NCBI RefSeq assembly: GCF_003971255.1
Contig: NZ_CP034660.1
Location: 3,844,001 to 3,908,000 of the forward strand
Length of the DNA: 64,000 nt
Reading direction: 5' to 3'
Source of the DNA: Colwellia sp. Arc7-635
GTDB lineage: Bacteria > Pseudomonadota > Gammaproteobacteria > Enterobacterales > Alteromonadaceae
Shown piece after piece: positions 1-64,000 of the stretch. The position numbers and the translations under genes are program-made. Each line of letters starts with the position of its first letter. Position 1 is the first letter of the stretch. The notes beneath the pieces are model-generated. The model searched no databases. It had not been told where the DNA came from and was given only the letters and a program-made list of their open reading frames with translations.

Positions 1-1268
1 ACCGTTAAACACCCCGTTAAAATTAATACCGCGATGTAAAACATTAAACTAGACAATAAACTTATCGAGGTAAATAACGTTAACGCAATCGCTAGCACAA
101 AACCGAATATGGCTAACGAATCACGCCAACCTGAAAGCATGCTGTCCGGTTTATGACCCGAAAGTATATAGAAATTTTTAGTTAAGTTGGTACGGGCAGA
201 AAAGTCATTACCTACGGCTAAAACAAGAAAATCGCCCGGTTGAATTTTTATCTCACCTAACTTACCTGACAATGCCATACCTTCGCGGCGAATAGCGACC
301 ACAGCAGCATCAAAGCGAGCGCGAAAACCAGCAGTTTTTAAGGTTTTACCAACAATTGCTGAATCAGGTTTAATCAAAACTTCGGTCAAGTTATCACGTA
401 ATAAGCCATTTTTTTCCGCAAATAAACTTAAGCCATCAAATTGCTGTAACACCAATACTTTGCTGATATCACCACTAAAAATCAATCGATCATGCTGTTG
501 AATCACCTCATCGGGTGCCACGGGAGAAATAAGGCGACCAGAGCGTACTAACTCAACAAGGAATAGCGTATCTAAATTTCGTAAGCCGTTGTCTTCGATA
601 CTTTTGCCAATGAGTTTTGACTGCTCACTAACCCGAGCTTCCACCAAATACTCTTTAACTTGCAAATCATCTGTTTTCATATCTTTGAGGGTATTTTGTC
701 TAACAAGAATAACCACTAAACAGACAACCAGCGCGGCAATGCCGACCAAACTAAAATCAAAAAAGCCAAAGCTCTCTTGTCCTTGTTTAAGCCATAAAGA
801 ATTAACAATAAGGTTAGTTGAAGTACCAATTAACGTTAGCGTGCCACCTAAAATAGCAGCAAAAGATAACGGTAATAGCAGTTTTCCAGGGTTAACAAGG
901 GTATTTTTTTTGACGGTAGAGATAAGCGTGGCAACCACTGCGGTATTACTTATGACCGCTGAACTTAAAGCGGTGAATAGTAAGGTTTTTGCACTGGCTG
1001 ATTTCTCATTACCACTGAGTAATAAAGCTGATATTCGTCTTAAGATACTAGTGCGCTCATAAGCGAACGAGCATAAAACCAATAACAGTAGTGTAACTAA
1101 ACCAGGATTGACTGCGTTATGCAGAATATCATCTGAAGAAACAAACGATGTTGCTAAACACGCCAGCGTAGCACTGCCAAATATCCGTTCAGGAATACTG
1201 GGAAAGCGAACAAGCGCTACAAGTGTTGATACAAATATCAACACGAATAGCCAGCCAGACCAAAGCAT
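1..1268 (-). CDS. SLC13-family anion permease with RCK_C (TrkA-C) domains, 3' end outside window
   Basis: Reading the minus strand from an ATG at 1268 gives an open frame that runs off the left edge (about 422 codons seen). The protein starts with hydrophobic helices, then a loop with the GGTLTLIGTSTNLIVNSL stretch typical of the SLC13/ArsB ion-transporter superfamily. Around residues 200-380 it has two soluble RCK_C-like segments (for example KPDSAIVGKTLKTAGFRARF and IKIQPGDFLVLAVG), followed by more membrane segments. Permeases of this type are often encoded beside cysDN and are thought to import sulfate or related anions at the inner membrane; the substrate here is inferred from context only. 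It lies 46 bases after cysN on the same strand, so is probably cotranscribed. An in-frame TAA lies just upstream of the ATG, which fixes the start region. The C-terminus is not visible. Confidence 0.85.
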   Translation of the reverse strand, partial: MLWSGWLFVLIFVSTLVALVRFPSIPERIFGSATLACLATSFVSSDDILHNAVNPGLVTLLLLVLCSFAYERTSILRRISALLLSGNEKSASAKTLLFTALSSAVISNTAVVATLISTVKKNTLVNPGKLLLPLSFAAILGGTLTLIGTSTNLIVNSLWLKQGQESFGFFDFSLVGIAALVVCLVVILVRQNTLKDMKTDDLQVKEYLVEARVSEQSKLIGKSIEDNGLRNLDTLFLVELVRSGRLISPVAPDEVIQQHDRLIFSGDISKVLVLQQFDGLSLFAEKNGLLRDNLTEVLIKPDSAIVGKTLKTAGFRARFDAAVVAIRREGMALSGKLGEIKIQPGDFLVLAVGNDFSARTNLTKNFYILSGHKPDSMLSGWRDSLAIFGFVLAIALTLFTSISLLSSLMFYIAVLILTGCLT

Positions 1269-1314
1269 TAGCCTAGTCTGGCGTGTTTAAAGTAGAGAGA
1301 CAGTGTCAACACAA

Positions 1315-2718
1315 CTATTTCTTTAACAAGTCACGAGCGCCCCAGTGCGGGAAATGTTTACGCACTAAAGTGTTCAGTTCTTTTTCAAAATCAGAGTATT
1401 GATGCTCTTGCTGAGCTTCTAATGCTCCATTGATCATACCTGCACCAACGGTAATATTACTCAAGCGATCAATAATGATAAACGCGCCTGTAGCTTTGTT
1501 GTCGTTGTAAGCATCAAAATGCAATTTTTCAGCGACTTCAAAGTTAACCACACCAATTTCATTTAACGCTAACTGGTCAACGTTAGACTCTTCTAAGGTA
1601 TTTACGTCAATACGATGCTTAATATTTATCGCATGACCCGTAGTTAGTTTACTGCCTTGTTTAATATAGTATTCACGACCAGGTTCGAGCTCATCTTCAT
1701 GCATCCAAACAACGGTTGCACTTAGCTCTTTCGCTGATGACGGTAAATGACCTTTTTTAACAATCATTTCACCGCGGCTGATGTCTATTTCATCTTCCAA
1801 GGTTAGTGTAATAGCCATGCCCTGATCAGCACGTTCAATATCACCTTCAAAGGTAACAATTGATTTAACAATGCTTTCTTTACCTGATGGCAAAGCAACG
1901 ACTTCATCACCAACACGAATATGGCCAGAGCCAACAGTGCCAGCAAAACCTCTAAAGTCTAAGTTAGGACGGTTAACATATTGCACTTGTAATCGAAATT
2001 GCGTAAAGCTTTTTTGATCATCAACTTTAATGGTATTAAGCAACTTCATCATTGTCGCACCAGGATACCAAGGCATGTTGACACTTTCTTCAACAACATT
2101 GTCGCCATTTAGCGCTGAAATAGGCACAAAACGTACATCGTCGAACGCTAAGTCATCAGCAAATTTACGATATTCTTTCTTTATATCTTGATAACGCTCT
2201 TGGCTGTAATCAACCAAGTCCATTTTATTTACTGCAACTAAAACATGCTTAATGCCCAACAAAGAGCAGATAAAAGAATGACGACGAGTTTGTACTTGTA
2301 CGCCATGACGCGCATCAATCAAAATAATGGCAAGATCACAGTTCGATGCACCCGTAGCCATATTTCGAGTATATTGTTCATGGCCTGGAGTATCAGCAAT
2401 AATAAACTTACGCTTGTCTGTCGCAAAATAACGATAAGCTACATCAATAGTAATGCCTTGCTCACGCTCAGACTGCAAACCATCAACTAATAAAGCTAAA
2501 TCGATAGCTTCACCGGTAGTACCTGACTTTTTACTGTCATTTTCAATTGCGGCTAATTGATCTTCAAAGATCATTTTAGAGTCATGTAATAAGCGACCGA
2601 TTAAGGTACTTTTACCATCATCTACACTGCCACAAGTAAAAAAGCGCACCATTTCTTTATTTTCATGCTGCTTTAAATAAGACTGAATGTCAGTTTCAAG
2701 CAAATCTGTTGTCGTCAT
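1315..2718 (-). CDS. cysN: Sulfate adenylyltransferase subunit 1 (GTPase)
   Basis: This is the GTP-hydrolysing subunit of ATP sulfurylase, which with CysD forms adenosine 5'-phosphosulfate from ATP and sulfate in the cytoplasm. The P-loop GSVDDGKST lies near residue 30, the G3 motif [12 protein letters not shown] near 109 and the G4 motif NKMD near 163; elongation-factor-like beta-barrel domains follow. The length of 467 residues fits stand-alone CysN: there is no C-terminal APS kinase (CysC) fusion as in NodQ-type proteins. The gene follows cysD by about 70 bases on the same strand and precedes the SLC13 permease, which suggests one sulfate uptake and activation operon. The identification is firm. 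Confidence 0.97.
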
Positions 2719-2787
2719 AATTTTTCCTAGAATTTAATTCTTTAATACTGCTATTAATTTTTTAACGGTAAACTGAAAATGTTGGCT

Positions 2788-3687
2788 TTAAAAATAACCT
2801 TCCATTTTCTTTTTCTCCATCGAGCCTGCAGAGTCGTGATCAATCACGCGCCCTTGTCGTTCAGAGGTTTTCGTTAATAGCATTTCTTGAATAATTTCAG
2901 GTAAAGTCGTCGCTGTTGACTCAACAGCACCTGTTAATGGGTAACAACCTAAAGTTCTAAAGCGCACACTTTTCATTTGCACTTCTTCGTCATCACCAAT
3001 TGGCATGCGGTCATCATCAACCATAATTAATGTACCATCACGCTCAACCACTGGACGTTTCTCAGCTAAATATAGCGGTACAATTGGAATACTTTCTAAA
3101 TAAATATATTGCCAAATATCAAGCTCGGTCCAGTTTGATAATGGGAAAACTCGAATGCTCTCACCTTTATTCACTTTACCGTTGTATACATTCCACAACT
3201 CTGGACGTTGGCTTTTAGGATCCCAGCGGTGGTTTTTATCGCGGAATGAATAAACACGTTCTTTTGCACGTGATTTTTCTTCATCACGGCGTGCGCCACC
3301 AAATGCAGCATCAAAACCATAATGGTCTAATGCCTGCTTTAAGCCTTGAGTTTTCATGATATCGGTATGCTTAGCACTACCATGTTCAAAAGGGCTGATG
3401 TTCATCGCCATGCCCTCAGGATTTTTATGTACAAGTAAATCAAAGCCATGGTCTTTCGCCATTTGATCACGAAAAGCGATCATCTCTTTGAATTTCCAGT
3501 TGGTATCAACATGAAGTAGTGGAAAAGGTATTTTACCCGGCGCAAAAGCTTTACGCGCTAGGTGTAATAGTACCGCTGAATCTTTACCTACAGAGTAAAG
3601 CATTACGGGATTATCAAATTCTGCGGCAACTTCGCGCATAATATGGATAGATTCGGCTTCAAGCTTTTGTAAATGTGTTAAAGGCAT
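2788..3687 (-). CDS. cysD: Sulfate adenylyltransferase subunit 2
   Basis: Catalytic subunit of ATP sulfurylase (299 residues, normal length), which makes APS from ATP and sulfate, the first step of assimilatory sulfate activation. The N-terminus [19 protein letters not shown] is typical of the family. The PP-loop [11 protein letters not shown] is near residue 33 and the conserved [16 protein letters not shown] segment near residue 130. It is the first gene of the cysDN-permease unit. The 145 bases upstream separate it from pgi and hold the pgi terminator, so its promoter must lie within roughly 3690-3790; no convincing promoter was seen. Confidence 0.97.
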
Positions 3688-3787
3688 CGCTGTTCACTAA
3701 AGGTGTTGACATAATAATGATTAATATCATGCCACAGCGACCAAGCATTATCCATATAAGTAAAAGCTTGTTTATATCAAAATGATA

Positions 3788-3821
3788 TAAAGATAAAAAG
3801 CAAGAGTAACCAAGTTACTCT
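3788..3821 (-). terminator. Rho-independent terminator of pgi
   Basis: On the minus strand, 12 bases after the pgi stop codon, an 8-bp perfect stem AGAGTAAC / GTTACTCT with loop TTG (3803-3821) is followed by TGCTTTTTATCTTT. Stem plus T-rich tail fits an intrinsic terminator that isolates pgi from cysD. Confidence 0.75.
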
Positions 3822-3832
3822 AGGGGATTAAC

Positions 3833-5479
3833 TTAAGGCGTGCCCAAGTTGTTTTTGTAACGACGGATCAATGCTAATGAAGAAGAAGAAAGTGTTGCAC
3901 TGTCAATTTCTGTCATCGGTTTAGCCATTACATTAAGTACTTCTTTACCTAATTGCTTGCCTAACTCAACGCCCCACTGATCATAAGAATTTACTTGCCA
4001 TATCACACCTTGAACAAATATTTTATGCTCATAAAGCGCCAATAGCGCTCCTAGTGATTTAGGATCAAGTTGCTGCATTAACAAGGTATTACTTGGCGTG
4101 TTGCCTTTCATGGTTTTGTGGCTAGCGAGTCGCTTAACTTCAGCTTCATCCGCACCAGACAAACGTAACTCTTCTTCCGCTTGTGCCAACGTTTTACCTT
4201 GCATCAGTGCTTCACTTTGCGCGAAACAATTGGCCACTAACGCATCATGATTAGCTAAATGCTCACTGGTAGGAGCCAATGACAAAATAAAATCAGTAGG
4301 AATAATATCAGCACTTTGATGCATTAATTGCATAAAAGCGTGCTGACCGTTCGTGCCCTCTTGGCCAAAAACTACCGGCGCAGTTAAATAATTTAACTTG
4401 TTACCATTATAATCAACCGATTTACCGTTACTTTCCATATCGGTTTGTTGCAAGTAACCCGGTAAAGCTCGAAGTGCATGGTTGTAAGGTAAAATAGCTA
4501 AACTCGGGTAGCCTAAACCGTTACGATTCCAAATACCTAATAATGCCATGATGACGGGCATATTCTGCTCAAACGGTGCTCGTTGAAAGTGCTGGTCCAT
4601 TTCAAAAGCACCGGCTTTCAAATCATTAAAGTGTTGGTTACCAATCACTAACGCAAGGGGTAAACCTACGGCTGACCATAACGAAAATCGACCACCAACC
4701 CAATCCCACATCGGGAGAATATTTTCAGCTTTAATACCAAAGGCAGTAGCCGCAGAAACATTTGTACTTACAGCGTACCAATGCTCGACAATAATATCGC
4801 AAGATTGAGCCCTATTTTCAGCACAAGCTTTAAGCATCCACTCTTTTACAATAGTGGCGTTTAACAGTGTTTCTTGAGTAGTAAAAGTTTTGGAGATAAC
4901 AACAACAAGTGTGGTGTTAGCATTAAGTTTAGCGAACTTCTCTTGCGCTGCATCACCATCAACATTCGCCAGCACATGCGCTTTTAAACCTGGTTGATGA
5001 TAAGGCACCAATGCTGAAAGCGCGACCTTAACACCGTAATACGAGCCGCCAATACCGATCGCTAAAATATCTGTAAACTTTTCGCCCGTAACTGAGCGCA
5101 CATGACCTGATTGCACATTATCAACAATTTTAGCCATTTTAGCTTCAGTATCGATAACTTCTTGCGCTTGATTGCCTAGCACCGATTCTTTAACCGCATC
5201 AGGCGCACGTAAAGCGGTATGCAGTACAGCACGTTGTTCAGTGTTATTTAACTTTTCACCAGAAAATTGTGCAGATATTTTATCAGTAAGTTTCATTTTT
5301 TCAGCAAGAGCTAGTAACTGCTGAAATTCACCATCCACAATATTTTGCTTAGCATAATCAAGGAATAAACCCGCTGCAGAAACTGAATAATTTTCTGTAC
5401 GCTCCTTATCTAAGAACAGTGAAAAAATAGTACGAGCTAAAGCCTGCTCAGTAAATTGTGATAAATTTGCTACGTCCAT
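3833..5479 (-). CDS. pgi: Glucose-6-phosphate isomerase
   Basis: Interconverts glucose 6-phosphate and fructose 6-phosphate in glycolysis and gluconeogenesis (cytoplasm). The 548-residue length is normal. Family motifs are present: IGIGGSYYGVKVAL (phosphate-binding region), VISKTFTTQETLLNA, GGRFSLWSAVGLPLA, SNGKSVDYNG, GTNGQHAFMQL (with the catalytic His region) and the C-terminal signature NSYDQWGVELGKQLG. The gene stands between galU and cysD with its own terminator. Placement next to galU links central hexose phosphate metabolism to the nucleotide-sugar supply of the downstream polysaccharide locus. Confidence 0.97.
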   Translation of the reverse strand: MDVANLSQFTEQALARTIFSLFLDKERTENYSVSAAGLFLDYAKQNIVDGEFQQLLALAEKMKLTDKISAQFSGEKLNNTEQRAVLHTALRAPDAVKESVLGNQAQEVIDTEAKMAKIVDNVQSGHVRSVTGEKFTDILAIGIGGSYYGVKVALSALVPYHQPGLKAHVLANVDGDAAQEKFAKLNANTTLVVVISKTFTTQETLLNATIVKEWMLKACAENRAQSCDIIVEHWYAVSTNVSAATAFGIKAENILPMWDWVGGRFSLWSAVGLPLALVIGNQHFNDLKAGAFEMDQHFQRAPFEQNMPVIMALLGIWNRNGLGYPSLAILPYNHALRALPGYLQQTDMESNGKSVDYNGNKLNYLTAPVVFGQEGTNGQHAFMQLMHQSADIIPTDFILSLAPTSEHLANHDALVANCFAQSEALMQGKTLAQAEEELRLSGADEAEVKRLASHKTMKGNTPSNTLLMQQLDPKSLGALLALYEHKIFVQGVIWQVNSYDQWGVELGKQLGKEVLNVMAKPMTEIDSATLSSSSLALIRRYKNNLGTP

Positions 5480-5560
5480 ATACCTATGCTTCTAATAAAA
5501 AGTGATCAATAAAAAATAACGAAAAATGTCCAAGAACTACAATAAACCTTTTCTCTAACT

Positions 5561-5591
5561 AAAAAGAGACAGCAAATAGCTATCTCTTTTT
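5561..5591 (-). terminator. Rho-independent terminator of galU
   Basis: Directly after the galU stop, the minus strand reads AAAAAGAGATAGC - TATTT - GCTGTCTCTTTTT. The 13-bp stem is perfect in RNA if one U-G wobble is counted, and it ends in a T-run. On the plus strand the wobble becomes a C-A mismatch, so the structure is best on the minus strand. Confidence 0.75.
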
Positions 5592-5613
5592 CAAACTTAT
5601 AGTAACCAATAGA

Positions 5614-6513
5614 CTATTTCATCAAGTCAGTTAAATAAGCTCTAAATTCATCAGCCATTTCAGGGTGACGTAATCCATATTCTACATTAGCTTTCATATA
5701 ACCGAGTTTAGAACCACAGTCATGAGATTTACCTGTCATGTGAAATGCTTCAACGGTTTCTTTTTCCATTAACATAGCAATAGCATCCGTTAATTGAATT
5801 TCATCACCAGCACCAGGAGGAGTTAACTTTAACAAATCCCAAATTTTTTCAGATAATACATAACGACCAACTACAGCTAAGTTTGATGGCGCATCTTCTA
5901 CTGCTGGTTTTTCGACAATGGCAGTCATAGTTTTTGATTCACCTGGCGCAAGGTCAACACCGCCGCAATCAACCACACCGTAGCTACTGACTTGTTCCAT
6001 AGGAACAGGCTCAACCATAATCTGGCTATAACCACCTACTTCGTTATAACGGCTTAACATTGCCGCTAAGTTTTCAGTTCTCAAATCAGCCGTAGCATCG
6101 TCTAAAATAACATCCGGAAGTACCACAACAAAAGGCTCGTTACCAATAATTGGGCGAGCTTTTAATACCGCATGACCTAACCCTTTCGCTTCGCCTTGAC
6201 GGACATGCAAAATTGTCACTTCTTTTGGACAAATAGCTTGAATCTCATCAAGAAGTTGACGTTTAACACGCTTTTCTAACGTAGTTTCAAGCTCAAACGA
6301 TTTATCAAAATGGTTTTCAATGGCATTTTTTGAAGAGTGGGTAACTAAAACAATCTCTGTAATGCCTGCAGATATACATTCATTCACAATATATTGAATG
6401 AGCGGCTTATCAACAATTGGCAGCATTTCTTTGGGTATGGCTTTAGTGGCTGGTAACATACGAGTACCTAGTCCTGCGACAGGTATTACTGCTTTATTGA
6501 TTTTATTTGGCAT
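5614..6513 (-). CDS. galU: UTP--glucose-1-phosphate uridylyltransferase
   Basis: Makes UDP-glucose from UTP and glucose 1-phosphate, a precursor for surface polysaccharides. The N-terminus contains the nucleotidyltransferase signature [20 protein letters not shown] and then [16 protein letters not shown]; further landmarks are VEKP near residue 195 and [12 protein letters not shown] near 238. At 299 residues it matches GalU rather than longer enzymes. The start is supported by AGGG seven bases before the ATG. It sits just downstream of the polysaccharide locus but is separated from it by a terminator-like hairpin at 6562-6603, so it is probably transcribed on its own. Confidence 0.96.
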
Positions 6514-6561
6514 TTTTATCCCTATTGAAACTAATATTTATTTCATATTTAATAAATACTA

Positions 6562-6603
6562 TAGATAAAAAGCAAATCGATAAAGATAAAAATATTTATC
6601 GAT
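6562..6603 (-). terminator. Probable terminator at the end of the polysaccharide locus
   Basis: The minus strand carries the 9-bp perfect stem ATCGATAAA / TTTATCGAT (6576-6603) with a 10-base AT-rich loop, followed by TTGCTTTTTATCT. It begins 11 bases after the stop codon of the last glycosyltransferase gene. The stem is AT-rich, so it may be weak, but the position is apt. Confidence 0.6.
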
Positions 6604-6613
6604 AACTTTAGTA

Positions 6614-7834
6614 CTACTTAATCTCTAGCATTTTATTAAGCATTGACTCTGCAAGCTGCTTTCGATCATATATTTGGGCCGCTTTAGCGCTACTTGTAGC
6701 AAGTTTATCTAACCTAGTTCTATCCTGGTATAACTCACGGATTACTCTTGCAACATCTTCCGGCGACTCCGGCTTTACAATGATGCCAGAATGACTTTCA
6801 GTTAAAATAGTAGTAGCTTCACCAATTGGAGATGTCATGATCATGGGCAAGCCCATCCCCATCGATTCAAATATTTTGGAAGGGATAACAGTTTTAAATA
6901 ACTCTGTATCTTTCAAACTAATTAAAGAGATGTCACACAAACTCCATAACTTTGGCATTAATTCTTTTTGCTGTCTCGGGATTAGAGTTACATTTGAGAG
7001 CCCTTTCTCTTTAACAAGCGCTTCAACTTCAGCCTTAGCTGCGCCACCACCAGCAAATAAAATTCGCACATCGTTTAAATCTACAAGTAACTCAGCTGCT
7101 TCAACAATCTTATCTAATGAGTGCGCCAACCCATGCGTGCCCACATAACCAACTACAAACTTATCAGTTAAATCATATTGTTCGGCAAAACCTTCATCTT
7201 TTTTAGGCGCGGGTTCATACTTAGATAAATCAACACCGTTGAGCACTACATCAATTTTATTACCGTCAACACCTCTTTCAATTAATTCTTTTTTAAAACT
7301 ATGTGTAACTGAGATAATTTTATCCGCTCGCCAATAAAGAAACACCTCAATTTTTTCTAGTATACGAATAGGTAATGATCTACCCATAGCGCCTACAGCA
7401 GTTATCGAAGCGGGCCAAATATCTCTTAACTCAAATACAAAAGGCTTAAACCTTATGGCTGATAACGCCCAAGCGCTTACCGCGGTAAAAAACTGAGGGG
7501 AAGTACCAACGATTACATCAGGTTTTTTAACAAAAATACCTGCAAAAAAACTCGTTACCATAAATGACATAAAGTCTAATATACGCTTCGCAAAGCCCTC
7601 ATTAGCAGTAATATAGGTTTTTACTCGCCTTACTTCGATGCCATCCAACTCAGATTTTGAATACCAACGATTCTTATAACCATCAAATACCTTACCTTCA
7701 GGAAAGTTGGGTGCACCAGTAATAATAGTAACTTTATGGCCTAATTTAACCCACTCTCTAGCATGTTCGTATGTTCGGGTGGCGGGAGCATTTCCTTCAG
7801 GAGGGAAATTATCCGTTAAAAATAAAATATGCAT
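6614..7834 (-). CDS. Glycosyltransferase family 4 protein (WbuB/WcaI-like)
   Basis: A 406-residue GT-B fold glycosyltransferase. The N-terminus MHILFLTDNFPPEGNAPATR is the acceptor-side signature of WbuB/WcaI-type GT4 enzymes; the middle holds FVVGYVGTHGLAHSLDKIV and the C-terminal half VIPSKIFESMGMGLPMIM, the donor-binding E-x7-E-like region. One or two hydrophobic stretches near residue 90 suggest membrane association. It would add a sugar to the lipid-linked repeat unit; donor and acceptor cannot be read from sequence. It is the last gene of the locus, 1 base after the heparinase-like gene, so translation is probably coupled. Confidence 0.9.
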   Translation of the reverse strand: MHILFLTDNFPPEGNAPATRTYEHAREWVKLGHKVTIITGAPNFPEGKVFDGYKNRWYSKSELDGIEVRRVKTYITANEGFAKRILDFMSFMVTSFFAGIFVKKPDVIVGTSPQFFTAVSAWALSAIRFKPFVFELRDIWPASITAVGAMGRSLPIRILEKIEVFLYWRADKIISVTHSFKKELIERGVDGNKIDVVLNGVDLSKYEPAPKKDEGFAEQYDLTDKFVVGYVGTHGLAHSLDKIVEAAELLVDLNDVRILFAGGGAAKAEVEALVKEKGLSNVTLIPRQQKELMPKLWSLCDISLISLKDTELFKTVIPSKIFESMGMGLPMIMTSPIGEATTILTESHSGIIVKPESPEDVARVIRELYQDRTRLDKLATSSAKAAQIYDRKQLAESMLNKMLEIK

Positions 7835-7835
7835 A

Positions 7836-9491
7836 TTAGAGAGCTTTCCAATTAATTCGATAAGTCACTTGAGATTTTTTGTATTCTAGTCTTAATTTTT
7901 TATTCGATATAACAACACCGAATTCAGGATGCCAAGTTGAGTCTTCAACAGTTAAACTTGCTCCGCTAACCTCGACTTTTATTTCATGGTTAGTTGATTT
8001 TAACGTGCAATCAGTGGGGCTATTCGAAACAACTTCAATATCAGGATGTAAGTGCAAATATCCAAATGCAGAATCAAAATCGCCTTGAATAACATCTTTA
8101 ATTTCACAAGTAAATATAGATACATTCCAAGTTCGATGATGAATGCATTTCATCCCTTGTTTTTTATACCCATTATGAGCAGCAGAAAATTGCACATTTT
8201 TTCCTGTAGTCACTTTACCCACAGAACGATTGCCAATATCTGCTCTCTTAGCTACTCTAAAGCCACTCCACACTTGTGAAGAGTTTTGCTTATTTATCTC
8301 AACCGTATTATGAGCCGAGGTACCTCTTTGTCTTAATCGTTCGCTGCTCATTCCGTACAAAGATGTTCCCGAATTAACAAAAACTCTGGATTGGCCTAAT
8401 GACAATTCAAAAGATAACGAATCCGCATGTGCATGCCCCGGTATATAACTTGGGCCGACAGGTGCCAAATCAGCGATTAAATTCATTTCAGCAGTTTTAA
8501 CTGATACATAGCCAGTATTTTGCATGTTATGGACAATGAGTGCATCTGTAGGCGTAACTTGCTCATTAACAGCAAAGCCAAGCTTAGTTGCATATTCTCT
8601 AAGAGTCGCGTTTTCAGGTGCAATGCCAAATGTTGAATCATTGAAAAAGCTGACCTTGTCATCACCATGGCTCATTATATGTAACCAACCAAACATTTTA
8701 ACGATAGTCTGCTTGGTTAATTCGATTACATCTGCAGGAACTCTAGACGGATAAGATTCAAATAAATTAATTAAATCTAAAAGATCAGTAAGCATAATTG
8801 CGTGATACATAGGTGTTAATTCAAAGCTACCGCCATCGCTTAACACCTGCTCCTTCAATTCACTTTCGTATCCTTTTAAGGCTATGGCCAACCATTTATC
8901 AGCTTCTTCCCCTTCAAAGTAACAACCCGCAAACATTAATGCTTTTAAATTGACAAAGTAATGATTACCTAATAAATGTTTCTCTAAATCTTGAGACAAA
9001 AAATCGGCTTGTTGAGCTAAGCTATTTAACATTTTTTCACTTGTATCTAAACCAGATAAAAATGCTTTAGTCCAATTTACTATCCTTAAAGATAATGTAT
9101 ATGACTCCCAACCATTACCGGCATCATTAGCAGGGTTTTCATCAACCCACTTATTTATCCAAAACAATTGCAGCTCTTTACGGCTATGACTATCAAAGGA
9201 CGTTAAATCGTCAAAATAATGTAAGTTATACAGCCACAGCTTTTCCTCTTTATCATTATTCCAATCATTTGGTGAATCTACAGAGCCCTGATGATTCAAA
9301 AATAGAACGTCACTCTCATTCAAAAACTTTTGAGAACAAAGTTCTTGCCTAACCCAGTTCTCATTTGTTAATGCTTGGATACCTTCAACATGATGAATTT
9401 TAGGGTGGACGAGCTTTTTTAAAATACGATGATAAACTTGGGTAAATTTAAGGTACTTTAATGTGTGGAAGTAAATGGATAATTTAGCCAT
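7836..9491 (-). CDS. Heparinase II/III family protein
   Basis: A predicted (alpha/alpha) toroid plus beta-sandwich protein of the heparinase II/III-like family, acting on uronic-acid polysaccharide or a related glycan. The alpha-helical N-terminal half includes WLYNLHYFDDL and GNGWESYTLSLRIVNWTKAF; the C-terminal half has the family pattern GHAHADSLSFEL, SGTSLYGMSSERLRQRGTSA and HNTVEI, with conserved His and Tyr. The frame extends to 9575, but the ATG at 9491 (protein MAKLSIYFHTLKYLKF) matches family N-termini and has AAGG eight bases upstream, giving 551 residues. There is no signal peptide. Members are common inside surface polysaccharide loci, where their role (trimming, epimerisation or quality control) is unsettled. 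Confidence 0.88.
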   Translation of the reverse strand: MAKLSIYFHTLKYLKFTQVYHRILKKLVHPKIHHVEGIQALTNENWVRQELCSQKFLNESDVLFLNHQGSVDSPNDWNNDKEEKLWLYNLHYFDDLTSFDSHSRKELQLFWINKWVDENPANDAGNGWESYTLSLRIVNWTKAFLSGLDTSEKMLNSLAQQADFLSQDLEKHLLGNHYFVNLKALMFAGCYFEGEEADKWLAIALKGYESELKEQVLSDGGSFELTPMYHAIMLTDLLDLINLFESYPSRVPADVIELTKQTIVKMFGWLHIMSHGDDKVSFFNDSTFGIAPENATLREYATKLGFAVNEQVTPTDALIVHNMQNTGYVSVKTAEMNLIADLAPVGPSYIPGHAHADSLSFELSLGQSRVFVNSGTSLYGMSSERLRQRGTSAHNTVEINKQNSSQVWSGFRVAKRADIGNRSVGKVTTGKNVQFSAAHNGYKKQGMKCIHHRTWNVSIFTCEIKDVIQGDFDSAFGYLHLHPDIEVVSNSPTDCTLKSTNHEIKVEVSGASLTVEDSTWHPEFGVVISNKKLRLEYKKSQVTYRINWKAL

Positions 9492-9600
9492 GAAGCCAAC
9501 CTTTAAGTAGATAGTAGTTTGTAAGGTGAACTGACGATAAAGAAAAAGGGACATGGCTAAAACCAAGTCCCTCATTTATATCACCGAACAACAAAAAGCA

Positions 9601-11721
9601 TTATTTTCTAAGTGACTCTGAAATATTAACTGAGCAACGCGCTACTTCCATAATTTCATCAAATGCAATTGGAGAAGCTTGTCCTGATTGAATCGATTCA
9701 ATAAAAGCAGTAGAACAGTTAGCTTGACCTTTGTCTTGAGTCATTAATTTTTCTTTACTAAAGCCCTTCCAATCATAACCAATGAGTTTTCTGAAATTAT
9801 CAATTTGCAAAACACCATCATTTGCAAATACTTCAATACGCTCTTTAGCGAAAGCCTTGCCACCATTAGCTAAATAGTTAATGGTACCAAAAGAGCCATC
9901 TTTAAAAGTTAGCGTTATCGATGCTTTGTCTTCAGTTATATCCACACCGTCAGCCTTGCCCATGCAAGTAGCTGTAAAGCCCGTAATTTCACTTCCAGCT
10001 AAAAAGCGCATTAAATCAATATAATGGCAAGCTTCACCAATGATACGGCCTCCACCTATTTCCGGATCTTGTGTCCAATGATCACTAGGTATAGCACCAG
10101 CATTCATCGTCATAATAAATGCTTTAGGTTCAGCAACGTTTGCTAGTAGTTTTTTCATTTTGATTACATGAGGTGCAAATCGTCGGTTGTAACCAACCAT
10201 TACTTTACATTGGCCTTGCTGCTTATTATAAGCAATTTCAATAGCATCTAGTTCATCATGTGTTAACGCCAAAGGTTTTTCTACAAAAACATTCTTACCT
10301 GCATCTATTGCTTGTATCACCTGTTCAGCGTGTAAATTATGCTGTGTAGCAATAACAACGGTATTAACTGCTTTATTCTCGAGTAGTTGGGTTAAATCTG
10401 TAGAAGCATTAGCAAAATCATTTTTCTTGCCATGATGTACAGCACTAACACCACCACTGGTTAGCAAGGTATCAAGCCTTGCACCTGCTTCTTTAAAAGC
10501 GGGTATTAATACTCTTGATGCATAATTGCCACCGCCAATAAATCCACAAACAGCATCTTGTGCAGTGTAGTTTTGCGGCTCGCGTATACTCACTAGCTTT
10601 TTAGTTAACAAGTCATCAGCATTAGATGGGTAGTTCAACAAAATACCAAGAGAAGAACGATCATCTAGACATTTATAAGCATTAATTGCATCATCAATTT
10701 CGAAGCGGTGGCTTATCAATGGTTTCATATCTAAAGCACCTGACGACATTAAATCAAGTACAGCTTCAAAATTACGTTGTTCTGTCCAACGGACAAAACC
10801 TACAGGGTAATCATTGCCTTTGTCTTCGTATTCAGTGTCGTAACGACCAGGGCCGTACGAGCATGAAACTTGAAATGAAATTTCTTTTTCATAAAAGTCA
10901 GCTCTAGACAGCTCTAAACCAACCACACCAACTAATACAATACGACCACGCTGACGACACATATTTGCGCCATGACTAACAGGATCATTACTTTTAGTTG
11001 ACGCCGTAATAATTACAGCATCGACACCTTGCCCACGAGAAAACGCGTTTGCTTTAGCTATAGCATCTTCACCTTGCGATAGGTCAACTGTCTCAGCACC
11101 AAATTCACGCGCCATAGCACATTTTGAAGAATCAAAATCAATACCTAGAACACGACAACCGTTAGCTCTTAATAGCTGCACAGTTATCAAACCAATTAAA
11201 CCAAGGCCAGTAACAACAACAGTTTCACCAATGGTTGGGTTAGCAATTCTAACACCTTGCATTGCGATAGCTGCTAGTACAGTAAAAGCAGCACTTTCAT
11301 CGTCAACATTACTTGGTATAGCCGCACATAAGTTTTTAGGAACACGAACGATTTCGGCATGATTACCGTTTGAAATAACGCGAGAACCTACCTCAAAAGC
11401 AGTACCGCCATTATCTTGTACAATGCCAACATTGCAATAACCAAGAGGAAGCGGTTGGTCGAGCTTAGAGCGCACTGCATCTATTGTTGGCATTAGTCCG
11501 TCAGTTTTAACTTTACCTAATACCATCTTAACTTTATCAGGTTGGGAGCGGGCTTTTTGGATCCAGCCCGACTTACCAAAATCGATAAGCATACGTTCTG
11601 TACCAACAGAAACTAAAGATTTTGTGGTGGATATTAATAACTGCCCGTTTTTATTCTGAGGACAAGGCACTTCTACTAACTGAGTTTCACCGTTAGCTAT
11701 GTTTTGTAGGATTTGTTTCAT
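9601..11721 (-). CDS. Two-domain oxidoreductase: zinc-type alcohol dehydrogenase fused to Gfo/Idh/MocA dehydrogenase
   Basis: A 706-residue fusion. Residues about 1-370 resemble medium-chain zinc-binding dehydrogenases, with the Rossmann signature VVVTGLGLIGLITVQLL and GYCNVGIVQDNGG. Residues about 385-706 form a Gfo/Idh/MocA unit with CGFIGGGNYASRVLIPAF, the EKPLAL motif and GEACHYIDLMRFLAGS. Such two-domain proteins recur in capsule and O-antigen loci, often beside a heparinase II/III gene as here. They are presumed to oxidise and reduce a sugar or nucleotide sugar in one polypeptide; the substrate is unknown. It is 110 bases upstream of the heparinase-like start and 30 bases after the acyltransferase stop. 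Confidence 0.9.
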   Translation of the reverse strand: MKQILQNIANGETQLVEVPCPQNKNGQLLISTTKSLVSVGTERMLIDFGKSGWIQKARSQPDKVKMVLGKVKTDGLMPTIDAVRSKLDQPLPLGYCNVGIVQDNGGTAFEVGSRVISNGNHAEIVRVPKNLCAAIPSNVDDESAAFTVLAAIAMQGVRIANPTIGETVVVTGLGLIGLITVQLLRANGCRVLGIDFDSSKCAMAREFGAETVDLSQGEDAIAKANAFSRGQGVDAVIITASTKSNDPVSHGANMCRQRGRIVLVGVVGLELSRADFYEKEISFQVSCSYGPGRYDTEYEDKGNDYPVGFVRWTEQRNFEAVLDLMSSGALDMKPLISHRFEIDDAINAYKCLDDRSSLGILLNYPSNADDLLTKKLVSIREPQNYTAQDAVCGFIGGGNYASRVLIPAFKEAGARLDTLLTSGGVSAVHHGKKNDFANASTDLTQLLENKAVNTVVIATQHNLHAEQVIQAIDAGKNVFVEKPLALTHDELDAIEIAYNKQQGQCKVMVGYNRRFAPHVIKMKKLLANVAEPKAFIMTMNAGAIPSDHWTQDPEIGGGRIIGEACHYIDLMRFLAGSEITGFTATCMGKADGVDITEDKASITLTFKDGSFGTINYLANGGKAFAKERIEVFANDGVLQIDNFRKLIGYDWKGFSKEKLMTQDKGQANCSTAFIESIQSGQASPIAFDEIMEVARCSVNISESLRK

Positions 11722-11751
11722 TCTAATATTTCCAATGGTGTCTAAAGAGGT

Positions 11752-12237
11752 TTATGAATAACTGTTAGGAAGTTTGCGGAAACGTATCAACTTAGCAGGA
11801 TTACCACCGTAAATTGCATTTTCAGGAACGTCTTTAGTAACAATAGATCCCGCAGCAATTACGGAACCAGTCCGAAGTGTCACACCGTGCATAACTATTA
11901 CACCATGGCCAATCCAAACATTAGATTCTACAGTTATACACTTAATTTCATCACGCCCTGACAGGTTGATATTTGTACTTATGTTGTCGATTTTATGATC
12001 CCCACCAACAAATGAAACATTAGATGCAACCAAAACGTCATTAGCTATACTAACATGGCAGGACAAAGATGAATTTCTACCAATATATGTGTTAGCTCCA
12101 ATCTGAATATTTCTTTTTGCGGAAAAAAAAGCGCCACGTTCAATAAATGAGTTTTTCCCAACTGAGATTATCCCTCCCTTTAAACGACCAATGTTAACTC
12201 GTATACTAGTAAAGATTGTCCTGATAAACTTGCTAAT
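11752..12237 (-). CDS. Hexapeptide-repeat acyltransferase (WcaF-like), apparent ATT start
   Basis: Left-handed beta-helix acyltransferase, probably O-acetylating a sugar of the repeat unit. The C-terminal signature GHGVIVMHGVTLRTGSVIAA and GGNPAKLIRFRK is typical of WcaF/maltose acetyltransferase-like proteins. The only conventional start in frame is a TTG at 12066 that would give 104 residues and cut into the hexapeptide repeats. The homologous frame continues upstream (KFIRTIFTSIRVNIGRLKGG and ISVGKNSFIERGAFFSA) to an ATT at 12237 preceded by the strong Shine-Dalgarno GAGGGG and overlapping the TAG of the previous gene (AATTAG). This gives 161 residues, normal for the family. Either ATT is the start or an ATG has mutated. 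Confidence 0.75.
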   Translation of the reverse strand: MSKFIRTIFTSIRVNIGRLKGGIISVGKNSFIERGAFFSAKRNIQIGANTYIGRNSSLSCHVSIANDVLVASNVSFVGGDHKIDNISTNINLSGRDEIKCITVESNVWIGHGVIVMHGVTLRTGSVIAAGSIVTKDVPENAIYGGNPAKLIRFRKLPNSYS

Positions 12238-13366
12238 TTTTTTTCCCCTCTAAAACGAACTCTATTGCATTATTTATTTGCTGTACATAATTAGAGATAT
12301 TATGTTCTTCTGTTGTACTTGATGCGTTAACTTTCATTGACTTTAGCTTTTCAGGGTTCATCTTGAGATCTTTGAGATATTCGAATAGCTTAAGCTCATT
12401 TAACTCATCATCAATTATCCCATTTTTACCGTTAATTAAGTCCTTTTCACAACCATCCCCAATACCGCAAATAACAGGAATTCCATGGCACAACATATCC
12501 GACACAGCTAATCCGCCTAAACCTGGCATCACAAATACATCTTTATCATGTACAACGTTAATTAATGCTCCATCAACTTTCCCATGAAATATAACAGAAT
12601 CATACATTTCATTCTGTCTAACATATTGTTCAAGCCTTAGCTTATCCGAGCCACCACCAACGATATGAAGCTCTGTATCTCTATATAAACTGTTAAAACT
12701 TTTAAATGAATTAATTAACATATCAATATTCTTATTAGGCTCTAAAGCACCGACAAAAAGTACCTTAAAAACTTGAGAGTTATGTACATTATGATGAGTT
12801 TTTCTAAATGCTTCTATCTCACTCTGTCTTTTTTCAGTGTCAACAACATTTACTGCAACGAAAATATTTTTTTCTTCTATCCCTATTTTCTTGTAATACT
12901 TACTACCCTCAGAACTATAAGCAACAATTGCATCAGCTCTTTTTTCAATGGGTATAATAAAAGGATCTAAATACTTTCGAATAGAACTTTTTTTCCTCCC
13001 CCTTATTTCACCTAACCCCCACTGAATCATTTTTTTACGGAAAAGTTTACAGTATAAAAAAATAGAAATATTATTAATAAAATTAGATGCCCCTTCACAT
13101 AGTACGACATCAGGCCTAAACCTTACCAACTCAAAAAAAAGTCCTAGGCTAACAGGTAAAAGCATATTGCCATTCGTTTTTTTATATGCCAAAGGAATTG
13201 AGTGTAATTTTTTAGTTGTAAAATTGAAAGGACCTTTAGCACTAACAACTTTAGTGTTTTGAAAGTCACATCCATAGAAAACTTTAAAATCTTTATCTTG
13301 CGACAAACGTTCAAATACAGGCACTCTCCAACCTTGTATTACTCTGTAAACAACAGCTAATTTCAT
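12233..13366 (-). CDS. Glycosyltransferase family 4 protein
   Basis: A 377-residue GT-B glycosyltransferase. The N-terminus KLAVVYRVIQGWRVPVFERL is typical of GT4 enzymes acting on lipid-linked oligosaccharides; near residue 200 QVFKVLFVGALEPNKNIDML begins the C-terminal Rossmann domain, and PGLGGLAVSDMLCHGIPVIC near 280 is the donor-binding region. One short basic hydrophobic stretch near residue 100 suggests membrane contact. Its ATG overlaps the polymerase gene stop by 4 bases (ATGA), and its stop overlaps the presumed ATT start of the acyltransferase, so the three are translationally coupled. Donor sugar unknown. Confidence 0.88.
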   Translation of the reverse strand: MKLAVVYRVIQGWRVPVFERLSQDKDFKVFYGCDFQNTKVVSAKGPFNFTTKKLHSIPLAYKKTNGNMLLPVSLGLFFELVRFRPDVVLCEGASNFINNISIFLYCKLFRKKMIQWGLGEIRGRKKSSIRKYLDPFIIPIEKRADAIVAYSSEGSKYYKKIGIEEKNIFVAVNVVDTEKRQSEIEAFRKTHHNVHNSQVFKVLFVGALEPNKNIDMLINSFKSFNSLYRDTELHIVGGGSDKLRLEQYVRQNEMYDSVIFHGKVDGALINVVHDKDVFVMPGLGGLAVSDMLCHGIPVICGIGDGCEKDLINGKNGIIDDELNELKLFEYLKDLKMNPEKLKSMKVNASSTTEEHNISNYVQQINNAIEFVLEGKKN

Positions 13367-14556
13367 CTATTAAAAGCCCTCATGCAGTTATTCTCTAGTT
13401 TTTGTATTTTTATAAGGCCACATTCAATTAAATTAGAGTTTGGTCGAGCTATTAAATAATAAAAATATGCCCAAAATAATGTACCATCTAAAAATCCAAT
13501 ATTGACCCTTGATAACTGCATTGCAAGGACCAACAACAATAAATGAAGAAAGATATTTATTTTAAACCCCTCTAAAAAAAACATTATAATAATTGCTCCT
13601 ATGTAGATAGATAGTGCCAATATACCTCCATCAGTAATAAGGTTGATGAGTGCACTTTCTGAACCATTACCAATGATTGATGTAGTTTGCCCAGGAGAAC
13701 CTATAAAGTATTCAATAATATTATAACTATCGTAAATGGTCATATGAGAAAACCAAAAATCAATCCTCTCATTGTTGCTTGAATGATCAGTGTCTAATGT
13801 ACCACTTAATCGATTTATAATAATTTGTGATTGCTCTAAAGTACTATAATAATAAAAACTAGCGATAAGAATAATGACAAACAGTAACGAAAAAAAGATA
13901 CTCAACGGCGACATAAAATGTTTTATTTTCATTCGATACAATAACTCTATAATAACAGCTAGGAAAACTATTAACATAGCCAATCTAGAGCCCGATAATA
14001 TTGCAAAAAAAAGTAATACAATGAACCATTTCACATTCAACGTTCTTATAAAGAGTAAGGTAAAAACTAAAATAAACGCACCGGCTTCTTTTGAATAAGA
14101 TATAAACCCCTTTGCTCTACCAATAAAAGAAGGATAATCAGAAGTTGGCTCCAGAAGATAAGAAATAGTTGCGAACTCGTAAATCATTGCTAAAAGATTA
14201 ACAAGTATAAATATTTTTATCATTTTCAGATAGCTATCAAAGTGTAATGAAAATAAACTTCCAAAAATAATTGAAATATAAAAGAACATTAAGGGGAGGT
14301 TTTGAGCTGGAGAATATATCCCGCAAAGGCCTCCAAGTATAATTAAAAAGCTGAAGAATAGTAAGCAGCCGAATAGGTACTTAAAGTTTTTTTGTGACCC
14401 CTCTAAAATAATTATTATATATGAACCTAATAGAAAAAAAATTAATGTTAGTAGTTTAATAACAGGGGCGTATTGATACCAAAATTGGGATAAATATATT
14501 GAAATAAATCCCAAAAATATGATTAGCTTATGTAGTGTGCTTAATCTCATAAACAT
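13363..14556 (-). CDS. Polytopic membrane protein, probable repeat-unit polymerase (Wzy-like)
   Basis: A 397-residue protein with about ten to twelve hydrophobic segments and a larger loop around residues 260-310 (RLSGTLDTDHSSNNERIDFW), the layout of Wzy O-antigen polymerases and O-antigen ligase relatives. It would join lipid-linked repeat units at the periplasmic face of the inner membrane. Sequence conservation in Wzy is poor, so the call rests on topology plus location among wzx, wzz and glycosyltransferase genes and the absence of another candidate in the locus. ATGs at 14556 and 14550 are both possible. The segment is very AT-rich. Confidence 0.75.
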   Translation of the reverse strand: MFMRLSTLHKLIIFLGFISIYLSQFWYQYAPVIKLLTLIFFLLGSYIIIILEGSQKNFKYLFGCLLFFSFLIILGGLCGIYSPAQNLPLMFFYISIIFGSLFSLHFDSYLKMIKIFILVNLLAMIYEFATISYLLEPTSDYPSFIGRAKGFISYSKEAGAFILVFTLLFIRTLNVKWFIVLLFFAILSGSRLAMLIVFLAVIIELLYRMKIKHFMSPLSIFFSLLFVIILIASFYYYSTLEQSQIIINRLSGTLDTDHSSNNERIDFWFSHMTIYDSYNIIEYFIGSPGQTTSIIGNGSESALINLITDGGILALSIYIGAIIIMFFLEGFKINIFLHLLLLVLAMQLSRVNIGFLDGTLFWAYFYYLIARPNSNLIECGLIKIQKLENNCMRAFNR

Positions 14557-14561
14557 AATTA

Positions 14562-15773
14562 TTACTGCTCTTTGAGTACACGCATAATTAGCTCATTATA
14601 TTCTAGCGCTTTTGACTTGAATGAAGAGCGCTTAGCAAAGTTATATAATGACTTACCATCATTTCTATTAAACATTTCAACTAAACTGTTAGATATTGCC
14701 ACTTCACACGGTATACAAGAAATCCCTATATCATTTTCCTTTATCAGGTTGTCAACAGCACCACCACAATTCACACTAAAAGTAGAAAGCCCTAGAGCAG
14801 GATGTTCATAAATTTTAGTTGAAACTAAATAAGGATACTCTTTAGCATTAAATTGTAATGCAAAAATAGAATTTACATATTTAGATGTTAACTCTTTTTG
14901 CGATATTGGCTGATGTAATATAAAAATATTATTATCAAACAAATTTTTATATTTATTTAGCAACCACATTGATACTCGACCATAAAAATGAACGCTATGC
15001 CCTAACAATATATCAGGGTTATTGTTACATGCATTAAAAAATGGTTCCGCGACTACATCACGACCATTTGCTAACGTACCTGCATGAATAATACCTTTCT
15101 TTACCGTATTGTTATTTATATTTCCAGCAACGACATGAAAATTATGCCCATTTTCTATTACATTAGACTTTCTTGCCCCACCAGTTATCAAATGGGATAA
15201 AGCACTTGTAACAAATACATTTGCATCCGCGACTTCTAGAGCAACTTCCTGCCATTTTTTAACTTTTTCAAATTGCCATCGGAACATATATTTTTTAAAG
15301 GGGTTATGCACCCATGGGTCTCTAATATCTTGAATAAGCTTAAAACTCCCACCTGACTTTATTTTTGCTTCTGCTGCCCATCTATTAGCTTGAAAAGGAT
15401 GCCCTGTAGCAATCACTACTTTCACATTATATTGCTCTACTACTTCTAGTATTTTAGGAACCAAGTATTTCCCCCAGTATTGAGCTTCATCATCGAACCA
15501 AAAAACACTTCTAATTTTATTTACCGCAAAAGAAAATAGTGAAGTTAACAAACGGTTTTTAAACTTTATAGAGGTTAGTTTATAAAATGGTTCAGACTTT
15601 ACTTTATGTACAATAACATTTTCGTGGACTATAGGTACACTTCCTCTATCCACTGTTAATACATGAAGTTTATAGCCCATCTGACCAAGGTATTGAGTTA
15701 GATGAGCCCATCTATTCGCACCTACACCACTGAAAGGAGGATATTTATGAGCAATTATTATTAAATTAGTCAT
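14562..15773 (-). CDS. Glycosyltransferase (GT4-like)
   Basis: A GT-B-like protein with N-terminal TNLIIIAHKYPPFSGVGANR, the typical first strand and loop of GT4 enzymes, followed by YLGQMGYKLHVLTVDRG. The C-terminal half holds KGIIHAGTLANGRD and KIYEHPALGLSTFSVN, a donor-site-like region. The frame extends to 15854, into the end of the asparagine-synthase gene, but that extension (27 residues) has no family character; the ATG at 15773 just after the asnB-like stop is the better start, giving 403 residues. The Shine-Dalgarno is weak. Donor and acceptor are unknown. Confidence 0.82.
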   Translation of the reverse strand: MTNLIIIAHKYPPFSGVGANRWAHLTQYLGQMGYKLHVLTVDRGSVPIVHENVIVHKVKSEPFYKLTSIKFKNRLLTSLFSFAVNKIRSVFWFDDEAQYWGKYLVPKILEVVEQYNVKVVIATGHPFQANRWAAEAKIKSGGSFKLIQDIRDPWVHNPFKKYMFRWQFEKVKKWQEVALEVADANVFVTSALSHLITGGARKSNVIENGHNFHVVAGNINNNTVKKGIIHAGTLANGRDVVAEPFFNACNNNPDILLGHSVHFYGRVSMWLLNKYKNLFDNNIFILHQPISQKELTSKYVNSIFALQFNAKEYPYLVSTKIYEHPALGLSTFSVNCGGAVDNLIKENDIGISCIPCEVAISNSLVEMFNRNDGKSLYNFAKRSSFKSKALEYNELIMRVLKEQ

Positions 15774-15778
15774 ATATA

Positions 15779-17671
15779 CTAAGCTTTCTCCGTCGGTTTT
15801 AACCACATTAGCTTCCATTTGTAGAGACAATAAACCCTCCAAATTACCGCCCAATCATTATGCTTATCGACAGTGTATTCTTGATATAAAAGTATTAGCG
15901 CAGAAGTATCAATAAAATCAAAAAGGCCATTTTTTTCAATGTCCTTAAAACAGGCATCTAATTCAGTTTTCATTTCGTTTTTTTGCCACAGCTCTTGGGG
16001 TGATGTAAAGCCTGTTTTATCTTTTCGATTCCTAACTTCATCCGCAAGATATTTAGTGCCGATATCTCGTAACTGAATTTTTGTGACTCCATTTTGAATG
16101 TACTCATCAGAATTCAAAGCAAATGCCCTTTTAACCAATCTAAAATCGAGGAATGGCAACCTTGATTCAAGTGAGAAGTGCATCGAATTTTTATCTTCAT
16201 ATCGTAAGTATTCTCTTAATGCACTAAAATTTAAATTTTTATAAAAGTTATTTTTTAGCTTACTTCTAAATGGCTTAGGGGGTTTGTCCCTCTTAAATGA
16301 TTTATTAAAGAGCTTATACTTGTCTTTTCTTTGAAAACTCAATGACAAAATTGATTTAACTGAAACGCTAACAGCAGCCTTCCAAGATAAATTTTTATAT
16401 CGTTTGAACGCTCTGAATTCATGAAATAGTTTTATAAATTTCAGCCTGTTCAAAAGGTCTAAGAAATAAGTATAATAATGCTCAGTGTAACCCGAAAATA
16501 TTTCGTCTGCACCTTGACCATTTAGTAGCACTTTAACGTCTCCGGTCTGAGCCACTTCTTTGTAAATCAAATATTGAGATAATACTGATAAACTACGAAA
16601 AGGAAGCTCTTGAATATAAATTAACTCCTCTATATATTTGGATAAGTCATCAGCTTTTGGATAAACAAAATTTGGGGTGAACTTAAGGAGATCAGCTGTT
16701 TTATCGATATATTTTTTTTCAGAGAATTCTTCTTCTTTAAAAACAGCTGAGTATGAATTGAAATTATTCAATCCATGACTCTCATTTATAAGACCTACAA
16801 TTAGAGATGAATCAATACCACCACTTAACAAGGAACCAATTTGGACGTCTGACCGCAAACGAATATCTATTGAGCTTTTTAAGAGTTCCTCAACATTACT
16901 TTTATTTGCACTTACAGATAGCTCCCGGCTATCCCAGAAAGTAAATTTATTTAAATCTCCGTTAAAAATTTCAATGTATTGCCCAGGTAAAACCTGTTTA
17001 ACTTGTTTAAACATTGTATGTTCAGAATAGTCAGTTTCACTGTATCTGAGATATTGATATACTGCTTGATCATCAACTTCAGTTAACTCTTTTAACTCTG
17101 CAATAAACTTTATTTCTGAGGAGAAATGAACGGTTCCATTTTCTGTAGAGTAATAAAGTGGCTTTATTCCAAATTGATCCCTTGTCAATACGGTTTTTTT
17201 ACTTTCAATATCATATATAGCTGCGGCCCACATACCATTAAATTTTTTAAAAGCACCGGATCCCCACATCACATATGCAGCAACGAAAACTTCTGTATCG
17301 GTTAAAGTATTAAACACAACACCTAACTTTTCAAGTTCCACCTTCAGCTCTAAGTAATTATAAATTTCACCATTATAAACAACAACATACTTACCCATAC
17401 AAAAAGGTTGATGACCTGCAACTGTTAAATCTATAATACTTAATCTGCGATGAGATAACACAAGCTCGCATTCATTAATATCTCGTATATGGCCCAAGTG
17501 ATTTAATTCACTAACTGTATCATCCCCTTTTAGCATAAATGAACCATCATTTGAGATTGCAAAAATCCCTTCATCGTCAGGTCCCCTGTGCGCAGTTTTC
17601 AAATGTGCTTTGTAGAAATTTTTTGCACAAATAGTGTCACTTATAGAGACAACCCCATTAATACCACACAA
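15779..17671 (-). CDS. Asparagine synthase (glutamine-hydrolysing)-type amidotransferase
   Basis: A 630-residue AsnB-family protein. The glutaminase domain begins with Cys2 (MCGINGVVSIS), which becomes the N-terminal nucleophile, and includes AHRGPDDEGIF, LSHRRLSIIDL and YNGEIYNYLELK. The synthetase domain has the ATP-pyrophosphatase loop SLLSGGIDSSLI near residue 285 and LLNGQGADEIFSGY near 390. In polysaccharide loci such proteins (for example WbpS-like) are believed to amidate uronic acids with glutamine as nitrogen donor. Since UDP-ManNAcA and UDP-GalNAcA genes are in the same locus, a uronamide product is plausible but inferred. It lies between the nitroreductase-like gene and a glycosyltransferase. 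Confidence 0.92.
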   Translation of the reverse strand: MCGINGVVSISDTICAKNFYKAHLKTAHRGPDDEGIFAISNDGSFMLKGDDTVSELNHLGHIRDINECELVLSHRRLSIIDLTVAGHQPFCMGKYVVVYNGEIYNYLELKVELEKLGVVFNTLTDTEVFVAAYVMWGSGAFKKFNGMWAAAIYDIESKKTVLTRDQFGIKPLYYSTENGTVHFSSEIKFIAELKELTEVDDQAVYQYLRYSETDYSEHTMFKQVKQVLPGQYIEIFNGDLNKFTFWDSRELSVSANKSNVEELLKSSIDIRLRSDVQIGSLLSGGIDSSLIVGLINESHGLNNFNSYSAVFKEEEFSEKKYIDKTADLLKFTPNFVYPKADDLSKYIEELIYIQELPFRSLSVLSQYLIYKEVAQTGDVKVLLNGQGADEIFSGYTEHYYTYFLDLLNRLKFIKLFHEFRAFKRYKNLSWKAAVSVSVKSILSLSFQRKDKYKLFNKSFKRDKPPKPFRSKLKNNFYKNLNFSALREYLRYEDKNSMHFSLESRLPFLDFRLVKRAFALNSDEYIQNGVTKIQLRDIGTKYLADEVRNRKDKTGFTSPQELWQKNEMKTELDACFKDIEKNGLFDFIDTSALILLYQEYTVDKHNDWAVIWRVYCLYKWKLMWLKPTEKA

Positions 17672-17685
17672 ATTTATATTCCTTT

Positions 17686-18540
17686 TTAATTTTTATAAAA
17701 CTTAACTAAACTATCAACGGTAGCTCTTGGAGGTTTACTAACTATTTCATTTGGGGTACCAACTAAGATAGTCAATAAACAATAATATTCTTTTTCTAAA
17801 TTAAACTTTTGCCTATACTCATTTTGAGGTTTATCTAAGTGTTCGCTGGCATAACAACAACAACAGCCTAAACCGATACGCTTTGCTTCAAGTATAAAGT
17901 TTTGGGAGAACATCCCAACGTCAATAGCAGCTGAAAACTTCTCCGTATAGTTGCTTCTATTGTAATAAATAAACACTCTATATGCCGCAGCCGCAAACAT
18001 GCTAGAGTTCAATGCACTTGATTCATTAGTCTTAGGCAAAGAGTTTTCGACCACAACGACTTTAAACGCTTGCCGATTACATGATGCAGGTGCTAACTGT
18101 GCAGTTTCTATACACTGATAAATTAATTTTTTTTCTGGCTTATCTTTAGACCAAAACCTAACCGATGGTACGCTGAATATATTTTCATTATTTAATTCTA
18201 ATTGCCCAAATTGCACTATAGGTTCTTGATATTCTAACCAACGCTCATACTGTGCTAAAACATGCTCTGCCCACTTTAAAATTCTCGGTTGGTCTAATTC
18301 TCGTGTCTTGCACTCCTTCAATAACTTAGATACATACATTTTCCTTTCTAAGCCATGTTTTGCTTTATAAGGGTTTTTTATATTTTTATCTAACAAATGG
18401 GCTTCATGCTTAAGTTTAGCGACCAAGTAATCATTTGTAACTTTCGATAAGGGCTTAGCTGCTGCAAGCTGAAAGCATAAAGGGTTTAAAGTTTTAAACT
18501 TTAATGAGTCCATAAGCCCTTTTAGAATTTTTTTAAGCAT
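17686..18540 (-). CDS. Nitroreductase-like flavoprotein of polysaccharide locus
   Basis: A 284-residue protein whose C-terminal two thirds fit the nitroreductase fold: PSVRFWSKDKPEKKLIYQCI followed by AQLAPASCNRQAFKVVVVE (FMN-binding region), then AAIDVGMFSQNFILEAKRIG and VGTPNEIVSKPPR. The first 110 residues are a helical extension without clear family. Nitroreductase-family proteins recur in polysaccharide gene clusters but their reaction there is not established; reduction or oxidation of a sugar intermediate is possible. A run of four consecutive cysteines (GLGCCCCYAS) is unusual. It is 2 bases from the upstream gene and 15 bases from the AsnB-like gene, so the three are probably cotranslated. 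Confidence 0.75.
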   Translation of the reverse strand: MLKKILKGLMDSLKFKTLNPLCFQLAAAKPLSKVTNDYLVAKLKHEAHLLDKNIKNPYKAKHGLERKMYVSKLLKECKTRELDQPRILKWAEHVLAQYERWLEYQEPIVQFGQLELNNENIFSVPSVRFWSKDKPEKKLIYQCIETAQLAPASCNRQAFKVVVVENSLPKTNESSALNSSMFAAAAYRVFIYYNRSNYTEKFSAAIDVGMFSQNFILEAKRIGLGCCCCYASEHLDKPQNEYRQKFNLEKEYYCLLTILVGTPNEIVSKPPRATVDSLVKFYKN

Positions 18541-18541
18541 A

Positions 18542-20254
18542 TTAATATTTCACACTGAGGTTATTTGTCTTTCCAGACAATAAAAAAATGATGACTCTAG
18601 CAAAACCACCCGTACATTTAAATAATTTAATACTAATGGTTCTTTCAACTTTCATATTTAAAGAAATTATTTTCAAGCCGTTTACATAAATATTGTTTTC
18701 ATCAATTTGATAACTGTCAAATTCGTTGATACGAATTGAGTACTCTATATTACAAGGTTCAGTTAATTGGTATAAAATTTCAAATTCATTTTGATGAAAC
18801 TTAAAATGACATTGTATATTTAATGCTAAACTTTCTTTAGATTTCAATTTTTTTTTGAATAATCCAATCTTATCTGCATACCAACTCAGCTCTGTTGATT
18901 TTGATACTACTTCTAATTCATTTGATCGAACCAATTTGCTTTTTATAATTACTGCTGAATTATTTTTATATTTGAATACAGGATGAAAACCAACATGTAG
19001 AGGGCTTGAATAAAAAAAACGATTAGAAAAAAATCGAATATATTTTCTATAAATGCTTTCTTTAGGCGTTTTTATATAAGTGCTAAATGGTGTATGTGGT
19101 GCACAAAAGCCTCCTTTATAGTTCAGCAAAAACGGGATGCAAGGAAGATACCTCGAATCTTTCGGACGTAATTGAGAATCAAAATGCCCTATAGTGTTTA
19201 GAGATAACTCTAAATAGTTACTTTTAAACTTTAAAAAGCCACTAGCTATACTGTAAAAAAACCTCTCACTATTCACATTTACTTCATGCTTAACATTTCT
19301 CTTTTCTCGCAAAACAAGAGAAAGCATAATTTTTGATAATGCGTAATATTTATATACTATTGGATACATGTATGAATCATAACCGCATCTTTGCTGATTG
19401 TTATCCCAACTACCAAATACCAACTTTATATCATCAATATTTTCAGTAAAAAAACTAGCATAAATTTTATTAAGGAGGGACTCAAAATTTAGCTTACCAC
19501 CAATTAATGACCATTGACTTAAGACCAATAATAGTGATGAATAGCCATATATTGTTTCAGGGGACCTTCCATAGCCACATGCTTCTAACTCATCGCTTGC
19601 TATTCTTGAAATAAAGGCAATGCCTCGTTCAATACAATCTAGAAACCGATTGTCACCTAATATAGTTACGCACAGTTGCAGTATTTGCATGTTGCGGCAA
19701 TGATATGTCAAATCAGGGATGCCATTACCATCTAAGGTATAGCTGTCAAAAAGTACATCTTTACTTAGAATTGTTTTATTAACTATTGCACTTACGCCAA
19801 GTGGCACTTTAATATTAAAACCAATCTTAAGATTGATATAGTTAATATTAAAGTACCTAAGTAGATAATAATCTGATGCTTGAGCTTCAATTTCTTCAGT
19901 TAAAAAACAAGCATAACGTTCAAGTTCATTTTCAATTAACAATTTAATTGCAGTACATTCACAGACCCAGTGTGCAATGCAGAGTGATTCAATATTAAAA
20001 TCAATACTAGTTACTACTGCTTTATCATCAAGATGATCTCTTAAGTACCCTAAGACTAGCTTAACTTCGTTTAACTGGGTTACACTGCGTTGTTGATTAC
20101 TAACAAGTACAGCAGCCAATATAAAACTGCCATAGTGATATTGACTGATTAAATCGCTCGATAAGCTTCTATCAATTAGTGCACCACTTTCTACTTGAAA
20201 ATACGTTTTTTTATATTGATTATAAATAGTATTCAAATACTTAAAATTTATCAT
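18542..20254 (-). CDS. Protein of unknown function, heparinase-like architecture suspected
   Basis: I do not recognise this 570-residue protein. The first 330 residues are helix-rich with repeated aromatic/hydrophobic spacing (for example RNMQILQLCVTILGDNRFLD and YGRSPETIYGYSSLLLVLSQ), and the last 230 residues are beta-rich (KYKNNSAVIIKSKLVRSNEL, NEFEILYQLTEPCNIEYSIR). That two-part layout resembles alpha/alpha-toroid plus beta-sandwich polysaccharide lyases such as heparinase II/III, but the usual His/Tyr motif is not obvious. No signal peptide. It sits between the Wzx flippase (6 bases away) and the nitroreductase-like gene (1 base away) and so belongs to the same unit. A role in glycan modification is inferred only from context. 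Confidence 0.7.
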   Translation of the reverse strand: MINFKYLNTIYNQYKKTYFQVESGALIDRSLSSDLISQYHYGSFILAAVLVSNQQRSVTQLNEVKLVLGYLRDHLDDKAVVTSIDFNIESLCIAHWVCECTAIKLLIENELERYACFLTEEIEAQASDYYLLRYFNINYINLKIGFNIKVPLGVSAIVNKTILSKDVLFDSYTLDGNGIPDLTYHCRNMQILQLCVTILGDNRFLDCIERGIAFISRIASDELEACGYGRSPETIYGYSSLLLVLSQWSLIGGKLNFESLLNKIYASFFTENIDDIKLVFGSWDNNQQRCGYDSYMYPIVYKYYALSKIMLSLVLREKRNVKHEVNVNSERFFYSIASGFLKFKSNYLELSLNTIGHFDSQLRPKDSRYLPCIPFLLNYKGGFCAPHTPFSTYIKTPKESIYRKYIRFFSNRFFYSSPLHVGFHPVFKYKNNSAVIIKSKLVRSNELEVVSKSTELSWYADKIGLFKKKLKSKESLALNIQCHFKFHQNEFEILYQLTEPCNIEYSIRINEFDSYQIDENNIYVNGLKIISLNMKVERTISIKLFKCTGGFARVIIFLLSGKTNNLSVKY

Positions 20255-20260
20255 AATAAC

Positions 20261-21751
20261 TTAATTGAGCTTACTTGTAAGTCGTCTATAAACTTTATCT
20301 TTAAAGCTTCTACTAGAGGCGAGTGACATTGAGGTAAATATAATTAGACTAAGTAAAATTAACTTTATTACAAACAGTGTAATACCAATTACAAACATGT
20401 TTTCAAAAAACTTTATTAAAATTAAGAATACAGCACCAAGTAAAACTATTTTAATTATTGCAAGGTTGTCTAGAGTTATTTTATCTAATTTTTGAGATGA
20501 ATAATATATAAAAACTGTATATGCAAACATACTTAATAATGTACTGTAAGCTGCTGCATACATACCATACTTAGGAATAAATAAATAATTTAAAGCAATG
20601 TTAATGAATGCTTGAAAGAATGCTGCTGCACTAATCAACCAAGTTTTATTATGAAAAGATATCACATTTGTGAATACTCGATAAACGCCACTAAAAATAT
20701 AAACAGCTCCTAAAATAGGCACTAGCCGATAAGCCTCAACATAATCTAAATTAGTAAAATAAACTAATATTTCCTGTGAAAAGAGGACTAATGATAAATA
20801 AAACACTATACAAAACGTCAAATAACCGATGACAAAATTAGCCATATTATTTTTAGCGACGCTTTTATCATCAACTAAACCTGACATAGCTATAGGTCCC
20901 TGAACTTTTGTAACAGCATCATTTACTACATACATCAACATAGCTACTTGTGCTGCAATCGAATAAACCCCAACCTCACCTAACTTGTCATAATGTGCCA
21001 ATATTAGTCTATCCGAGAACATAGCAATCCAACCAGCGGCTATATTCGGCACCAATGGTAAGCAAAATTTCAAACTCCTGGACAATACATTAAAATCAAT
21101 ATGGAACTTTAGCCATTTATTCTGAATTGAGAAATACATTAATACCAGAAATTGAAAAACAGCCATCCCACCTAATGCATATACTCTTGCTTCCCAACCA
21201 AATTGTGCAATTATCAATAAATATATAGTTAAAATAACAGTTATGATAGAAATAGTTATTTGAAAAATCGCCAACCTTTTAGCTAGCAGGTTAGCTCTCC
21301 AGATCAAAGTGACCATTATAGCGAGCTGACTAAAAAGCTGAGTAAAAACAACAACTAAAAACGTGTACAACGTTACATTTGTTAAATCACTTGTTATGTA
21401 TGGGTATAAGATTATTGTCAAAAAACATACAACCCCTCCCCAAAAAAGTATAAACCAAAAATGAGAGCTAAATAAAATACTTACTCGCTTTCTTGATGCA
21501 TTTCTTTCAGTATAATAAAAACGATTGAAGGCAGCATCTAAGTATAGTGAAATAAAGATAGGAAGAATACGACCCAGTGATTCTAAGGAAGATAGTGTGC
21601 CAAATTCCTCTACACTCAAGTAGTTAGTAAATAGTGGTATTAAGATAAAGCCCATAGCTTTAGTGGTAAAACTACTTAAAAGGTACCAAGGTGTATTCTT
21701 AAGGTATTTTTGAAAATGCCCACCTTCATGGATTTTATTTTTTTCTGTCAT
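20261..21751 (-). CDS. wzx: Lipid-linked oligosaccharide flippase (Wzx-like, MATE/MOP superfamily)
   Basis: A 496-residue polytopic protein with about 12-14 hydrophobic segments. The N-terminus FQKYLKNTPWYLLSSFTTKA then GFILIPLFTNYLSVEEFGTL is the signature start of polysaccharide flippases of the MOP superfamily. It would move the undecaprenyl-diphosphate repeat unit to the periplasmic side of the inner membrane. Neighbours are the putative glycan transferase (upstream) and the unknown 570-residue protein (downstream), all on the same strand with short gaps. The only flippase candidate in the locus. Confidence 0.92.
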   Translation of the reverse strand: MTEKNKIHEGGHFQKYLKNTPWYLLSSFTTKAMGFILIPLFTNYLSVEEFGTLSSLESLGRILPIFISLYLDAAFNRFYYTERNASRKRVSILFSSHFWFILFWGGVVCFLTIILYPYITSDLTNVTLYTFLVVVFTQLFSQLAIMVTLIWRANLLAKRLAIFQITISIITVILTIYLLIIAQFGWEARVYALGGMAVFQFLVLMYFSIQNKWLKFHIDFNVLSRSLKFCLPLVPNIAAGWIAMFSDRLILAHYDKLGEVGVYSIAAQVAMLMYVVNDAVTKVQGPIAMSGLVDDKSVAKNNMANFVIGYLTFCIVFYLSLVLFSQEILVYFTNLDYVEAYRLVPILGAVYIFSGVYRVFTNVISFHNKTWLISAAAFFQAFINIALNYLFIPKYGMYAAAYSTLLSMFAYTVFIYYSSQKLDKITLDNLAIIKIVLLGAVFLILIKFFENMFVIGITLFVIKLILLSLIIFTSMSLASSRSFKDKVYRRLTSKLN

Positions 21752-21772
21752 ATATAGTTTATATATACCTAG

Positions 21773-23065
21773 TTATAACGCATCATTATATTTAGAAATA
21801 GCTCTTTCAATTTGGGACTGGTCAACCAACCTCAACCCTCTACTTTTGTTTAGTGAGTTAATGTTTCTAAAAATAGACTTTATAGAAGGTACAATACCAA
21901 TCAACTTTAACACTCTAAAAATGGTAAATTGAGGATATTGAAGATCATTTAAAATAGGCTCAATTTCTTCAGTCGCTCTTAAGTAGTTTTTACCATCATC
22001 AAAGCCTATGACATCTGATATGATTTCTTTACGTTTATTTATTATCTCTATGGTATCACTGAAAAAATCTTTAATACTTTTGCTATTATTCAATACATCG
22101 TGAAGTAATTTAATATCAGAAATAATATAACTCCCTTTTGCGGTTATATCTCGATTAAAATCCCCGCCGCTTGGGTTTATTAAAAACGTTTCCTTGCCCA
22201 ACAACCACGCCTCCAAACATGTAGTTGTCTCATAGCCTCCCCATAAATCAGAAACAGCAATCAAATCGCTTATTGAAAATGGACAGCTCCTTGGTTGTGA
22301 GTAATAAACATTTGCTAACGATTTTAGTTCTTTGAATTCATCGTAATAATAATCAGTTAAACCTGGATGCGGACGAAGTACAAAAAGTATTTGAGGATTT
22401 TTTGTTACAACCTCTTTCATGTATGTTTGCAATAGCACAAAGTCTTTACGATGCATTTCCCTTTGGCCTTCTTGAAAATTAGCCAAAATAGATTTTTTGT
22501 TTTTAAAGTAAAACTCAGTGTCATGGACACGGTCAAACCCCCATCCTGCTAACCCAATCACCTGCTTAATATTTGGGTTATGCTTAATTTTTTTTAAAAA
22601 TTCTGCTTTTTTTAGAAAGTTTAAACGCTTATACCTATCAAAGCCTACACCACCAACAACAGCAGTATTACTCTCTAGTTCCGGAAAGTTTTTATGAATA
22701 AGAGTTTCTGAACGATAACTCCATAAAAGCATTTTTTCGAAGTATATTAATTTTTCAATATTATTCCCCCAAGTCATTTGCTTAACTGCGGTTTCCCTCG
22801 TATTGCCTTCCGCAATTAGAGAAATAACTTTTATTCCTAATTTATGTGCTAGTTTACATAGATTATGATTTATAAGCGCACCTTGGAAACTTGCTATTAG
22901 CAAGATTTTAGGTCTAAATTTAGCTAAATAAAATACATACGAAAAAATGTCACCTGTGATACATATTTTATTGCGTTTTCTAAGTTCCAAAATAATTGGT
23001 GCCACGGCATGTGTATCACGTTCATTATTTGGCCATTCTAAATTTAAAACATCAATATTCTTCAT
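21773..23065 (-). CDS. Surface-carbohydrate biosynthesis protein, candidate nonulosonic acid transferase (GT-B-like)
   Basis: A 430-residue protein without a familiar name. It begins KNIDVLNLEWPNNERDTHAV and has an N-terminal Rossmann-like half (KFRPKILLIASFQGALINHN, GIKVISLIAEGN) and a C-terminal half with PQILFVLRPHPG, SDLIAVSDLWGGYETTTCLE and WLLGKETFLINPSGGD, a pattern shared by surface-carbohydrate and CDP-glycerol-type GT-B transferases. It lies 4 bases after pseI and 21 bases before wzx, so a role as pseudaminic acid transferase is a reasonable inference from position. No signal peptide or membrane segment is visible. Confidence 0.65.
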   Translation of the reverse strand: MKNIDVLNLEWPNNERDTHAVAPIILELRKRNKICITGDIFSYVFYLAKFRPKILLIASFQGALINHNLCKLAHKLGIKVISLIAEGNTRETAVKQMTWGNNIEKLIYFEKMLLWSYRSETLIHKNFPELESNTAVVGGVGFDRYKRLNFLKKAEFLKKIKHNPNIKQVIGLAGWGFDRVHDTEFYFKNKKSILANFQEGQREMHRKDFVLLQTYMKEVVTKNPQILFVLRPHPGLTDYYYDEFKELKSLANVYYSQPRSCPFSISDLIAVSDLWGGYETTTCLEAWLLGKETFLINPSGGDFNRDITAKGSYIISDIKLLHDVLNNSKSIKDFFSDTIEIINKRKEIISDVIGFDDGKNYLRATEEIEPILNDLQYPQFTIFRVLKLIGIVPSIKSIFRNINSLNKSRGLRLVDQSQIERAISKYNDAL

Positions 23066-23069
23066 TAAA

Positions 23070-24131
23070 CTATTCTTCTATCATATCAATCGTTAAAGCA
23101 GTTCCTTTAGGGATACCTTTCTTTGAAGCTTTCCCAACTATTTTTTTTAAAAATTTAGGCGCTAGACCATAGCCCGGCCTTATACTTCTAATATTATCGG
23201 TTGTTAATAGCTCACCTGCTTTAATGTCTTTAACTGCATACAAAGATCGCCTAAAAACTAAATTGCCTTTTTCACTTTTTTTTCGTTCATAATTAACTTT
23301 ACCTGTAGCTTGCCAAGCAATTTTACTATCACGACATAGTTGTGCTAGTTCTGGTTTTTCGAGTGAAAAACTATCATCAGGACCACCGCCATTTCTATCG
23401 AGCGTTACGTGTTTTTCAATAAGACAAGCACCTAAAGCGACTGATGTTACCGCTGTCGTGTTATCTATGGTGTGATCTGACAAGCCGGTTAAAACATCAA
23501 AACGTTTAGCCATATCAGTGATAGTCGCTAAATTATAGTCTTCAGCAGGTGCAGGGTAACCACTTACACAATGCAACACTACTAACTCTTTACATCCTGC
23601 ATTTCTAGCGGTATCAACAGCTTCTTGAATCTCTTCTTCATTCGCCATACCCGTTGAAATAATCATCGGCTTGCCAGTCTTAGCCACATATTCAATCAAA
23701 GGTAAGTCAATGGCTTCGAACGAGGCTATTTTGTATGCGGGAGCACCTAGTTCCTCTAAAAGATCAACAGCAGTTGAGTCAAATGGAGAACTAAAAATCG
23801 TTATGCCTAATTCTTTCGCTTTCGCAAATAATGGTTTATGCCAGTCCCATGGCATGTGGGCTTCGGTATAAAGGTCATAAAGCGTGCGTCCGTGCCATAA
23901 GCCTCCTTCAATTTTGAAATCTGGTCTATCACAATCAATTGTCAGCGTATCTTGTGTATAGGTTTGCAGCTTAATTGCATCTGCACCGCAAGCTTTGGCC
24001 ATTTCTAGTATTTCAAAGGCACGATTAATATCACCATTATGGTTCGCAGACAATTCAGCAATAATATAAGGAGGAAAATCTGGACCTATCTTACGGTTAT
24101 CTATTTCTATAAATTTATTTTCATTTTTCAT
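23070..24131 (-). CDS. pseI: Pseudaminic acid synthase
   Basis: Condenses 2,4-diacylamino-2,4,6-trideoxy-L-altrose with phosphoenolpyruvate to give pseudaminic acid. NeuB-type TIM barrel: PPYIIAELSANHNGDINRA near residue 20, GADAIKLQTYTQDTLTID, FSSPFDSTAVDLLEELGAPA, STGMANEEEI and LSDHT; the C-terminal SAF (antifreeze-like) domain starts near RRSLYAVKDIKAGELL. The AELSANHNG form with long QTYT segment is typical of PseI rather than NeuB or LegI. The frame extends to 24200, but the ATG at 24131 has AGGA nine bases upstream and gives 353 residues, the usual length; it overlaps the preceding gene by 11 bases. Confidence 0.93.
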   Translation of the reverse strand: MKNENKFIEIDNRKIGPDFPPYIIAELSANHNGDINRAFEILEMAKACGADAIKLQTYTQDTLTIDCDRPDFKIEGGLWHGRTLYDLYTEAHMPWDWHKPLFAKAKELGITIFSSPFDSTAVDLLEELGAPAYKIASFEAIDLPLIEYVAKTGKPMIISTGMANEEEIQEAVDTARNAGCKELVVLHCVSGYPAPAEDYNLATITDMAKRFDVLTGLSDHTIDNTTAVTSVALGACLIEKHVTLDRNGGGPDDSFSLEKPELAQLCRDSKIAWQATGKVNYERKKSEKGNLVFRRSLYAVKDIKAGELLTTDNIRSIRPGYGLAPKFLKKIVGKASKKGIPKGTALTIDMIEE

Positions 24132-24768
24132 CTTTTGCGATCCTAATTGTATATTTTTGCCCGTCTTTGTAAAAAAAAGCAGGAAAGCGACTGGGGTCAC
24201 ACACCCTTAGTAAATTGAATTGGCTATCTAATGTTTTATTAATGTCGAGTTCACTGTCCTTTGGTGTTCTTCTACGAAGATAATCATTATTTATGATGCC
24301 TTGCATTAATGGGCGGCAGTAACGGTAATTTTGACATGCCCACTCTATAAGCTCTAACTCTGCTTGAAAAAGCAGTTCATTAATTTCATCAAATAGCTCG
24401 CGGCCATTTAGTGCTATAATCTTTTTTTTCCAAATATCGCCGGTATCAACGGGTTCTTTTGCTTCTAATAATGAGAGTGTAAGCGAACTCTTACCTGCTA
24501 ATACATCCCAAATATGTGGGCTCCAGCCTCGCCCTACTGGAAGGTCGCTAGCATGGAGTACCAATACATGAGAAAAAAGTGAAGTTGTTTTTTCTTTTAC
24601 TATTTCAGAACAAGACACTAAGAATAAAATATCACCACCATCAACAATTTCATTTACTTTATTTAATAAGGTGATTGTATATAAAGTATCGTTGATACTT
24701 CTCCACTGCTGTAATAAAGGGTAAATAGGATGATTAGGATCAGTGCAAAGTAGTGTAATTTTTGTCAT
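24121..24768 (-). CDS. Formyltransferase-like protein within the pseudaminic acid pathway
   Basis: A 215-residue protein of the formyltransferase fold. The segment LHASDLPVGRGWSP near residues 85-100 and KEPVDTGDIWKKK near 127 match the folate-dependent formyltransferase active-site region (H, and D of DTGD). The Asn usually two residues before the His appears to be Val here (VLH), so the classic Asn-His-Asp triad looks incomplete. It sits between pseG and pseI, and no PseH-type GNAT acetyltransferase was found in the locus, so it may N-formylate the 4-amino group of the altrosamine precursor. The frame can extend to a TTG at 24792, but the ATG at 24768 follows the pseG stop cleanly and fits the family start. 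Confidence 0.82.
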   Translation of the reverse strand: MTKITLLCTDPNHPIYPLLQQWRSINDTLYTITLLNKVNEIVDGGDILFLVSCSEIVKEKTTSLFSHVLVLHASDLPVGRGWSPHIWDVLAGKSSLTLSLLEAKEPVDTGDIWKKKIIALNGRELFDEINELLFQAELELIEWACQNYRYCRPLMQGIINNDYLRRRTPKDSELDINKTLDSQFNLLRVCDPSRFPAFFYKDGQKYTIRIAKDEK

Positions 24769-24778
24769 AGTATTAATC

Positions 24779-25840
24779 TTATAATTGCTCAATAGTATTT
24801 ACGACTCGTGTAGCGCCTTGCCCGTCAACAAGCGCTAGACTTGACTCATGATAGCGTTGCCAGTTAGTGCTAATTTCATTTAAGGCCGAGGACAAACCGT
24901 TTTCAATGTCATTAATATTTAGTAAAATTGCGGCACCTGAACCCGCTACATTTTTTGCTATATCAATTTGATTTTCAGCAATTGGAATGATAATACTCGG
25001 TAATCCAAGACATGCTCTTTCCCAGGAGGTGCTTCCTGGTGCGCCGATCGCTATATGGTGTTCAGCCATTAATTCAGCCATATTTTCTACAAAATCTATA
25101 TGCTTAAATTTATTATTTAATAGGCAAAAATTTTTAATACTCTCATAACTTGGCGCTCTTTTGCTTAGTAGCACGGTAACGGTTGTATTATCAATATCTA
25201 AAATATTAAGTTTTTCTAAAATTTTCAATGTAACGTTAGGCTTATCAATTGCCCCCATTGAAACTAATATTTTGTAATTATTATTGGGCTGCGAACAATA
25301 TGCATTTGCTAACCGCAGTTGTGAAAACCCTTCTGCTAACAATGAAAAATCGCTACCTACTAGAATTTGGCTGTTACTATTTTTTTTCATATATTCAGAA
25401 GTATTTCTGCCAAAGGTTTGATCTAAAATCAGCTCAGCAAAATGTTCTCTAACAATATCATCTATCGCGAAAACTTTCACTTTCATGGCATTAGCAATAG
25501 TTTGTTCCCAATTACGATTTAGGGCGTAATGATCAACGACTACAATATCAGCAATCTTAACTTTATCAATAAAATCATGAGCATCATCCTGCCATGATAC
25601 CTGTAGCCATGAAGTATAATCAGCTTCAAACCTAGGATTTATAGATTTTTTAGGTTGTTTTAGCCGAATTACAGGCATATTTTGAGACTTTAAATAATCA
25701 ACAAAATCACAAGTTTGAGGTCTAGTCGCAAATGAAACTTGATGCCCTTTGGCTGTTAATAATTTAGCTAAAACCAAACAACGCATTATATGCCCACTAC
25801 CAATATGAATTGAAGCATCTGCTCGGAATACGATATTCAC
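24779..25840 (-). CDS. pseG: UDP-2,4-diacetamido-2,4,6-trideoxy-beta-L-altropyranose hydrolase
   Basis: Removes UDP from the diacylated altrose intermediate before PseI acts. The N-terminus IVFRADASIHIGSGHIMRCL carries the family GxGHxxRC motif with the catalytic His, and VVVDHYALNRNWE follows near residue 100. The C-terminal half is MurG-like (KILVSMGAIDKPNVTLKIL, IAIGAPGSTSWERACLGLPS). Length of 353 residues is normal for PseG without a fused acetyltransferase. It is 2 bases after pseF. Confidence 0.94.
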   Translation of the reverse strand: MNIVFRADASIHIGSGHIMRCLVLAKLLTAKGHQVSFATRPQTCDFVDYLKSQNMPVIRLKQPKKSINPRFEADYTSWLQVSWQDDAHDFIDKVKIADIVVVDHYALNRNWEQTIANAMKVKVFAIDDIVREHFAELILDQTFGRNTSEYMKKNSNSQILVGSDFSLLAEGFSQLRLANAYCSQPNNNYKILVSMGAIDKPNVTLKILEKLNILDIDNTTVTVLLSKRAPSYESIKNFCLLNNKFKHIDFVENMAELMAEHHIAIGAPGSTSWERACLGLPSIIIPIAENQIDIAKNVAGSGAAILLNINDIENGLSSALNEISTNWQRYHESSLALVDGQGATRVVNTIEQL

Positions 25841-25842
25841 TA

Positions 25843-26529
25843 TTATTTATTGAGGACGCTATAGAGTAATTCAGCCAATTCCCAGTCTTCAGTGGTATCG
25901 ATGTCTTGTACTCGTTTACGGGGTAGTTTTATTGCTATAGAGTGCTCTGCAAAGAAGGCGGCTTTCTCTAGGAATGCTTCAGCTGTCCCCCAATAAAACT
26001 GACCTGCATCATGATATGCTTCTTCTAAATCTTGAGAGCGCGTATTTAAATGCTCAGGTTGAAACATATTCACCTGATCATTTTTATCTAATTTTATCGC
26101 CCGCTGTATTGGGAACGGAAAACTTGTTGCACTGAAGGCATATTTAACTGAATTATCGGTTAAACTTTTTAATCCTTGTTGAATATATTCCGCTAATAAG
26201 AATGGTGCTGTTGCATAAACACAGCAAATATTTGCTACATTGATTTCATTTTCTTGACACCAAATAATTGCATGCTTCATAACATCTAACGTCGTAGAAA
26301 AATCATCGGAGATTTCTGAAGGTCTCAAAAATGGCACTTCAGCACCGTAATATTTTGCCACCTCTGCTATTTCTAAATCGTCTGTTGAAACTAAGATACG
26401 ATCAAAACAATTTGACTTCTGGGCAGCCTCAATAGAGTATGCAATTAAAGGCTTACCGTGGAAGTTTTTAATGTTTTTTCGAGGGATTCTTTTACTACCA
26501 CCGCGAGCTGGTATTATTGCAATGTTCAT
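25843..26529 (-). CDS. pseF: Pseudaminic acid cytidylyltransferase
   Basis: Activates pseudaminic acid with CTP to CMP-Pse. NeuA-like fold: the N-terminal IAIIPARGGSKRIPRKNIKN is the CTP-binding signature, then GKPLIAYSIEAA, RILVSTDDLEIAEVA and the C-terminal RKRVQDIDTTEDWELAE with metal-binding Asp residues. 228 residues is the normal PseF length. Its start overlaps the pseC stop by 4 bases and pseG follows 2 bases later, so the pse genes are translationally coupled. Confidence 0.95.
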   Translation of the reverse strand: MNIAIIPARGGSKRIPRKNIKNFHGKPLIAYSIEAAQKSNCFDRILVSTDDLEIAEVAKYYGAEVPFLRPSEISDDFSTTLDVMKHAIIWCQENEINVANICCVYATAPFLLAEYIQQGLKSLTDNSVKYAFSATSFPFPIQRAIKLDKNDQVNMFQPEHLNTRSQDLEEAYHDAGQFYWGTAEAFLEKAAFFAEHSIAIKLPRKRVQDIDTTEDWELAELLYSVLNK

Positions 26530-27695
26530 TCTTTCTCGAATAATATGTTAGTTAATATTTTTACAACTTCATTTTGCTGATCTTCACTCATAGCGTGAAA
26601 TAAAGGAATACTAATTGCGTTTTTGTAGTAATTCTCAGCTACAGGCAACTGTCCTTCTTTAAACCCTAAACCTTTATAATATGGCTGCAGATGCACAGGG
26701 ATATAGTGCAGATTTACACCTATACCTTTTTCTCTGAGTAGATCAAAAACTTCTTTATGCGATAAAGAAATAGCGCTTAACTCAAGTCGAATTACATACA
26801 AGTGACGGCCGGAATATGAGTCAGTAATCTGGAAAGGCGTTATCAATGGAAAACCTTTTAAAAGCTCGTCGTAACGTGTTGCTAAATTATTTCTTTGTGC
26901 CACAAAATCATGTAAACGACTCATTTGACTTACGCCAAGTGCCGCTTGCATTTCTGTCATTCTATAATTAAAACCTAAGTCAACTTGCTCATAGTACCAG
27001 CCACCGTGACTCTCATTTTTCATGAGAGTTACGTCTCTGGTGATACCGTGGCTCCGAAGAAGCTCTAACTTAGATGCTATTTCAGGACTATTAGTTGTTG
27101 CAGCCCCACCTTCAGCAGTAGTAACAATTTTAACGGGATGAAAACTAAAAACAGTAATGTCGCTATATTCACAGTTACCTATCGGGTTGCTTTGATATTT
27201 ACCACCAATGGCATGCGATGCATCTTCAATTATACTAAAACCATACTCTTTAGATAACCGGTGAATCTGCTCCATTTCACATGGCTGGCCACATAAATGA
27301 ACTGGAATAACGACTTTAGGTAAAGGTAAACTATTTTGTTTTGCATGTATTAATTTTTGTTCAAGTAATTCGGGGCTTAAATTGTATGTTTTAGAATCAA
27401 TATCAACAAAGTCAATATCAGCACCACAATACAAAGCACAATTAGCTGACGCTACAAAAGTTATTGGTGTTGTCCATACAACATCACCTTTTCCAACCCC
27501 TAACGCTAAACAAGCAATATGTAATGCTGATGTGGCCGAATTCACTGCAAATACATAATCGGCGTTTACTGCATCTTTGATCGATTTTTCAAATAAAGGC
27601 ACTTGTGGCCCTTGCGTCAAAAAATCAGATTGTAGTACATCAACAACAGCATCAATATCTTGTTGGATTATTTCTTGTTTACCATAAGGGATCAT
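26526..27695 (-). CDS. pseC: UDP-4-amino-4,6-dideoxy-N-acetyl-beta-L-altrosamine transaminase
   Basis: PLP-dependent aminotransferase of the DegT/DnrJ/EryC1 family that transfers an amino group from glutamate to the 4-keto sugar made by PseB. The N-terminus IPYGKQEIIQQDIDAVVDVL followed by QSDFLTQGPQVPLFE is typical of PseC. The PLP-binding Lys is in FSFHPVKIVTTAEGGA near residue 187, and EDASHAIGG near 162 holds the cofactor Asp. The length of 389 residues is normal. It lies 20 bases after pseB. Confidence 0.95.
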   Translation of the reverse strand: MIPYGKQEIIQQDIDAVVDVLQSDFLTQGPQVPLFEKSIKDAVNADYVFAVNSATSALHIACLALGVGKGDVVWTTPITFVASANCALYCGADIDFVDIDSKTYNLSPELLEQKLIHAKQNSLPLPKVVIPVHLCGQPCEMEQIHRLSKEYGFSIIEDASHAIGGKYQSNPIGNCEYSDITVFSFHPVKIVTTAEGGAATTNSPEIASKLELLRSHGITRDVTLMKNESHGGWYYEQVDLGFNYRMTEMQAALGVSQMSRLHDFVAQRNNLATRYDELLKGFPLITPFQITDSYSGRHLYVIRLELSAISLSHKEVFDLLREKGIGVNLHYIPVHLQPYYKGLGFKEGQLPVAENYYKNAISIPLFHAMSEDQQNEVVKILTNILFEKE

Positions 27696-27715
27696 AAGGT
27701 TATCTTCGTAAAAAT

Positions 27716-28729
27716 CTAAACTGAAAAATTTGAGTCAACGTGTTCAACAATTAAGCTTCTTAAAGACTCAACTGTTTCCCACTCTGTATTCGTACCTGAG
27801 TTATATTTAAAGCCGAACGGCACTTTCACAGCATTATGATGCTTTAAATATTCACCTTCTGTATAAGTAAAAGAGACTGAAGGTAAAATAGCATAGTAAC
27901 GGCCTAAATCGATTGTATTCAAAGAATCTGTATCTGTGATCATCTCTTCATGCAACTTCTCACCAGGACGTATGCCAACAACACGAGTTTTACATTCAGG
28001 TGCTATAGCCGTAGCTATATCAGTTATTTTATATGATGGAATTTTAGGGACAAATATCTCACCACCAATATGATTGCCGATAGCATACATCACCATATTT
28101 ACGCCATCTTGTAGCGAAATATTAAAACGTGTCATCTCTTCATGGGTAATAGGAAGCATTCCTTCTTTCTTTTTATCAATAAAGAAAGGAATAACAGAAC
28201 CGCGTGATCCCATTACATTACCGTAGCGTACAACACTAAATTTAATATCTTTAGAACCACGAATATTATTTGCCGCAGCAAATAATTTATCAGATGCTAA
28301 TTTAGTAGCACCGTATAAGTTAATTGGAGCACATGCTTTATCAGTTGATAAAGCAACAACATCTTTAACACCGCAAGCCAAGGCTGCATGAATAACATTT
28401 TCAGCACCATCAATATTTGTGCGAATACACTCCGTCGGATTATATTCAGCTGTATCAACTTGTTTAATTGCAGCAGCGTGAATAATAACATCAACACCTT
28501 CACACGCTTGCGTCATTCTATCTTTGTCACGCACATCGCCAATAAAAAAGCGTAATTGAGGGAAGTCAAAAGATGGATACTTTTGTTTAATGACCGATTG
28601 TTTCAATTCATCACGTGAGTAAATAATTATTTTTTTTACATCTGGGTATCTATCTAAAATTGTTTCAATAAACTTTTTACCGAAAGAGCCTGTACCGCCT
28701 GTGATCAAAACGACTTTATTATTTAACAT
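27716..28729 (-). CDS. pseB: UDP-N-acetylglucosamine 4,6-dehydratase (inverting)
   Basis: First enzyme of pseudaminic acid synthesis: dehydrates and C5-inverts UDP-GlcNAc. Short-chain dehydrogenase fold with NAD(P) loop VVLITGGTGSFGKKFIETIL, IIIYSRDELKQSV, then STDKACAPINLYGATKLASD, where an unusual Thr-Asp-Lys stretch and Tyr-x-x-x-Lys fit the PseB active site. The frame extends to 28759 inside wecC, but the ATG at 28729 gives the family N-terminus (MLNNKVVLITGG, 337 residues). It follows wecC by 23 bases. Confidence 0.95.
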   Translation of the reverse strand: MLNNKVVLITGGTGSFGKKFIETILDRYPDVKKIIIYSRDELKQSVIKQKYPSFDFPQLRFFIGDVRDKDRMTQACEGVDVIIHAAAIKQVDTAEYNPTECIRTNIDGAENVIHAALACGVKDVVALSTDKACAPINLYGATKLASDKLFAAANNIRGSKDIKFSVVRYGNVMGSRGSVIPFFIDKKKEGMLPITHEEMTRFNISLQDGVNMVMYAIGNHIGGEIFVPKIPSYKITDIATAIAPECKTRVVGIRPGEKLHEEMITDTDSLNTIDLGRYYAILPSVSFTYTEGEYLKHHNAVKVPFGFKYNSGTNTEWETVESLRSLIVEHVDSNFSV

Positions 28730-28752
28730 TCTAATATTCCTAATGTAGCTTT

Positions 28753-30021
28753 TTACCAAATGCCTTTAGTATCAATTGTGATACCGTTAAGTTTTTTAAC
28801 ACTTTTAAATTCTTTGTGATCCACAAGTAGAACGTGAATATCTGCATTAACATCACCATTAGAAAAGTCGGCTAATTCTAGCCCTTCTAACCCTTTAGGT
28901 AAACTTGATATATTCGGTTCAATTGCTAGGATAGTACCTCTATGAATCTGATTTATTGTTTTCACTATATTCAATGCTGGACTTTCTCGTAAATCATCTA
29001 TATCCGGTTTAAAGGCTAAGCCATAGCAAGCTATAGTAATGTCTTTTACTGTCCTATTAGGGTTAGCTTGTAAAAAGTCAGTTATTGCAACTTTAACTTT
29101 GTTAATAACCCAATCAGGTTTTGAATCATTTACTAACCGAGCAGTATGAATTAATCGAGCTTCCTTCGGAGTTTTAGCAACAATAAACCATGGGTCTACA
29201 GCAATACAGTGGCCTCCAACGCCTGGCCCAGGTTGTAATATATTAATTCTAGGGTGACGATTAGCTAATGAAATTAGCTCCCACACATCAATATCTAATT
29301 TATCACAAATAATGGAAAGCTCATTGGCAAATGCAATTTGCACATCTCGGCAACTATTTTCTGTTAGTTTGGCCATTTCAGCTGTACGCGCATTTGTTAT
29401 GACGCAGTCACCTTTTACAAAGGTTTTATACAGCTCTACCGCAGTTTCTGAACATTTATTAGTTAAGCCACCAATAACTCTATCATTTTCTACAAGCTCT
29501 CTTACAACATGACCTGGCAATACACGCTCAGGACAATGAGCGACTCGTATATCAGAGTCTTCGCCACTGGTTTGAGGAAAGGTTAAATCTGTTCTTGCTT
29601 GTGCAAGCCATTCCGCCATTTGTTCGGTTGCGCCAACAGGTGATGTTGACTCAAGAATCACTAAATCTCCTTTTTTAAGTACTGGAGCAATTGCTTTTGC
29701 AGCGGCTTCTATGTACTTAAGATCAGGTTTTGGAATATCGCCTTCATTGGCAATAGGTAAAAATGGTGTTGGCACAGCAATTAAAAAAGCATCAGCGGGC
29801 TCAGGGTTTATAGTCGCTCTAAGGTATCCCTCTGCTACAGCAGCATGTACTAACATATCAAGATCTGGCTCTACTATATGTATTTGACCTTTGTTTATGG
29901 TATCTACTGCATGTTGGTTAACATCAACGCCGATAACTTTCTTTTTGTGAGAAGCAAACATCGCTGCGGTTGGCAAGCCTATATAACCAAGGCCAATTAC
30001 TGAAATTGTATCAAATGACAT
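28753..30021 (-). CDS. wecC: UDP-N-acetyl-D-mannosamine dehydrogenase
   Basis: Oxidises UDP-ManNAc twice to UDP-ManNAcA using NAD. The N-terminus SVIGLGYIGLPTAAMFASHK is the NAD-binding loop, and GPGVGGHCIAVDPWFIV near residue 255 holds the catalytic Cys; the C-terminal domain has CYGLAFKPDIDDLRESPA. The DPWF form distinguishes WecC from the GalNAc-type dehydrogenase encoded at 37822-39102 (DPYY). 422 residues. It follows wecB by 38 bases and precedes the pse block. Confidence 0.94.
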   Translation of the reverse strand: MSFDTISVIGLGYIGLPTAAMFASHKKKVIGVDVNQHAVDTINKGQIHIVEPDLDMLVHAAVAEGYLRATINPEPADAFLIAVPTPFLPIANEGDIPKPDLKYIEAAAKAIAPVLKKGDLVILESTSPVGATEQMAEWLAQARTDLTFPQTSGEDSDIRVAHCPERVLPGHVVRELVENDRVIGGLTNKCSETAVELYKTFVKGDCVITNARTAEMAKLTENSCRDVQIAFANELSIICDKLDIDVWELISLANRHPRINILQPGPGVGGHCIAVDPWFIVAKTPKEARLIHTARLVNDSKPDWVINKVKVAITDFLQANPNRTVKDITIACYGLAFKPDIDDLRESPALNIVKTINQIHRGTILAIEPNISSLPKGLEGLELADFSNGDVNADIHVLLVDHKEFKSVKKLNGITIDTKGIW

Positions 30022-30059
30022 AATGAATTCTTTTTAAATTAGTTGTATAAAATTTTACT

Positions 30060-31178
30060 TTATAAAGCATCTAGGATGCGTGAACAGGCCTTGCCATCAC
30101 CATAAGGGTTATGGGCAAAGCTCATCATTTTATAAGCATCTTCGTTGGATAGTAATAAGCTCAGCTCTGTAACAATTGAATTAACTTTTGTGCCGACTAA
30201 TTTAACCGTTCCAGCATCAACAGCTTCTGGTCTTTCTGTTGTATCCCGCATTACAAGCACAGGTTTACCCAATGAAGGTGCTTCTTCTTGTATGCCACCA
30301 GAATCTGTTAGTAGTACATACGATTTATTCATCAAATAGACAAAAGGCAAATAATCTAGAGGCTCAATGAGGAAAACATTTTTTAAACCCACAAGCAGTC
30401 TATTAACAGGTTCTCTGACATTCGGATTTAAATGCATTGGATACACAAATTCAACATCAGGAAAGGTTTTTGCTAATTGTGCAATCGCTTCACATATTCG
30501 TTCAAAGCCACCACCAAAACTCTCACGGCGATGACCAGTAATAAGTACTAAGCGTTTTTTATCATCCAAAAAATTGAATTTTTTTTCTAATGAAGATTTC
30601 AGCTCGACATTAGTTTCAAGCTTATCGATCACATCATGTAGGGCATCAATAACGGTATTGCCAGTAACAATAACTCTTTCGGCTGCAATATTTTCATCTA
30701 GTAAGTTTTGCTTTGATATTTCAGTTGGCGCAAAATGTAAATCAGCAATGGCGCCAGTTAGCTTTCTATTACCTTCTTCTGGCCATGGAGAGTAAACATT
30801 TCCAGTGCGCAGCCCTGCTTCCACGTGCCCCACTTTTACCTGTTGATAATAAGCGGCTAGTGTTGTTGAAAGTGTTGTCGCGGTATCGCCATGTACTAAC
30901 ACATGTTCTGGCTTAAATTCCGCAAGAACAGGCTTTAAGCCTTGCAATATTCCACAGGTAATATCAGTTAAGTCTTGACCAGGCTTCATCAAATTTAGGT
31001 CATAGTCTGGCGTAATTTCAAAGAGCTCTAACACTTGATCTAGCATTTCTCTGTGCTGAGCTGTGACGCAAACTTTCGCTTCAAATCGTTCATCTGCAGC
31101 AAGTGCGTGGACTAGTGGTGCCATTTTTATTGCTTCTGGACGTGTACCGAATACTGTTAAAATACGTTTTTTATTCAT
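30060..31178 (-). CDS. wecB: UDP-N-acetylglucosamine 2-epimerase (non-hydrolysing)
   Basis: Interconverts UDP-GlcNAc and UDP-ManNAc, the substrate of WecC. The N-terminus [20 protein letters not shown] is the family signature; further landmarks are [10 protein letters not shown] near residue 120, [20 protein letters not shown] near 215 and [20 protein letters not shown] near 290. 372 residues is normal. The 160-base gap before it, after wecA, is the largest gap in this part of the locus and may hold an internal promoter, though none was convincing. Confidence 0.96.
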
Positions 31179-31338
31179 AATTATTATTTACACTCGAATG
31201 CCATATAATTTATTCTCAATCATATATTTAGAGAACGCTAAACATAAAGCTAGTTGGTTAACTTAGGGAAACTATAAGAGCTAGTTAAAATTTTATCGGC
31301 TTGCATTCCCACACAACGAAATTTCTTAAACTGTTAGC

Positions 31339-32370
31339 TTACTCGTTATACTTCCAACTAAAATGTCGGGCATATTTATTATAAAGAATGAATATGGCCA
31401 CAAACACTAACAATTCAATGCTTTCAGGCACTTGAAAATACTCACCTAAAACACCTAGTAATGACATCAGTACTGAAAAAACTGTAATAACGATTAATGT
31501 TTGACGCGAAGATAAGCCTGCTCGTTGTAATATATGGTGGAGATGATCTCGATCAGGCTTAAATGGTGATTTACCTTTAAGATAACGGCGCATAACTATT
31601 GCTAACATATCCATTAACGGCACTGCACAAATCCATAAAGCCGTAACAGGTCTAAATGAAGCGTTTTCACCTTGGGTGCCCATTGATAATAACCAAATAA
31701 CACTTAAACCAATAAACATACTTCCAGCATCACCCATAAATATTTTATTGGTGTATTTTTTGAAAAAACCTAAGTTAAACACTAAGTAAGGCAACGTCGC
31801 TGTTGCTAACATTAATGGATAGCTTAAATAGCCACTATTACCGCTAATTAGAAACAGTATTGCTATAGCAGTGAAGGTATTTAAACTTAAACTGCCAATT
31901 AAGCCGTCAATACCATCAACCATATTGTAGGCATTAATAACTACAATGATGGCAAAGTACGTAAAGACAATACCTAAAGGTCCTAGTTCAATATTACCAA
32001 AACCAAATAAGTTACCTAAATTTGATATATAGCCACCAACACCATAAATCATTAAGCTGGCAATTATAATTTGCCCAACAATGCGGATACGAACTTTCAA
32101 GTCATATTTATCATCTAATGCACCAATAAACACCATCATTGCTGATGCTATTAAATACATACGTAACTCGAGAGTGTTAGGTAACCAAATTAGGCTTGCG
32201 GCCAACACGGCAGCAAATATTGAAATACCACCTATTAAGGGGATTTGTCCATCATGATGTTTTCTGGCATTGGGTTTATCAACTAAGCCAACATCAACAG
32301 CAATAGGTTTAAATAATTTAATTGCTATAAAGGCAAAACAGAAAGAAGTTAAAGCTGCAATCATCATCAA
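31339..32370 (-). CDS. wecA: Undecaprenyl-phosphate N-acetylglucosamine 1-phosphate transferase
   Basis: Initiating phosphoglycosyltransferase: moves GlcNAc 1-phosphate (or an epimer) from UDP to undecaprenyl phosphate at the inner membrane. About ten hydrophobic segments with cytoplasmic motifs GLVDKPNARKHHDGQIPLIG (residues 28-47), FIGALDDKYDL (DDxxD-like) near 82, NAYNMVDGIDGL near 147, MGDAGSMFIG near 200 and KPDRDHLHHIL near 257 (the HxHH-like signature of WecA). 343 residues. It follows the wzz-like gene by only 8 bases, so polymer initiation and length control are coexpressed. Confidence 0.94.
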   Translation of the reverse strand: MMMIAALTSFCFAFIAIKLFKPIAVDVGLVDKPNARKHHDGQIPLIGGISIFAAVLAASLIWLPNTLELRMYLIASAMMVFIGALDDKYDLKVRIRIVGQIIIASLMIYGVGGYISNLGNLFGFGNIELGPLGIVFTYFAIIVVINAYNMVDGIDGLIGSLSLNTFTAIAILFLISGNSGYLSYPLMLATATLPYLVFNLGFFKKYTNKIFMGDAGSMFIGLSVIWLLSMGTQGENASFRPVTALWICAVPLMDMLAIVMRRYLKGKSPFKPDRDHLHHILQRAGLSSRQTLIVITVFSVLMSLLGVLGEYFQVPESIELLVFVAIFILYNKYARHFSWKYNE

Positions 32371-32378
32371 ATTTAATC

Positions 32379-33380
32379 CTATTTACTTAAGGTTGAAGTT
32401 GATGGGTAGGAATCTGTACTTGCTAGTCTACTATTGCCACTTTTATTACTAAAATAACGTATCAATACAATAAGCACTGACAATATTCCACCTAACATCG
32501 TACCAAAAACAACAATTAAAGCACGTTTAGGTTTTGCTTTTTCTTCAGGTGCATTAGCAGGATCAATGGTTCTCAATACATATTCGTTTGACACTTCTGC
32601 TAACATGATAGTTTTAGTTTGTTCTTCAATAAGTTGATAAAAAACAGTTTGCATATCTGCTAGCTGTGTTTCCTGCAATTTTTTTGATAAATAATTGATA
32701 CTATTTTTTGCTTCAACTTTGTCCTGTTCTCGCATCGTCGAATTAATGTCATCTACTAACCATAATAACCATTGAGTGGCAACTTCAGGAGAATAATGCT
32801 CAATTGCTAATGTAATCATGCCATTTTCATTATCTTTACTTACTGATAATACTCGTTTAAACGCTTTATAGGCTTTCCAGGACGATGGTTCAGTTTTTTT
32901 CGATGCTTGGTCCTCTTGTAGCCAAGTTTTTGTCTCTGAATTATAGATTTCTTCATTAAATATTAATGTGTTACTGTTAGCGTCCCAGTTATTAGCTGCC
33001 ATTAAGGCAGGTAATAACTTATGTTTAGCTATGAAATTTTCAAGAAAAACTCGTGACTTAAGTATTTCAAGTGCTAAACCTGTTTTATCAGTGCCACCTC
33101 CTCCAAGGCTGATACCGGCAAGACTTGCTAAACCACCAAATTGCCCCGCCATTTTAGATAGGCCACTAGCGCCACCTTGCTCACTTACAGGTGCGAGCAA
33201 AGTAGTTGCTCGATAAATATTCGGTTTGTTAATGGCATAAAAAACAGATGAAATAGCGAATAAAGCACTGATACCAATAATTAGTAGCTTACCTGACCAA
33301 ATTGCATGCCAAAGCTCTGCTAGATCAATTTCGTCATCTTCGGGGAATCGGTGTTGCTGGTAAAATTCTTTTGAATTCAT
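32379..33380 (-). CDS. wzz: Chain-length determinant protein (Wzz/PCP1, OtnB-like)
   Basis: Polysaccharide co-polymerase with the expected hairpin topology: an N-terminal membrane segment around residues 31-50 (IIGISALFAISSVFYAI), a long periplasmic coiled domain, a C-terminal membrane segment (VVFGTMLGGILSVLIVLIRY) and a Pro-rich stretch before it (PANAPEEKAKPKRA). A glycine-rich segment SLGGGGTDKTG lies near residue 92. No tyrosine-kinase domain is fused. The frame extends to an ATG at 33440 without any ribosome site; the ATG at 33380 gives the usual N-terminus (MNSKEFYQQHRFPEDDEIDL, 333 residues), so I prefer it, with moderate certainty. Confidence 0.87.
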   Translation of the reverse strand: MNSKEFYQQHRFPEDDEIDLAELWHAIWSGKLLIIGISALFAISSVFYAINKPNIYRATTLLAPVSEQGGASGLSKMAGQFGGLASLAGISLGGGGTDKTGLALEILKSRVFLENFIAKHKLLPALMAANNWDANSNTLIFNEEIYNSETKTWLQEDQASKKTEPSSWKAYKAFKRVLSVSKDNENGMITLAIEHYSPEVATQWLLWLVDDINSTMREQDKVEAKNSINYLSKKLQETQLADMQTVFYQLIEEQTKTIMLAEVSNEYVLRTIDPANAPEEKAKPKRALIVVFGTMLGGILSVLIVLIRYFSNKSGNSRLASTDSYPSTSTLSK

Positions 33381-33440
33381 TGCCTCGACTTCTTTTGAAG
33401 TACTTCCTTGCAATCTATGACTTTTCACAATAACTCGCAT

Positions 33441-33737
33441 TTAAGTTCATTTTAATAACTATTCCTATAGGCATCGAGATCATAAACATACAGACCTACC
33501 TTGGATGATAATGTATTATAACAAGGTCTTTGCTGCTTTTAATAGTGCTTTGTTATATTTCTATTTAAAACATCTATTTAGTTTACGTTTATACTCTAAA
33601 TTATTTTTATATTGATAATTTTCTTCTATTTATCAAAGATTAATAGTAATCGTCAAGTATCAACTTATAAACGTGGTCACAAGTTGACACTTAATAGAAT
33701 AAAATATCAGCTACAAAGTGTAAGCAGAAAAGTTAAT
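33441..33737 (-). other. Leader region upstream of wzz with a long stem-loop
   Basis: The 297 bases between the SLBB gene and wzz hold no credible gene. The notable element is an inverted repeat at 33655-33666 and 33681-33692: on the minus strand AAGTGTCAACTT pairs with AAGTTGATACTT over 12 positions with one G-U wobble, which is a mismatch on the plus strand. It begins about 46 bases after the SLBB stop. No T-run follows, so it is not a standard terminator. A weaker TTGATAA/TTATCAA pair lies at 33612-33636. Confidence 0.5.
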
Positions 33738-36542
33738 CTATAGGCTTCCAATTGCCGCTACAGCTACAGCTGAATTGTAGATGATTTGGGTAACAGCAGA
33801 CCACAATGTTAAGCCATCTTTATATTCTAGATCTAATGGTATTACGATAGTATCACCCGCTTCTAGCAAATCATCCTGATTTGAAAACCAGTTATTATTA
33901 CTGGCCAAGCGCACTGAACCATCGGCTTTAATAATATAAATACGTTCTTCATCGGCGCGAGTTTTTAAACCGCCTGAGCGCTCAATATAATCTTCAATAT
34001 CAAGAATATCTTTATAAATATGTGATGTCGCATATTGGACTTCACCAATGACACTTATAGACTCTCGTACTTTCGGTATATAGAGTGCATCACCATCATC
34101 TAAGCGAATGTTATCACTATTCTCATTGCTTATTACATGTGGCAAATCTATCACTAAACGTCCAACAGCTTGTGTAACCGTTAATTTATTTAACAAAGCG
34201 GACGATTCTGCAAGCTCTGAATTGTTAGTTTCATCATTAGTGAGATTTATTTGCGCTGTTTCATTTTGCAATTGTGTTTTTAAGTAGGCTATCTTTTCCG
34301 CTTCTTGTCTTTTTAGTGCTTCGCGGGTGAATATTGCCGCTGAAGCATCGGCTTCGGACGTTAAACCACCTGCACGTTGCAGAACATCGTGTAAGCTTTC
34401 ACCTTTTTTCAACATATAATTACCAGGAAAAACAACTTCGCCAGCTAATTTAATTGAGCGCTTTTCTTGCCAATCAGGTATGCGTTTAATATGAAGTGTA
34501 TCTAGTGACTTTAATAAGAAAGCGCTGCCTAGATTAATGTTTTGATGAGTAACTTCCGCATTTGCTCTACCATCGTGACTAAAACGTACCAAATCAGCAT
34601 TTACTAAGTAGCTGGATTCTTTTAGTCCGCCAGCTAAACTGACAAGTTCATTACTACTCATGTTAACAACATAAGGGTATTGTCCTGGGAAATGAACGTC
34701 ACCAGAAATGCTCACTACATTTTGTGCTAGTGTTTTATCCGCTTGTTGAAGTAACTCAGTAATCAAATTACTTAATAATATTGTTCGTGGTGTATTTCGC
34801 TCGAATAAAAACAAGCGATCCAACGCTTTTAATTCGATATTCTTACCATTCTCACTGGTTAAGTCGATATATAATACTTCAGTATTAAGTTGCTCATTTT
34901 TTCTAGCCAATAAGGCATAATGTAGCTCGGAGTTTTGTGTATAACCCATAGCAGCATTAAGTAGATCACTCACCGTTGCACTTTCTGTCAACGGATAGTC
35001 GCCTGGATTACGTACTTCACCTTTCACGCTCACAATGTTAGCTAATTCAGCTAATTCGGCTTGTGCTTTGAGCACATCGAGTAAAGGCGTTAAACTTTCA
35101 CTTCTATTTCGTTGTTTATTGAATACGTAAATCGTATCTTCTGCTTGTAATACGAAATCAGAGGATTGTTCTTTAGTTTTTATATATTGAGAAAAGTTAA
35201 TATTATGACTGGTTAGCTTGCCTGTAATTGGATTTTTACGGGTAATTAAAATATATTCTAAATCTGGCTGGGCTTTAAAATCATTAATATTGACAAGAAT
35301 ATCGCTTAACTTGGCATTTTTATGCCAACCGTAAACTCCTGGACGTTGAACATGACCTTTAATAGTAATACTTTGCTCTAACGACGACAAAACAGCACCA
35401 ACCTCTATAGTATCGCCATTTTTGACTTTACTATTATAGCCAGTAAGTAGGTTCACACTTATCACTGAGCGAAGACCGCTTTTGTTAATCCGAGCTATCT
35501 TTCCTACTTTTTTATATGCACTAGCCGTTACGCCACCCGCTAACTTTATAACTTGTGCAATATTTTTTTCATTCTTAAGTTCGTAAATAGCAGGGCGGTT
35601 AACTTCACCTTTAACGCCAACGGTTGTATTCACTGTCGGGATAAAGACTACATCGCCAGCCATCAAACTGATGTCACCTGAAGTATCTCCTTGCAATAAT
35701 AATTGATATAAATCTAACTCGGCGATTACTTTACCACGACGCTTCACTTGAATGTTACGCAGAGAACCAATTTCATTAATACCGCCAGCGGCGTATATTG
35801 CTTGAGTTACCGTTGCTAATGAACTTAAGGTATATGATGCTGCTCGATAAGCCTCACCTAAAACAAAAACACGGATGGAGCGTAGCTCGCCCATTGATAT
35901 ATTACTTTTCACACCCAACTTGCGTTCTTGAATTATATCGGTGATCAAGCTTTTCGCTTCACTAAAACTCTGCCCTGCTATGTTAACAGGACCTAACTTA
36001 GGAATGTCGACATTACCTTGACGATTAACGCTTAGGTTATATGAAACAGTCTCTTTGCCATAGAGTTGGATAGATAACGTATCGCCGGGGCCTAAAATAT
36101 ATGCTGATGGAACAGGGACGTCTGAAACAGGAGCAAAAGTTGATGGCTCACCCGCAAATAAGTCATAGCCAAAAGGGTTTAATTTCTGTGTGTTTTGAAT
36201 GGAGGAAAACTGAAGACTTTCACTTTCGATAATTGTACTTTCTTCGGCAATTTCATTTGTGCCTTGAAGCTCAAAACTCTGTTCACTGACCTTGTTATCT
36301 CTTACAGGTACAAGTTGATTTAAAGATGGCGATGATTGTGCATTGCTACTACTTATTGCTCCTCCGAAGCCTTTAAATGCTGATAAATCTACCCCCATAC
36401 TACTTGCGAGGGCTTGTTGCTGACTAGGAGATAACTGTTTGAATTGTTCTATTTTTGCTTGACTTATTTCAGCAGACATTACAGTAAACGTGCAAGTAAT
36501 AAGAAATGATGCAAGTGTGAATTTAGCGAAAAATAACTTCAT
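33738..36542 (-). CDS. SLBB-domain polysaccharide export protein (WbfF/OtnA-like), copy 2
   Basis: A 934-residue envelope protein. A signal peptide is clear (residues 1-24, ending MSA before EISQAKIEQF), with no lipobox Cys. A polysaccharide biosynthesis/export (Wza-like) domain starts near residue 145 (PSAYILGPGDTLSIQLYGKE), followed by several SLBB repeats, each with the form IxGEVxxPGxYxL (for example VSVKGEVRNPGDYPL, IKLAGEVVFPGNYML). It ends in a hydrophobic segment (LWSAVTQIIYNSAVAVAAIG) that may be a membrane helix. Such proteins form the outer export channel for capsule or O-antigen. It is a diverged paralogue of the protein at 39194-41914. Confidence 0.9.
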   Translation of the reverse strand: MKLFFAKFTLASFLITCTFTVMSAEISQAKIEQFKQLSPSQQQALASSMGVDLSAFKGFGGAISSSNAQSSPSLNQLVPVRDNKVSEQSFELQGTNEIAEESTIIESESLQFSSIQNTQKLNPFGYDLFAGEPSTFAPVSDVPVPSAYILGPGDTLSIQLYGKETVSYNLSVNRQGNVDIPKLGPVNIAGQSFSEAKSLITDIIQERKLGVKSNISMGELRSIRVFVLGEAYRAASYTLSSLATVTQAIYAAGGINEIGSLRNIQVKRRGKVIAELDLYQLLLQGDTSGDISLMAGDVVFIPTVNTTVGVKGEVNRPAIYELKNEKNIAQVIKLAGGVTASAYKKVGKIARINKSGLRSVISVNLLTGYNSKVKNGDTIEVGAVLSSLEQSITIKGHVQRPGVYGWHKNAKLSDILVNINDFKAQPDLEYILITRKNPITGKLTSHNINFSQYIKTKEQSSDFVLQAEDTIYVFNKQRNRSESLTPLLDVLKAQAELAELANIVSVKGEVRNPGDYPLTESATVSDLLNAAMGYTQNSELHYALLARKNEQLNTEVLYIDLTSENGKNIELKALDRLFLFERNTPRTILLSNLITELLQQADKTLAQNVVSISGDVHFPGQYPYVVNMSSNELVSLAGGLKESSYLVNADLVRFSHDGRANAEVTHQNINLGSAFLLKSLDTLHIKRIPDWQEKRSIKLAGEVVFPGNYMLKKGESLHDVLQRAGGLTSEADASAAIFTREALKRQEAEKIAYLKTQLQNETAQINLTNDETNNSELAESSALLNKLTVTQAVGRLVIDLPHVISNENSDNIRLDDGDALYIPKVRESISVIGEVQYATSHIYKDILDIEDYIERSGGLKTRADEERIYIIKADGSVRLASNNNWFSNQDDLLEAGDTIVIPLDLEYKDGLTLWSAVTQIIYNSAVAVAAIGSL

Positions 36543-36653
36543 TTTTTTATTTAGCTTCTAATAATTAAAGTGATGTAGCGTCAATTATTGGATAGTAAAA
36601 TGAGCTTTAAGGTACCAGGAAGCTTAAATTATATCCATATAACATTAAGTCGA

Positions 36654-36683
36654 AGGTATGAATTGAATTTTTAATTCATACCT
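36654..36683 (-). other. Stem-loop after the epimerase gene
   Basis: A perfect 11-bp inverted repeat AGGTATGAATT / AATTCATACCT with an 8-base loop lies 23 bases after the epimerase stop codon. On the minus strand it is followed by TCGACTTAATG, without a T-run, so it looks like a processing or attenuation hairpin rather than a standard terminator. It would separate the UDP-GalNAcA genes from the second SLBB gene. Confidence 0.45.
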
Positions 36684-36705
36684 AAAAGCAGCGCAAAAGA
36701 GTAGA

Positions 36706-37752
36706 CTAATTATTCGGATTTGTCAAAAACTTGATATACCAAGGCATGGCTTTATCGATACCTTGCTGAATACGATATTCTGGTTGAAAACCCAGTAGTT
36801 CTTTCGCTTTTGTAATATCAGCCTGAGAATGTCGAACATCACCTGCTCTGAACTCTCGATAAATAGCTTTTTTAGTATAGCTAACGTCATTAGACGAAAG
36901 CGCAGTCGCTAAGCTAGCATATAATTCATTCAATGACGTTCTGTCACCTAATGCAACATTAAATACTTGATTTTTGCCTTTATCTGCTGCGGTTGCTGCT
37001 AATATGTTTGCTTGCACTGCATTTTCAACAAAACAAAAATCTCGACTTGTTTCACCATCACCATTAATAAATAAGTCTTGATTTTCAATCATTGCTGCAG
37101 TCCATTTAGGGATCACGGCAGCATATGCTCCATCAGGATCTTGGCGTTTACCAAAAACATTAAAGTAACGTAAACCGGTAGCATTTAGGCCATAAGTTTT
37201 ATTAAACACATCAGCATAAAGCTCATTAACATATTTAGTTACTGCATATGGTGATAATGGCTTACCAATATTGTCTTCTACTTTCGGTAATGCTGGATGA
37301 TCTCCGTAAGTCGAGCTTGACGCTGCATAAACAAAAGTAGCTACCTTCGCATCTTTTGCTGCTGTTAGCATATTCAAAAAGCCGGTGATATTGGTAGAGT
37401 TAGTTAATATAGGATCAGCAATAGAGCGCGGTACGGAACCAAGTGCCGCTTGATGTAAAATATAATCTACGGCTAAGTTATCAACAGTTAATGCTCGTTG
37501 GCAGTCTTCGAAGTTTCGAATGTCACCTTTAACGAAACTAAAGTTCAGCCATTGTTCAGTTGATACTTCTGACTGCACTTCATCTAAATTATGTTGATGA
37601 CCTGTGGCAAAGTTGTCTAAACCAATCACTCTTTGGTTTAGTAACAATAATGTTTCCAGTAAGTTCGAACCAATAAAACCCGCAACGCCAGTGACAAGCC
37701 ATACTTTAGGCGTCTGTTTAAGCTCTTTTTTTATTTCATCATACTTTGACAT
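36706..37752 (-). CDS. tviC: UDP-N-acetylglucosamine C4-epimerase (WbpP/TviC-like)
   Basis: An extended short-chain dehydrogenase of 348 residues. The NAD loop [17 protein letters not shown] is near residue 20 rather than the very N-terminus, which is the WbpP/TviC pattern (leading [18 protein letters not shown]). Active-site segment [16 protein letters not shown] and [15 protein letters not shown] provide Ser and Tyr-x-x-x-Lys. It probably makes UDP-GalNAc (or UDP-GalNAcA) with the dehydrogenase encoded upstream; the same pair makes UDP-GalNAcA for Vi antigen and P. aeruginosa O6. Gap to the dehydrogenase gene is 69 bases. Exact substrate direction is inferred. Confidence 0.88.
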
Positions 37753-37821
37753 TATTATTTCCGTTTTTTACTGTTAATTTTTAACTATTTAAAATATAAA
37801 AAGGCTAACTACTGATAGCTA

Positions 37822-39102
37822 TTATAAACGCATATCTACTGATTCTTTCGGCAGGATATATTTTAAGTCGTATAACACATGTTGCTTTTTACCTAGTTTA
37901 CGAATGTTATCAACACCTAAATTTTTAAACTCATCATGCGCGACCGCAAGAATTATTGCGTCATAGTGATTAGCTTCAGGCTTTGTCGTTAGGCTCAGAT
38001 TGTATTCATGTTCCGCTTGTTCGCTAGAACACCAAGGGTCTGTGATATCAACATTGATATTATATTCTTTAAGCTCACTCACAATATCAACAATCTTAGT
38101 ATTACGTAAATCAGGGCAGTTTTCTTTAAACGTTAATCCCATTATTAATACATTGGCACCTTCAACTTGAATACGTTTATGTAGCATATGCTTAACTAAC
38201 TGAGATACGACATAAGCGCCCATACCGTCATTTAAACGACGACCAGCTAGTATCATTTCAGGATGGTAGCCAACAGATTGGGCTTTATGAGTAAGGTAAT
38301 AAGGATCAACACCAATACAATGTCCGCCAACTAAGCCTGGACGGAAAGGTAGAAAGTTCCATTTAGTGCCTGCTGCTTCTAATACTTCTAGTGTATCAAT
38401 ATCGAGTTTATTAAAAATGATCGATAATTCGTTAATCAAGGCAATATTGACGTCACGCTGGGTATTTTCAATGACTTTGGCCGCTTCAGCTACTTTAATT
38501 GAACTTGCTTTATGGGTGCCGGCAATAATGATAGAGCGATACAAGTCATCAACAATGTTTGCAATTTCTGGCGTTGAACCTGAAGTAACTTTTAATATAT
38601 TAGTTACTCGGTGCTCTTTATCACCTGGATTAATTCGCTCTGGTGAATAACCCGCGTAAAAATCTTGGTTGTATACTAAGCCAGAAACTCGTTCAACTAC
38701 TGGGATACAGGCTTCTTCAGTCGCGCCAGGATATACAGTTGATTCATAGATGATGATATCACCTTGACTGACGACTTTACCCAGCATTTCGCTAGCTTTA
38801 ATCAAGGGTGTTAAATCTGGCTGTTTATGATTATCAATAGGCGTTGGCACGGTAACAATATAAACATTAGCACTTTGTAAATCAGCAACTTCACATGAGT
38901 AACTTAAGTTAGTCGTTTCTGCTAGTTCTTCGTCGCTAACTTCAAGTGTGCTGTCAGTGCCTTGTTGTAATTCAGTAATGCGACTTTTATTAATGTCGAA
39001 ACCTAAGGTTCGATATTTTTTACCAAACTCTACTGCCAATGGTAAACCAACATAGCCTAAACCTATGATGGCTATCTTTATATCATTTAAGTCACGTATC
39101 AT
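37822..39102 (-). CDS. tviB: UDP-N-acetyl-hexosamine 6-dehydrogenase (TviB/WbpO-like)
   Basis: A 426-residue nucleotide sugar dehydrogenase. The NAD loop [20 protein letters not shown] is near residue 10, [17 protein letters not shown] near 210 and the catalytic Cys in [20 protein letters not shown] near 257. The [15 protein letters not shown] form fits the WbpO/TviB/VipA group, which acts on UDP-GlcNAc or UDP-GalNAc, in contrast with WecC of the same locus. It lies between the two SLBB exporter genes together with the epimerase. Confidence 0.9.
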
Positions 39103-39193
39103 TTCTAAAGTCCTTTACCCTAATTTTGCCAGTTATTTAATTTCTTACGCTATTTTTATCATCGTTCTAAAGTTTTACATAGTTAAAGTTTGA

Positions 39194-41914
39194 TTAAATA
39201 CCATTAATTGCTGCCACAGCTACTGCTGCATTATAAATAATCTGTGTTGCCGTTGACCAAAGTGTTAGATCATTCATGTATTCAGAGTCCAGTGGCACAA
39301 CAATAGTATCTCCAGGTTTTAACTGAGTGTCAGCCTTACCAGCAAACCAATTACTCTCTTCAACCATTTTAATACGGCCGCTGGCTGAAATAACGTAGAT
39401 ACGCTCAGCATCAGCACGTTTTTTAATACCACCGCTTTGTGCAATATAATCTTCTGCCGACATAGTGCCGTCATATAAGTGTGAAGAGCCAACCTGAACT
39501 TGACCAATAACATTAATCGAATTTTTCATGGTTGGTACATAAAGTACATCGCCACCTTCCAGCAGTATCTTCTCATTACTTGCCGCTATAAGATGAGGGA
39601 GGTTAATAACCAAGCGCCCTACAGGTTCCAACTTGGTAATATCTGCAAGTAGTTTTTGTGCGTCGTCGTATGAGGCTGACGTACCCTTTTCAGTAAGTGA
39701 TTTAGAAGCCATTTCGATACGTAAATCACTCGCTAATTTAACTAAGTTTTGTTGCTCTAATTCTTTTAATTTTTGACGAGTAAATACCGAAGCATCTGGA
39801 TGTGCATATTGTGTTAAGCCACCGGCTTTAGTGATTAGGTCTGTTAATGTTTCACCGCGGCGAATAGTATATTTACCCGGAAAGACGAATTCCCCACGAA
39901 GCTCAACAACATGGTTTTCACTCCAAGAGGGAATTTTATGTACGTTTAATCTGTCTTTGCTTTTTAGTGCGATATTAAATTGCTTATCGCCTTTTAATGC
40001 TGATGCTAAATCAACGTCTAATGAAGCTTTTGTTGCTCCATCGACAGTTAACTTATTACGAGTAACTTCTGCACGTACCAAGTAGGCTGATTCTTTCACG
40101 CCACCTGCTGCCATCACTAAGTCACTGACTTTAGCATTTTTCGCTAAGGGGTAAATACCAGGAAACTTAACTTGCCCATCAACTTCAATTAATTGAATAG
40201 GTTGTCCAGATGCTCCTTGTTGGCGAAGTTTTCTTAAAACTGGCGCCAATAAGCGATAACGTGAGAATAAGGCCATATCCCGAATATCTATTTCTTCATC
40301 AAGTCCAGCATTGGTAATTTGCACTAAAGATTGATTCGCTAAGTTTTGTGCTTGGCTGTCTTCATCAACATTGGTTGAGCCTGCTGAAGAACCATCACCA
40401 TACTTTTGCCAAAATGATTTCTCTTTATGTGATTCTTTAGCTTGTTGACGCTCTTTAGCAAAGATTTGCTGTTGCGTGAAAGCTAACTTATCTAAGGATA
40501 CATTTTCGTCAATATGTTTTGCTACATTTGAAAATATTAATATTTTATCATTCGGCGAAAGTATAAGGTTATTTGATGTATCTGATTGCTCACTATTTAG
40601 GGCTTCTGCCAGATTAAACTGTAATATTTCAATATTTCTGGCACTGTCTTTTTGACGTACAATCAAACCGTAGCTTAAATCAGCGTAAGGTAATATGTGT
40701 GAATTTAAATTAGGCAGTAAGTCAGTAATTTTTAGACCCTGTCGCCATTGATATTTTCCTGGGCGTGTAACAGCACCGATAACAGTAATTGACTGTTCAT
40801 ACATCCCTGAACTTTTCAGCACACGAATGTAGTCACCGTTTTTTAATTGCTGTTTACGGGCTTTTTTATCGGTTAAATCGACATTAACAATACTGCGCAA
40901 ACTTTGTTCATTATAGCGTTCAATAAGTGTTGATTGCGGGTACGCTGATGGCAATAAGCCACCTGACATTTCGATAACACTGTTAAAGTCTTCACCTGCT
41001 TTAAGCTCATAAATTGCAGGACGCCTAACTTCACCCAGTATTGAGATGCTTTTGCTTTGTGTTGGAATAAAAACGACGTCGCCAGACTGTAATAATATAT
41101 CACTTGATGAGTCGCCATGAATAAGTAGGTCATACAAGTCGACTGTTTGCACAACCTTCCCCGCACGCTTAACTTCAATATTACGTAATGAACCGATATC
41201 ACTAACACCACCAGCAGCAAAAATGGCATGTGTCACGCTAGAAAGTGAGCTCAAAGTATAAGGACCTGGCTTATAGGCTTCGCCTAGAATGAAAATACGC
41301 ATTGAACGAAGTTCAGCTAGGCTGACTACAACATTGACACCGATAATTCTTTGCTGAATTCGTTCAGTTAGAAAGTTTTTCATTTCAGCAAACCCTAAAC
41401 CGACAACCTTGACAGGGCCAACATTAGGAATGAGTACGTTGCCTTCTCGTGAAATAGGCAATACATACTCAGCATTCTCTTTACCGTATATTTGAATAGA
41501 TAACTGATCGCCAACACCTAAAACATAGCGTTCAGGAATAGCAATATCTGTAGTCGGTGTAAAAGTACTCGGCGCATTTGAAAATATATCGAGCCCAAAA
41601 CGTTCTAGCGGCTGAAATAATTCAGCATCACCTTCAAAAGTTAACGATTCGTCTTCATCTTGCATTGAGTTATCAGCTTTAGGTCTAGGCATCACAGGCG
41701 TAGAAGTTAAGGCTGTTGGCTGGTTGTTGCCAGATATTTGCCCTAAAACAGTATCTAGATCAACACCCATACTTTGCGCAAGTATTTGTTGCTGCGCCTT
41801 AGGAAGATTCTTGAATTGCTCAATTTGTTGCTGACTAATTTGCGCTGAGAAAGCATTAAACGATACGGCACAAACAATAAAGGTGCAGATGAATTGACGG
41901 ATATATTTAATCAT
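39194..41914 (-). CDS. SLBB-domain polysaccharide export protein (WbfF/OtnA-like), copy 1
   Basis: A 906-residue relative of the protein at 33738-36542. Signal peptide at residues 1-23 (ending FSA before QISQQQIEQF); both mature proteins then share an IEQFK-x-LP/SPxQQQxLAxSMGVDL stretch. The Wza-like domain starts near residue 126 (PERYVLGVGDQLSIQIYGKE), followed by SLBB repeats (ISILGEVRRPAIYEL, LRGEFVFPGKYTI) and a charged insert near residue 480 (KERQQAKESHKEKSFWQKYG). The C-terminus LWSTATQIIYNAAVAVAAIN is hydrophobic. It is the first gene of the polysaccharide locus in the direction of transcription. Confidence 0.9.
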   Translation of the reverse strand: MIKYIRQFICTFIVCAVSFNAFSAQISQQQIEQFKNLPKAQQQILAQSMGVDLDTVLGQISGNNQPTALTSTPVMPRPKADNSMQDEDESLTFEGDAELFQPLERFGLDIFSNAPSTFTPTTDIAIPERYVLGVGDQLSIQIYGKENAEYVLPISREGNVLIPNVGPVKVVGLGFAEMKNFLTERIQQRIIGVNVVVSLAELRSMRIFILGEAYKPGPYTLSSLSSVTHAIFAAGGVSDIGSLRNIEVKRAGKVVQTVDLYDLLIHGDSSSDILLQSGDVVFIPTQSKSISILGEVRRPAIYELKAGEDFNSVIEMSGGLLPSAYPQSTLIERYNEQSLRSIVNVDLTDKKARKQQLKNGDYIRVLKSSGMYEQSITVIGAVTRPGKYQWRQGLKITDLLPNLNSHILPYADLSYGLIVRQKDSARNIEILQFNLAEALNSEQSDTSNNLILSPNDKILIFSNVAKHIDENVSLDKLAFTQQQIFAKERQQAKESHKEKSFWQKYGDGSSAGSTNVDEDSQAQNLANQSLVQITNAGLDEEIDIRDMALFSRYRLLAPVLRKLRQQGASGQPIQLIEVDGQVKFPGIYPLAKNAKVSDLVMAAGGVKESAYLVRAEVTRNKLTVDGATKASLDVDLASALKGDKQFNIALKSKDRLNVHKIPSWSENHVVELRGEFVFPGKYTIRRGETLTDLITKAGGLTQYAHPDASVFTRQKLKELEQQNLVKLASDLRIEMASKSLTEKGTSASYDDAQKLLADITKLEPVGRLVINLPHLIAASNEKILLEGGDVLYVPTMKNSINVIGQVQVGSSHLYDGTMSAEDYIAQSGGIKKRADAERIYVISASGRIKMVEESNWFAGKADTQLKPGDTIVVPLDSEYMNDLTLWSTATQIIYNAAVAVAAINGI

Positions 41915-42313
41915 TGAGTGTTTTTCTTCCTAATATACAGGGGGTGTTCGAAAAATAGGTGACGATTGTTTCAGTCATGAAGCATGAAAAATAAGGCCAA
42001 AACAGTGCAGAGTTTATCAGTAACGGTTAATTGATCAAAGCAACTTTTAATTCACAACTTTTTATCTGCTGAATAATTAGTAAAATTACAATGTAAAATA
42101 ACAAAAAATAAGCAATTAGCCTCCATTAACAAGAGATTAACCTGACAGACTTGCCTTTCGACGCCAGCAAAGGTATAAAACGGGCTGGCTAACGTATTTT
42201 ATACCATTTTGCTCGATATAATAGCTCATTAATTCAACATTAAATTAATGTAAGTCAACAAAACAATAATAATTCTAGTGATGAATTCGAGCATATTTTT
42301 AAGGAATTTTTAA
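41915..42313. other. Divergent intergenic region between polysaccharide locus and POT transporter gene
   Basis: This 399-base stretch must hold the start signals for both directions. On the plus side a perfect 9-bp inverted repeat GGTATAAAA (42172-42180) and TTTTATACC (42197-42205) is followed by TATAAT at 42217-42222, a possible -10 box without a good -35. I looked on both strands for a JUMPstart/ops element (GGCGGTAG) for RfaH-type antitermination upstream of the locus and did not find one. No gene is visible. Confidence 0.45.
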
Positions 42314-43750
42314 ATGACAACACCTACAGCAGGCACTTTTTTCGGTCACCCGAAAGGACTGTTTCTTTTATTTGGTACTGAAATGTGGGAACGTTTCGGT
42401 TACTACGGTATGCGCGCCCTTTTGGTGCTTTATTTGGTAGCAAGTGTACAAGATGGTGGTTTCGGTTGGACTAACGCCGAAGCTTTGAGTTTATACGGTA
42501 CCTTTACCATGGCAGTTTACTTAACGCCTGTGATTGGTGGCTGGCTCGCTGATAACTTTATTGGTCAACGTAAAGCAATAATTATTGGTGGTGTTATATT
42601 CTCCTTAGGTTACTTCACCTTAGGTATTCCTAAAACAATGCTTGTTGGTATGGAAGAAACAGTTTTCTATATTGGCTTAACGTTAATTGTTATTGGTAAT
42701 GGCTTATTTAAAGCCAATGTTTCAAGCTTAGTAGGCGACTTATACGAAGATGGCGATCACCGTCGTGACGGTGCCTTTACTATCTTCTACATGGGTATTA
42801 ACTTAGGTGCATTCTTAGCACCAATCACTGTTGGTGTTTTAGGTGAGCAAGTTAACTGGCATTACGGTTTCATTTTAGCCGGTTGTGGCATGCTTATTGG
42901 CTTAACCTTACAACTACTTTTTGCTAAAAAATATTTAGGTGATATTGGTGTTGAACCATCAGCTAAACGTACAGATGGCGAACAAAAAGCTGCAGCACCA
43001 TTAACTTCAGACGATTTAGATCGTATGAAAGTTATTTTAATTATGAGTATGTTCTCGGTTATTTTCTGGGCTGGCTTTGAACAAGCAGGTGGCTTATTTA
43101 CCATTTATGCTTCTGACTTCACTGATCGTACTATTTTTGGAATGGAAGTAGCTGCGTCATCATTCCAATCTTTAAATGCGATGTTTATCATTATGCTAGC
43201 GCCGATTGTTGCTTCTGTTTGGGTTAAGATGGGTTCGAATGAACCAACTTCACCGAAAAAGTTTGCTCTTGCGATGGTGTTTTTAGCCTTAGGTTTCTTT
43301 GTTATGCTTTGGGCTACTATGGTTCAAGGCGGCGATGTTACCGTTAAAGTAAGTATGCTATTTTTAGTTTTTGCTTACCTTTTCCATACCTTAGGTGAAC
43401 TATGTTTATCACCTATTGGCTTGTCTATGGTAACTAAATTAGCGCCACTCAAATTTACTTCATTATTAATGGGTATTTGGTTCTTCTTTACTGCTTTGTC
43501 TAACTGGTTAGCTGCATTTATTGGCTCATTTGTTGGTGAAGGACAAGAAATGGTTGATAACGCTGCTAACATCTTTATGGGTGTAGGCTCTGCCGCTTTA
43601 GTTACTGGTCTGCTTATCTTTTTATCTGCTGGCAAGTTAGTGCAATGGATGCATGGTGCTGAAGGTAATGAGTCTCATGACCTTGAAGGTAAAATTGAAG
43701 AAGAGATTGCAGTAACAGGTACGCATGAAGGTATCTCAGAAAAGCAATAA
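42314..43750 (+). CDS. POT/PTR2-family proton-coupled oligopeptide transporter
   Basis: A 478-residue major facilitator protein importing di- and tripeptides with protons. Signature GTEMWERFGYYGMRALLVLY in the first helix (ExxERFxYYG motif), then GGWLADNFIGQRKAIIIGG and FKANVSSLVGDLY, the second PTR2 signature region (FYMGINLGAFLAP). About 14 hydrophobic segments are visible. Start supported by AAGGA nine bases before the ATG. Transcribed alone: a divergent locus lies upstream and an intrinsic terminator downstream. DtpA-like, but the exact orthologue is not assigned. Confidence 0.94.
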   Translation: MTTPTAGTFFGHPKGLFLLFGTEMWERFGYYGMRALLVLYLVASVQDGGFGWTNAEALSLYGTFTMAVYLTPVIGGWLADNFIGQRKAIIIGGVIFSLGYFTLGIPKTMLVGMEETVFYIGLTLIVIGNGLFKANVSSLVGDLYEDGDHRRDGAFTIFYMGINLGAFLAPITVGVLGEQVNWHYGFILAGCGMLIGLTLQLLFAKKYLGDIGVEPSAKRTDGEQKAAAPLTSDDLDRMKVILIMSMFSVIFWAGFEQAGGLFTIYASDFTDRTIFGMEVAASSFQSLNAMFIIMLAPIVASVWVKMGSNEPTSPKKFALAMVFLALGFFVMLWATMVQGGDVTVKVSMLFLVFAYLFHTLGELCLSPIGLSMVTKLAPLKFTSLLMGIWFFFTALSNWLAAFIGSFVGEGQEMVDNAANIFMGVGSAALVTGLLIFLSAGKLVQWMHGAEGNESHDLEGKIEEEIAVTGTHEGISEKQ

Positions 43751-43754
43751 AAAG

Positions 43755-43843
43755 CGAAGCTTTCAGTTATAAGTGATTAGCTGTCAGTAAAAGAGCAAAA
43801 CACAGCCGTGTGGCACTTGTTCTCTCTGACAGCAGACAGCTTC
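43755..43843. repeat. Imperfect palindromic repeat, copy A
   Basis: Contains AGCTTTCAGT (43758-43767) and AGCTGTCAGT (43779-43788), answered in inverted orientation by CTGACAGC (43826-43833). The 8-bp arms GCTGTCAG and CTGACAGC pair perfectly. After the second unit it reads AAAAGAGCAAAACA, close to AAAAACAAAACAAG in copy B at 44884-44971, so the two look like members of one dispersed family. Confidence 0.5.
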
Positions 43844-43872
43844 AAACTTTTAACTATTTTTAAGCTTCTGTT

Positions 43873-43907
43873 AAAACGAGTAATATTAAATTATTACTCG
43901 TTTTTTT
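43873..43907 (+). terminator. Rho-independent terminator of the POT transporter gene
   Basis: Perfect 13-bp stem AAAACGAGTAATA / TATTACTCGTTTT with loop TTAAAT, followed by a run of T (43901-43907). A canonical intrinsic terminator, 122 bases after the stop codon because a repeat lies between. Confidence 0.85.
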
Positions 43908-44172
43908 ATAACTAATTTTTGTACATCAATAGCATACCAACCGAACTAATTTATAGATCACCTTCAAATGCTCTACCTAGCCAATTATTGTCTTGTGTTC
44001 AATCCCAATAGCCCCTATTACTTAATCGCCCCTTGCATTTTAAAAGTGTCCCTCATTGAATAAATGATAAAAATTTAATACATTTTGATTAGCTCTACGC
44101 AATGTTTTATATGGCTTTAACCGTTTAGGTTTGTTATAAAAATAGCAGGATATTTTATAACAATAGGTCGCT

Positions 44173-44829
44173 GTGAATATGCCTTCAACATCAACAATAG
44201 ATACTGCATTGTCTTCTGCACCATTAACGAATAGAGCTGCCATTCGTAAATATGTCAGGCAGCAACGTCGGCAATTAACTCCTCTTCAACAACGTGATTC
44301 TGCAGAAAAGTTGTTAGTACACTTCTCTACTGATTCTCGTATTTTACAAGCAAAGCATATTGCATTGTATTTAAGTAACGATGGTGAGCTTGAGACTCAA
44401 GGGCTAATCGATTGGTGCTGGCAAACAGGTAAAAAGGTTTATTTACCTGTTGTGCACCCTTTTGCCGCTGGCAACTTACTTTTTTTACACTATGACCAGA
44501 AAACAACCTTAATTAATAATCAATATGGTATTGCCGAGCCCAAACTTGATGTTAGAAAAATAATACCGGCCAAACAACTCGACATTATTTGCACGCCTTT
44601 GGTCGCTTTTGATAAAACAGGCGCAAGACTAGGTATGGGTGGTGGCTTTTACGATAGAACATTAAGTCATTGGTATCAGCACTATCAAAAGCAAACACCG
44701 CAATACAACACACCTTATCCCATTGGTTTAGCCCATAACTGTCAACTTATTGATACATTACCTACTGAAGAGTGGGATATTCCGTTACCTGAAGTGATCA
44801 CACCTAGCCTGCACTTTAAATTTGATTAA
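44173..44829 (+). CDS. fau: 5-formyltetrahydrofolate cyclo-ligase
   Basis: Converts 5-formyl-THF to 5,10-methenyl-THF with ATP. The basic N-terminal segment AIRKYVRQQRRQLTPLQQRD is typical (it normally begins close to the protein start; here about 20 extra residues precede it). The C-terminal signature KTGARLGMGGGFYDRTL holds the substrate/ATP site. Two starts are possible: GTG at 44173, which has AGG five bases upstream, and ATG at 44179. 218 residues from the GTG. Flanked on both sides by related palindromic repeats. Confidence 0.92.
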   Translation: MNMPSTSTIDTALSSAPLTNRAAIRKYVRQQRRQLTPLQQRDSAEKLLVHFSTDSRILQAKHIALYLSNDGELETQGLIDWCWQTGKKVYLPVVHPFAAGNLLFLHYDQKTTLINNQYGIAEPKLDVRKIIPAKQLDIICTPLVAFDKTGARLGMGGGFYDRTLSHWYQHYQKQTPQYNTPYPIGLAHNCQLIDTLPTEEWDIPLPEVITPSLHFKFD

Positions 44830-44883
44830 TGCTTAGTTTTTTTAGTGTGGAATAAGTAGAATAGAAGACTATAAGTATGTAAT

Positions 44884-44971
44884 AAGCTGTAAGCTATCAG
44901 TTCGAAGCTTTCAGTAAAAACAAAACAAGTACAGCTGCCAGTTAAAAACTATCCATCAATTACTGACAGCT
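44884..44971. repeat. Imperfect palindromic repeat, copy B
   Basis: Lies between fau and rpiA. Three direct copies of AGCTnnCAGT occur (AGCTATCAGT 44892-44901, AGCTTTCAGT 44906-44915, AGCTGCCAGT 44933-44942), followed by the inverse ACTGACAGCT (44962-44971). The spacing sequence after the second copy (AAAAACAAAACAAG) resembles copy A on the other side of fau. It ends 17 bases before the rpiA start codon. Confidence 0.5.
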
Positions 44972-44988
44972 AAACCAAAGGTTTCTCT

Positions 44989-45645
44989 ATGACTCAAGAT
45001 GACATGAAAAAAGCAGCAGCGATTAAAGCACTAGACTATATCAAAGCAGATACTATTGTTGGTGTTGGCACGGGTTCCACGGTAAATCATTTTATCGATG
45101 CTCTTGCTACAGTCAAAGATAAGATAATTGGCGCAGTTTCAAGCTCAGAAGAGTCAACAAAGCGCTTAAAATCTTTTGGTATTGAAGTGTTTGATCTCAA
45201 TAATGTTGATGGTATTGATGTTTATGTTGATGGTGCTGATGAAATCAACCCGCACATGCATATGATCAAAGGTGGCGGTGCTGCCCTTACCCGTGAAAAA
45301 ATTGTTGCCGCTGTAGCAAAGACCTTTGTTTGTATCGCCGACGATACCAAGCAAGTGCCTATGCTAGGACGTTTTCCATTACCGGTTGAAGTTATCCCGA
45401 TGGCGAGAAGTTATGTTGCTAGAGAACTAGTGAAATTGGGTGGAGATCCGGTTTATCGCCAAGGTGTTGTGACTGATAATGGTAATGTTATTCTTGATGT
45501 GCATAACTTTACGATAATGGATCCTAAAGCATTGGAAAACAGCATTAATGCTATTGTTGGTGTTGTCACGAATGGTCTGTTCGCAAATCGTCCAGCAAAT
45601 GTCTCAATTATCGGCAGCGCCGATGGTACAAAAATAATAAAATAA
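44989..45645 (+). CDS. rpiA: Ribose-5-phosphate isomerase A
   Basis: Interconverts ribose 5-phosphate and ribulose 5-phosphate. 218 residues, the normal length. Motifs: [16 protein letters not shown] near residue 24 (phosphate loop), [37 protein letters not shown] with catalytic Asp residues near 82-85 and [12 protein letters not shown] near 100. Start supported by AAGG nine bases upstream. fau, rpiA and serA follow each other on the plus strand as in many gammaproteobacteria. Confidence 0.97.
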
Positions 45646-45753
45646 CACTTTAGAGTTTATACCCTATATGATAGTTTAGATATCTAGCCATCTAAAAATT
45701 TATTTGATACTTATTTAAGTAACTAATGTTTGATCGAGAGAAGATAAACTATC

Positions 45754-46983
45754 ATGAGTAATAATTCACTAGCGAAAGACAAAATTAAGATATTACTTCT
45801 AGAAGGTGTACATCAAAGTGCCCTTGAAGAATTGAAGAACAAAGGTTATTCGAACATTGAATATATTAAAACCTCCCTTTCAGAAGACGAATTAATTCAA
45901 AAGATTGCCGATGTTCATTTTATTGGTATTCGCTCTCGTACCGACTTAAATAAAAATGTGTTAAGTCATGCTAAAAAACTTGTTGCTATTGGTTGCTTCT
46001 GTATCGGCACTAACCAAGTTGATAAAGCCGCTGCACAAGCTTTTGGTATCCCTGTATTTAATGCTCCGTTCTCAAATACTCGTTCTGTGGCAGAATTAGT
46101 GTTAGGCGAAACCTTATTATTACTTCGCGGGATTCCTGAAAAAAGTGCACAAGCACATCGCGGTGTTTGGAATAAATCAGCTGCTGGCTCTGTTGAAGCT
46201 AGAGGAAAAACCTTAGGCATCATTGGCTACGGTCATATTGGCATGCAACTCGGTATTTTGGCTGAAACACTGGGCATGAGAGTACGTTTCTTTGATATTG
46301 AAACTAAACTACCACTAGGAAATGCTAGCCAATCGCCAACGATGACCGCACTATTAAAAGAAGCTGACGTTATTAGCTTACATGTGCCTGAAACTCCACA
46401 AACAAAGAATATGATGGGTGCAGCCGAATTTGAAGTAATGAAAGACGGTGTTGTTTTTATTAACGCCTCACGTGGCACCGTAGTTGATATTGACGCACTA
46501 GCTGATGCTTTAGCTATTAAGAAAGTTGCCGGTGCGGCAATTGATGTATTCCCGATAGAGCCTAAAAGTAATGATGAAGAGTTTATCAGCCCATTATGTG
46601 CCTTTGATAATGTAATTTTGACGCCACACATCGGTGGTAGCACTAAAGAAGCACAAGAAAATATCGGCCTTGAAGTAGCGAGTAAGCTTGCGAAATACTC
46701 AGATAATGGTTCAACCTTATCGGCTGTTAATTTTCCTGAAGTATCACTACCGGGCCATGTTGGTACCAGTCGTTTATTGCACATTCATCACAATCAACCC
46801 GGTGTACTAACTCAAATTAACCAAGCTTTCGCGAAACATGATATCAACATCGCTGCGCAGTATTTACAAACAGCTGACCAAATTGGTTATGTTGTTATTG
46901 ATATTGAAGCAGAAAATCGCGCATTAGCTTTAAAAGAGTTAAAGCAAATTGATGCTACGATTAGAGTAAGATTACTACACTGA
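45754..46983 (+). CDS. serA: D-3-phosphoglycerate dehydrogenase
   Basis: First enzyme of serine biosynthesis, oxidising 3-phosphoglycerate with NAD. 409 residues, matching the E. coli-type enzyme. Rossmann loop LGIIGYGHIGMQLGILAE near residue 155, INASRGTVVDIDALADAL near 235, DVFPIEPKS near 267 and LTPHIGGSTKEAQENIG near 290 (catalytic His). The last 80 residues form the ACT domain that binds serine for feedback inhibition (HIHHNQPGVLTQINQAFAKH). GAGAGAAG precedes the ATG. A perfect palindrome TACTTATTTAAGTA at 45708-45721 lies 32 bases upstream and could be an operator. Confidence 0.97.
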   Translation: MSNNSLAKDKIKILLLEGVHQSALEELKNKGYSNIEYIKTSLSEDELIQKIADVHFIGIRSRTDLNKNVLSHAKKLVAIGCFCIGTNQVDKAAAQAFGIPVFNAPFSNTRSVAELVLGETLLLLRGIPEKSAQAHRGVWNKSAAGSVEARGKTLGIIGYGHIGMQLGILAETLGMRVRFFDIETKLPLGNASQSPTMTALLKEADVISLHVPETPQTKNMMGAAEFEVMKDGVVFINASRGTVVDIDALADALAIKKVAGAAIDVFPIEPKSNDEEFISPLCAFDNVILTPHIGGSTKEAQENIGLEVASKLAKYSDNGSTLSAVNFPEVSLPGHVGTSRLLHIHHNQPGVLTQINQAFAKHDINIAAQYLQTADQIGYVVIDIEAENRALALKELKQIDATIRVRLLH

Positions 46984-47009
46984 TCTTATTACTAAGAATA
47001 TAACGACGA

Positions 47010-47039
47010 AGCCAAAGTATAAGTACTTTGGCTTTTTTA
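47010..47039 (+). terminator. Rho-independent terminator of serA
   Basis: Stem GCCAAAGTA / TACTTTGGC (9 bp, perfect) with loop TAAG, preceded by A and followed by TTTTTTAT, 27 bases after the serA stop codon. Confidence 0.88.
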
Positions 47040-47239
47040 TTGGGCACTTTATTTGCTGACCTTATTGATTAGCTATATTAGTTAGTTACTTGGTTAAGTT
47101 GAAGGGGTTTGAGTGTTAGGTTTTACCACAGCACTTTTCAAGCCAGCTGTACAATTAATAAAAGCCTTGCCAATATTAGTACTCAGCTTCTATTTCACAT
47201 CACGACTCAAGCTTTGAAATGAACTCATTTGAATTTGAA

Positions 47240-47278
47240 AATGAAAATGAAAAAGCCAAAGAATTATCTTTGGCTTTT
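47240..47278 (-). terminator. Rho-independent terminator of the ribH-nusB-thiL-pgpA unit
   Basis: Perfect 11-bp stem AAAAGCCAAAG / CTTTGGCTTTT (47251-47278) with a 6-base loop; on the minus strand it continues into TTTTTCATTTTC. It lies 55 bases after the pgpA stop codon. Confidence 0.75.
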
Positions 47279-47332
47279 GTGTTTGTATCTATATCTTTTG
47301 TAAACCAGACTATAAACAGTTAATAACTTATT

Positions 47333-47803
47333 TTAGTAAAAAATTAACATCATACATGCCCAAGCAGCAATTCCTGCGACGATATCGTCAAGCATAATAC
47401 CTAAGCCACCATGACAGTTTTTATCGATATAAGAGATGGGCCAAGGCTTTAGTATGTCAAAAAAGCGGAATAGCGCGAAACCGACAATCACTGTTTGCCA
47501 TGTTAGCGGCATTAGGAACATAGTGATCAAAAAACCAACGAATTCATCCCACACAATTGCGCCATGATCATGAACACCTGCATCACGGGCTGCTTTACCA
47601 CAAATATAAATTCCGGTGATACTCATCACGACCATTAACGCTAAATATATCGGGTTACTAAGTGGCGCGAAGAGGAAAAACAAAGGTACAGCAGCCAAAG
47701 TACCAAAGGTTCCAGGTGCTTTTGGCGCTAAACCACTACCAAATCCCAGAGCTAAAAAATGTATAGGATTCGAGAGACGAAAATTTGCTGTAGATGATGC
47801 CAT
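47333..47803 (-). CDS. pgpA: Phosphatidylglycerophosphatase A
   Basis: Dephosphorylates phosphatidylglycerophosphate at the inner membrane in phospholipid synthesis. 156 residues with the signature GFGSGLAPKAPGTFGTLAAV near residue 20 and VWDEFVGFLITMF near 85, whose acidic residues bind metal, then several hydrophobic segments. It is 2 bases after thiL, the usual order in gammaproteobacteria. Confidence 0.96.
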   Translation of the reverse strand: MASSTANFRLSNPIHFLALGFGSGLAPKAPGTFGTLAAVPLFFLFAPLSNPIYLALMVVMSITGIYICGKAARDAGVHDHGAIVWDEFVGFLITMFLMPLTWQTVIVGFALFRFFDILKPWPISYIDKNCHGGLGIMLDDIVAGIAAWACMMLIFY

Positions 47804-47805
47804 AA

Positions 47806-48777
47806 TTAACCTTTACCAGCAGAGAAGTGCTCAAAACTTTTGGCATTAATAGCCACCGGTTTACTGTTTAATGTTGTCGTGATTTTTTCACTACGATTAA
47901 TCTGACCGATACAAGTAATGGTATTACCTGTATTCGCTAAAGCGGTTTCCATGCCGACTTTGTTATCCTCTGAAACAGTGAATAACAGTTCGTAGTCATC
48001 ACCACCAACTAACGCCATTTCAAAAGCATCTTCAACGTCAACGCTATCACGTAGTGCATTGGAAATAGGCAGATCATCAAGGACGATATTAGCACCAACT
48101 TTGGAAGCACTACAGATATGCCCCAAGTCTGAAATAATACCGTCAGATAAATCTATTGCTGCACTGGCATAGCCACGAAGTGCTTGTCCAGCAAGAATTC
48201 TAGGCGTTGGAAAGTCTAAACTACGTTGTACACTTTCTCTATATTCAGCGGCTACATCAACTTCTTTAAAAATATATTTAAGTGCTAATGCCGCATCGCC
48301 AATTTCACCCGTAACATAAACCCAATCACCAGCTTTCGCACCGGAGCGCGTTAAGTGTTTATTTATTGGTATTAAACCTTGGGCAGTTACCGTAATACTT
48401 AAAGGCCCTTGCGTCGTATCGCCACCAATAAGTTGTACATTGTAGTATTCGCACAATTCAAAAACACCAGCACAAAACTCTTTGACCCAATCCTCGTCGA
48501 TCTCAGGCATGGTGATTGCCAATGAAATCCAACTAGGCTCTGCCCCCATTGCTGCTAGATCTGATAAATTCACCGCAATTGATTTATGGCCAATTGCGCG
48601 TGCGCTGGTTTCATGAGGAAAATGAACGCCAGCGACTAGCGTATCTGTGGTTATTGCAATATTTTGACGCTCTGATGGTGTGACTATAGCGCAGTCATCA
48701 CCAATACCAAGCACGACATCCTTGCGCTTAATCGCCTGCTCACTAAAGAAGCGTTTGATCAATTCAAATTCTTTCAT
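47806..48777 (-). CDS. thiL: Thiamine-monophosphate kinase
   Basis: Phosphorylates thiamine monophosphate to thiamine diphosphate with ATP. 323 residues, PurM/AIR synthase-like fold. Motifs: VVLGIGDDCAIV near residue 21 (metal-binding Asp pair), TTDTLVAGVHFP near 43, VNLSDLAAMGAEP near 69, LIGGDTTQGPLSIT near 118 and SAAIDLSDGIISDLGH near 207. Transcribed between nusB and pgpA. Confidence 0.97.
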   Translation of the reverse strand: MKEFELIKRFFSEQAIKRKDVVLGIGDDCAIVTPSERQNIAITTDTLVAGVHFPHETSARAIGHKSIAVNLSDLAAMGAEPSWISLAITMPEIDEDWVKEFCAGVFELCEYYNVQLIGGDTTQGPLSITVTAQGLIPINKHLTRSGAKAGDWVYVTGEIGDAALALKYIFKEVDVAAEYRESVQRSLDFPTPRILAGQALRGYASAAIDLSDGIISDLGHICSASKVGANIVLDDLPISNALRDSVDVEDAFEMALVGGDDYELLFTVSEDNKVGMETALANTGNTITCIGQINRSEKITTTLNSKPVAINAKSFEHFSAGKG

Positions 48778-48795
48778 ATTACAACCAAATGCTGA

Positions 48796-49212
48796 TTACT
48801 CGTTCGGACGAACAAGCTTAACCACTTTATCTAAAACGCCGTTAACAAACTTATGGCTATCATCAGCAGCAAAAGATTTTGCTAATTCAATGGCTTCATT
48901 GATGATGACGCGATAAGGCACATCTTGGCAATCTAATAGCTCTAAAACAGCAACGCGTAAAATAGCTTTTTCAACATGGTCAACGTCGTTTAATGGACGG
49001 TCAACATGTGGAGATATTTTTTCGTCAATGCTGCTAACTTGTGCTGTAACACCACGAAATAATTGCTGAAAATAAGGAATGTCAAAACGACGAGCACCAT
49101 TTTCAGTTAAAAAATTTAATTCAATCTCAGTAACATTATTTTGGCTTAACTGCCATGAATATACTGCTTGTACTGCCAACTCTCTGGCTTTTCTTCTAGG
49201 TGATGGTTTCAC
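48796..49212 (-). CDS. nusB: Transcription antitermination factor NusB
   Basis: Small helical RNA-binding protein that with S10 (NusE) binds boxA of rRNA leaders. 138 residues, with SPRRKARELAVQAVYSWQLS at the start and VPYRVIINEAIELAKSFAAD near residue 98 followed by FVNGVLDK, the family signature at the C-terminus. It follows ribH by 12 bases, the standard gene order. Confidence 0.97.
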   Translation of the reverse strand: MKPSPRRKARELAVQAVYSWQLSQNNVTEIELNFLTENGARRFDIPYFQQLFRGVTAQVSSIDEKISPHVDRPLNDVDHVEKAILRVAVLELLDCQDVPYRVIINEAIELAKSFAADDSHKFVNGVLDKVVKLVRPNE

Positions 49213-49224
49213 AAAAATTTCCTG

Positions 49225-49689
49225 TTATAACTTATCGAGCACATTAACCATTTCTAAAGCACTTAATGCTGCTTCAGCGCCTTTATTTCCTACTTTAAGA
49301 CCAGCACGATCAATAGCTTGCTCAATAGTATCGGTAGTAATAACACCAAATGCCACTGGCAAAGTATATTCCATTGCAACTTGTGCTAAACCTTTATTAC
49401 ATTCGCCAGCAACAAAATCAAAATGAGGTGTGCCACCACGGATAACTGCACCAATAGCAATAATACCGTCGTATCCGCCTTTAGCTGCTATTTTTTTAGC
49501 AGCAACTGGAAGTTCATAAGCACCAGGAACACGAATAACGGTGATATCGTTATCTGCTACATTGCCATGACGCTTAAGTGCATCTACTGCACCTTCTAGT
49601 AAACTTTCAACTACAAAACTGTTAAAACGAGAGACAACAATTGCGAATTTTTTGCCGGTTGCATCAAAGTTAGCTTCTATGACATTCAT
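49225..49689 (-). CDS. ribH: 6,7-dimethyl-8-ribityllumazine synthase
   Basis: Penultimate step of riboflavin synthesis, joining the ribityl-aminouracil and dihydroxybutanone phosphate. 154 residues. Motifs: [20 protein letters not shown] near residue 14, [17 protein letters not shown] near 52, [20 protein letters not shown] near 76 and [19 protein letters not shown] near 112. The usual upstream ribBA, ribE and ribD genes are not adjacent here; the gene starts its operon after a 527-base gap. No FMN riboswitch was seen upstream. Confidence 0.97.
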
Positions 49690-50216
49690 TTAAAAATCAC
49701 CTACTAATAAAATTGCCGCAATTCTAGCAAATTGCACGCGACTGAGGAACTCGTTTTAGCATATTTATCTGAAATTGAGCATCTAACATCGATATTCTTA
49801 CTTTCAGGTTAGAGGTGTGCTTGATGCTTAGAATTATAACTCATGGATCTTTCTGCATTTAATATGTATAGCTGATGAATGTTAGCTTAGAAATATCGCT
49901 GAGTTTTAATATGTGAAAATTAAATAGTGCAGAATTGAGCATAAAGAACTCATATTTTAGAGTGATGTATTTATCACTTAGACAATCAAATTATCTTTTA
50001 AATGATTTCTGCGCATCAGCCACATAACTTAGTTCTAACGCAGTTTGTTAAATCATATAATTTGGTGGAGTATGAAAACTAAGTCTGCTTAGGTGATTTA
50101 TTTACCTACATCAACTTTACTAAATCACTTTTTGGGTGATTTGCTCATGGTACATTAAGCGCCATTTTTGTATTATAACGACACCAAAGACTAACGATGT
50201 AAACATCTAACATTTT
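49690..50216. other. Large intergenic region upstream of ribH and the small membrane protein gene
   Basis: 527 bases between divergently oriented genes. I see no open frame of note, no FMN riboswitch core and no strong promoter. Minor features: a 7-bp perfect stem AAATCAC / GTGATTT at 50122-50142 and short inverted GCATC / GATGC arms around 49780-49830. It may hold promoters in both directions, and possibly decayed sequence. Confidence 0.45.
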
Positions 50217-50525
50217 ATGACTATTTACTTTTCTTCAAACAAAATTCCGGCACTTGAAACTTTTAGCTTACATCAACGCCAAGCTATTCTAACTTTAGCG
50301 CAAGCAAAACTGTCTGCTCCGGAAAAATTCATCTTAAATATGATTAAGTTAATGTTGTTGATACCACCATTTTTCTTTATTGCTAATTTGCAAGGGTTGG
50401 CTTTAGTTGCTGCGATAATGCTAGTACTGTTCGCTTACTTCATTGTGTTAAGACCTGTAATGCTGTTTTTTGCACAAAAACATCTTGATAAAGCGATTAG
50501 CCAATACGAAAAAAACGAACCTTAG
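50217..50525 (+). CDS. Small membrane protein of unknown function
   Basis: A 102-residue protein with two hydrophobic helices around residues 42-60 (LMLLIPPFFFIANLQGLAL) and 62-84 (AAIMLVLFAYFIVLRPVMLF), and charged ends. It resembles small conserved membrane proteins of Shewanella and relatives, but I cannot name a function. No good Shine-Dalgarno precedes the ATG. The stop codon lies inside the loop of the bidirectional terminator shared with mlaA. Convergent with mlaA. Confidence 0.7.
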   Translation: MTIYFSSNKIPALETFSLHQRQAILTLAQAKLSAPEKFILNMIKLMLLIPPFFFIANLQGLALVAAIMLVLFAYFIVLRPVMLFFAQKHLDKAISQYEKNEP

Positions 50526-50535
50526 TTCGTTTTTT
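50510..50535. terminator. Bidirectional terminator between the small membrane protein gene and mlaA
   Basis: Perfect 11-bp stem AAAAAACGAAC / GTTCGTTTTTT with loop CTTA. A-rich and T-rich flanks give a T-run on both strands, so it can serve both convergent genes. The TAG stop of the plus-strand gene falls within the loop and the start of the right arm. Confidence 0.85.
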
Positions 50536-50564
50536 AATGCTGATGACAGTAGAAGTATTAGGGG

Positions 50565-51365
50565 TTATTGCCCTTCAAGTTCTTCTAAGTAAGCGTCGAT
50601 ATTCTCTTCTTCTTCATGATTAATTTCAACTGGCGGATTACCATCGTAAACACGATATTGCATATTCTGAAAGTAAGCATTTTTAACAAATTCATATGGG
50701 TCAATAGCATCTTTTAGGATAGCTTCTTGATCAGCTAGTGATGCGCGTGCCTCTAAACCAAGTACGGCTGAACGTGCTATGTTTGGCCAAAAATCAATGA
50801 TAGCGAGTGGCCAGTAGTAACGATCGACATAATCCCCCACCTCTTCACGAACTGACGATGGACCAAGCGCAGGTACAACTAAATATGGCCCATCACCGAT
50901 ACCATAACTACCTAAGACTTCACCAAACTCTTCTTGTTGACGATTCCAACCAAAATCACTTGCTGGGTCAAAAAAGCCTAGCAGACCGATAGTCGAGTTC
51001 AACACAAAGCGTCCAGTTGACTTAGCAGCCTCAGAGAACTTTGCTTGTAATAAATGGTTTATAACTGTTGATGGTTCATTTAAATTAAGCGCCATATTAT
51101 GTACACCGGAGCGTAAATCTGTTGGCATATACTCTACATAACCTTCTGACGCAGGTTTGAATACATACTTGTCAGCATAATCCCAAGTAAAGGTCCAAAA
51201 TGGTCTGTTAATAGACTCAAGAGGATCTTTTGGATCTGATAACGTCTGTTCTGATGATGGCGTTGTTGAACAAGCACTTAAGAAAAATGAAAGCATAACA
51301 ATCAACACCAAATTTAGGCTAAAGGTTGATTGGGCTTTCAGTGCATTTTTTTTTATTATCTTCAC
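50565..51365 (-). CDS. mlaA: Outer-membrane lipid asymmetry lipoprotein MlaA (VacJ)
   Basis: Removes misplaced phospholipids from the outer leaflet of the outer membrane with the Mla pathway. Lipoprotein signal with lipobox LSAC (Cys32). The family core follows: DPLESINRPFWTFTWDYADK near residue 47, VHNMALNLNEPSTVINHLLQ near 88, RFVLNSTIGLLGFFDPASDF near 117, FGEVLGSYGIGDGPYLVVPA near 147. The 266-residue length is normal; the C-terminus is acidic (EEEENIDAYLEELEG). No other mla gene is in the window. Terminates at the shared hairpin. Confidence 0.95.
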   Translation of the reverse strand: MKIIKKNALKAQSTFSLNLVLIVMLSFFLSACSTTPSSEQTLSDPKDPLESINRPFWTFTWDYADKYVFKPASEGYVEYMPTDLRSGVHNMALNLNEPSTVINHLLQAKFSEAAKSTGRFVLNSTIGLLGFFDPASDFGWNRQQEEFGEVLGSYGIGDGPYLVVPALGPSSVREEVGDYVDRYYWPLAIIDFWPNIARSAVLGLEARASLADQEAILKDAIDPYEFVKNAYFQNMQYRVYDGNPPVEINHEEEENIDAYLEELEGQ

Positions 51366-51749
51366 TACATGATCCTTGCTATATAGAAATTATCAATATT
51401 TAAAACTAAAATGACCAGTTTAGTTGTTATCACTAGAGTTTATCACGGTCAACAGGTGACTAACATTAAGAGTTTTGCTTAAAAATAAAATTTTCAAAAA
51501 TATTGCTCATCAAGGAAAAATGACAATAAGTTATTAATCAGGATAAACACTTTACACAATACTTTATTTCAGACAATAAATAGCCCTAAAACGTCGATAA
51601 ATAACGGTTATTGATAAACAATTTATTTATTAAGGAAATAAAACAAGGCCTAGTAACCAATAGAGCGGCACTAAAATAGTGACGCCCTTTCAGAATACTA
51701 GGTGAACTGTTGATATTATTTAAGCATCAAACACTGCCCAAAATAGAGA
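51366..51749. other. Intergenic region between mlaA and the chemotaxis operon end
   Basis: 384 bases without a gene. The left part should hold the mlaA promoter (no convincing boxes). The right part holds the operon-end hairpin described at 51636-51702. Confidence 0.5.
51636..51702 (-). terminator. Probable terminator of the flagellar/chemotaxis operon with nested stems
   Basis: Outer arms CCTAGTA (51649-51655) and TACTAGG (51696-51702) enclose a second stem: GCG-CACTA / TAGTG-CGC around loop AAA (51665-51685, one mismatch pair). On the minus strand the outer stem is followed by CCTTGTTTTATTTCC. It lies 48 bases after the stop of the last operon gene. The long, nested form is unusual for an intrinsic terminator. 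Confidence 0.55.
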
Positions 51750-52241
51750 TTATTTAGAGACTTTTTTACGATGAATAGAGAGTAACATTTCGGCTTCAGC
51801 TCTTGGAATATCACACTCACGCATGATCTCAGCAATATCAGCTCCTAGTTCCACAAGCTTTTGTGCTCGTGAATATAACTTATCTTCTGGTTGCTGATGT
51901 AAAAGCTGTTCGATTGCTTGAAGTTTGCTATTAAATTGCTCTTGCGCCACTTTTATACGATGCTCTAACTGCTTACTAACTTGCTCGTTTTCTATTTGTG
52001 ACTCTGTACTGATTTGCTGATATGACTCTGCTTGTGACTGGCTTTGAGCTAACAATGTTTGCAGGGCTATTAATTGCATTTCTTGATTTTCTAGCTTTCG
52101 TTGCAATTCGTCAATATGTTGTCCAAAGCGGTTTTTTAAAGCTAATAACAACATAGCAACAAGCATCACAATAGCGAATGCGATTAAGCTGATCAAATTA
52201 GCTGGTATATTTTCCATAATATCAAAAGGTACCGCAGACAT
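51750..52241 (-). CDS. DUF2802 family protein of the chemotaxis operon
   Basis: A 163-residue protein with one N-terminal membrane helix (LISLIAFAIVMLVAMLLLAL, residues about 16-35), a long charged coiled coil (residues 40-120) and a C-terminal DUF2802 region (KLVELGADIAEIMRECDIPR then AEAEMLLSIHRK). Genes of this family sit at the end of the polar flagellar chemotaxis operon in Pseudomonas, Shewanella and relatives, as here; their function is not established. The ATG at 52241 lies 4 bases after the terminator-like hairpin following cheW; a second ATG at 52217 is possible. Confidence 0.85.
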   Translation of the reverse strand: MSAVPFDIMENIPANLISLIAFAIVMLVAMLLLALKNRFGQHIDELQRKLENQEMQLIALQTLLAQSQSQAESYQQISTESQIENEQVSKQLEHRIKVAQEQFNSKLQAIEQLLHQQPEDKLYSRAQKLVELGADIAEIMRECDIPRAEAEMLLSIHRKKVSK

Positions 52242-52266
52242 TAAAAAAGCCTGCTCAAGCAGGCTT
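52241..52266 (-). terminator. Terminator-like hairpin between cheW and the DUF2802 gene
   Basis: On the minus strand, 8-bp perfect stem AAGCCTGC / GCAGGCTT with loop TTGA is followed by TTTTAATG, where ATG is the start of the DUF2802 gene. It lies 11 bases after the cheW stop. It has the form of an intrinsic terminator that would reduce expression of the last gene. Confidence 0.7.
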
Positions 52267-52277
52267 ACTGGCTAGGA

Positions 52278-52772
52278 TTAGAATTGTTTTAATTCATCCC
52301 ATTCGACATCAGAAAGTAATTTATCCAAGTCCACCAAAATCAATAACTCGCCTTCACGGTTAGAAACACCTTGAATATATTTAGCACTTTCATCATTACC
52401 AACATTTGGTGCCACATCGATATCTGATGTTTTCAAATAAACTACTTCAGCAACACTGTCGACCAAAATACCGATAACTTGAGTTTCAGCTTCAATAATA
52501 ACAATACGTGTATTATCAGTTAGCTCAGTAGACTCCATACCAAAACGCGCGCGCGTATCAATAACAGTAACTACATTGCCACGTAAATTAATAATACCCA
52601 TAACATAGGCTGGCGCCCCTGGTACTGGTGCTATTTCAGTGTAACGCAGTATTTCTTGTACTTGCATCACATTAATACCGTACGTTTCGTTATCGAGTTT
52701 AAACGTTACTCGTTGTACTACTTCATCTTTAGTATTTGCATTTTCACTTGCATTGCGTCTTTCATCAGACAT
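52278..52772 (-). CDS. cheW: Chemotaxis adaptor protein CheW
   Basis: Links chemoreceptors to CheA in the polar array. 164 residues from the ATG at 52772, chosen because AGAGG lies seven bases upstream and the protein then begins MSDERRNASENANTKDE; the frame extends without support to 52850. CheW domain: RVTFKLDNETYGINVMQVQE near residue 23, APAYVMGIINLRGNVVTVID near 58 and IIEAETQVIGILVDSVAEVV near 95. Follows parP. Confidence 0.95.
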   Translation of the reverse strand: MSDERRNASENANTKDEVVQRVTFKLDNETYGINVMQVQEILRYTEIAPVPGAPAYVMGIINLRGNVVTVIDTRARFGMESTELTDNTRIVIIEAETQVIGILVDSVAEVVYLKTSDIDVAPNVGNDESAKYIQGVSNREGELLILVDLDKLLSDVEWDELKQF

Positions 52773-52858
52773 ACGCTGGCCTCTTTCAATTTTGTGTTCT
52801 GTTTTAATGACTAGAATACTTATGTCTCTAAGTATACTGGCAAGTTTCAATTCATCAA

Positions 52859-53695
52859 TTATTCTTGAGTAATATTTACGCCTTTTTCCAATAACTTAAT
52901 CAAAGCATCAACATCAAGTAAAGCGCACATTCGGTTTTTTACCAGTCCAGCAAGCCAAGGACGCTTATTAGGTGTGTCTAACCATTTCACATCTTCTTGC
53001 TTTAGGGTAACCGTATCGATCAAGTTCTCAGCGGTCAAGCCCCAAGATGAATCATTGAGCATAATAATATATTGATAATTAAGTCCTGAAATCAGCGCTT
53101 CATCACATTTTTCAGGCATTACCCAACGTGCAGTATCAACGACATTTACTTTTACGTCGCGGTGCAGCATAACACCTTTAAACCAGTCTGGTTTACCCAT
53201 CAGTGACGTTGTTTTACCGTTACTATGAATACCACCCAGTTCAATAAGTGGCACAGCTATTGTTAAGCCTGCGACATCAAAAAACATCGCTTGAAAGTTG
53301 CCTTCTCGATAGCTATGCTCTTTAGCCGCTACAAAACCGCCATTGCTCTTTCTTGTTTTAAGATCATTTCCTTCGATTTCAATACTAGTATTTATCGGTT
53401 TCTTTAGTGCAACGTCAGCAGTAACGTCTGGTTTTTTCGCCTCCACTACAGCTGTATTTATAGTCGGCTTTGTTTCTAATTGAACTTTATTTTCAGCTTT
53501 CGTAGAACGTAAAGTATGCGTTTCTTCTTGCTGAATCGTTTGTGGAAAAGTAGCGCTAGCCAGCAATTTCTCAAGAGGTTTTACTTGTTTCTCTTTAACT
53601 GGTCGTGCTTTTTCTTTCTCAACTTCTTCTTCAGTCAGTAGCTCTGATAGATAAGTTTGCATCAGTTGTTTACTGGCAGCTAGAGACTCAGACAT
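52859..53695 (-). CDS. parP: CheW-domain protein ParP (polar chemotaxis array partner)
   Basis: A 278-residue protein: a basic/acidic low-complexity N-terminal region (residues 1-125, for example KARPVKEKQVKPLEKLLASA) followed by a CheW-like domain (residues about 135-275: NFQAMFFDVAGLTIAVPLIE and GGIHSNG, WFKGVMLHRDVKVNVVDTAR). In Vibrio, ParP works with ParC to keep chemosensory arrays at the pole and contacts CheA and receptors. Its position between parC and cheW matches the Vibrio/Pseudomonas order. It is 4 bases after parC. Confidence 0.87.
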   Translation of the reverse strand: MSESLAASKQLMQTYLSELLTEEEVEKEKARPVKEKQVKPLEKLLASATFPQTIQQEETHTLRSTKAENKVQLETKPTINTAVVEAKKPDVTADVALKKPINTSIEIEGNDLKTRKSNGGFVAAKEHSYREGNFQAMFFDVAGLTIAVPLIELGGIHSNGKTTSLMGKPDWFKGVMLHRDVKVNVVDTARWVMPEKCDEALISGLNYQYIIMLNDSSWGLTAENLIDTVTLKQEDVKWLDTPNKRPWLAGLVKNRMCALLDVDALIKLLEKGVNITQE

Positions 53696-53699
53696 AAAC

Positions 53700-54476
53700 T
53701 TACTTATTCCCGGTATTTAAATTAACTAAATAAGTTAATAGATTTCGATAAGCGGTAACACCACGAGTACTCGCGGCAAAATCAGAAGGTACTTTCTGTG
53801 CCACACTGGCATTACGAAAGTTAGTATCAGTGGGAATAACTCCTGGCCAAACAAACTTTCCATAGCGCTCTTGCAATGTTCGGTAAGCCAATAACGATGC
53901 TTTGGTACGCTTATCAAACATTGTAGGCACAATTGTATATTTGAATAATGATGTTTGCTCGCCTTGCATAATTTCTAACGTTTTCATCATTCGGTCTAAA
54001 CCTTTTAATGCCAAAAATTCAGTTTGAACTGGCACAATAATCCTATCACATGCAGCTAAAGCATTTACCATCAGTACACCTAGAATCGGCGGACAGTCAA
54101 TCAGTACGTAATCATACTCATCTGATATTTCTCTCATGGCTTTTTTGAGTACTAAACCCATACCACCTTTGTTTCCGAGAGAGCGATCAAGTGTCGCTAA
54201 TCCCATTGTTGCCGGTAATATATCTATATTTGGATAATGTGTAGGACATAAGCTTTGTAATATTTGCTCTTTAGTCGAAACCTGTAAAAATAAATCATAA
54301 ACACTCAACTCTAAGTCTTCTGATTCTATACCAAAATAGTAACTTAATGATGCATGAGGATCCGTATCGACTAAAAGTACTCGATGCCCTTTTTCTGCTA
54401 ATAAACCAGCTAAGGCAATCGTGGAGGTTGTTTTACCTACGCCGCCTTTTTGATTTGCAACTGTCCAAACTACCAA
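53700..54476 (-). CDS. parC: ParA-family ATPase ParC for polar positioning of chemotaxis arrays
   Basis: A 258-residue Walker-type ATPase. Deviant Walker A ANQKGGVGKTTSTIALAGL at residues 7-25, VLLVDTDPHASLSYYFG near 34, and Walker B-like YDYVLIDCPPILGVLMVNAL near 115. In this operon position the family member is ParC, which localises chemotaxis arrays via ParP. The name collides with topoisomerase IV ParC, which this is not. A chromosome-partition ParA would normally stand beside parB; none is here. Confidence 0.88.
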   Translation of the reverse strand: MVVWTVANQKGGVGKTTSTIALAGLLAEKGHRVLLVDTDPHASLSYYFGIESEDLELSVYDLFLQVSTKEQILQSLCPTHYPNIDILPATMGLATLDRSLGNKGGMGLVLKKAMREISDEYDYVLIDCPPILGVLMVNALAACDRIIVPVQTEFLALKGLDRMMKTLEIMQGEQTSLFKYTIVPTMFDKRTKASLLAYRTLQERYGKFVWPGVIPTDTNFRNASVAQKVPSDFAASTRGVTAYRNLLTYLVNLNTGNK

Positions 54477-54485
54477 GTGAATTCC

Positions 54486-55487
54486 CTATTGTTCATTATT
54501 ATCTTGCTCGGGTGGTTTTGCGGCATCATTTTTAGCATTCGCTTCATCGCGTGTTGTAATACGTATACCACCATTTTCAAGTCGAATAATACGAATTTCA
54601 TCGTCATCATCTTTATTTATATCAATATTTTTGATCGCTTCGACATCTTTTACCGAAATAGTAGGCGTAGCCAATAAATTAGCATTTTCTAAACCATATT
54701 TAGAAATAGCAATTACAACTCTTCGATTTTTTGCTCGTCCTGTTGCCGTACTATTATCGGCATTAGGATAATATTGCCCGTACCCTTCAATAGCCATACG
54801 AGCTGGATTTAACGTTAACTTTTCTAACTCACGTAAAATAGCAGTCGCTCTAAATACTGATAATTCCCAGTTAGATGAAAATATCTCAGTCGCTATCGCT
54901 TGGTTATCAGTATAACCTCTAATACGGATATAATTGCTCGTCTTAAAAATTACTTGGTAGATAACTGATAATATGTCTTTGGCGGCATTGGTTGGTGACG
55001 ATGAACCACTAGGAAATAATAGGCCACTGTTTAATTCAATCTCTAACCAATCACCATCTATTTGTAATTGCGCATAACCAGACTCAACCAGTTCATATAA
55101 TGCTTCATGGAGATCTTTTTCTAAAGAGGTTAGCGTTGTACCGACTTGTGCATCTGATACATTAGATAAGGTTACCTCACCTGCGACCAGTTCAGGACCT
55201 GCATCTTCTAATATACCATTACCAAAGAGCCGTTTATTAGTTTTGGAACTATTGACGAGTAAAATGTCATCACCGTGACCACTATTTTTTGGCTTTTCTT
55301 CAGTCGCTTGAAAAACACGTCCGATAGACTCTGTCGCCGTTTCAAAAGGTTCTTCATCAATCATCGCCATCGCATATAACACCACAAATAGTGCAAATAA
55401 TAAGGTCATATAATCAGCGTAAGAAACTAACCAACGCTCGACATTATCATTTTCTACCGAGTGACGCCTTGAGCGTAAGCGGTTCAT
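54486..55487 (-). CDS. motD: Flagellar motor protein MotD (MotB-like stator subunit)
   Basis: A 333-residue MotB homologue. The N-terminus has WLVSYADYMTLLFALFVVLY, a single membrane helix with the proton-channel Asp (in SYADYMT) at about residue 26. The C-terminal OmpA-like peptidoglycan-binding domain includes YIRIRGYTDNQAIATE and GYGQYYPNADNSTATGRAKN followed by RRVVI. A longer acidic tail follows (DINKDDDDEIRII). It pairs with motC, whose stop overlaps its start by 4 bases. In Pseudomonas motCD in this operon is a second stator set. Confidence 0.9.
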   Translation of the reverse strand: MNRLRSRRHSVENDNVERWLVSYADYMTLLFALFVVLYAMAMIDEEPFETATESIGRVFQATEEKPKNSGHGDDILLVNSSKTNKRLFGNGILEDAGPELVAGEVTLSNVSDAQVGTTLTSLEKDLHEALYELVESGYAQLQIDGDWLEIELNSGLLFPSGSSSPTNAAKDILSVIYQVIFKTSNYIRIRGYTDNQAIATEIFSSNWELSVFRATAILRELEKLTLNPARMAIEGYGQYYPNADNSTATGRAKNRRVVIAISKYGLENANLLATPTISVKDVEAIKNIDINKDDDDEIRIIRLENGGIRITTRDEANAKNDAAKPPEQDNNEQ

Positions 55488-56230
55488 TGCTCTAACCGAA
55501 AGGCCGACAATTTATTTTCGATTGCATGTGGATTTTCAGCTAAAGCAATAGCAATCAATCCTTCGGTCATCATTTCACGGTACATAGTTTGCTGGTGAAC
55601 AATGGCTTTAATTTTATTTGCTACAGGTAAATAGATGAGATTTGCAAAACCCACACCGTAAATAGTTGCAACAAATGCAGTAGCAATACCTTGCCCTAAT
55701 AACTGTGGATCCGCTAAGTTGGACATAGCGTGTATTAAACCTAACACAGCGCCTAGAATTCCGATCGTAGGACTATAACCTCCCATAGATTCGAATACGT
55801 GTGCTGAACGTAAGTTATGCTCTCGATACAGATCTAAATCAAGTTCAAGGGACACCCTTAAATTTTCGACTTCGACGCCGTCAACCAGTAAATTTAATCC
55901 CTTGTTGACGTAAAAATCATTTTCTTCTTCAGCAATGTGCTCTAACGATAAAAAGCCAAGGCCTCGTGCCTTCTCTGCCCAATCTACTATTGACTCTATG
56001 CCCTGTTCAACATCATATTTAGGTGGAAAAAAAAGCCATTTAAGCAAGGTCATTGCATGGAAAAACTGACTTTGTGACGACTGCAGCATGACCGCCCCAA
56101 GTGTGCCACCAAAAACAATAATAAAAGCAGGCAATTCCAATAATGAAGATATAGCACCACCATCAATAATAAAGCCTAAGTAAATGGCTAAAATAGCAAT
56201 AATCAGTCCTGATATACTCAGTTTATCCAT
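55484..56230 (-). CDS. motC: Flagellar motor protein MotC (MotA-like stator subunit)
   Basis: A 248-residue MotA/PomA homologue with four membrane helices: [20 protein letters not shown] near residue 3, [17 protein letters not shown] near 34, and a pair near residues 150-205 ([39 protein letters not shown]). A cytoplasmic loop lies between helices 2 and 3. The ATG at 56230 (MDKLSISG) is preferred; the frame extends to 56269 inside cheB without family similarity. It overlaps the cheB stop by 8 bases. Confidence 0.92.
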
Positions 56231-57365
56231 GCTGTATTTCCTTAAGAATTGCAGATGGAAAGCTTTCAATTGCCAGTGACAGTTCAGATATTCCAGCTAC
56301 AGCTACCGCTTGAGGCATACCATAAACAACACAAGACTCTTCATCTTGCGCCCATATAGTTGCGCCTTTATTTTTGAGTAATCGACTACCTTCTCGGCCA
56401 TCAGCGCCCATGCCAGTCAATATGATACCCAAAACATTACCACCAAAAACTTTAGCAGCAGAGCCAAAACTAATATCTACACAAGGTTTAAATGCAATCC
56501 GTTCAGAAGTATCGTCAACTATTCTCAATTTTGCAGTGTTTTCACTGCCATCAATGATCATTTGCTTACCACCTGGTGCAAGATAAGCACACCCTGGCTT
56601 TAAAATATCACCAGAATCAGCTTGTTTTACTTTTATTTTGCACAAACTATTTAATCGATTGGCAAAAGCTAAAGTAAAGGCGGCTGGCATATGCTGCACC
56701 ATTATTATTGGCAATGGAAAGTCTTCAGGTAATTGAGTTAGCAGTTTTTGTAATGCTACTGGTCCACCGGTTGAAGTACCAATGGCTAATAATTTATATT
56801 TTTTGCCTGAGCTCTTTTTAAACACTGTATTTGGACGTGAAATTACACGCGGGGCAATCGCTGAATTCGATGAGGCACTAATCGAACTTGATGGTGTAAT
56901 ACTTCTCGCTTTTACTTCATCCAGTGCACGTGAGCGATATGTTGATACCCTCGGTGATCTTGACGCTTTTTTTCTTGCTAACTGTAAAACACGCTCACGC
57001 AATAAGCTTCCTGCATCTTCGGTGTTTTTAGCAATCTCATTAAATTTTTTCGGCAGAAAATCTAGTGCCCCTGCATCAAGTGCTTCAAGTGTTGCTTTAG
57101 CACCGTCATGTGTAAGGGAGGAAAACATAATAATTGCGGTAGGTGCTTTTGCCATTATCTACTTTACTGCATCGATGCCATTTAATAAAGGCATCTCGAT
57201 ATCCATGGTAATAACGTCAGGTTTCAAAGCGATTGCTTTTTCAACCGCATCAATTCCATTAATAGCGACATCAATAACGTCAAGTTCTGGATCATTATTG
57301 AGAATATCCGTTACTCGGCGTCGAAAAAAACTGGAGTCATCAACCACCAATACTTTAAAGGACAT
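56223..57365 (-). pseudogene. cheB: Protein-glutamate methylesterase CheB interrupted by an in-frame TAG
   Basis: The reading frame from ATG 57365 to stop 56223 would encode a normal 380-residue CheB, but codon 69 (57159-57161) is TAG. Before it: the receiver start ([20 protein letters not shown]) and phosphorylation site region ([19 protein letters not shown]). After it, in the same frame, ATA ATG GCA AAA continues the receiver ([33 protein letters not shown]) and then the methylesterase with GTSTGG (Ser), QHMP (His) and GMGADGREG (Asp). Relatives have a Glu or similar in this spot (VxEIMAKAP), so one base change explains it. Unless the codon is read through or translation restarts at ATG 57155, six bases after the TAG begins, CheB is lost or loses its regulatory half. 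A sequencing error is the main alternative. Confidence 0.88.
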
Positions 57366-57707
57366 TTACTTCTCTTTCCTGTTAGATTACGTGTTATATC
57401 AATCGTATAAATGAATGCTAATTAAGCGAGATTTTAAAAGCGTTGTTGCTTTAGGATCATTACTAGAAATGAAACCCAATTGCTACTTTCGTTCAGGAAG
57501 GTGTTGATTACAGAGAAAAATGACTCTCGTAATAATTAGACTAGCTTAAACGAATCTAATGCTCTGCATTATGATCAGAGCATTTATCCAAATCAATCAC
57601 GTAGCACGCTTTAAATATAGCTTTGAAGTGCATTAGGAAAGCGGTTTTTACACTACCCCACGTTACCTAATGCAACTCTAAGCTGGTTAATTCATTTTCA
57701 ATTAGTA
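57366..57707. other. Unusual gap between cheA and cheB with two hairpins
   Basis: 342 bases without a gene in an operon whose other gaps are mostly short. Two perfect inverted repeats are present: AATGCTCTG / CAGAGCATT (57558-57584, 9-base loop) and GCATTAGG / CCTAATGC (57630-57637 and 57666-57673, 28 bases between). Neither is followed on the minus strand by a clear T-run, so they do not look like plain terminators. An inserted small repeat element is possible. Confidence 0.5.
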
Positions 57708-59801
57708 CTAAGAACGCAATTTTTTATTTACAATAGATTTTTTTGCGTAATATTTCAGCATATTAGGCACATCAAGGATTAATGCAATACCACCATCACT
57801 GGTAATTGTTGCTCCTGCCATGCCTGGAGTGCCGTGCAATAACCGATCCAAAGGTTTAATAACAACTTCTTCTTGACCAATTAATCGGTCAACTACAAAG
57901 CCAATCTGCTGATTACCTAACTGCACGATAACCACATGACCAAGATCTCTTGGTTTATCAACATAGTTTCGCACTAACCATTGATCAAGGTAAAACAATG
58001 GAATGGCTTTTTCACGAACAATAATCGTTAACTGACCATCAACTAGATTTGTTTTCGTTAAATCAAGATGGAAAATTTCATTCACGCCAGCTAAAGGCAG
58101 CGCGAAAGTTTGTTTGCCAACAACAACCATTAGCGTTGGTAATATTGCTAACGTTAGCGGTACTTTAATTTCGAGTACTGTACCAACGCCCATTTCGGAG
58201 TCGATATTAACCGTACCATTAAGTTGGGTAATTTTTGTTTTAACAACATCCATTCCCACACCACGACCTGATACTTCTGAAATTTCAGTTTTTGTTGAAA
58301 AACCAGGAGCAAAGATTAAACTAAAAGCTTCTTTATCTGGCATGCGTGCTGCAGCATCAGCATCTAGTACGCCACGCTCTATAGCAATTTCTTTCAACTT
58401 ATCAGCATTCATACCCGCACCATCATCTCGAATGGTCAGTAGAATATGATCACCTTCTTGAGACGCTGATAAAACCACAACACCTTCACGTGGTTTGCCC
58501 ATAGCTTCACGTTTATCTGGTGCTTCGATGCCATGGTCAACCGAGTTACGCACTAAATGCACTAAAGGATCGGCTAATGCTTCAACTAAATTCTTATCTA
58601 AATCGGTTTCTTCACCTTCAAGAATAAGTCTAATTTCTTTATTTAAACTACGGGCTAAGTCACGTACGACACGAGGAAATCGACCAAAAACCTTTTTGAT
58701 AGGTTGCATGCGCGTTTTCATTACCGCGCCTTGCAAATCAGTGGTTACAGCATCAAGGTTTGATACCGCTTTTGTTAATTCTTCATCGTCTTTTGTCATA
58801 CCTAAACTAGTTAGGCGATTTCGGACAAGAACCAATTCACCAACCATATTCATGATTTGATCTAATCGTTTGGTATCAACCCTAACCGTTGTTTCACCCT
58901 GTGACGCTTTTGCAGGTGCAGCCTTTTGCTCACTTACTGGAGCGGCTTTATTAACTGTTGGTTTGGCTACTGGAGTTGCTGGAGCGGCTGGCACGACTTT
59001 CGCAGCTGGTTTTTCAACAGGAGCTGCAGCTTGTGCTTTAGGACTTTGCCCTTTGCCATGCAATTCATCAAGTAATGATTCAAATTCATCATCATCTATT
59101 TCATTAGACGACGCTGATTTATTCGTTTTAGCTTCAGAAGTAGCTACAGCAGGAGAAAAAGCGCCTTGACCATGCAGTTCATCAAGTAATGACTCAAATT
59201 CGTCATCTGAAATATCATTGCTATTGGCAGTTACTGGCTGTGCTGGAGTTGGCGCACTAGGCGTTGGGCCTCCACCGCCATGTAATTCATCTAAAAGACG
59301 TTCAAATTCATCTTCAGACATTTCATCGCTAGAACTGCTACTCGTTGGTGCAATAGCATCAGCGGTAACCGTGTCCTGAGTAACAACCGGAGCCGCTACC
59401 GCATCTTGGCTTTCAGGCAATGATAAACGATGTAATTCAGCTAATAAGCTAGGTTCGGCGCTTGATAATGGTTGTTGATTTTGTACTTGAGCAAACATTT
59501 CGTTAATCGTGTCAAGTGCTTGTAATATAACATCCATTAATTCAGAGGTAACTGAACGTTGTTGATTTCTTAAGGTGTCAAAAACATTTTCTGCACCATG
59601 ACAAGCATCAACTAATTCGGCGAGAGACAAGAAACCAGCACCACCTTTTACGGTATGAAAACCTCTAAAAATGGCATTGAGCAAATCAGCATCATTTGGA
59701 TTATTTTCAAGCTCAACTAATTGCTCCGACAAGGTCTCAAGTATTTCTCCAGCTTCAATTAAAAAATCCTGAAGAATTTCTTCATCTTGTTCAAATGACA
59801 T
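57708..59801 (-). CDS. cheA: Chemotaxis histidine kinase CheA
   Basis: A 697-residue kinase that passes phosphate to CheY and CheB. HPt domain with phospho-His in FRGFHTVKGGAGFLS near residue 49; a long linker (about 120-310); dimerisation and kinase domain with VRVDTKRLDQIMNMVGELVL near 313, LVRNSVDHGIEAPDKR (N box) near 420, REVKTD-type regions and GRGVGMDVVKTKI (G box) near 515; a C-terminal CheW-like regulatory domain. The linker carries three copies of a DDEFESLLDELHG-like motif near residues 158-174, 194-211 and 231-249. It lies between cheZ (13 bases) and the unusual gap before cheB. Confidence 0.96.
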   Translation of the reverse strand: MSFEQDEEILQDFLIEAGEILETLSEQLVELENNPNDADLLNAIFRGFHTVKGGAGFLSLAELVDACHGAENVFDTLRNQQRSVTSELMDVILQALDTINEMFAQVQNQQPLSSAEPSLLAELHRLSLPESQDAVAAPVVTQDTVTADAIAPTSSSSSDEMSEDEFERLLDELHGGGGPTPSAPTPAQPVTANSNDISDDEFESLLDELHGQGAFSPAVATSEAKTNKSASSNEIDDDEFESLLDELHGKGQSPKAQAAAPVEKPAAKVVPAAPATPVAKPTVNKAAPVSEQKAAPAKASQGETTVRVDTKRLDQIMNMVGELVLVRNRLTSLGMTKDDEELTKAVSNLDAVTTDLQGAVMKTRMQPIKKVFGRFPRVVRDLARSLNKEIRLILEGEETDLDKNLVEALADPLVHLVRNSVDHGIEAPDKREAMGKPREGVVVLSASQEGDHILLTIRDDGAGMNADKLKEIAIERGVLDADAAARMPDKEAFSLIFAPGFSTKTEISEVSGRGVGMDVVKTKITQLNGTVNIDSEMGVGTVLEIKVPLTLAILPTLMVVVGKQTFALPLAGVNEIFHLDLTKTNLVDGQLTIIVREKAIPLFYLDQWLVRNYVDKPRDLGHVVIVQLGNQQIGFVVDRLIGQEEVVIKPLDRLLHGTPGMAGATITSDGGIALILDVPNMLKYYAKKSIVNKKLRS

Positions 59802-59814
59802 TCAGTAACTCCTA

Positions 59815-60558
59815 TTAAAAACCTAAGCTTGATAATAAGTCATCAACATCGTCTTGGTCTGAGACAACATCACTACGACTTTCGCTATTCATAATTGGGC
59901 CTTCGACTAAATTTTCGCCCACTTTTGGTAAGTAAGTTGACTTTTCTTCTTCTGAAGAAATACCAAACGCCGTTAACATATTTATCAAGCTATCTTCAAC
60001 TTCACGAACTAGATCAATAACTTTTCGTATGACCTGTCCGGTAAGATCTTGAAAATCTTGCGCCATTAAAACATCTGTCATCAAGCTGTGAATCTTGTTT
60101 GTTTCTTTTTCAGTCGTTTTCAACAACAAGTCGATGTCTTTGCATAAAGCTTTGAACTCACCAATATCGAGATCATTATGCATTAACTTATGCCACAAGG
60201 GTTTAACTGTACCAATTTGCTGTTGAATACTATCGACAACAGGAAAGATAGATTCCACAGCGTCCATGGTTTTATTAGCCGCTTCTTCTGTCCTTTCTAT
60301 AACAAAATTCAATCTTTCTTTAGCATCTGGAATATCTGCAGTCGCTAAATCGCTTAAACGAGAATCAACATGAAAATTATTTAATGAATCATGTAATTGT
60401 CGTGTTAACTTGCCAATTTCTGCGAACAATTCAGTATTAATCGGACTTTGAATTTCCGCAATTAACTCGTCAGCTTTATCTTGCTGGCCTGTTTCTATGT
60501 ATTCAACTAATAACTTAGCTTGTTCCAAAGAAACATGGACACTAGTATTTGTACTCAT
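59815..60558 (-). CDS. cheZ: CheY-phosphate phosphatase CheZ
   Basis: A 247-residue long helical hairpin protein that dephosphorylates CheY-P. The core VLMAQDFQDLTGQVIRKVID near residue 165 holds the catalytic Gln and Asp region, and the C-terminal peptide SDQDDVDDLLSSLGF is the conserved CheY-P docking tail. Standard position between cheY and cheA. Confidence 0.95.
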   Translation of the reverse strand: MSTNTSVHVSLEQAKLLVEYIETGQQDKADELIAEIQSPINTELFAEIGKLTRQLHDSLNNFHVDSRLSDLATADIPDAKERLNFVIERTEEAANKTMDAVESIFPVVDSIQQQIGTVKPLWHKLMHNDLDIGEFKALCKDIDLLLKTTEKETNKIHSLMTDVLMAQDFQDLTGQVIRKVIDLVREVEDSLINMLTAFGISSEEEKSTYLPKVGENLVEGPIMNSESRSDVVSDQDDVDDLLSSLGF

Positions 60559-60608
60559 AAGACGTCCTTGCGTAACAAAATTTGGTCATTAATCAAAATA
60601 TTTAATGA

Positions 60609-60992
60609 TTACCCAAGGCGCTCAAAGATTTTATCGAGCTTAGTATTTAGCGTTGCTGCCGTAAATGGTTTGACAATATAACCATTAACTCCAGCTTGTG
60701 CCGCCATTACTATTTGCTCTTTTTTTGCTTCTGCTGTCACCATTAAAACAGGGATATGAGACAGTTTAGCATCAGCTCTAATTGCTCTAAGCAAATCGAT
60801 ACCTTGCATTCCTGGCATATTCCAATCGGTTACAACAAAGTCAAAAGAACCATCTTTTAGCATAGGTAGTGCAGTACTACCGTCATCTGCTTCAGAGATA
60901 TTAGTGAAACCTAAGTCACGTAACAAGTTTTTGATTATACGTCTCATTGTTGAGAAATCATCAACAACCAGCACTTTCATATTTTTATCCAA
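60609..60992 (-). CDS. cheY: Chemotaxis response regulator CheY, TTG start
   Basis: Single-domain response regulator of 127 residues that when phosphorylated binds the flagellar switch. The acidic pocket is in [19 protein letters not shown] near residue 6; the phospho-Asp is in [20 protein letters not shown] near 57; Thr in [15 protein letters not shown] near 87; Lys in GYIVKPFTA near 109. The start is a TTG at 60992, preceded by GGAGG five bases upstream; it gives [12 protein letters not shown], the family N-terminus. The ATG at 60980 is too far from the ribosome site, and the longer frame to 61013 has no support. Confidence 0.94.
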
Positions 60993-61042
60993 GGCACCCT
61001 CCGGTGAGAACATTTAAAATTCAAACGATATCGGTATTCTAC

Positions 61043-61756
61043 TTAACTTTGCCACGCTTGCATACGAGCTTTTAATCGATGCATTGCCTGACTGTGTATT
61101 TGACTTACTCGTGATTCACTCACATCAAGTACTTGGCCAATTTCTCGTAGATTAAGTTCTTCATCATAATACAACGACAGTACTAAAGCTTCGCGTTCTG
61201 GTAAAGATGAAATACATTCAGCGAGAGACTTTTTAAAGTAACTATGTTCAATGTTAGCATAAGGTTCATCTTGTTGATGGCTATGTGCTATTTCAATAAC
61301 ATCTTCACTCACGCCTAAATCATCAATGCCTAATATTTTACCTGAGCTAACTTCATTGAGCATATGATGGTATTGATTTATCGAAAGATCAAGTTTTTCA
61401 GAGACTTCAATATCGGTAATATCACGACCATGTTCTGCTTCTAAGTTTTTTATAGCTTCACTAATCATTCGGCTATTTTTATGCACCGAGCGGGGAACCC
61501 AGTCACCACGGCGCATCTCATCAAGCATAGCACCACGAATTCGAATACCTGCAAAAGTTTCAAAACTTGCACCTTTGCTGTTATCAAAATTATTTGCGGC
61601 TTCGAGCAAACCTATCATGCCTGATTGAATAAGATCATCAACGATAACACTGGCAGGTAGTCGAGCAAGTAAATGATACGCGATTCTTTTTACTAGAACC
61701 GTGTGTTGCTCCAACAAAGCCGATTTATCAACACTATAAGTATGTAACTTTACCAC
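61043..61756 (-). CDS. fliA: Flagellar sigma factor FliA (sigma-28)
   Basis: A 237-residue sigma factor for late flagellar and chemotaxis genes. Region 2: RLPASVIVDDLIQSGMIGLL and FETFAGIRIRGAMLDEMRRG (near residues 34-80), then WVPRSVHKN; region 4: LPEREALVLSLYYDEELNLR then EIGQVLDVSESRVSQIHSQA (near 180-225). The start is GTG with a weak GTGAG upstream. It stands between flhG and cheY as usual. Confidence 0.96.
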   Translation of the reverse strand: MVKLHTYSVDKSALLEQHTVLVKRIAYHLLARLPASVIVDDLIQSGMIGLLEAANNFDNSKGASFETFAGIRIRGAMLDEMRRGDWVPRSVHKNSRMISEAIKNLEAEHGRDITDIEVSEKLDLSINQYHHMLNEVSSGKILGIDDLGVSEDVIEIAHSHQQDEPYANIEHSYFKKSLAECISSLPEREALVLSLYYDEELNLREIGQVLDVSESRVSQIHSQAMHRLKARMQAWQS

Positions 61757-61776
61757 TATAGCTCACTTTTTTTTAA

Positions 61777-62619
61777 TTAGCGTTCTAACAATTGTTCAAT
61801 AAAAAACTCTAAATGACCTGAAGCTTTCTGTGGAGCAGGCCAACTGATGATATTTTTAGCTAATAATTTAATGCTAATTGATGCCGGGGAGTCAGGGAAG
61901 GCTTCAACAATAGCTTGTTGTTTTCTCACTGATTTACGAATATTTTCATCAAAAGGTACAATCGCAACAAGTTCAAGCGCAACATCTAAAAATCTGTCGG
62001 TAACTTTAGATAGTTTAGCGAATAACTGCTGGCCCTCTTTTGAGCTGCGTACCATATTAGCCACAACTTTAAATTTAAATAAGCCATGGTCACGACTCAA
62101 TAATTTCATTAATGCATAGCAATCGGTTATCGAGGTTGGTTCGTCACACACTACTAATAAAACATCTTGTGAAGCACGACAAAAGCTTAATACCATGTCA
62201 GAAATACCTGCTGCGGTATCAACAATCAAGATATCGAATTTGGTTTGCATATCGCTAAAAGCACGAATAAGGCCGGCATGCTCAGCAGGTGTGAGATCGA
62301 CCATAGATTGTGTGCCCGAGGTGGCAGGGATAATATTGATGCCTGCAGGGCCTTTAATAATAATATCATCAAGCTCACATTCGCCTGATAAAACGTGAGA
62401 TAAGTTACGCTGTACACGTAAACCTAACATCACATCAACATTAGCTAGGCCTAAATCCGCGTCTAATACTAAAACACGTTTACCTAGTTGAGCTAGCGAA
62501 ATAGCGGTGTTTAACGAGATATTAGTTTTACCAACACCGCCTTTACCACCAGAAACTGCTATGACTTTTATATGTTGGGGATCTTGCATTTTTCTTAAGC
62601 CACTCGCTTGATCTATCAT
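61777..62619 (-). CDS. flhG: Flagellar number regulator FlhG/FleN (MinD-like ATPase)
   Basis: A 280-residue MinD/ParA-type ATPase that limits the number of polar flagella with FlhF. The N-terminal QASGLRKM stretch is the conserved FlhG activator helix. Deviant Walker A VSGGKGGVGKTNISLNTAI near residue 25, VLVLDADLGLANVDVMLG near 50, and FDILIVDTAAGISDMVLSF near 135. The C-terminus carries an amphipathic tail (LEFFIEQLLER). It is 45 bases after flhF and 21 bases before fliA. Confidence 0.96.
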   Translation of the reverse strand: MIDQASGLRKMQDPQHIKVIAVSGGKGGVGKTNISLNTAISLAQLGKRVLVLDADLGLANVDVMLGLRVQRNLSHVLSGECELDDIIIKGPAGINIIPATSGTQSMVDLTPAEHAGLIRAFSDMQTKFDILIVDTAAGISDMVLSFCRASQDVLLVVCDEPTSITDCYALMKLLSRDHGLFKFKVVANMVRSSKEGQQLFAKLSKVTDRFLDVALELVAIVPFDENIRKSVRKQQAIVEAFPDSPASISIKLLAKNIISWPAPQKASGHLEFFIEQLLER

Positions 62620-62663
62620 CTATATAACTTCTCTAAATAACTACGTTACTTACCATAAAGTAA

Positions 62664-64000
62664 CTATACCGCAACGGCTGTTACGGGGGCGCGCCAAGAA
62701 ACAGCCACTGAACTCTTAGACTTTATTGCCATTCTATCTGCAAGCGTAACCAATTTTTCAGCATTTGCAACCTTAATGTCTTCTGGAACTCTTTGCCCAT
62801 CAGTAAGATAGCCAATAGCGAGGCCATGTTGCAGTGATGTGGTGATAATTTCGCCAACACTAAGGCTCTCATCTAATTTAGTATAGATACAACCCGCTAA
62901 TGGAATACGTTTAAATCGTTCGACATTTTCTTGCATCACACGCTGCTGGGTATTAGCAGATAATACTAAATAATTACGAATTCTAACACGAGCATTAGCG
63001 ATCAAAGTAGTCAAATGCTCAGCTAAGCGCATATCTCTTTGTCCCATACCTGCGGTATCAATCAAGATTAATTTTTTTTGTGAGAATTGCTGTAAAAGGC
63101 TATCTAACTCATTGCCATCATTAGCAAGTTTAACCTGACAACCAATAATACGACCATAAGTTGAAAGCTGCTCAAAACCAGCAATACGATAGCTATCAGT
63201 AGAAATTAGTACGACTTGATCGGCACCATGTATTTGTGCAAATCGGGCAGCTAACTTGGCAATAGTTGTTGTTTTCCCTACACCTGTAGGCCCAACTAGA
63301 GATACTACGCCACCACGTTGAATGATATCGTTATTGGTGGTATTTAATTGTTGAGCAATGATATGTTTCGCTTGCTGCCATGCATCTTGCTCCTGAGTAT
63401 TTGCCGGAATATAACCTGCAATTTGGTCAGCAACTTGTTCATTTAATCCCATCGCGATTAGCTTATCGACTAACACAGCACGCATCGGATCTTTTTGCGC
63501 CATGTCTTGCCACATTAGCCCTGACATCTGATGTTCTAATAGTTGGCGAATCGATGACATTTCTTTTTGCATATTATCGAATTCACTGCCACTAATTTGA
63601 CGTTCACCATGAGAAGCCATTTTCTCTGGCGATGCCATAGATTTAGCAATGGCGTCATTGAAACTGGAATCATTAAAGCTAGAATCACTGTTTTCTATAT
63701 TATCTGCATTTAATTGCGCTTGTGATGCCGCTTCAGCTAACTCAGGAGTGGTAGATTGCTCTAGACGATTAGTAAAGTTCTTAAACTGCTGCTCAATGTC
63801 TGGTGATGCTTGATCTTTACTGTCAGCAACTTTCCTATGATTAGTCGTCGCAGAATTCTCAATTTGACTGTTAAAAGCACGCGTTGCCGGTGCTTTATCA
63901 TAGCCATTTTGCTGAACTTGTCTGCTCAACAATGCTGCCAAGCTGTCGACAGGTGCTGTAGAAGATTGTTCAGGAGCAGCTTTAGCGCTGCTAATCGCGA
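62664..64000 (-). CDS. flhF: Flagellar biosynthesis GTPase FlhF, 5' end outside window
   Basis: SRP-type GTPase that places the flagellum at the cell pole. The frame is open to the right edge, so the N-terminus is missing; the visible part is 445 codons plus stop. The first 150 visible residues are a Gln/Ser/Ala-rich linker (B domain); the N and G domains follow, with VVSLVGPTGVGKTTTIAKLA (P-loop), VVLISTDSYRIAGFEQLSTY, LILIDTAGMGQRD and CIYTKLDESLSVGEIIT (TKxD). It is the first visible gene of the operon that continues with flhG and fliA. Confidence 0.95.
   Translation of the reverse strand, partial: AISSAKAAPEQSSTAPVDSLAALLSRQVQQNGYDKAPATRAFNSQIENSATTNHRKVADSKDQASPDIEQQFKNFTNRLEQSTTPELAEAASQAQLNADNIENSDSSFNDSSFNDAIAKSMASPEKMASHGERQISGSEFDNMQKEMSSIRQLLEHQMSGLMWQDMAQKDPMRAVLVDKLIAMGLNEQVADQIAGYIPANTQEQDAWQQAKHIIAQQLNTTNNDIIQRGGVVSLVGPTGVGKTTTIAKLAARFAQIHGADQVVLISTDSYRIAGFEQLSTYGRIIGCQVKLANDGNELDSLLQQFSQKKLILIDTAGMGQRDMRLAEHLTTLIANARVRIRNYLVLSANTQQRVMQENVERFKRIPLAGCIYTKLDESLSVGEIITTSLQHGLAIGYLTDGQRVPEDIKVANAEKLVTLADRMAIKSKSSVAVSWRAPVTAVAV

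What the first reader, a model, noticed from the sequence alone, without database searches (positions are those of the whole stretch)
57153..57167. cheB carries an in-frame TAG codon in its receiver domain
The sequence reads GTA AAG TAG ATA ATG GCA in the cheB frame; both sides keep perfect CheB character in the same frame, including all catalytic residues downstream. A single change from GAG (or AAG/CAG) to TAG explains it, and an ATG lies six bases after the stop begins, so stop-restart translation is conceivable. It would then give a receiver-less (unregulated) methylesterase plus a short receiver stub. Loss of CheB would disturb chemotactic adaptation.
Basis: partly seen in the sequence, partly recalled or inferred. 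Interest (0 to 1): 0.72.

Follow-up and report, generated by a model that had tools for sequence, protein, structure and literature searches.

The report
Recent nonsense mutation in cheB
The only chemotaxis methylesterase gene found in this marine bacterium carries one internal stop codon in an otherwise well-kept sequence, most likely a very recent loss-of-function mutation (or a sequencing error), which is ordinary biology.

Summary
On the minus strand, cheB (57365..56223) has an in-frame TAG at codon 69 (57161-57159), with CheB sequence on both sides and an ATG three bases further on. The genome is kin to Cognaticolwellia/Colwellia. All 16 other held genomes of the genus have an open cheB with glutamine there. 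Among 149 family genomes with listed matches it is the only internal stop. One CheB and one CheR match were found. TAG ends 9 of 37 checked window ORFs, and none of the 90 tRNA genes found reads UAG. Codons 1-118 show no residue private to this genome besides the stop, so the stop is very young, not real, or tolerated. Restart at Met71 has suitable spacing (3 nt) but no Shine-Dalgarno, and its product would keep the second half of the receiver. Best reading: a recent C-to-T nonsense allele in the sequenced strain that nearly abolishes regulated CheB activity. A consensus error is the main rival; no reads could be examined. Interest is low.

The parts
56223..57365 (-). cheB (receiver + methylesterase), 381 codons including the end stop, interrupted at codon 69
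57159..57161 (-). in-frame TAG (codon 69); CAA/CAG (Gln) in 16 of 16 other held genomes of the genus
57162..57365 (-). 68-codon stub: first half of the receiver (matches Response_reg profile 1-61 of 111)
57153..57155 (-). ATG (Met71), possible restart codon, 3 nt after the TAG, without a Shine-Dalgarno
56223..57155 (-). 310-aa open frame: second half of the receiver, linker and complete methylesterase domain
57708..59801 (-). cheA, open, neighbouring gene of the cluster; its own stop is TAG and its last residues are the same as in relative L194

Best explanation
The sequenced strain carries a very recent nonsense mutation (inferred C-to-T change of a Gln codon to TAG) at codon 69 of the only cheB found in its genome. 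Translation from the normal start ends after a 68-residue half-receiver. At most a small amount of a 310-residue fragment (half receiver + linker + methylesterase) is made by restart at Met71. Expected consequence (inferred): phosphorylation-regulated demethylation of chemoreceptors is lost. CheR would then act nearly unopposed and adaptation would be strongly impaired. Shown: the stop, its uniqueness among the genomes examined, the conserved flanks, no second CheB match, and no suppressor tRNA among those found. Inferred: that the base is real, the age, and the phenotype.
For: The stop is in frame between two conserved pieces. Gln stands there in 16 of 16 other genus members, with open frames of 371-376 aa. 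The 80 named loci kept (the best 80 of 149; 10 of them are records of the same genus genomes) are all open with a sense codon there. It is the only internal stop among 150 listed matches in 149 family genomes. CheB and CheR each gave one match. TAG ends 9 of 37 minus-strand ORFs checked, including cheA, whose C-terminus agrees with a relative's. No CTA anticodon was found among 90 tRNA genes. A CTA-loop pattern gave 14 matches against 24 for its reversed control, none at a tRNA match. Selection was intact until recently: residues 1-118 have no private change besides the stop, and the catalytic domain changes at a rate within the genus range. Under a neutral-after-stop model, the upper bound on the time since the stop is roughly 2-3% of the terminal branch. 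Against three relatives, cheB is the only ORF compared that has an internal stop. In E. coli, cheB deletion strains are described as hypertumbly (PMC12270135, passages), and a catalytic-domain-only CheB severely compromises soft-agar migration (PMC5809149, passages).
Against: The same lack of decay is what a base-calling or assembly error would give, and no reads or second isolate could be examined. The Met71 spacing (+3 nt) lies in the range where coupled re-initiation can be efficient in E. coli gene pairs (PMC10666635, passages), and 5 of 32 ATG ORF starts in the window have an even weaker Shine-Dalgarno score than Met71, so residual activity is possible.
Confidence: 0.66

Rival explanations
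1. Consensus or assembly error: the strain has a sense codon and an intact CheB.
For: No sign of decay anywhere in the gene; a lone substitution in an otherwise open cluster; one held assembly only.
Against: Single-contig genome listed with completeness 100 and contamination 0.02. No other internally interrupted ORF was found in the window against three relatives. Single substitutions to stop are a less typical error than indels (recalled).
Confidence: 0.2
2. Working stop-restart gene: ribosomes terminating at TAG re-initiate at the ATG 3 nt downstream and make useful amounts of a partly deregulated methylesterase.
For: Stop-to-start spacing of 3 nt. Three E. coli pairs moved to +2 nt lost 5, 20 and 70% of their native coupling (PMC10666635, passages). 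The methylesterase domain is complete and conserved. Deleting the receiver activates E. coli CheB, though less than phosphorylation does (PMC8609364, passages). 5 of 32 ATG ORF starts in the window score weaker than Met71.
Against: No Shine-Dalgarno (-0.6 kcal/mol; 52% of 292 internal ATGs are at least as strong). Met71 is present in all 16 other same-genus copies, so it is an old receiver residue and not an adapted start. The fragment keeps half a receiver, with exposed core expected (inference). The unused first half shows no decay. A catalytic-domain-only CheB severely compromised soft-agar migration in E. coli (PMC5809149, passages).
Confidence: 0.11
3. The TAG is read as an amino acid by a suppressor tRNA or programmed readthrough, so full-length CheB is made.
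For: Both flanks are under strong purifying selection.
Against: No CTA-anticodon tRNA in the 31 stretches covering the 90 tRNA matches. TAG ends 9 of 37 ORFs checked in the window. No other held genus member has TAG here.
Confidence: 0.03

Closest known systems
CheB receiver-methylesterase (Salmonella CheB, PDB 1a2o)
   Same: Receiver plus CheB_methylest domain; an intact genus relative aligns to 1a2o over residues 3-356 (E 4.8e-63); the window's 310-aa piece aligns at 8.8e-47. Calling 1a2o the Salmonella enzyme rests on PMC8609364
   Different: Internal stop at codon 69, aligned to residue 70 of 1a2o, in the third receiver helix (topology recalled)
Intact cheB of 16 genomes of the same genus (Cognaticolwellia/Colwellia)
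   Same: 78-87% identity over the 310-aa piece; same flanking motif, DAVKxIM or EAVKxIM; matching neighbours in the three relatives whose cluster was fetched, G010, G003 and G013
   Different: They have Gln (CAA/CAG) where this genome has TAG
CheBc, the E. coli catalytic-domain-only CheB (PMC5809149, PMC8609364; passages)
   Same: A restart product would likewise lack the phosphorylation site
   Different: CheBc lacks the receiver and linker; the putative fragment here keeps residues 71 onward, about half of the receiver

Membership tests
CheB (chemotaxis methylesterase) | CheB_methylest domain | tested here: met
   PF01339, 203.4 bits (cut-off 24), profile 2-173 of 174
CheB (chemotaxis methylesterase) | N-terminal receiver in one uninterrupted frame | tested here: not met
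   TAG at codon 69; stub 68 aa, downstream ORF 310 aa; the downstream ORF has no Response_reg match at E 0.01
CheB (chemotaxis methylesterase) | Place in a flagellar chemotaxis cluster | tested here: met
   CheA, CheZ, CheY-type receiver, CheW, CheW-like, MotA- and MotB-type proteins nearby
Recoded or suppressed stop (readthrough gene) | tRNA reading UAG, or TAG not used as a stop | tested here: not met
   No CTA anticodon; 9 of 37 ORFs checked end in TAG. Limit: the tRNA search scored 150 of 389 first-look candidates
Translationally coupled split gene | Start codon close to the stop with ribosome-binding signal | tested here: inconclusive
   Spacing +3 nt, but no Shine-Dalgarno
Pseudogene | Loss of purifying selection after the lesion | tested here: not met
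   No private residue change in 1-118; catalytic rate in genus range; as a pseudogene it could only be a very recent one

The most novel reading that the evidence does not exclude
A split CheB: the two coupled halves (residues 1-68 and 71-380) are both made and re-associate into a working, still phosphorylatable receiver-methylesterase, which would explain why both halves remain conserved.
Probability: 0.02. Interest if true: 0.6.

Novelty: new member of a known kind. Interest (0 to 1): 0.15.

Why it matters
If the base is real, the sequenced strain is a natural cheB mutant in an otherwise apparently intact chemotaxis system, so behavioural work on it should be read with that in mind. It also shows a lesion caught before decay. 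It reveals no new mechanism, and it could be a sequence error.

Tried and rejected
Stop-codon reassignment: rejected, because TAG is a normal stop in the window and no suppressor tRNA was found. The CTA pattern asked for an A after the anticodon and a standard T-arm, so it could miss odd tRNAs. One odd tRNA at L166:87-170 looks like tRNA-Asn with extra bases in the anticodon loop; ARAGORN could not assign it.

Redundancy through a second CheB: rejected, one PF01339 match only.

A wider pattern of broken cheB genes: the family search flagged two further TAA stops (G117, G113) and the relatives search one at a best match (G037). All three proved to be the normal end of the gene. Other TGA/TAA flags (G011, G034) are on low-identity paralogous matches and were not examined. 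In one search, 35 of 196 genomes had no match at 1e-90 and were not looked into; its match list stops at 150 rows (my count).

General decay of the chemotaxis system: a chemoreceptor flagged with a TAA is a 432-aa frame that ends there. CheR is an open 276-aa frame. Against G010, G003 and G013 (39, 40 and 37 ORFs with hits, of 59, 61 and 64 ORFs of 100 aa or more), only cheB showed an internal stop. Two other STOP flags lie at gene ends where start or end differ (L117:13434-14240 and L120:22-528); this was judged from their coordinates and the ORF lists, not examined further. The LOWCOV flags lie at the window's edges.

Relaxed selection: the window's copy has 5 private catalytic residues, 29.8 per unit branch length; the genus ranges from 0 to 60.6. 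The linker is variable (37 nonsynonymous, 33 synonymous differences from G010), as it is between other pairs of the genus. Private changes cannot date the stop if the gene still works through restart.

Papers: searches; I saw titles and starts of abstracts of the rows listed (15 of 26, 1 of 1, 3 of 3, 12 of 12, 8 of 23, 10 of 21). None of those listed is, by title and abstract start, a report of this cheB allele. The search 'cheB, nonsense mutation, chemotaxis, premature stop' returned one paper, on Yersinia and phage, not opened. Seen as passages only: PMC8609364, PMC10666635, PMC12270135, PMC5809149.

A script slip: eleven minus-strand loci of L001-L030 were not turned round, so their rows are meaningless; one search mended this. 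The codon tally at the end is shifted by one codon; the contexts printed above it are what I used.

Full report
What is there. The minus strand carries cheB from ATG 57365 to a TAA ending at 56223, with a TAG at 57161-57159 (codon 69) in the same frame. Before it lies a 68-aa frame that matches the first 61 of 111 positions of the Response_reg profile. After it lies a 310-aa frame from ATG 57155 with a nearly full-length CheB_methylest match, 2-173 of 174. The observation and coordinates are right.

Organism and relatives. The window lies in a 4.74-Mb single-contig genome listed as 100 complete. The nearest named records are Colwellia/Cognaticolwellia. That search gave no name for the genome itself, and its own record may be left out of the collection. 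All 16 other held genomes of the genus have an uninterrupted cheB of 371-376 aa with Gln at this position, 7 CAG and 9 CAA (one search shows 17 held genomes of the genus, own included). The 80 named loci (best 80 of 149; 10 are records of the same genus genomes) are all open, 358-397 codons with the stop, and have Gln, Glu, Lys or Ala there. In a family-wide search, 161 of 196 genomes matched an intact relative at E 1e-90. Of the 150 listed rows (149 genomes, my count), three contained a stop: this one, and two that are normal gene ends.

Could the stop be read through? TAG ends 9 of the 37 minus-strand ORFs that I took, including cheA, whose last residues agree with a relative's CheA. The tRNA search found 90 genes (150 of 389 first-look candidates scored). 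ARAGORN on the 31 stretches that hold them listed 90 genes, none with a CTA anticodon and one unassigned. A direct pattern for a CTA loop plus T-arm gave 14 matches against 24 for its reversed control, and none coincides with a tRNA match.

Selection. Between this genome and G010 there are 2 nonsynonymous against 23 synonymous differences in codons 1-68, 2 against 22 in 70-118, 37 against 33 in the linker, and 26 against 72 in the catalytic domain. Apart from the stop, residues 1-118 have no residue private to this genome. The catalytic domain has 5 private residues, a number within the genus range for the branch length. With a three-point branch dS of about 0.6 (near saturation, so rough), about 166 changes would be expected in codons 1-118 if unconstrained over the whole branch. 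Zero seen bounds unconstrained time to about 2% of the branch, or 3% using codons 1-68 alone. So the lesion is very young, or is not real, or both halves still work.

Function expected. The genome gave one CheB match, one CheR match and 25 chemoreceptor matches over the cut-off. CheA, CheZ, CheY-type, CheW-type and MotA/MotB-type neighbours are open and match their families, and comparison with three relatives found cheB to be the only compared ORF with an internal stop. In E. coli, cheB deletion strains are called hypertumbly (PMC12270135, passage). A CheB without its receiver is activated, though less than by phosphorylation (PMC8609364, passage), but cells with the catalytic domain alone migrate poorly in soft agar (PMC5809149, passage). 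Both null and restart readings therefore predict impaired chemotaxis (inference from E. coli). Next to cheR lies a gene that reads as a CheW-receiver (CheV-like) protein (by eye), a possible alternative adaptation element (recalled role).

Restart. The ATG lies 3 nt after the TAG, within the range where coupled re-initiation works in tested E. coli gene pairs (PMC10666635, passages). It has no Shine-Dalgarno: -0.6 kcal/mol against -4.3 at the native start; 52% of 292 internal ATGs are as strong or stronger. Against that, 5 of 32 ATG ORF starts in the set are weaker still, so a weak score does not rule a start out (the 32 include Met71 itself). The product would start at the residue aligned with position 72 of 1a2o and keep about the second half of the receiver. 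That half is too little for a Response_reg match at E 0.01 and aligns to 1a2o only weakly on its own (i-Evalue 0.0024). It is therefore a crippled receiver and not a clean receiver deletion.

Verdict. The likeliest account is a very recent Gln-to-stop mutation in the sequenced strain. A sequence error is the main rival and cannot be excluded without reads. This is ordinary and of low interest.

Noticed in passing
L166:87-170 (-), own genome C1:1581787-1581869: tRNA-Asn-like gene near three tRNA-Asn(GTT) copies, with extra bases in the anticodon loop; ARAGORN names no amino acid; probably a degenerate copy.
   Followed up: partly
57708-59801: CheA has three copies of a DEFExLLDELHG-type motif between the Hpt and dimerisation domains, and Pfam reports no CheY-binding (P2) domain; similar repeats occur in relatives L194 and L195. 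They look rather like the CheZ C-terminal end (DDLLSSLGF) and could bind CheY (inference).
   Followed up: no
L198:1796-2776 (-), own genome C1 about 3957295-3958275: CheW-plus-receiver (CheV-like, by eye) gene directly upstream of the only cheR found.
   Followed up: no
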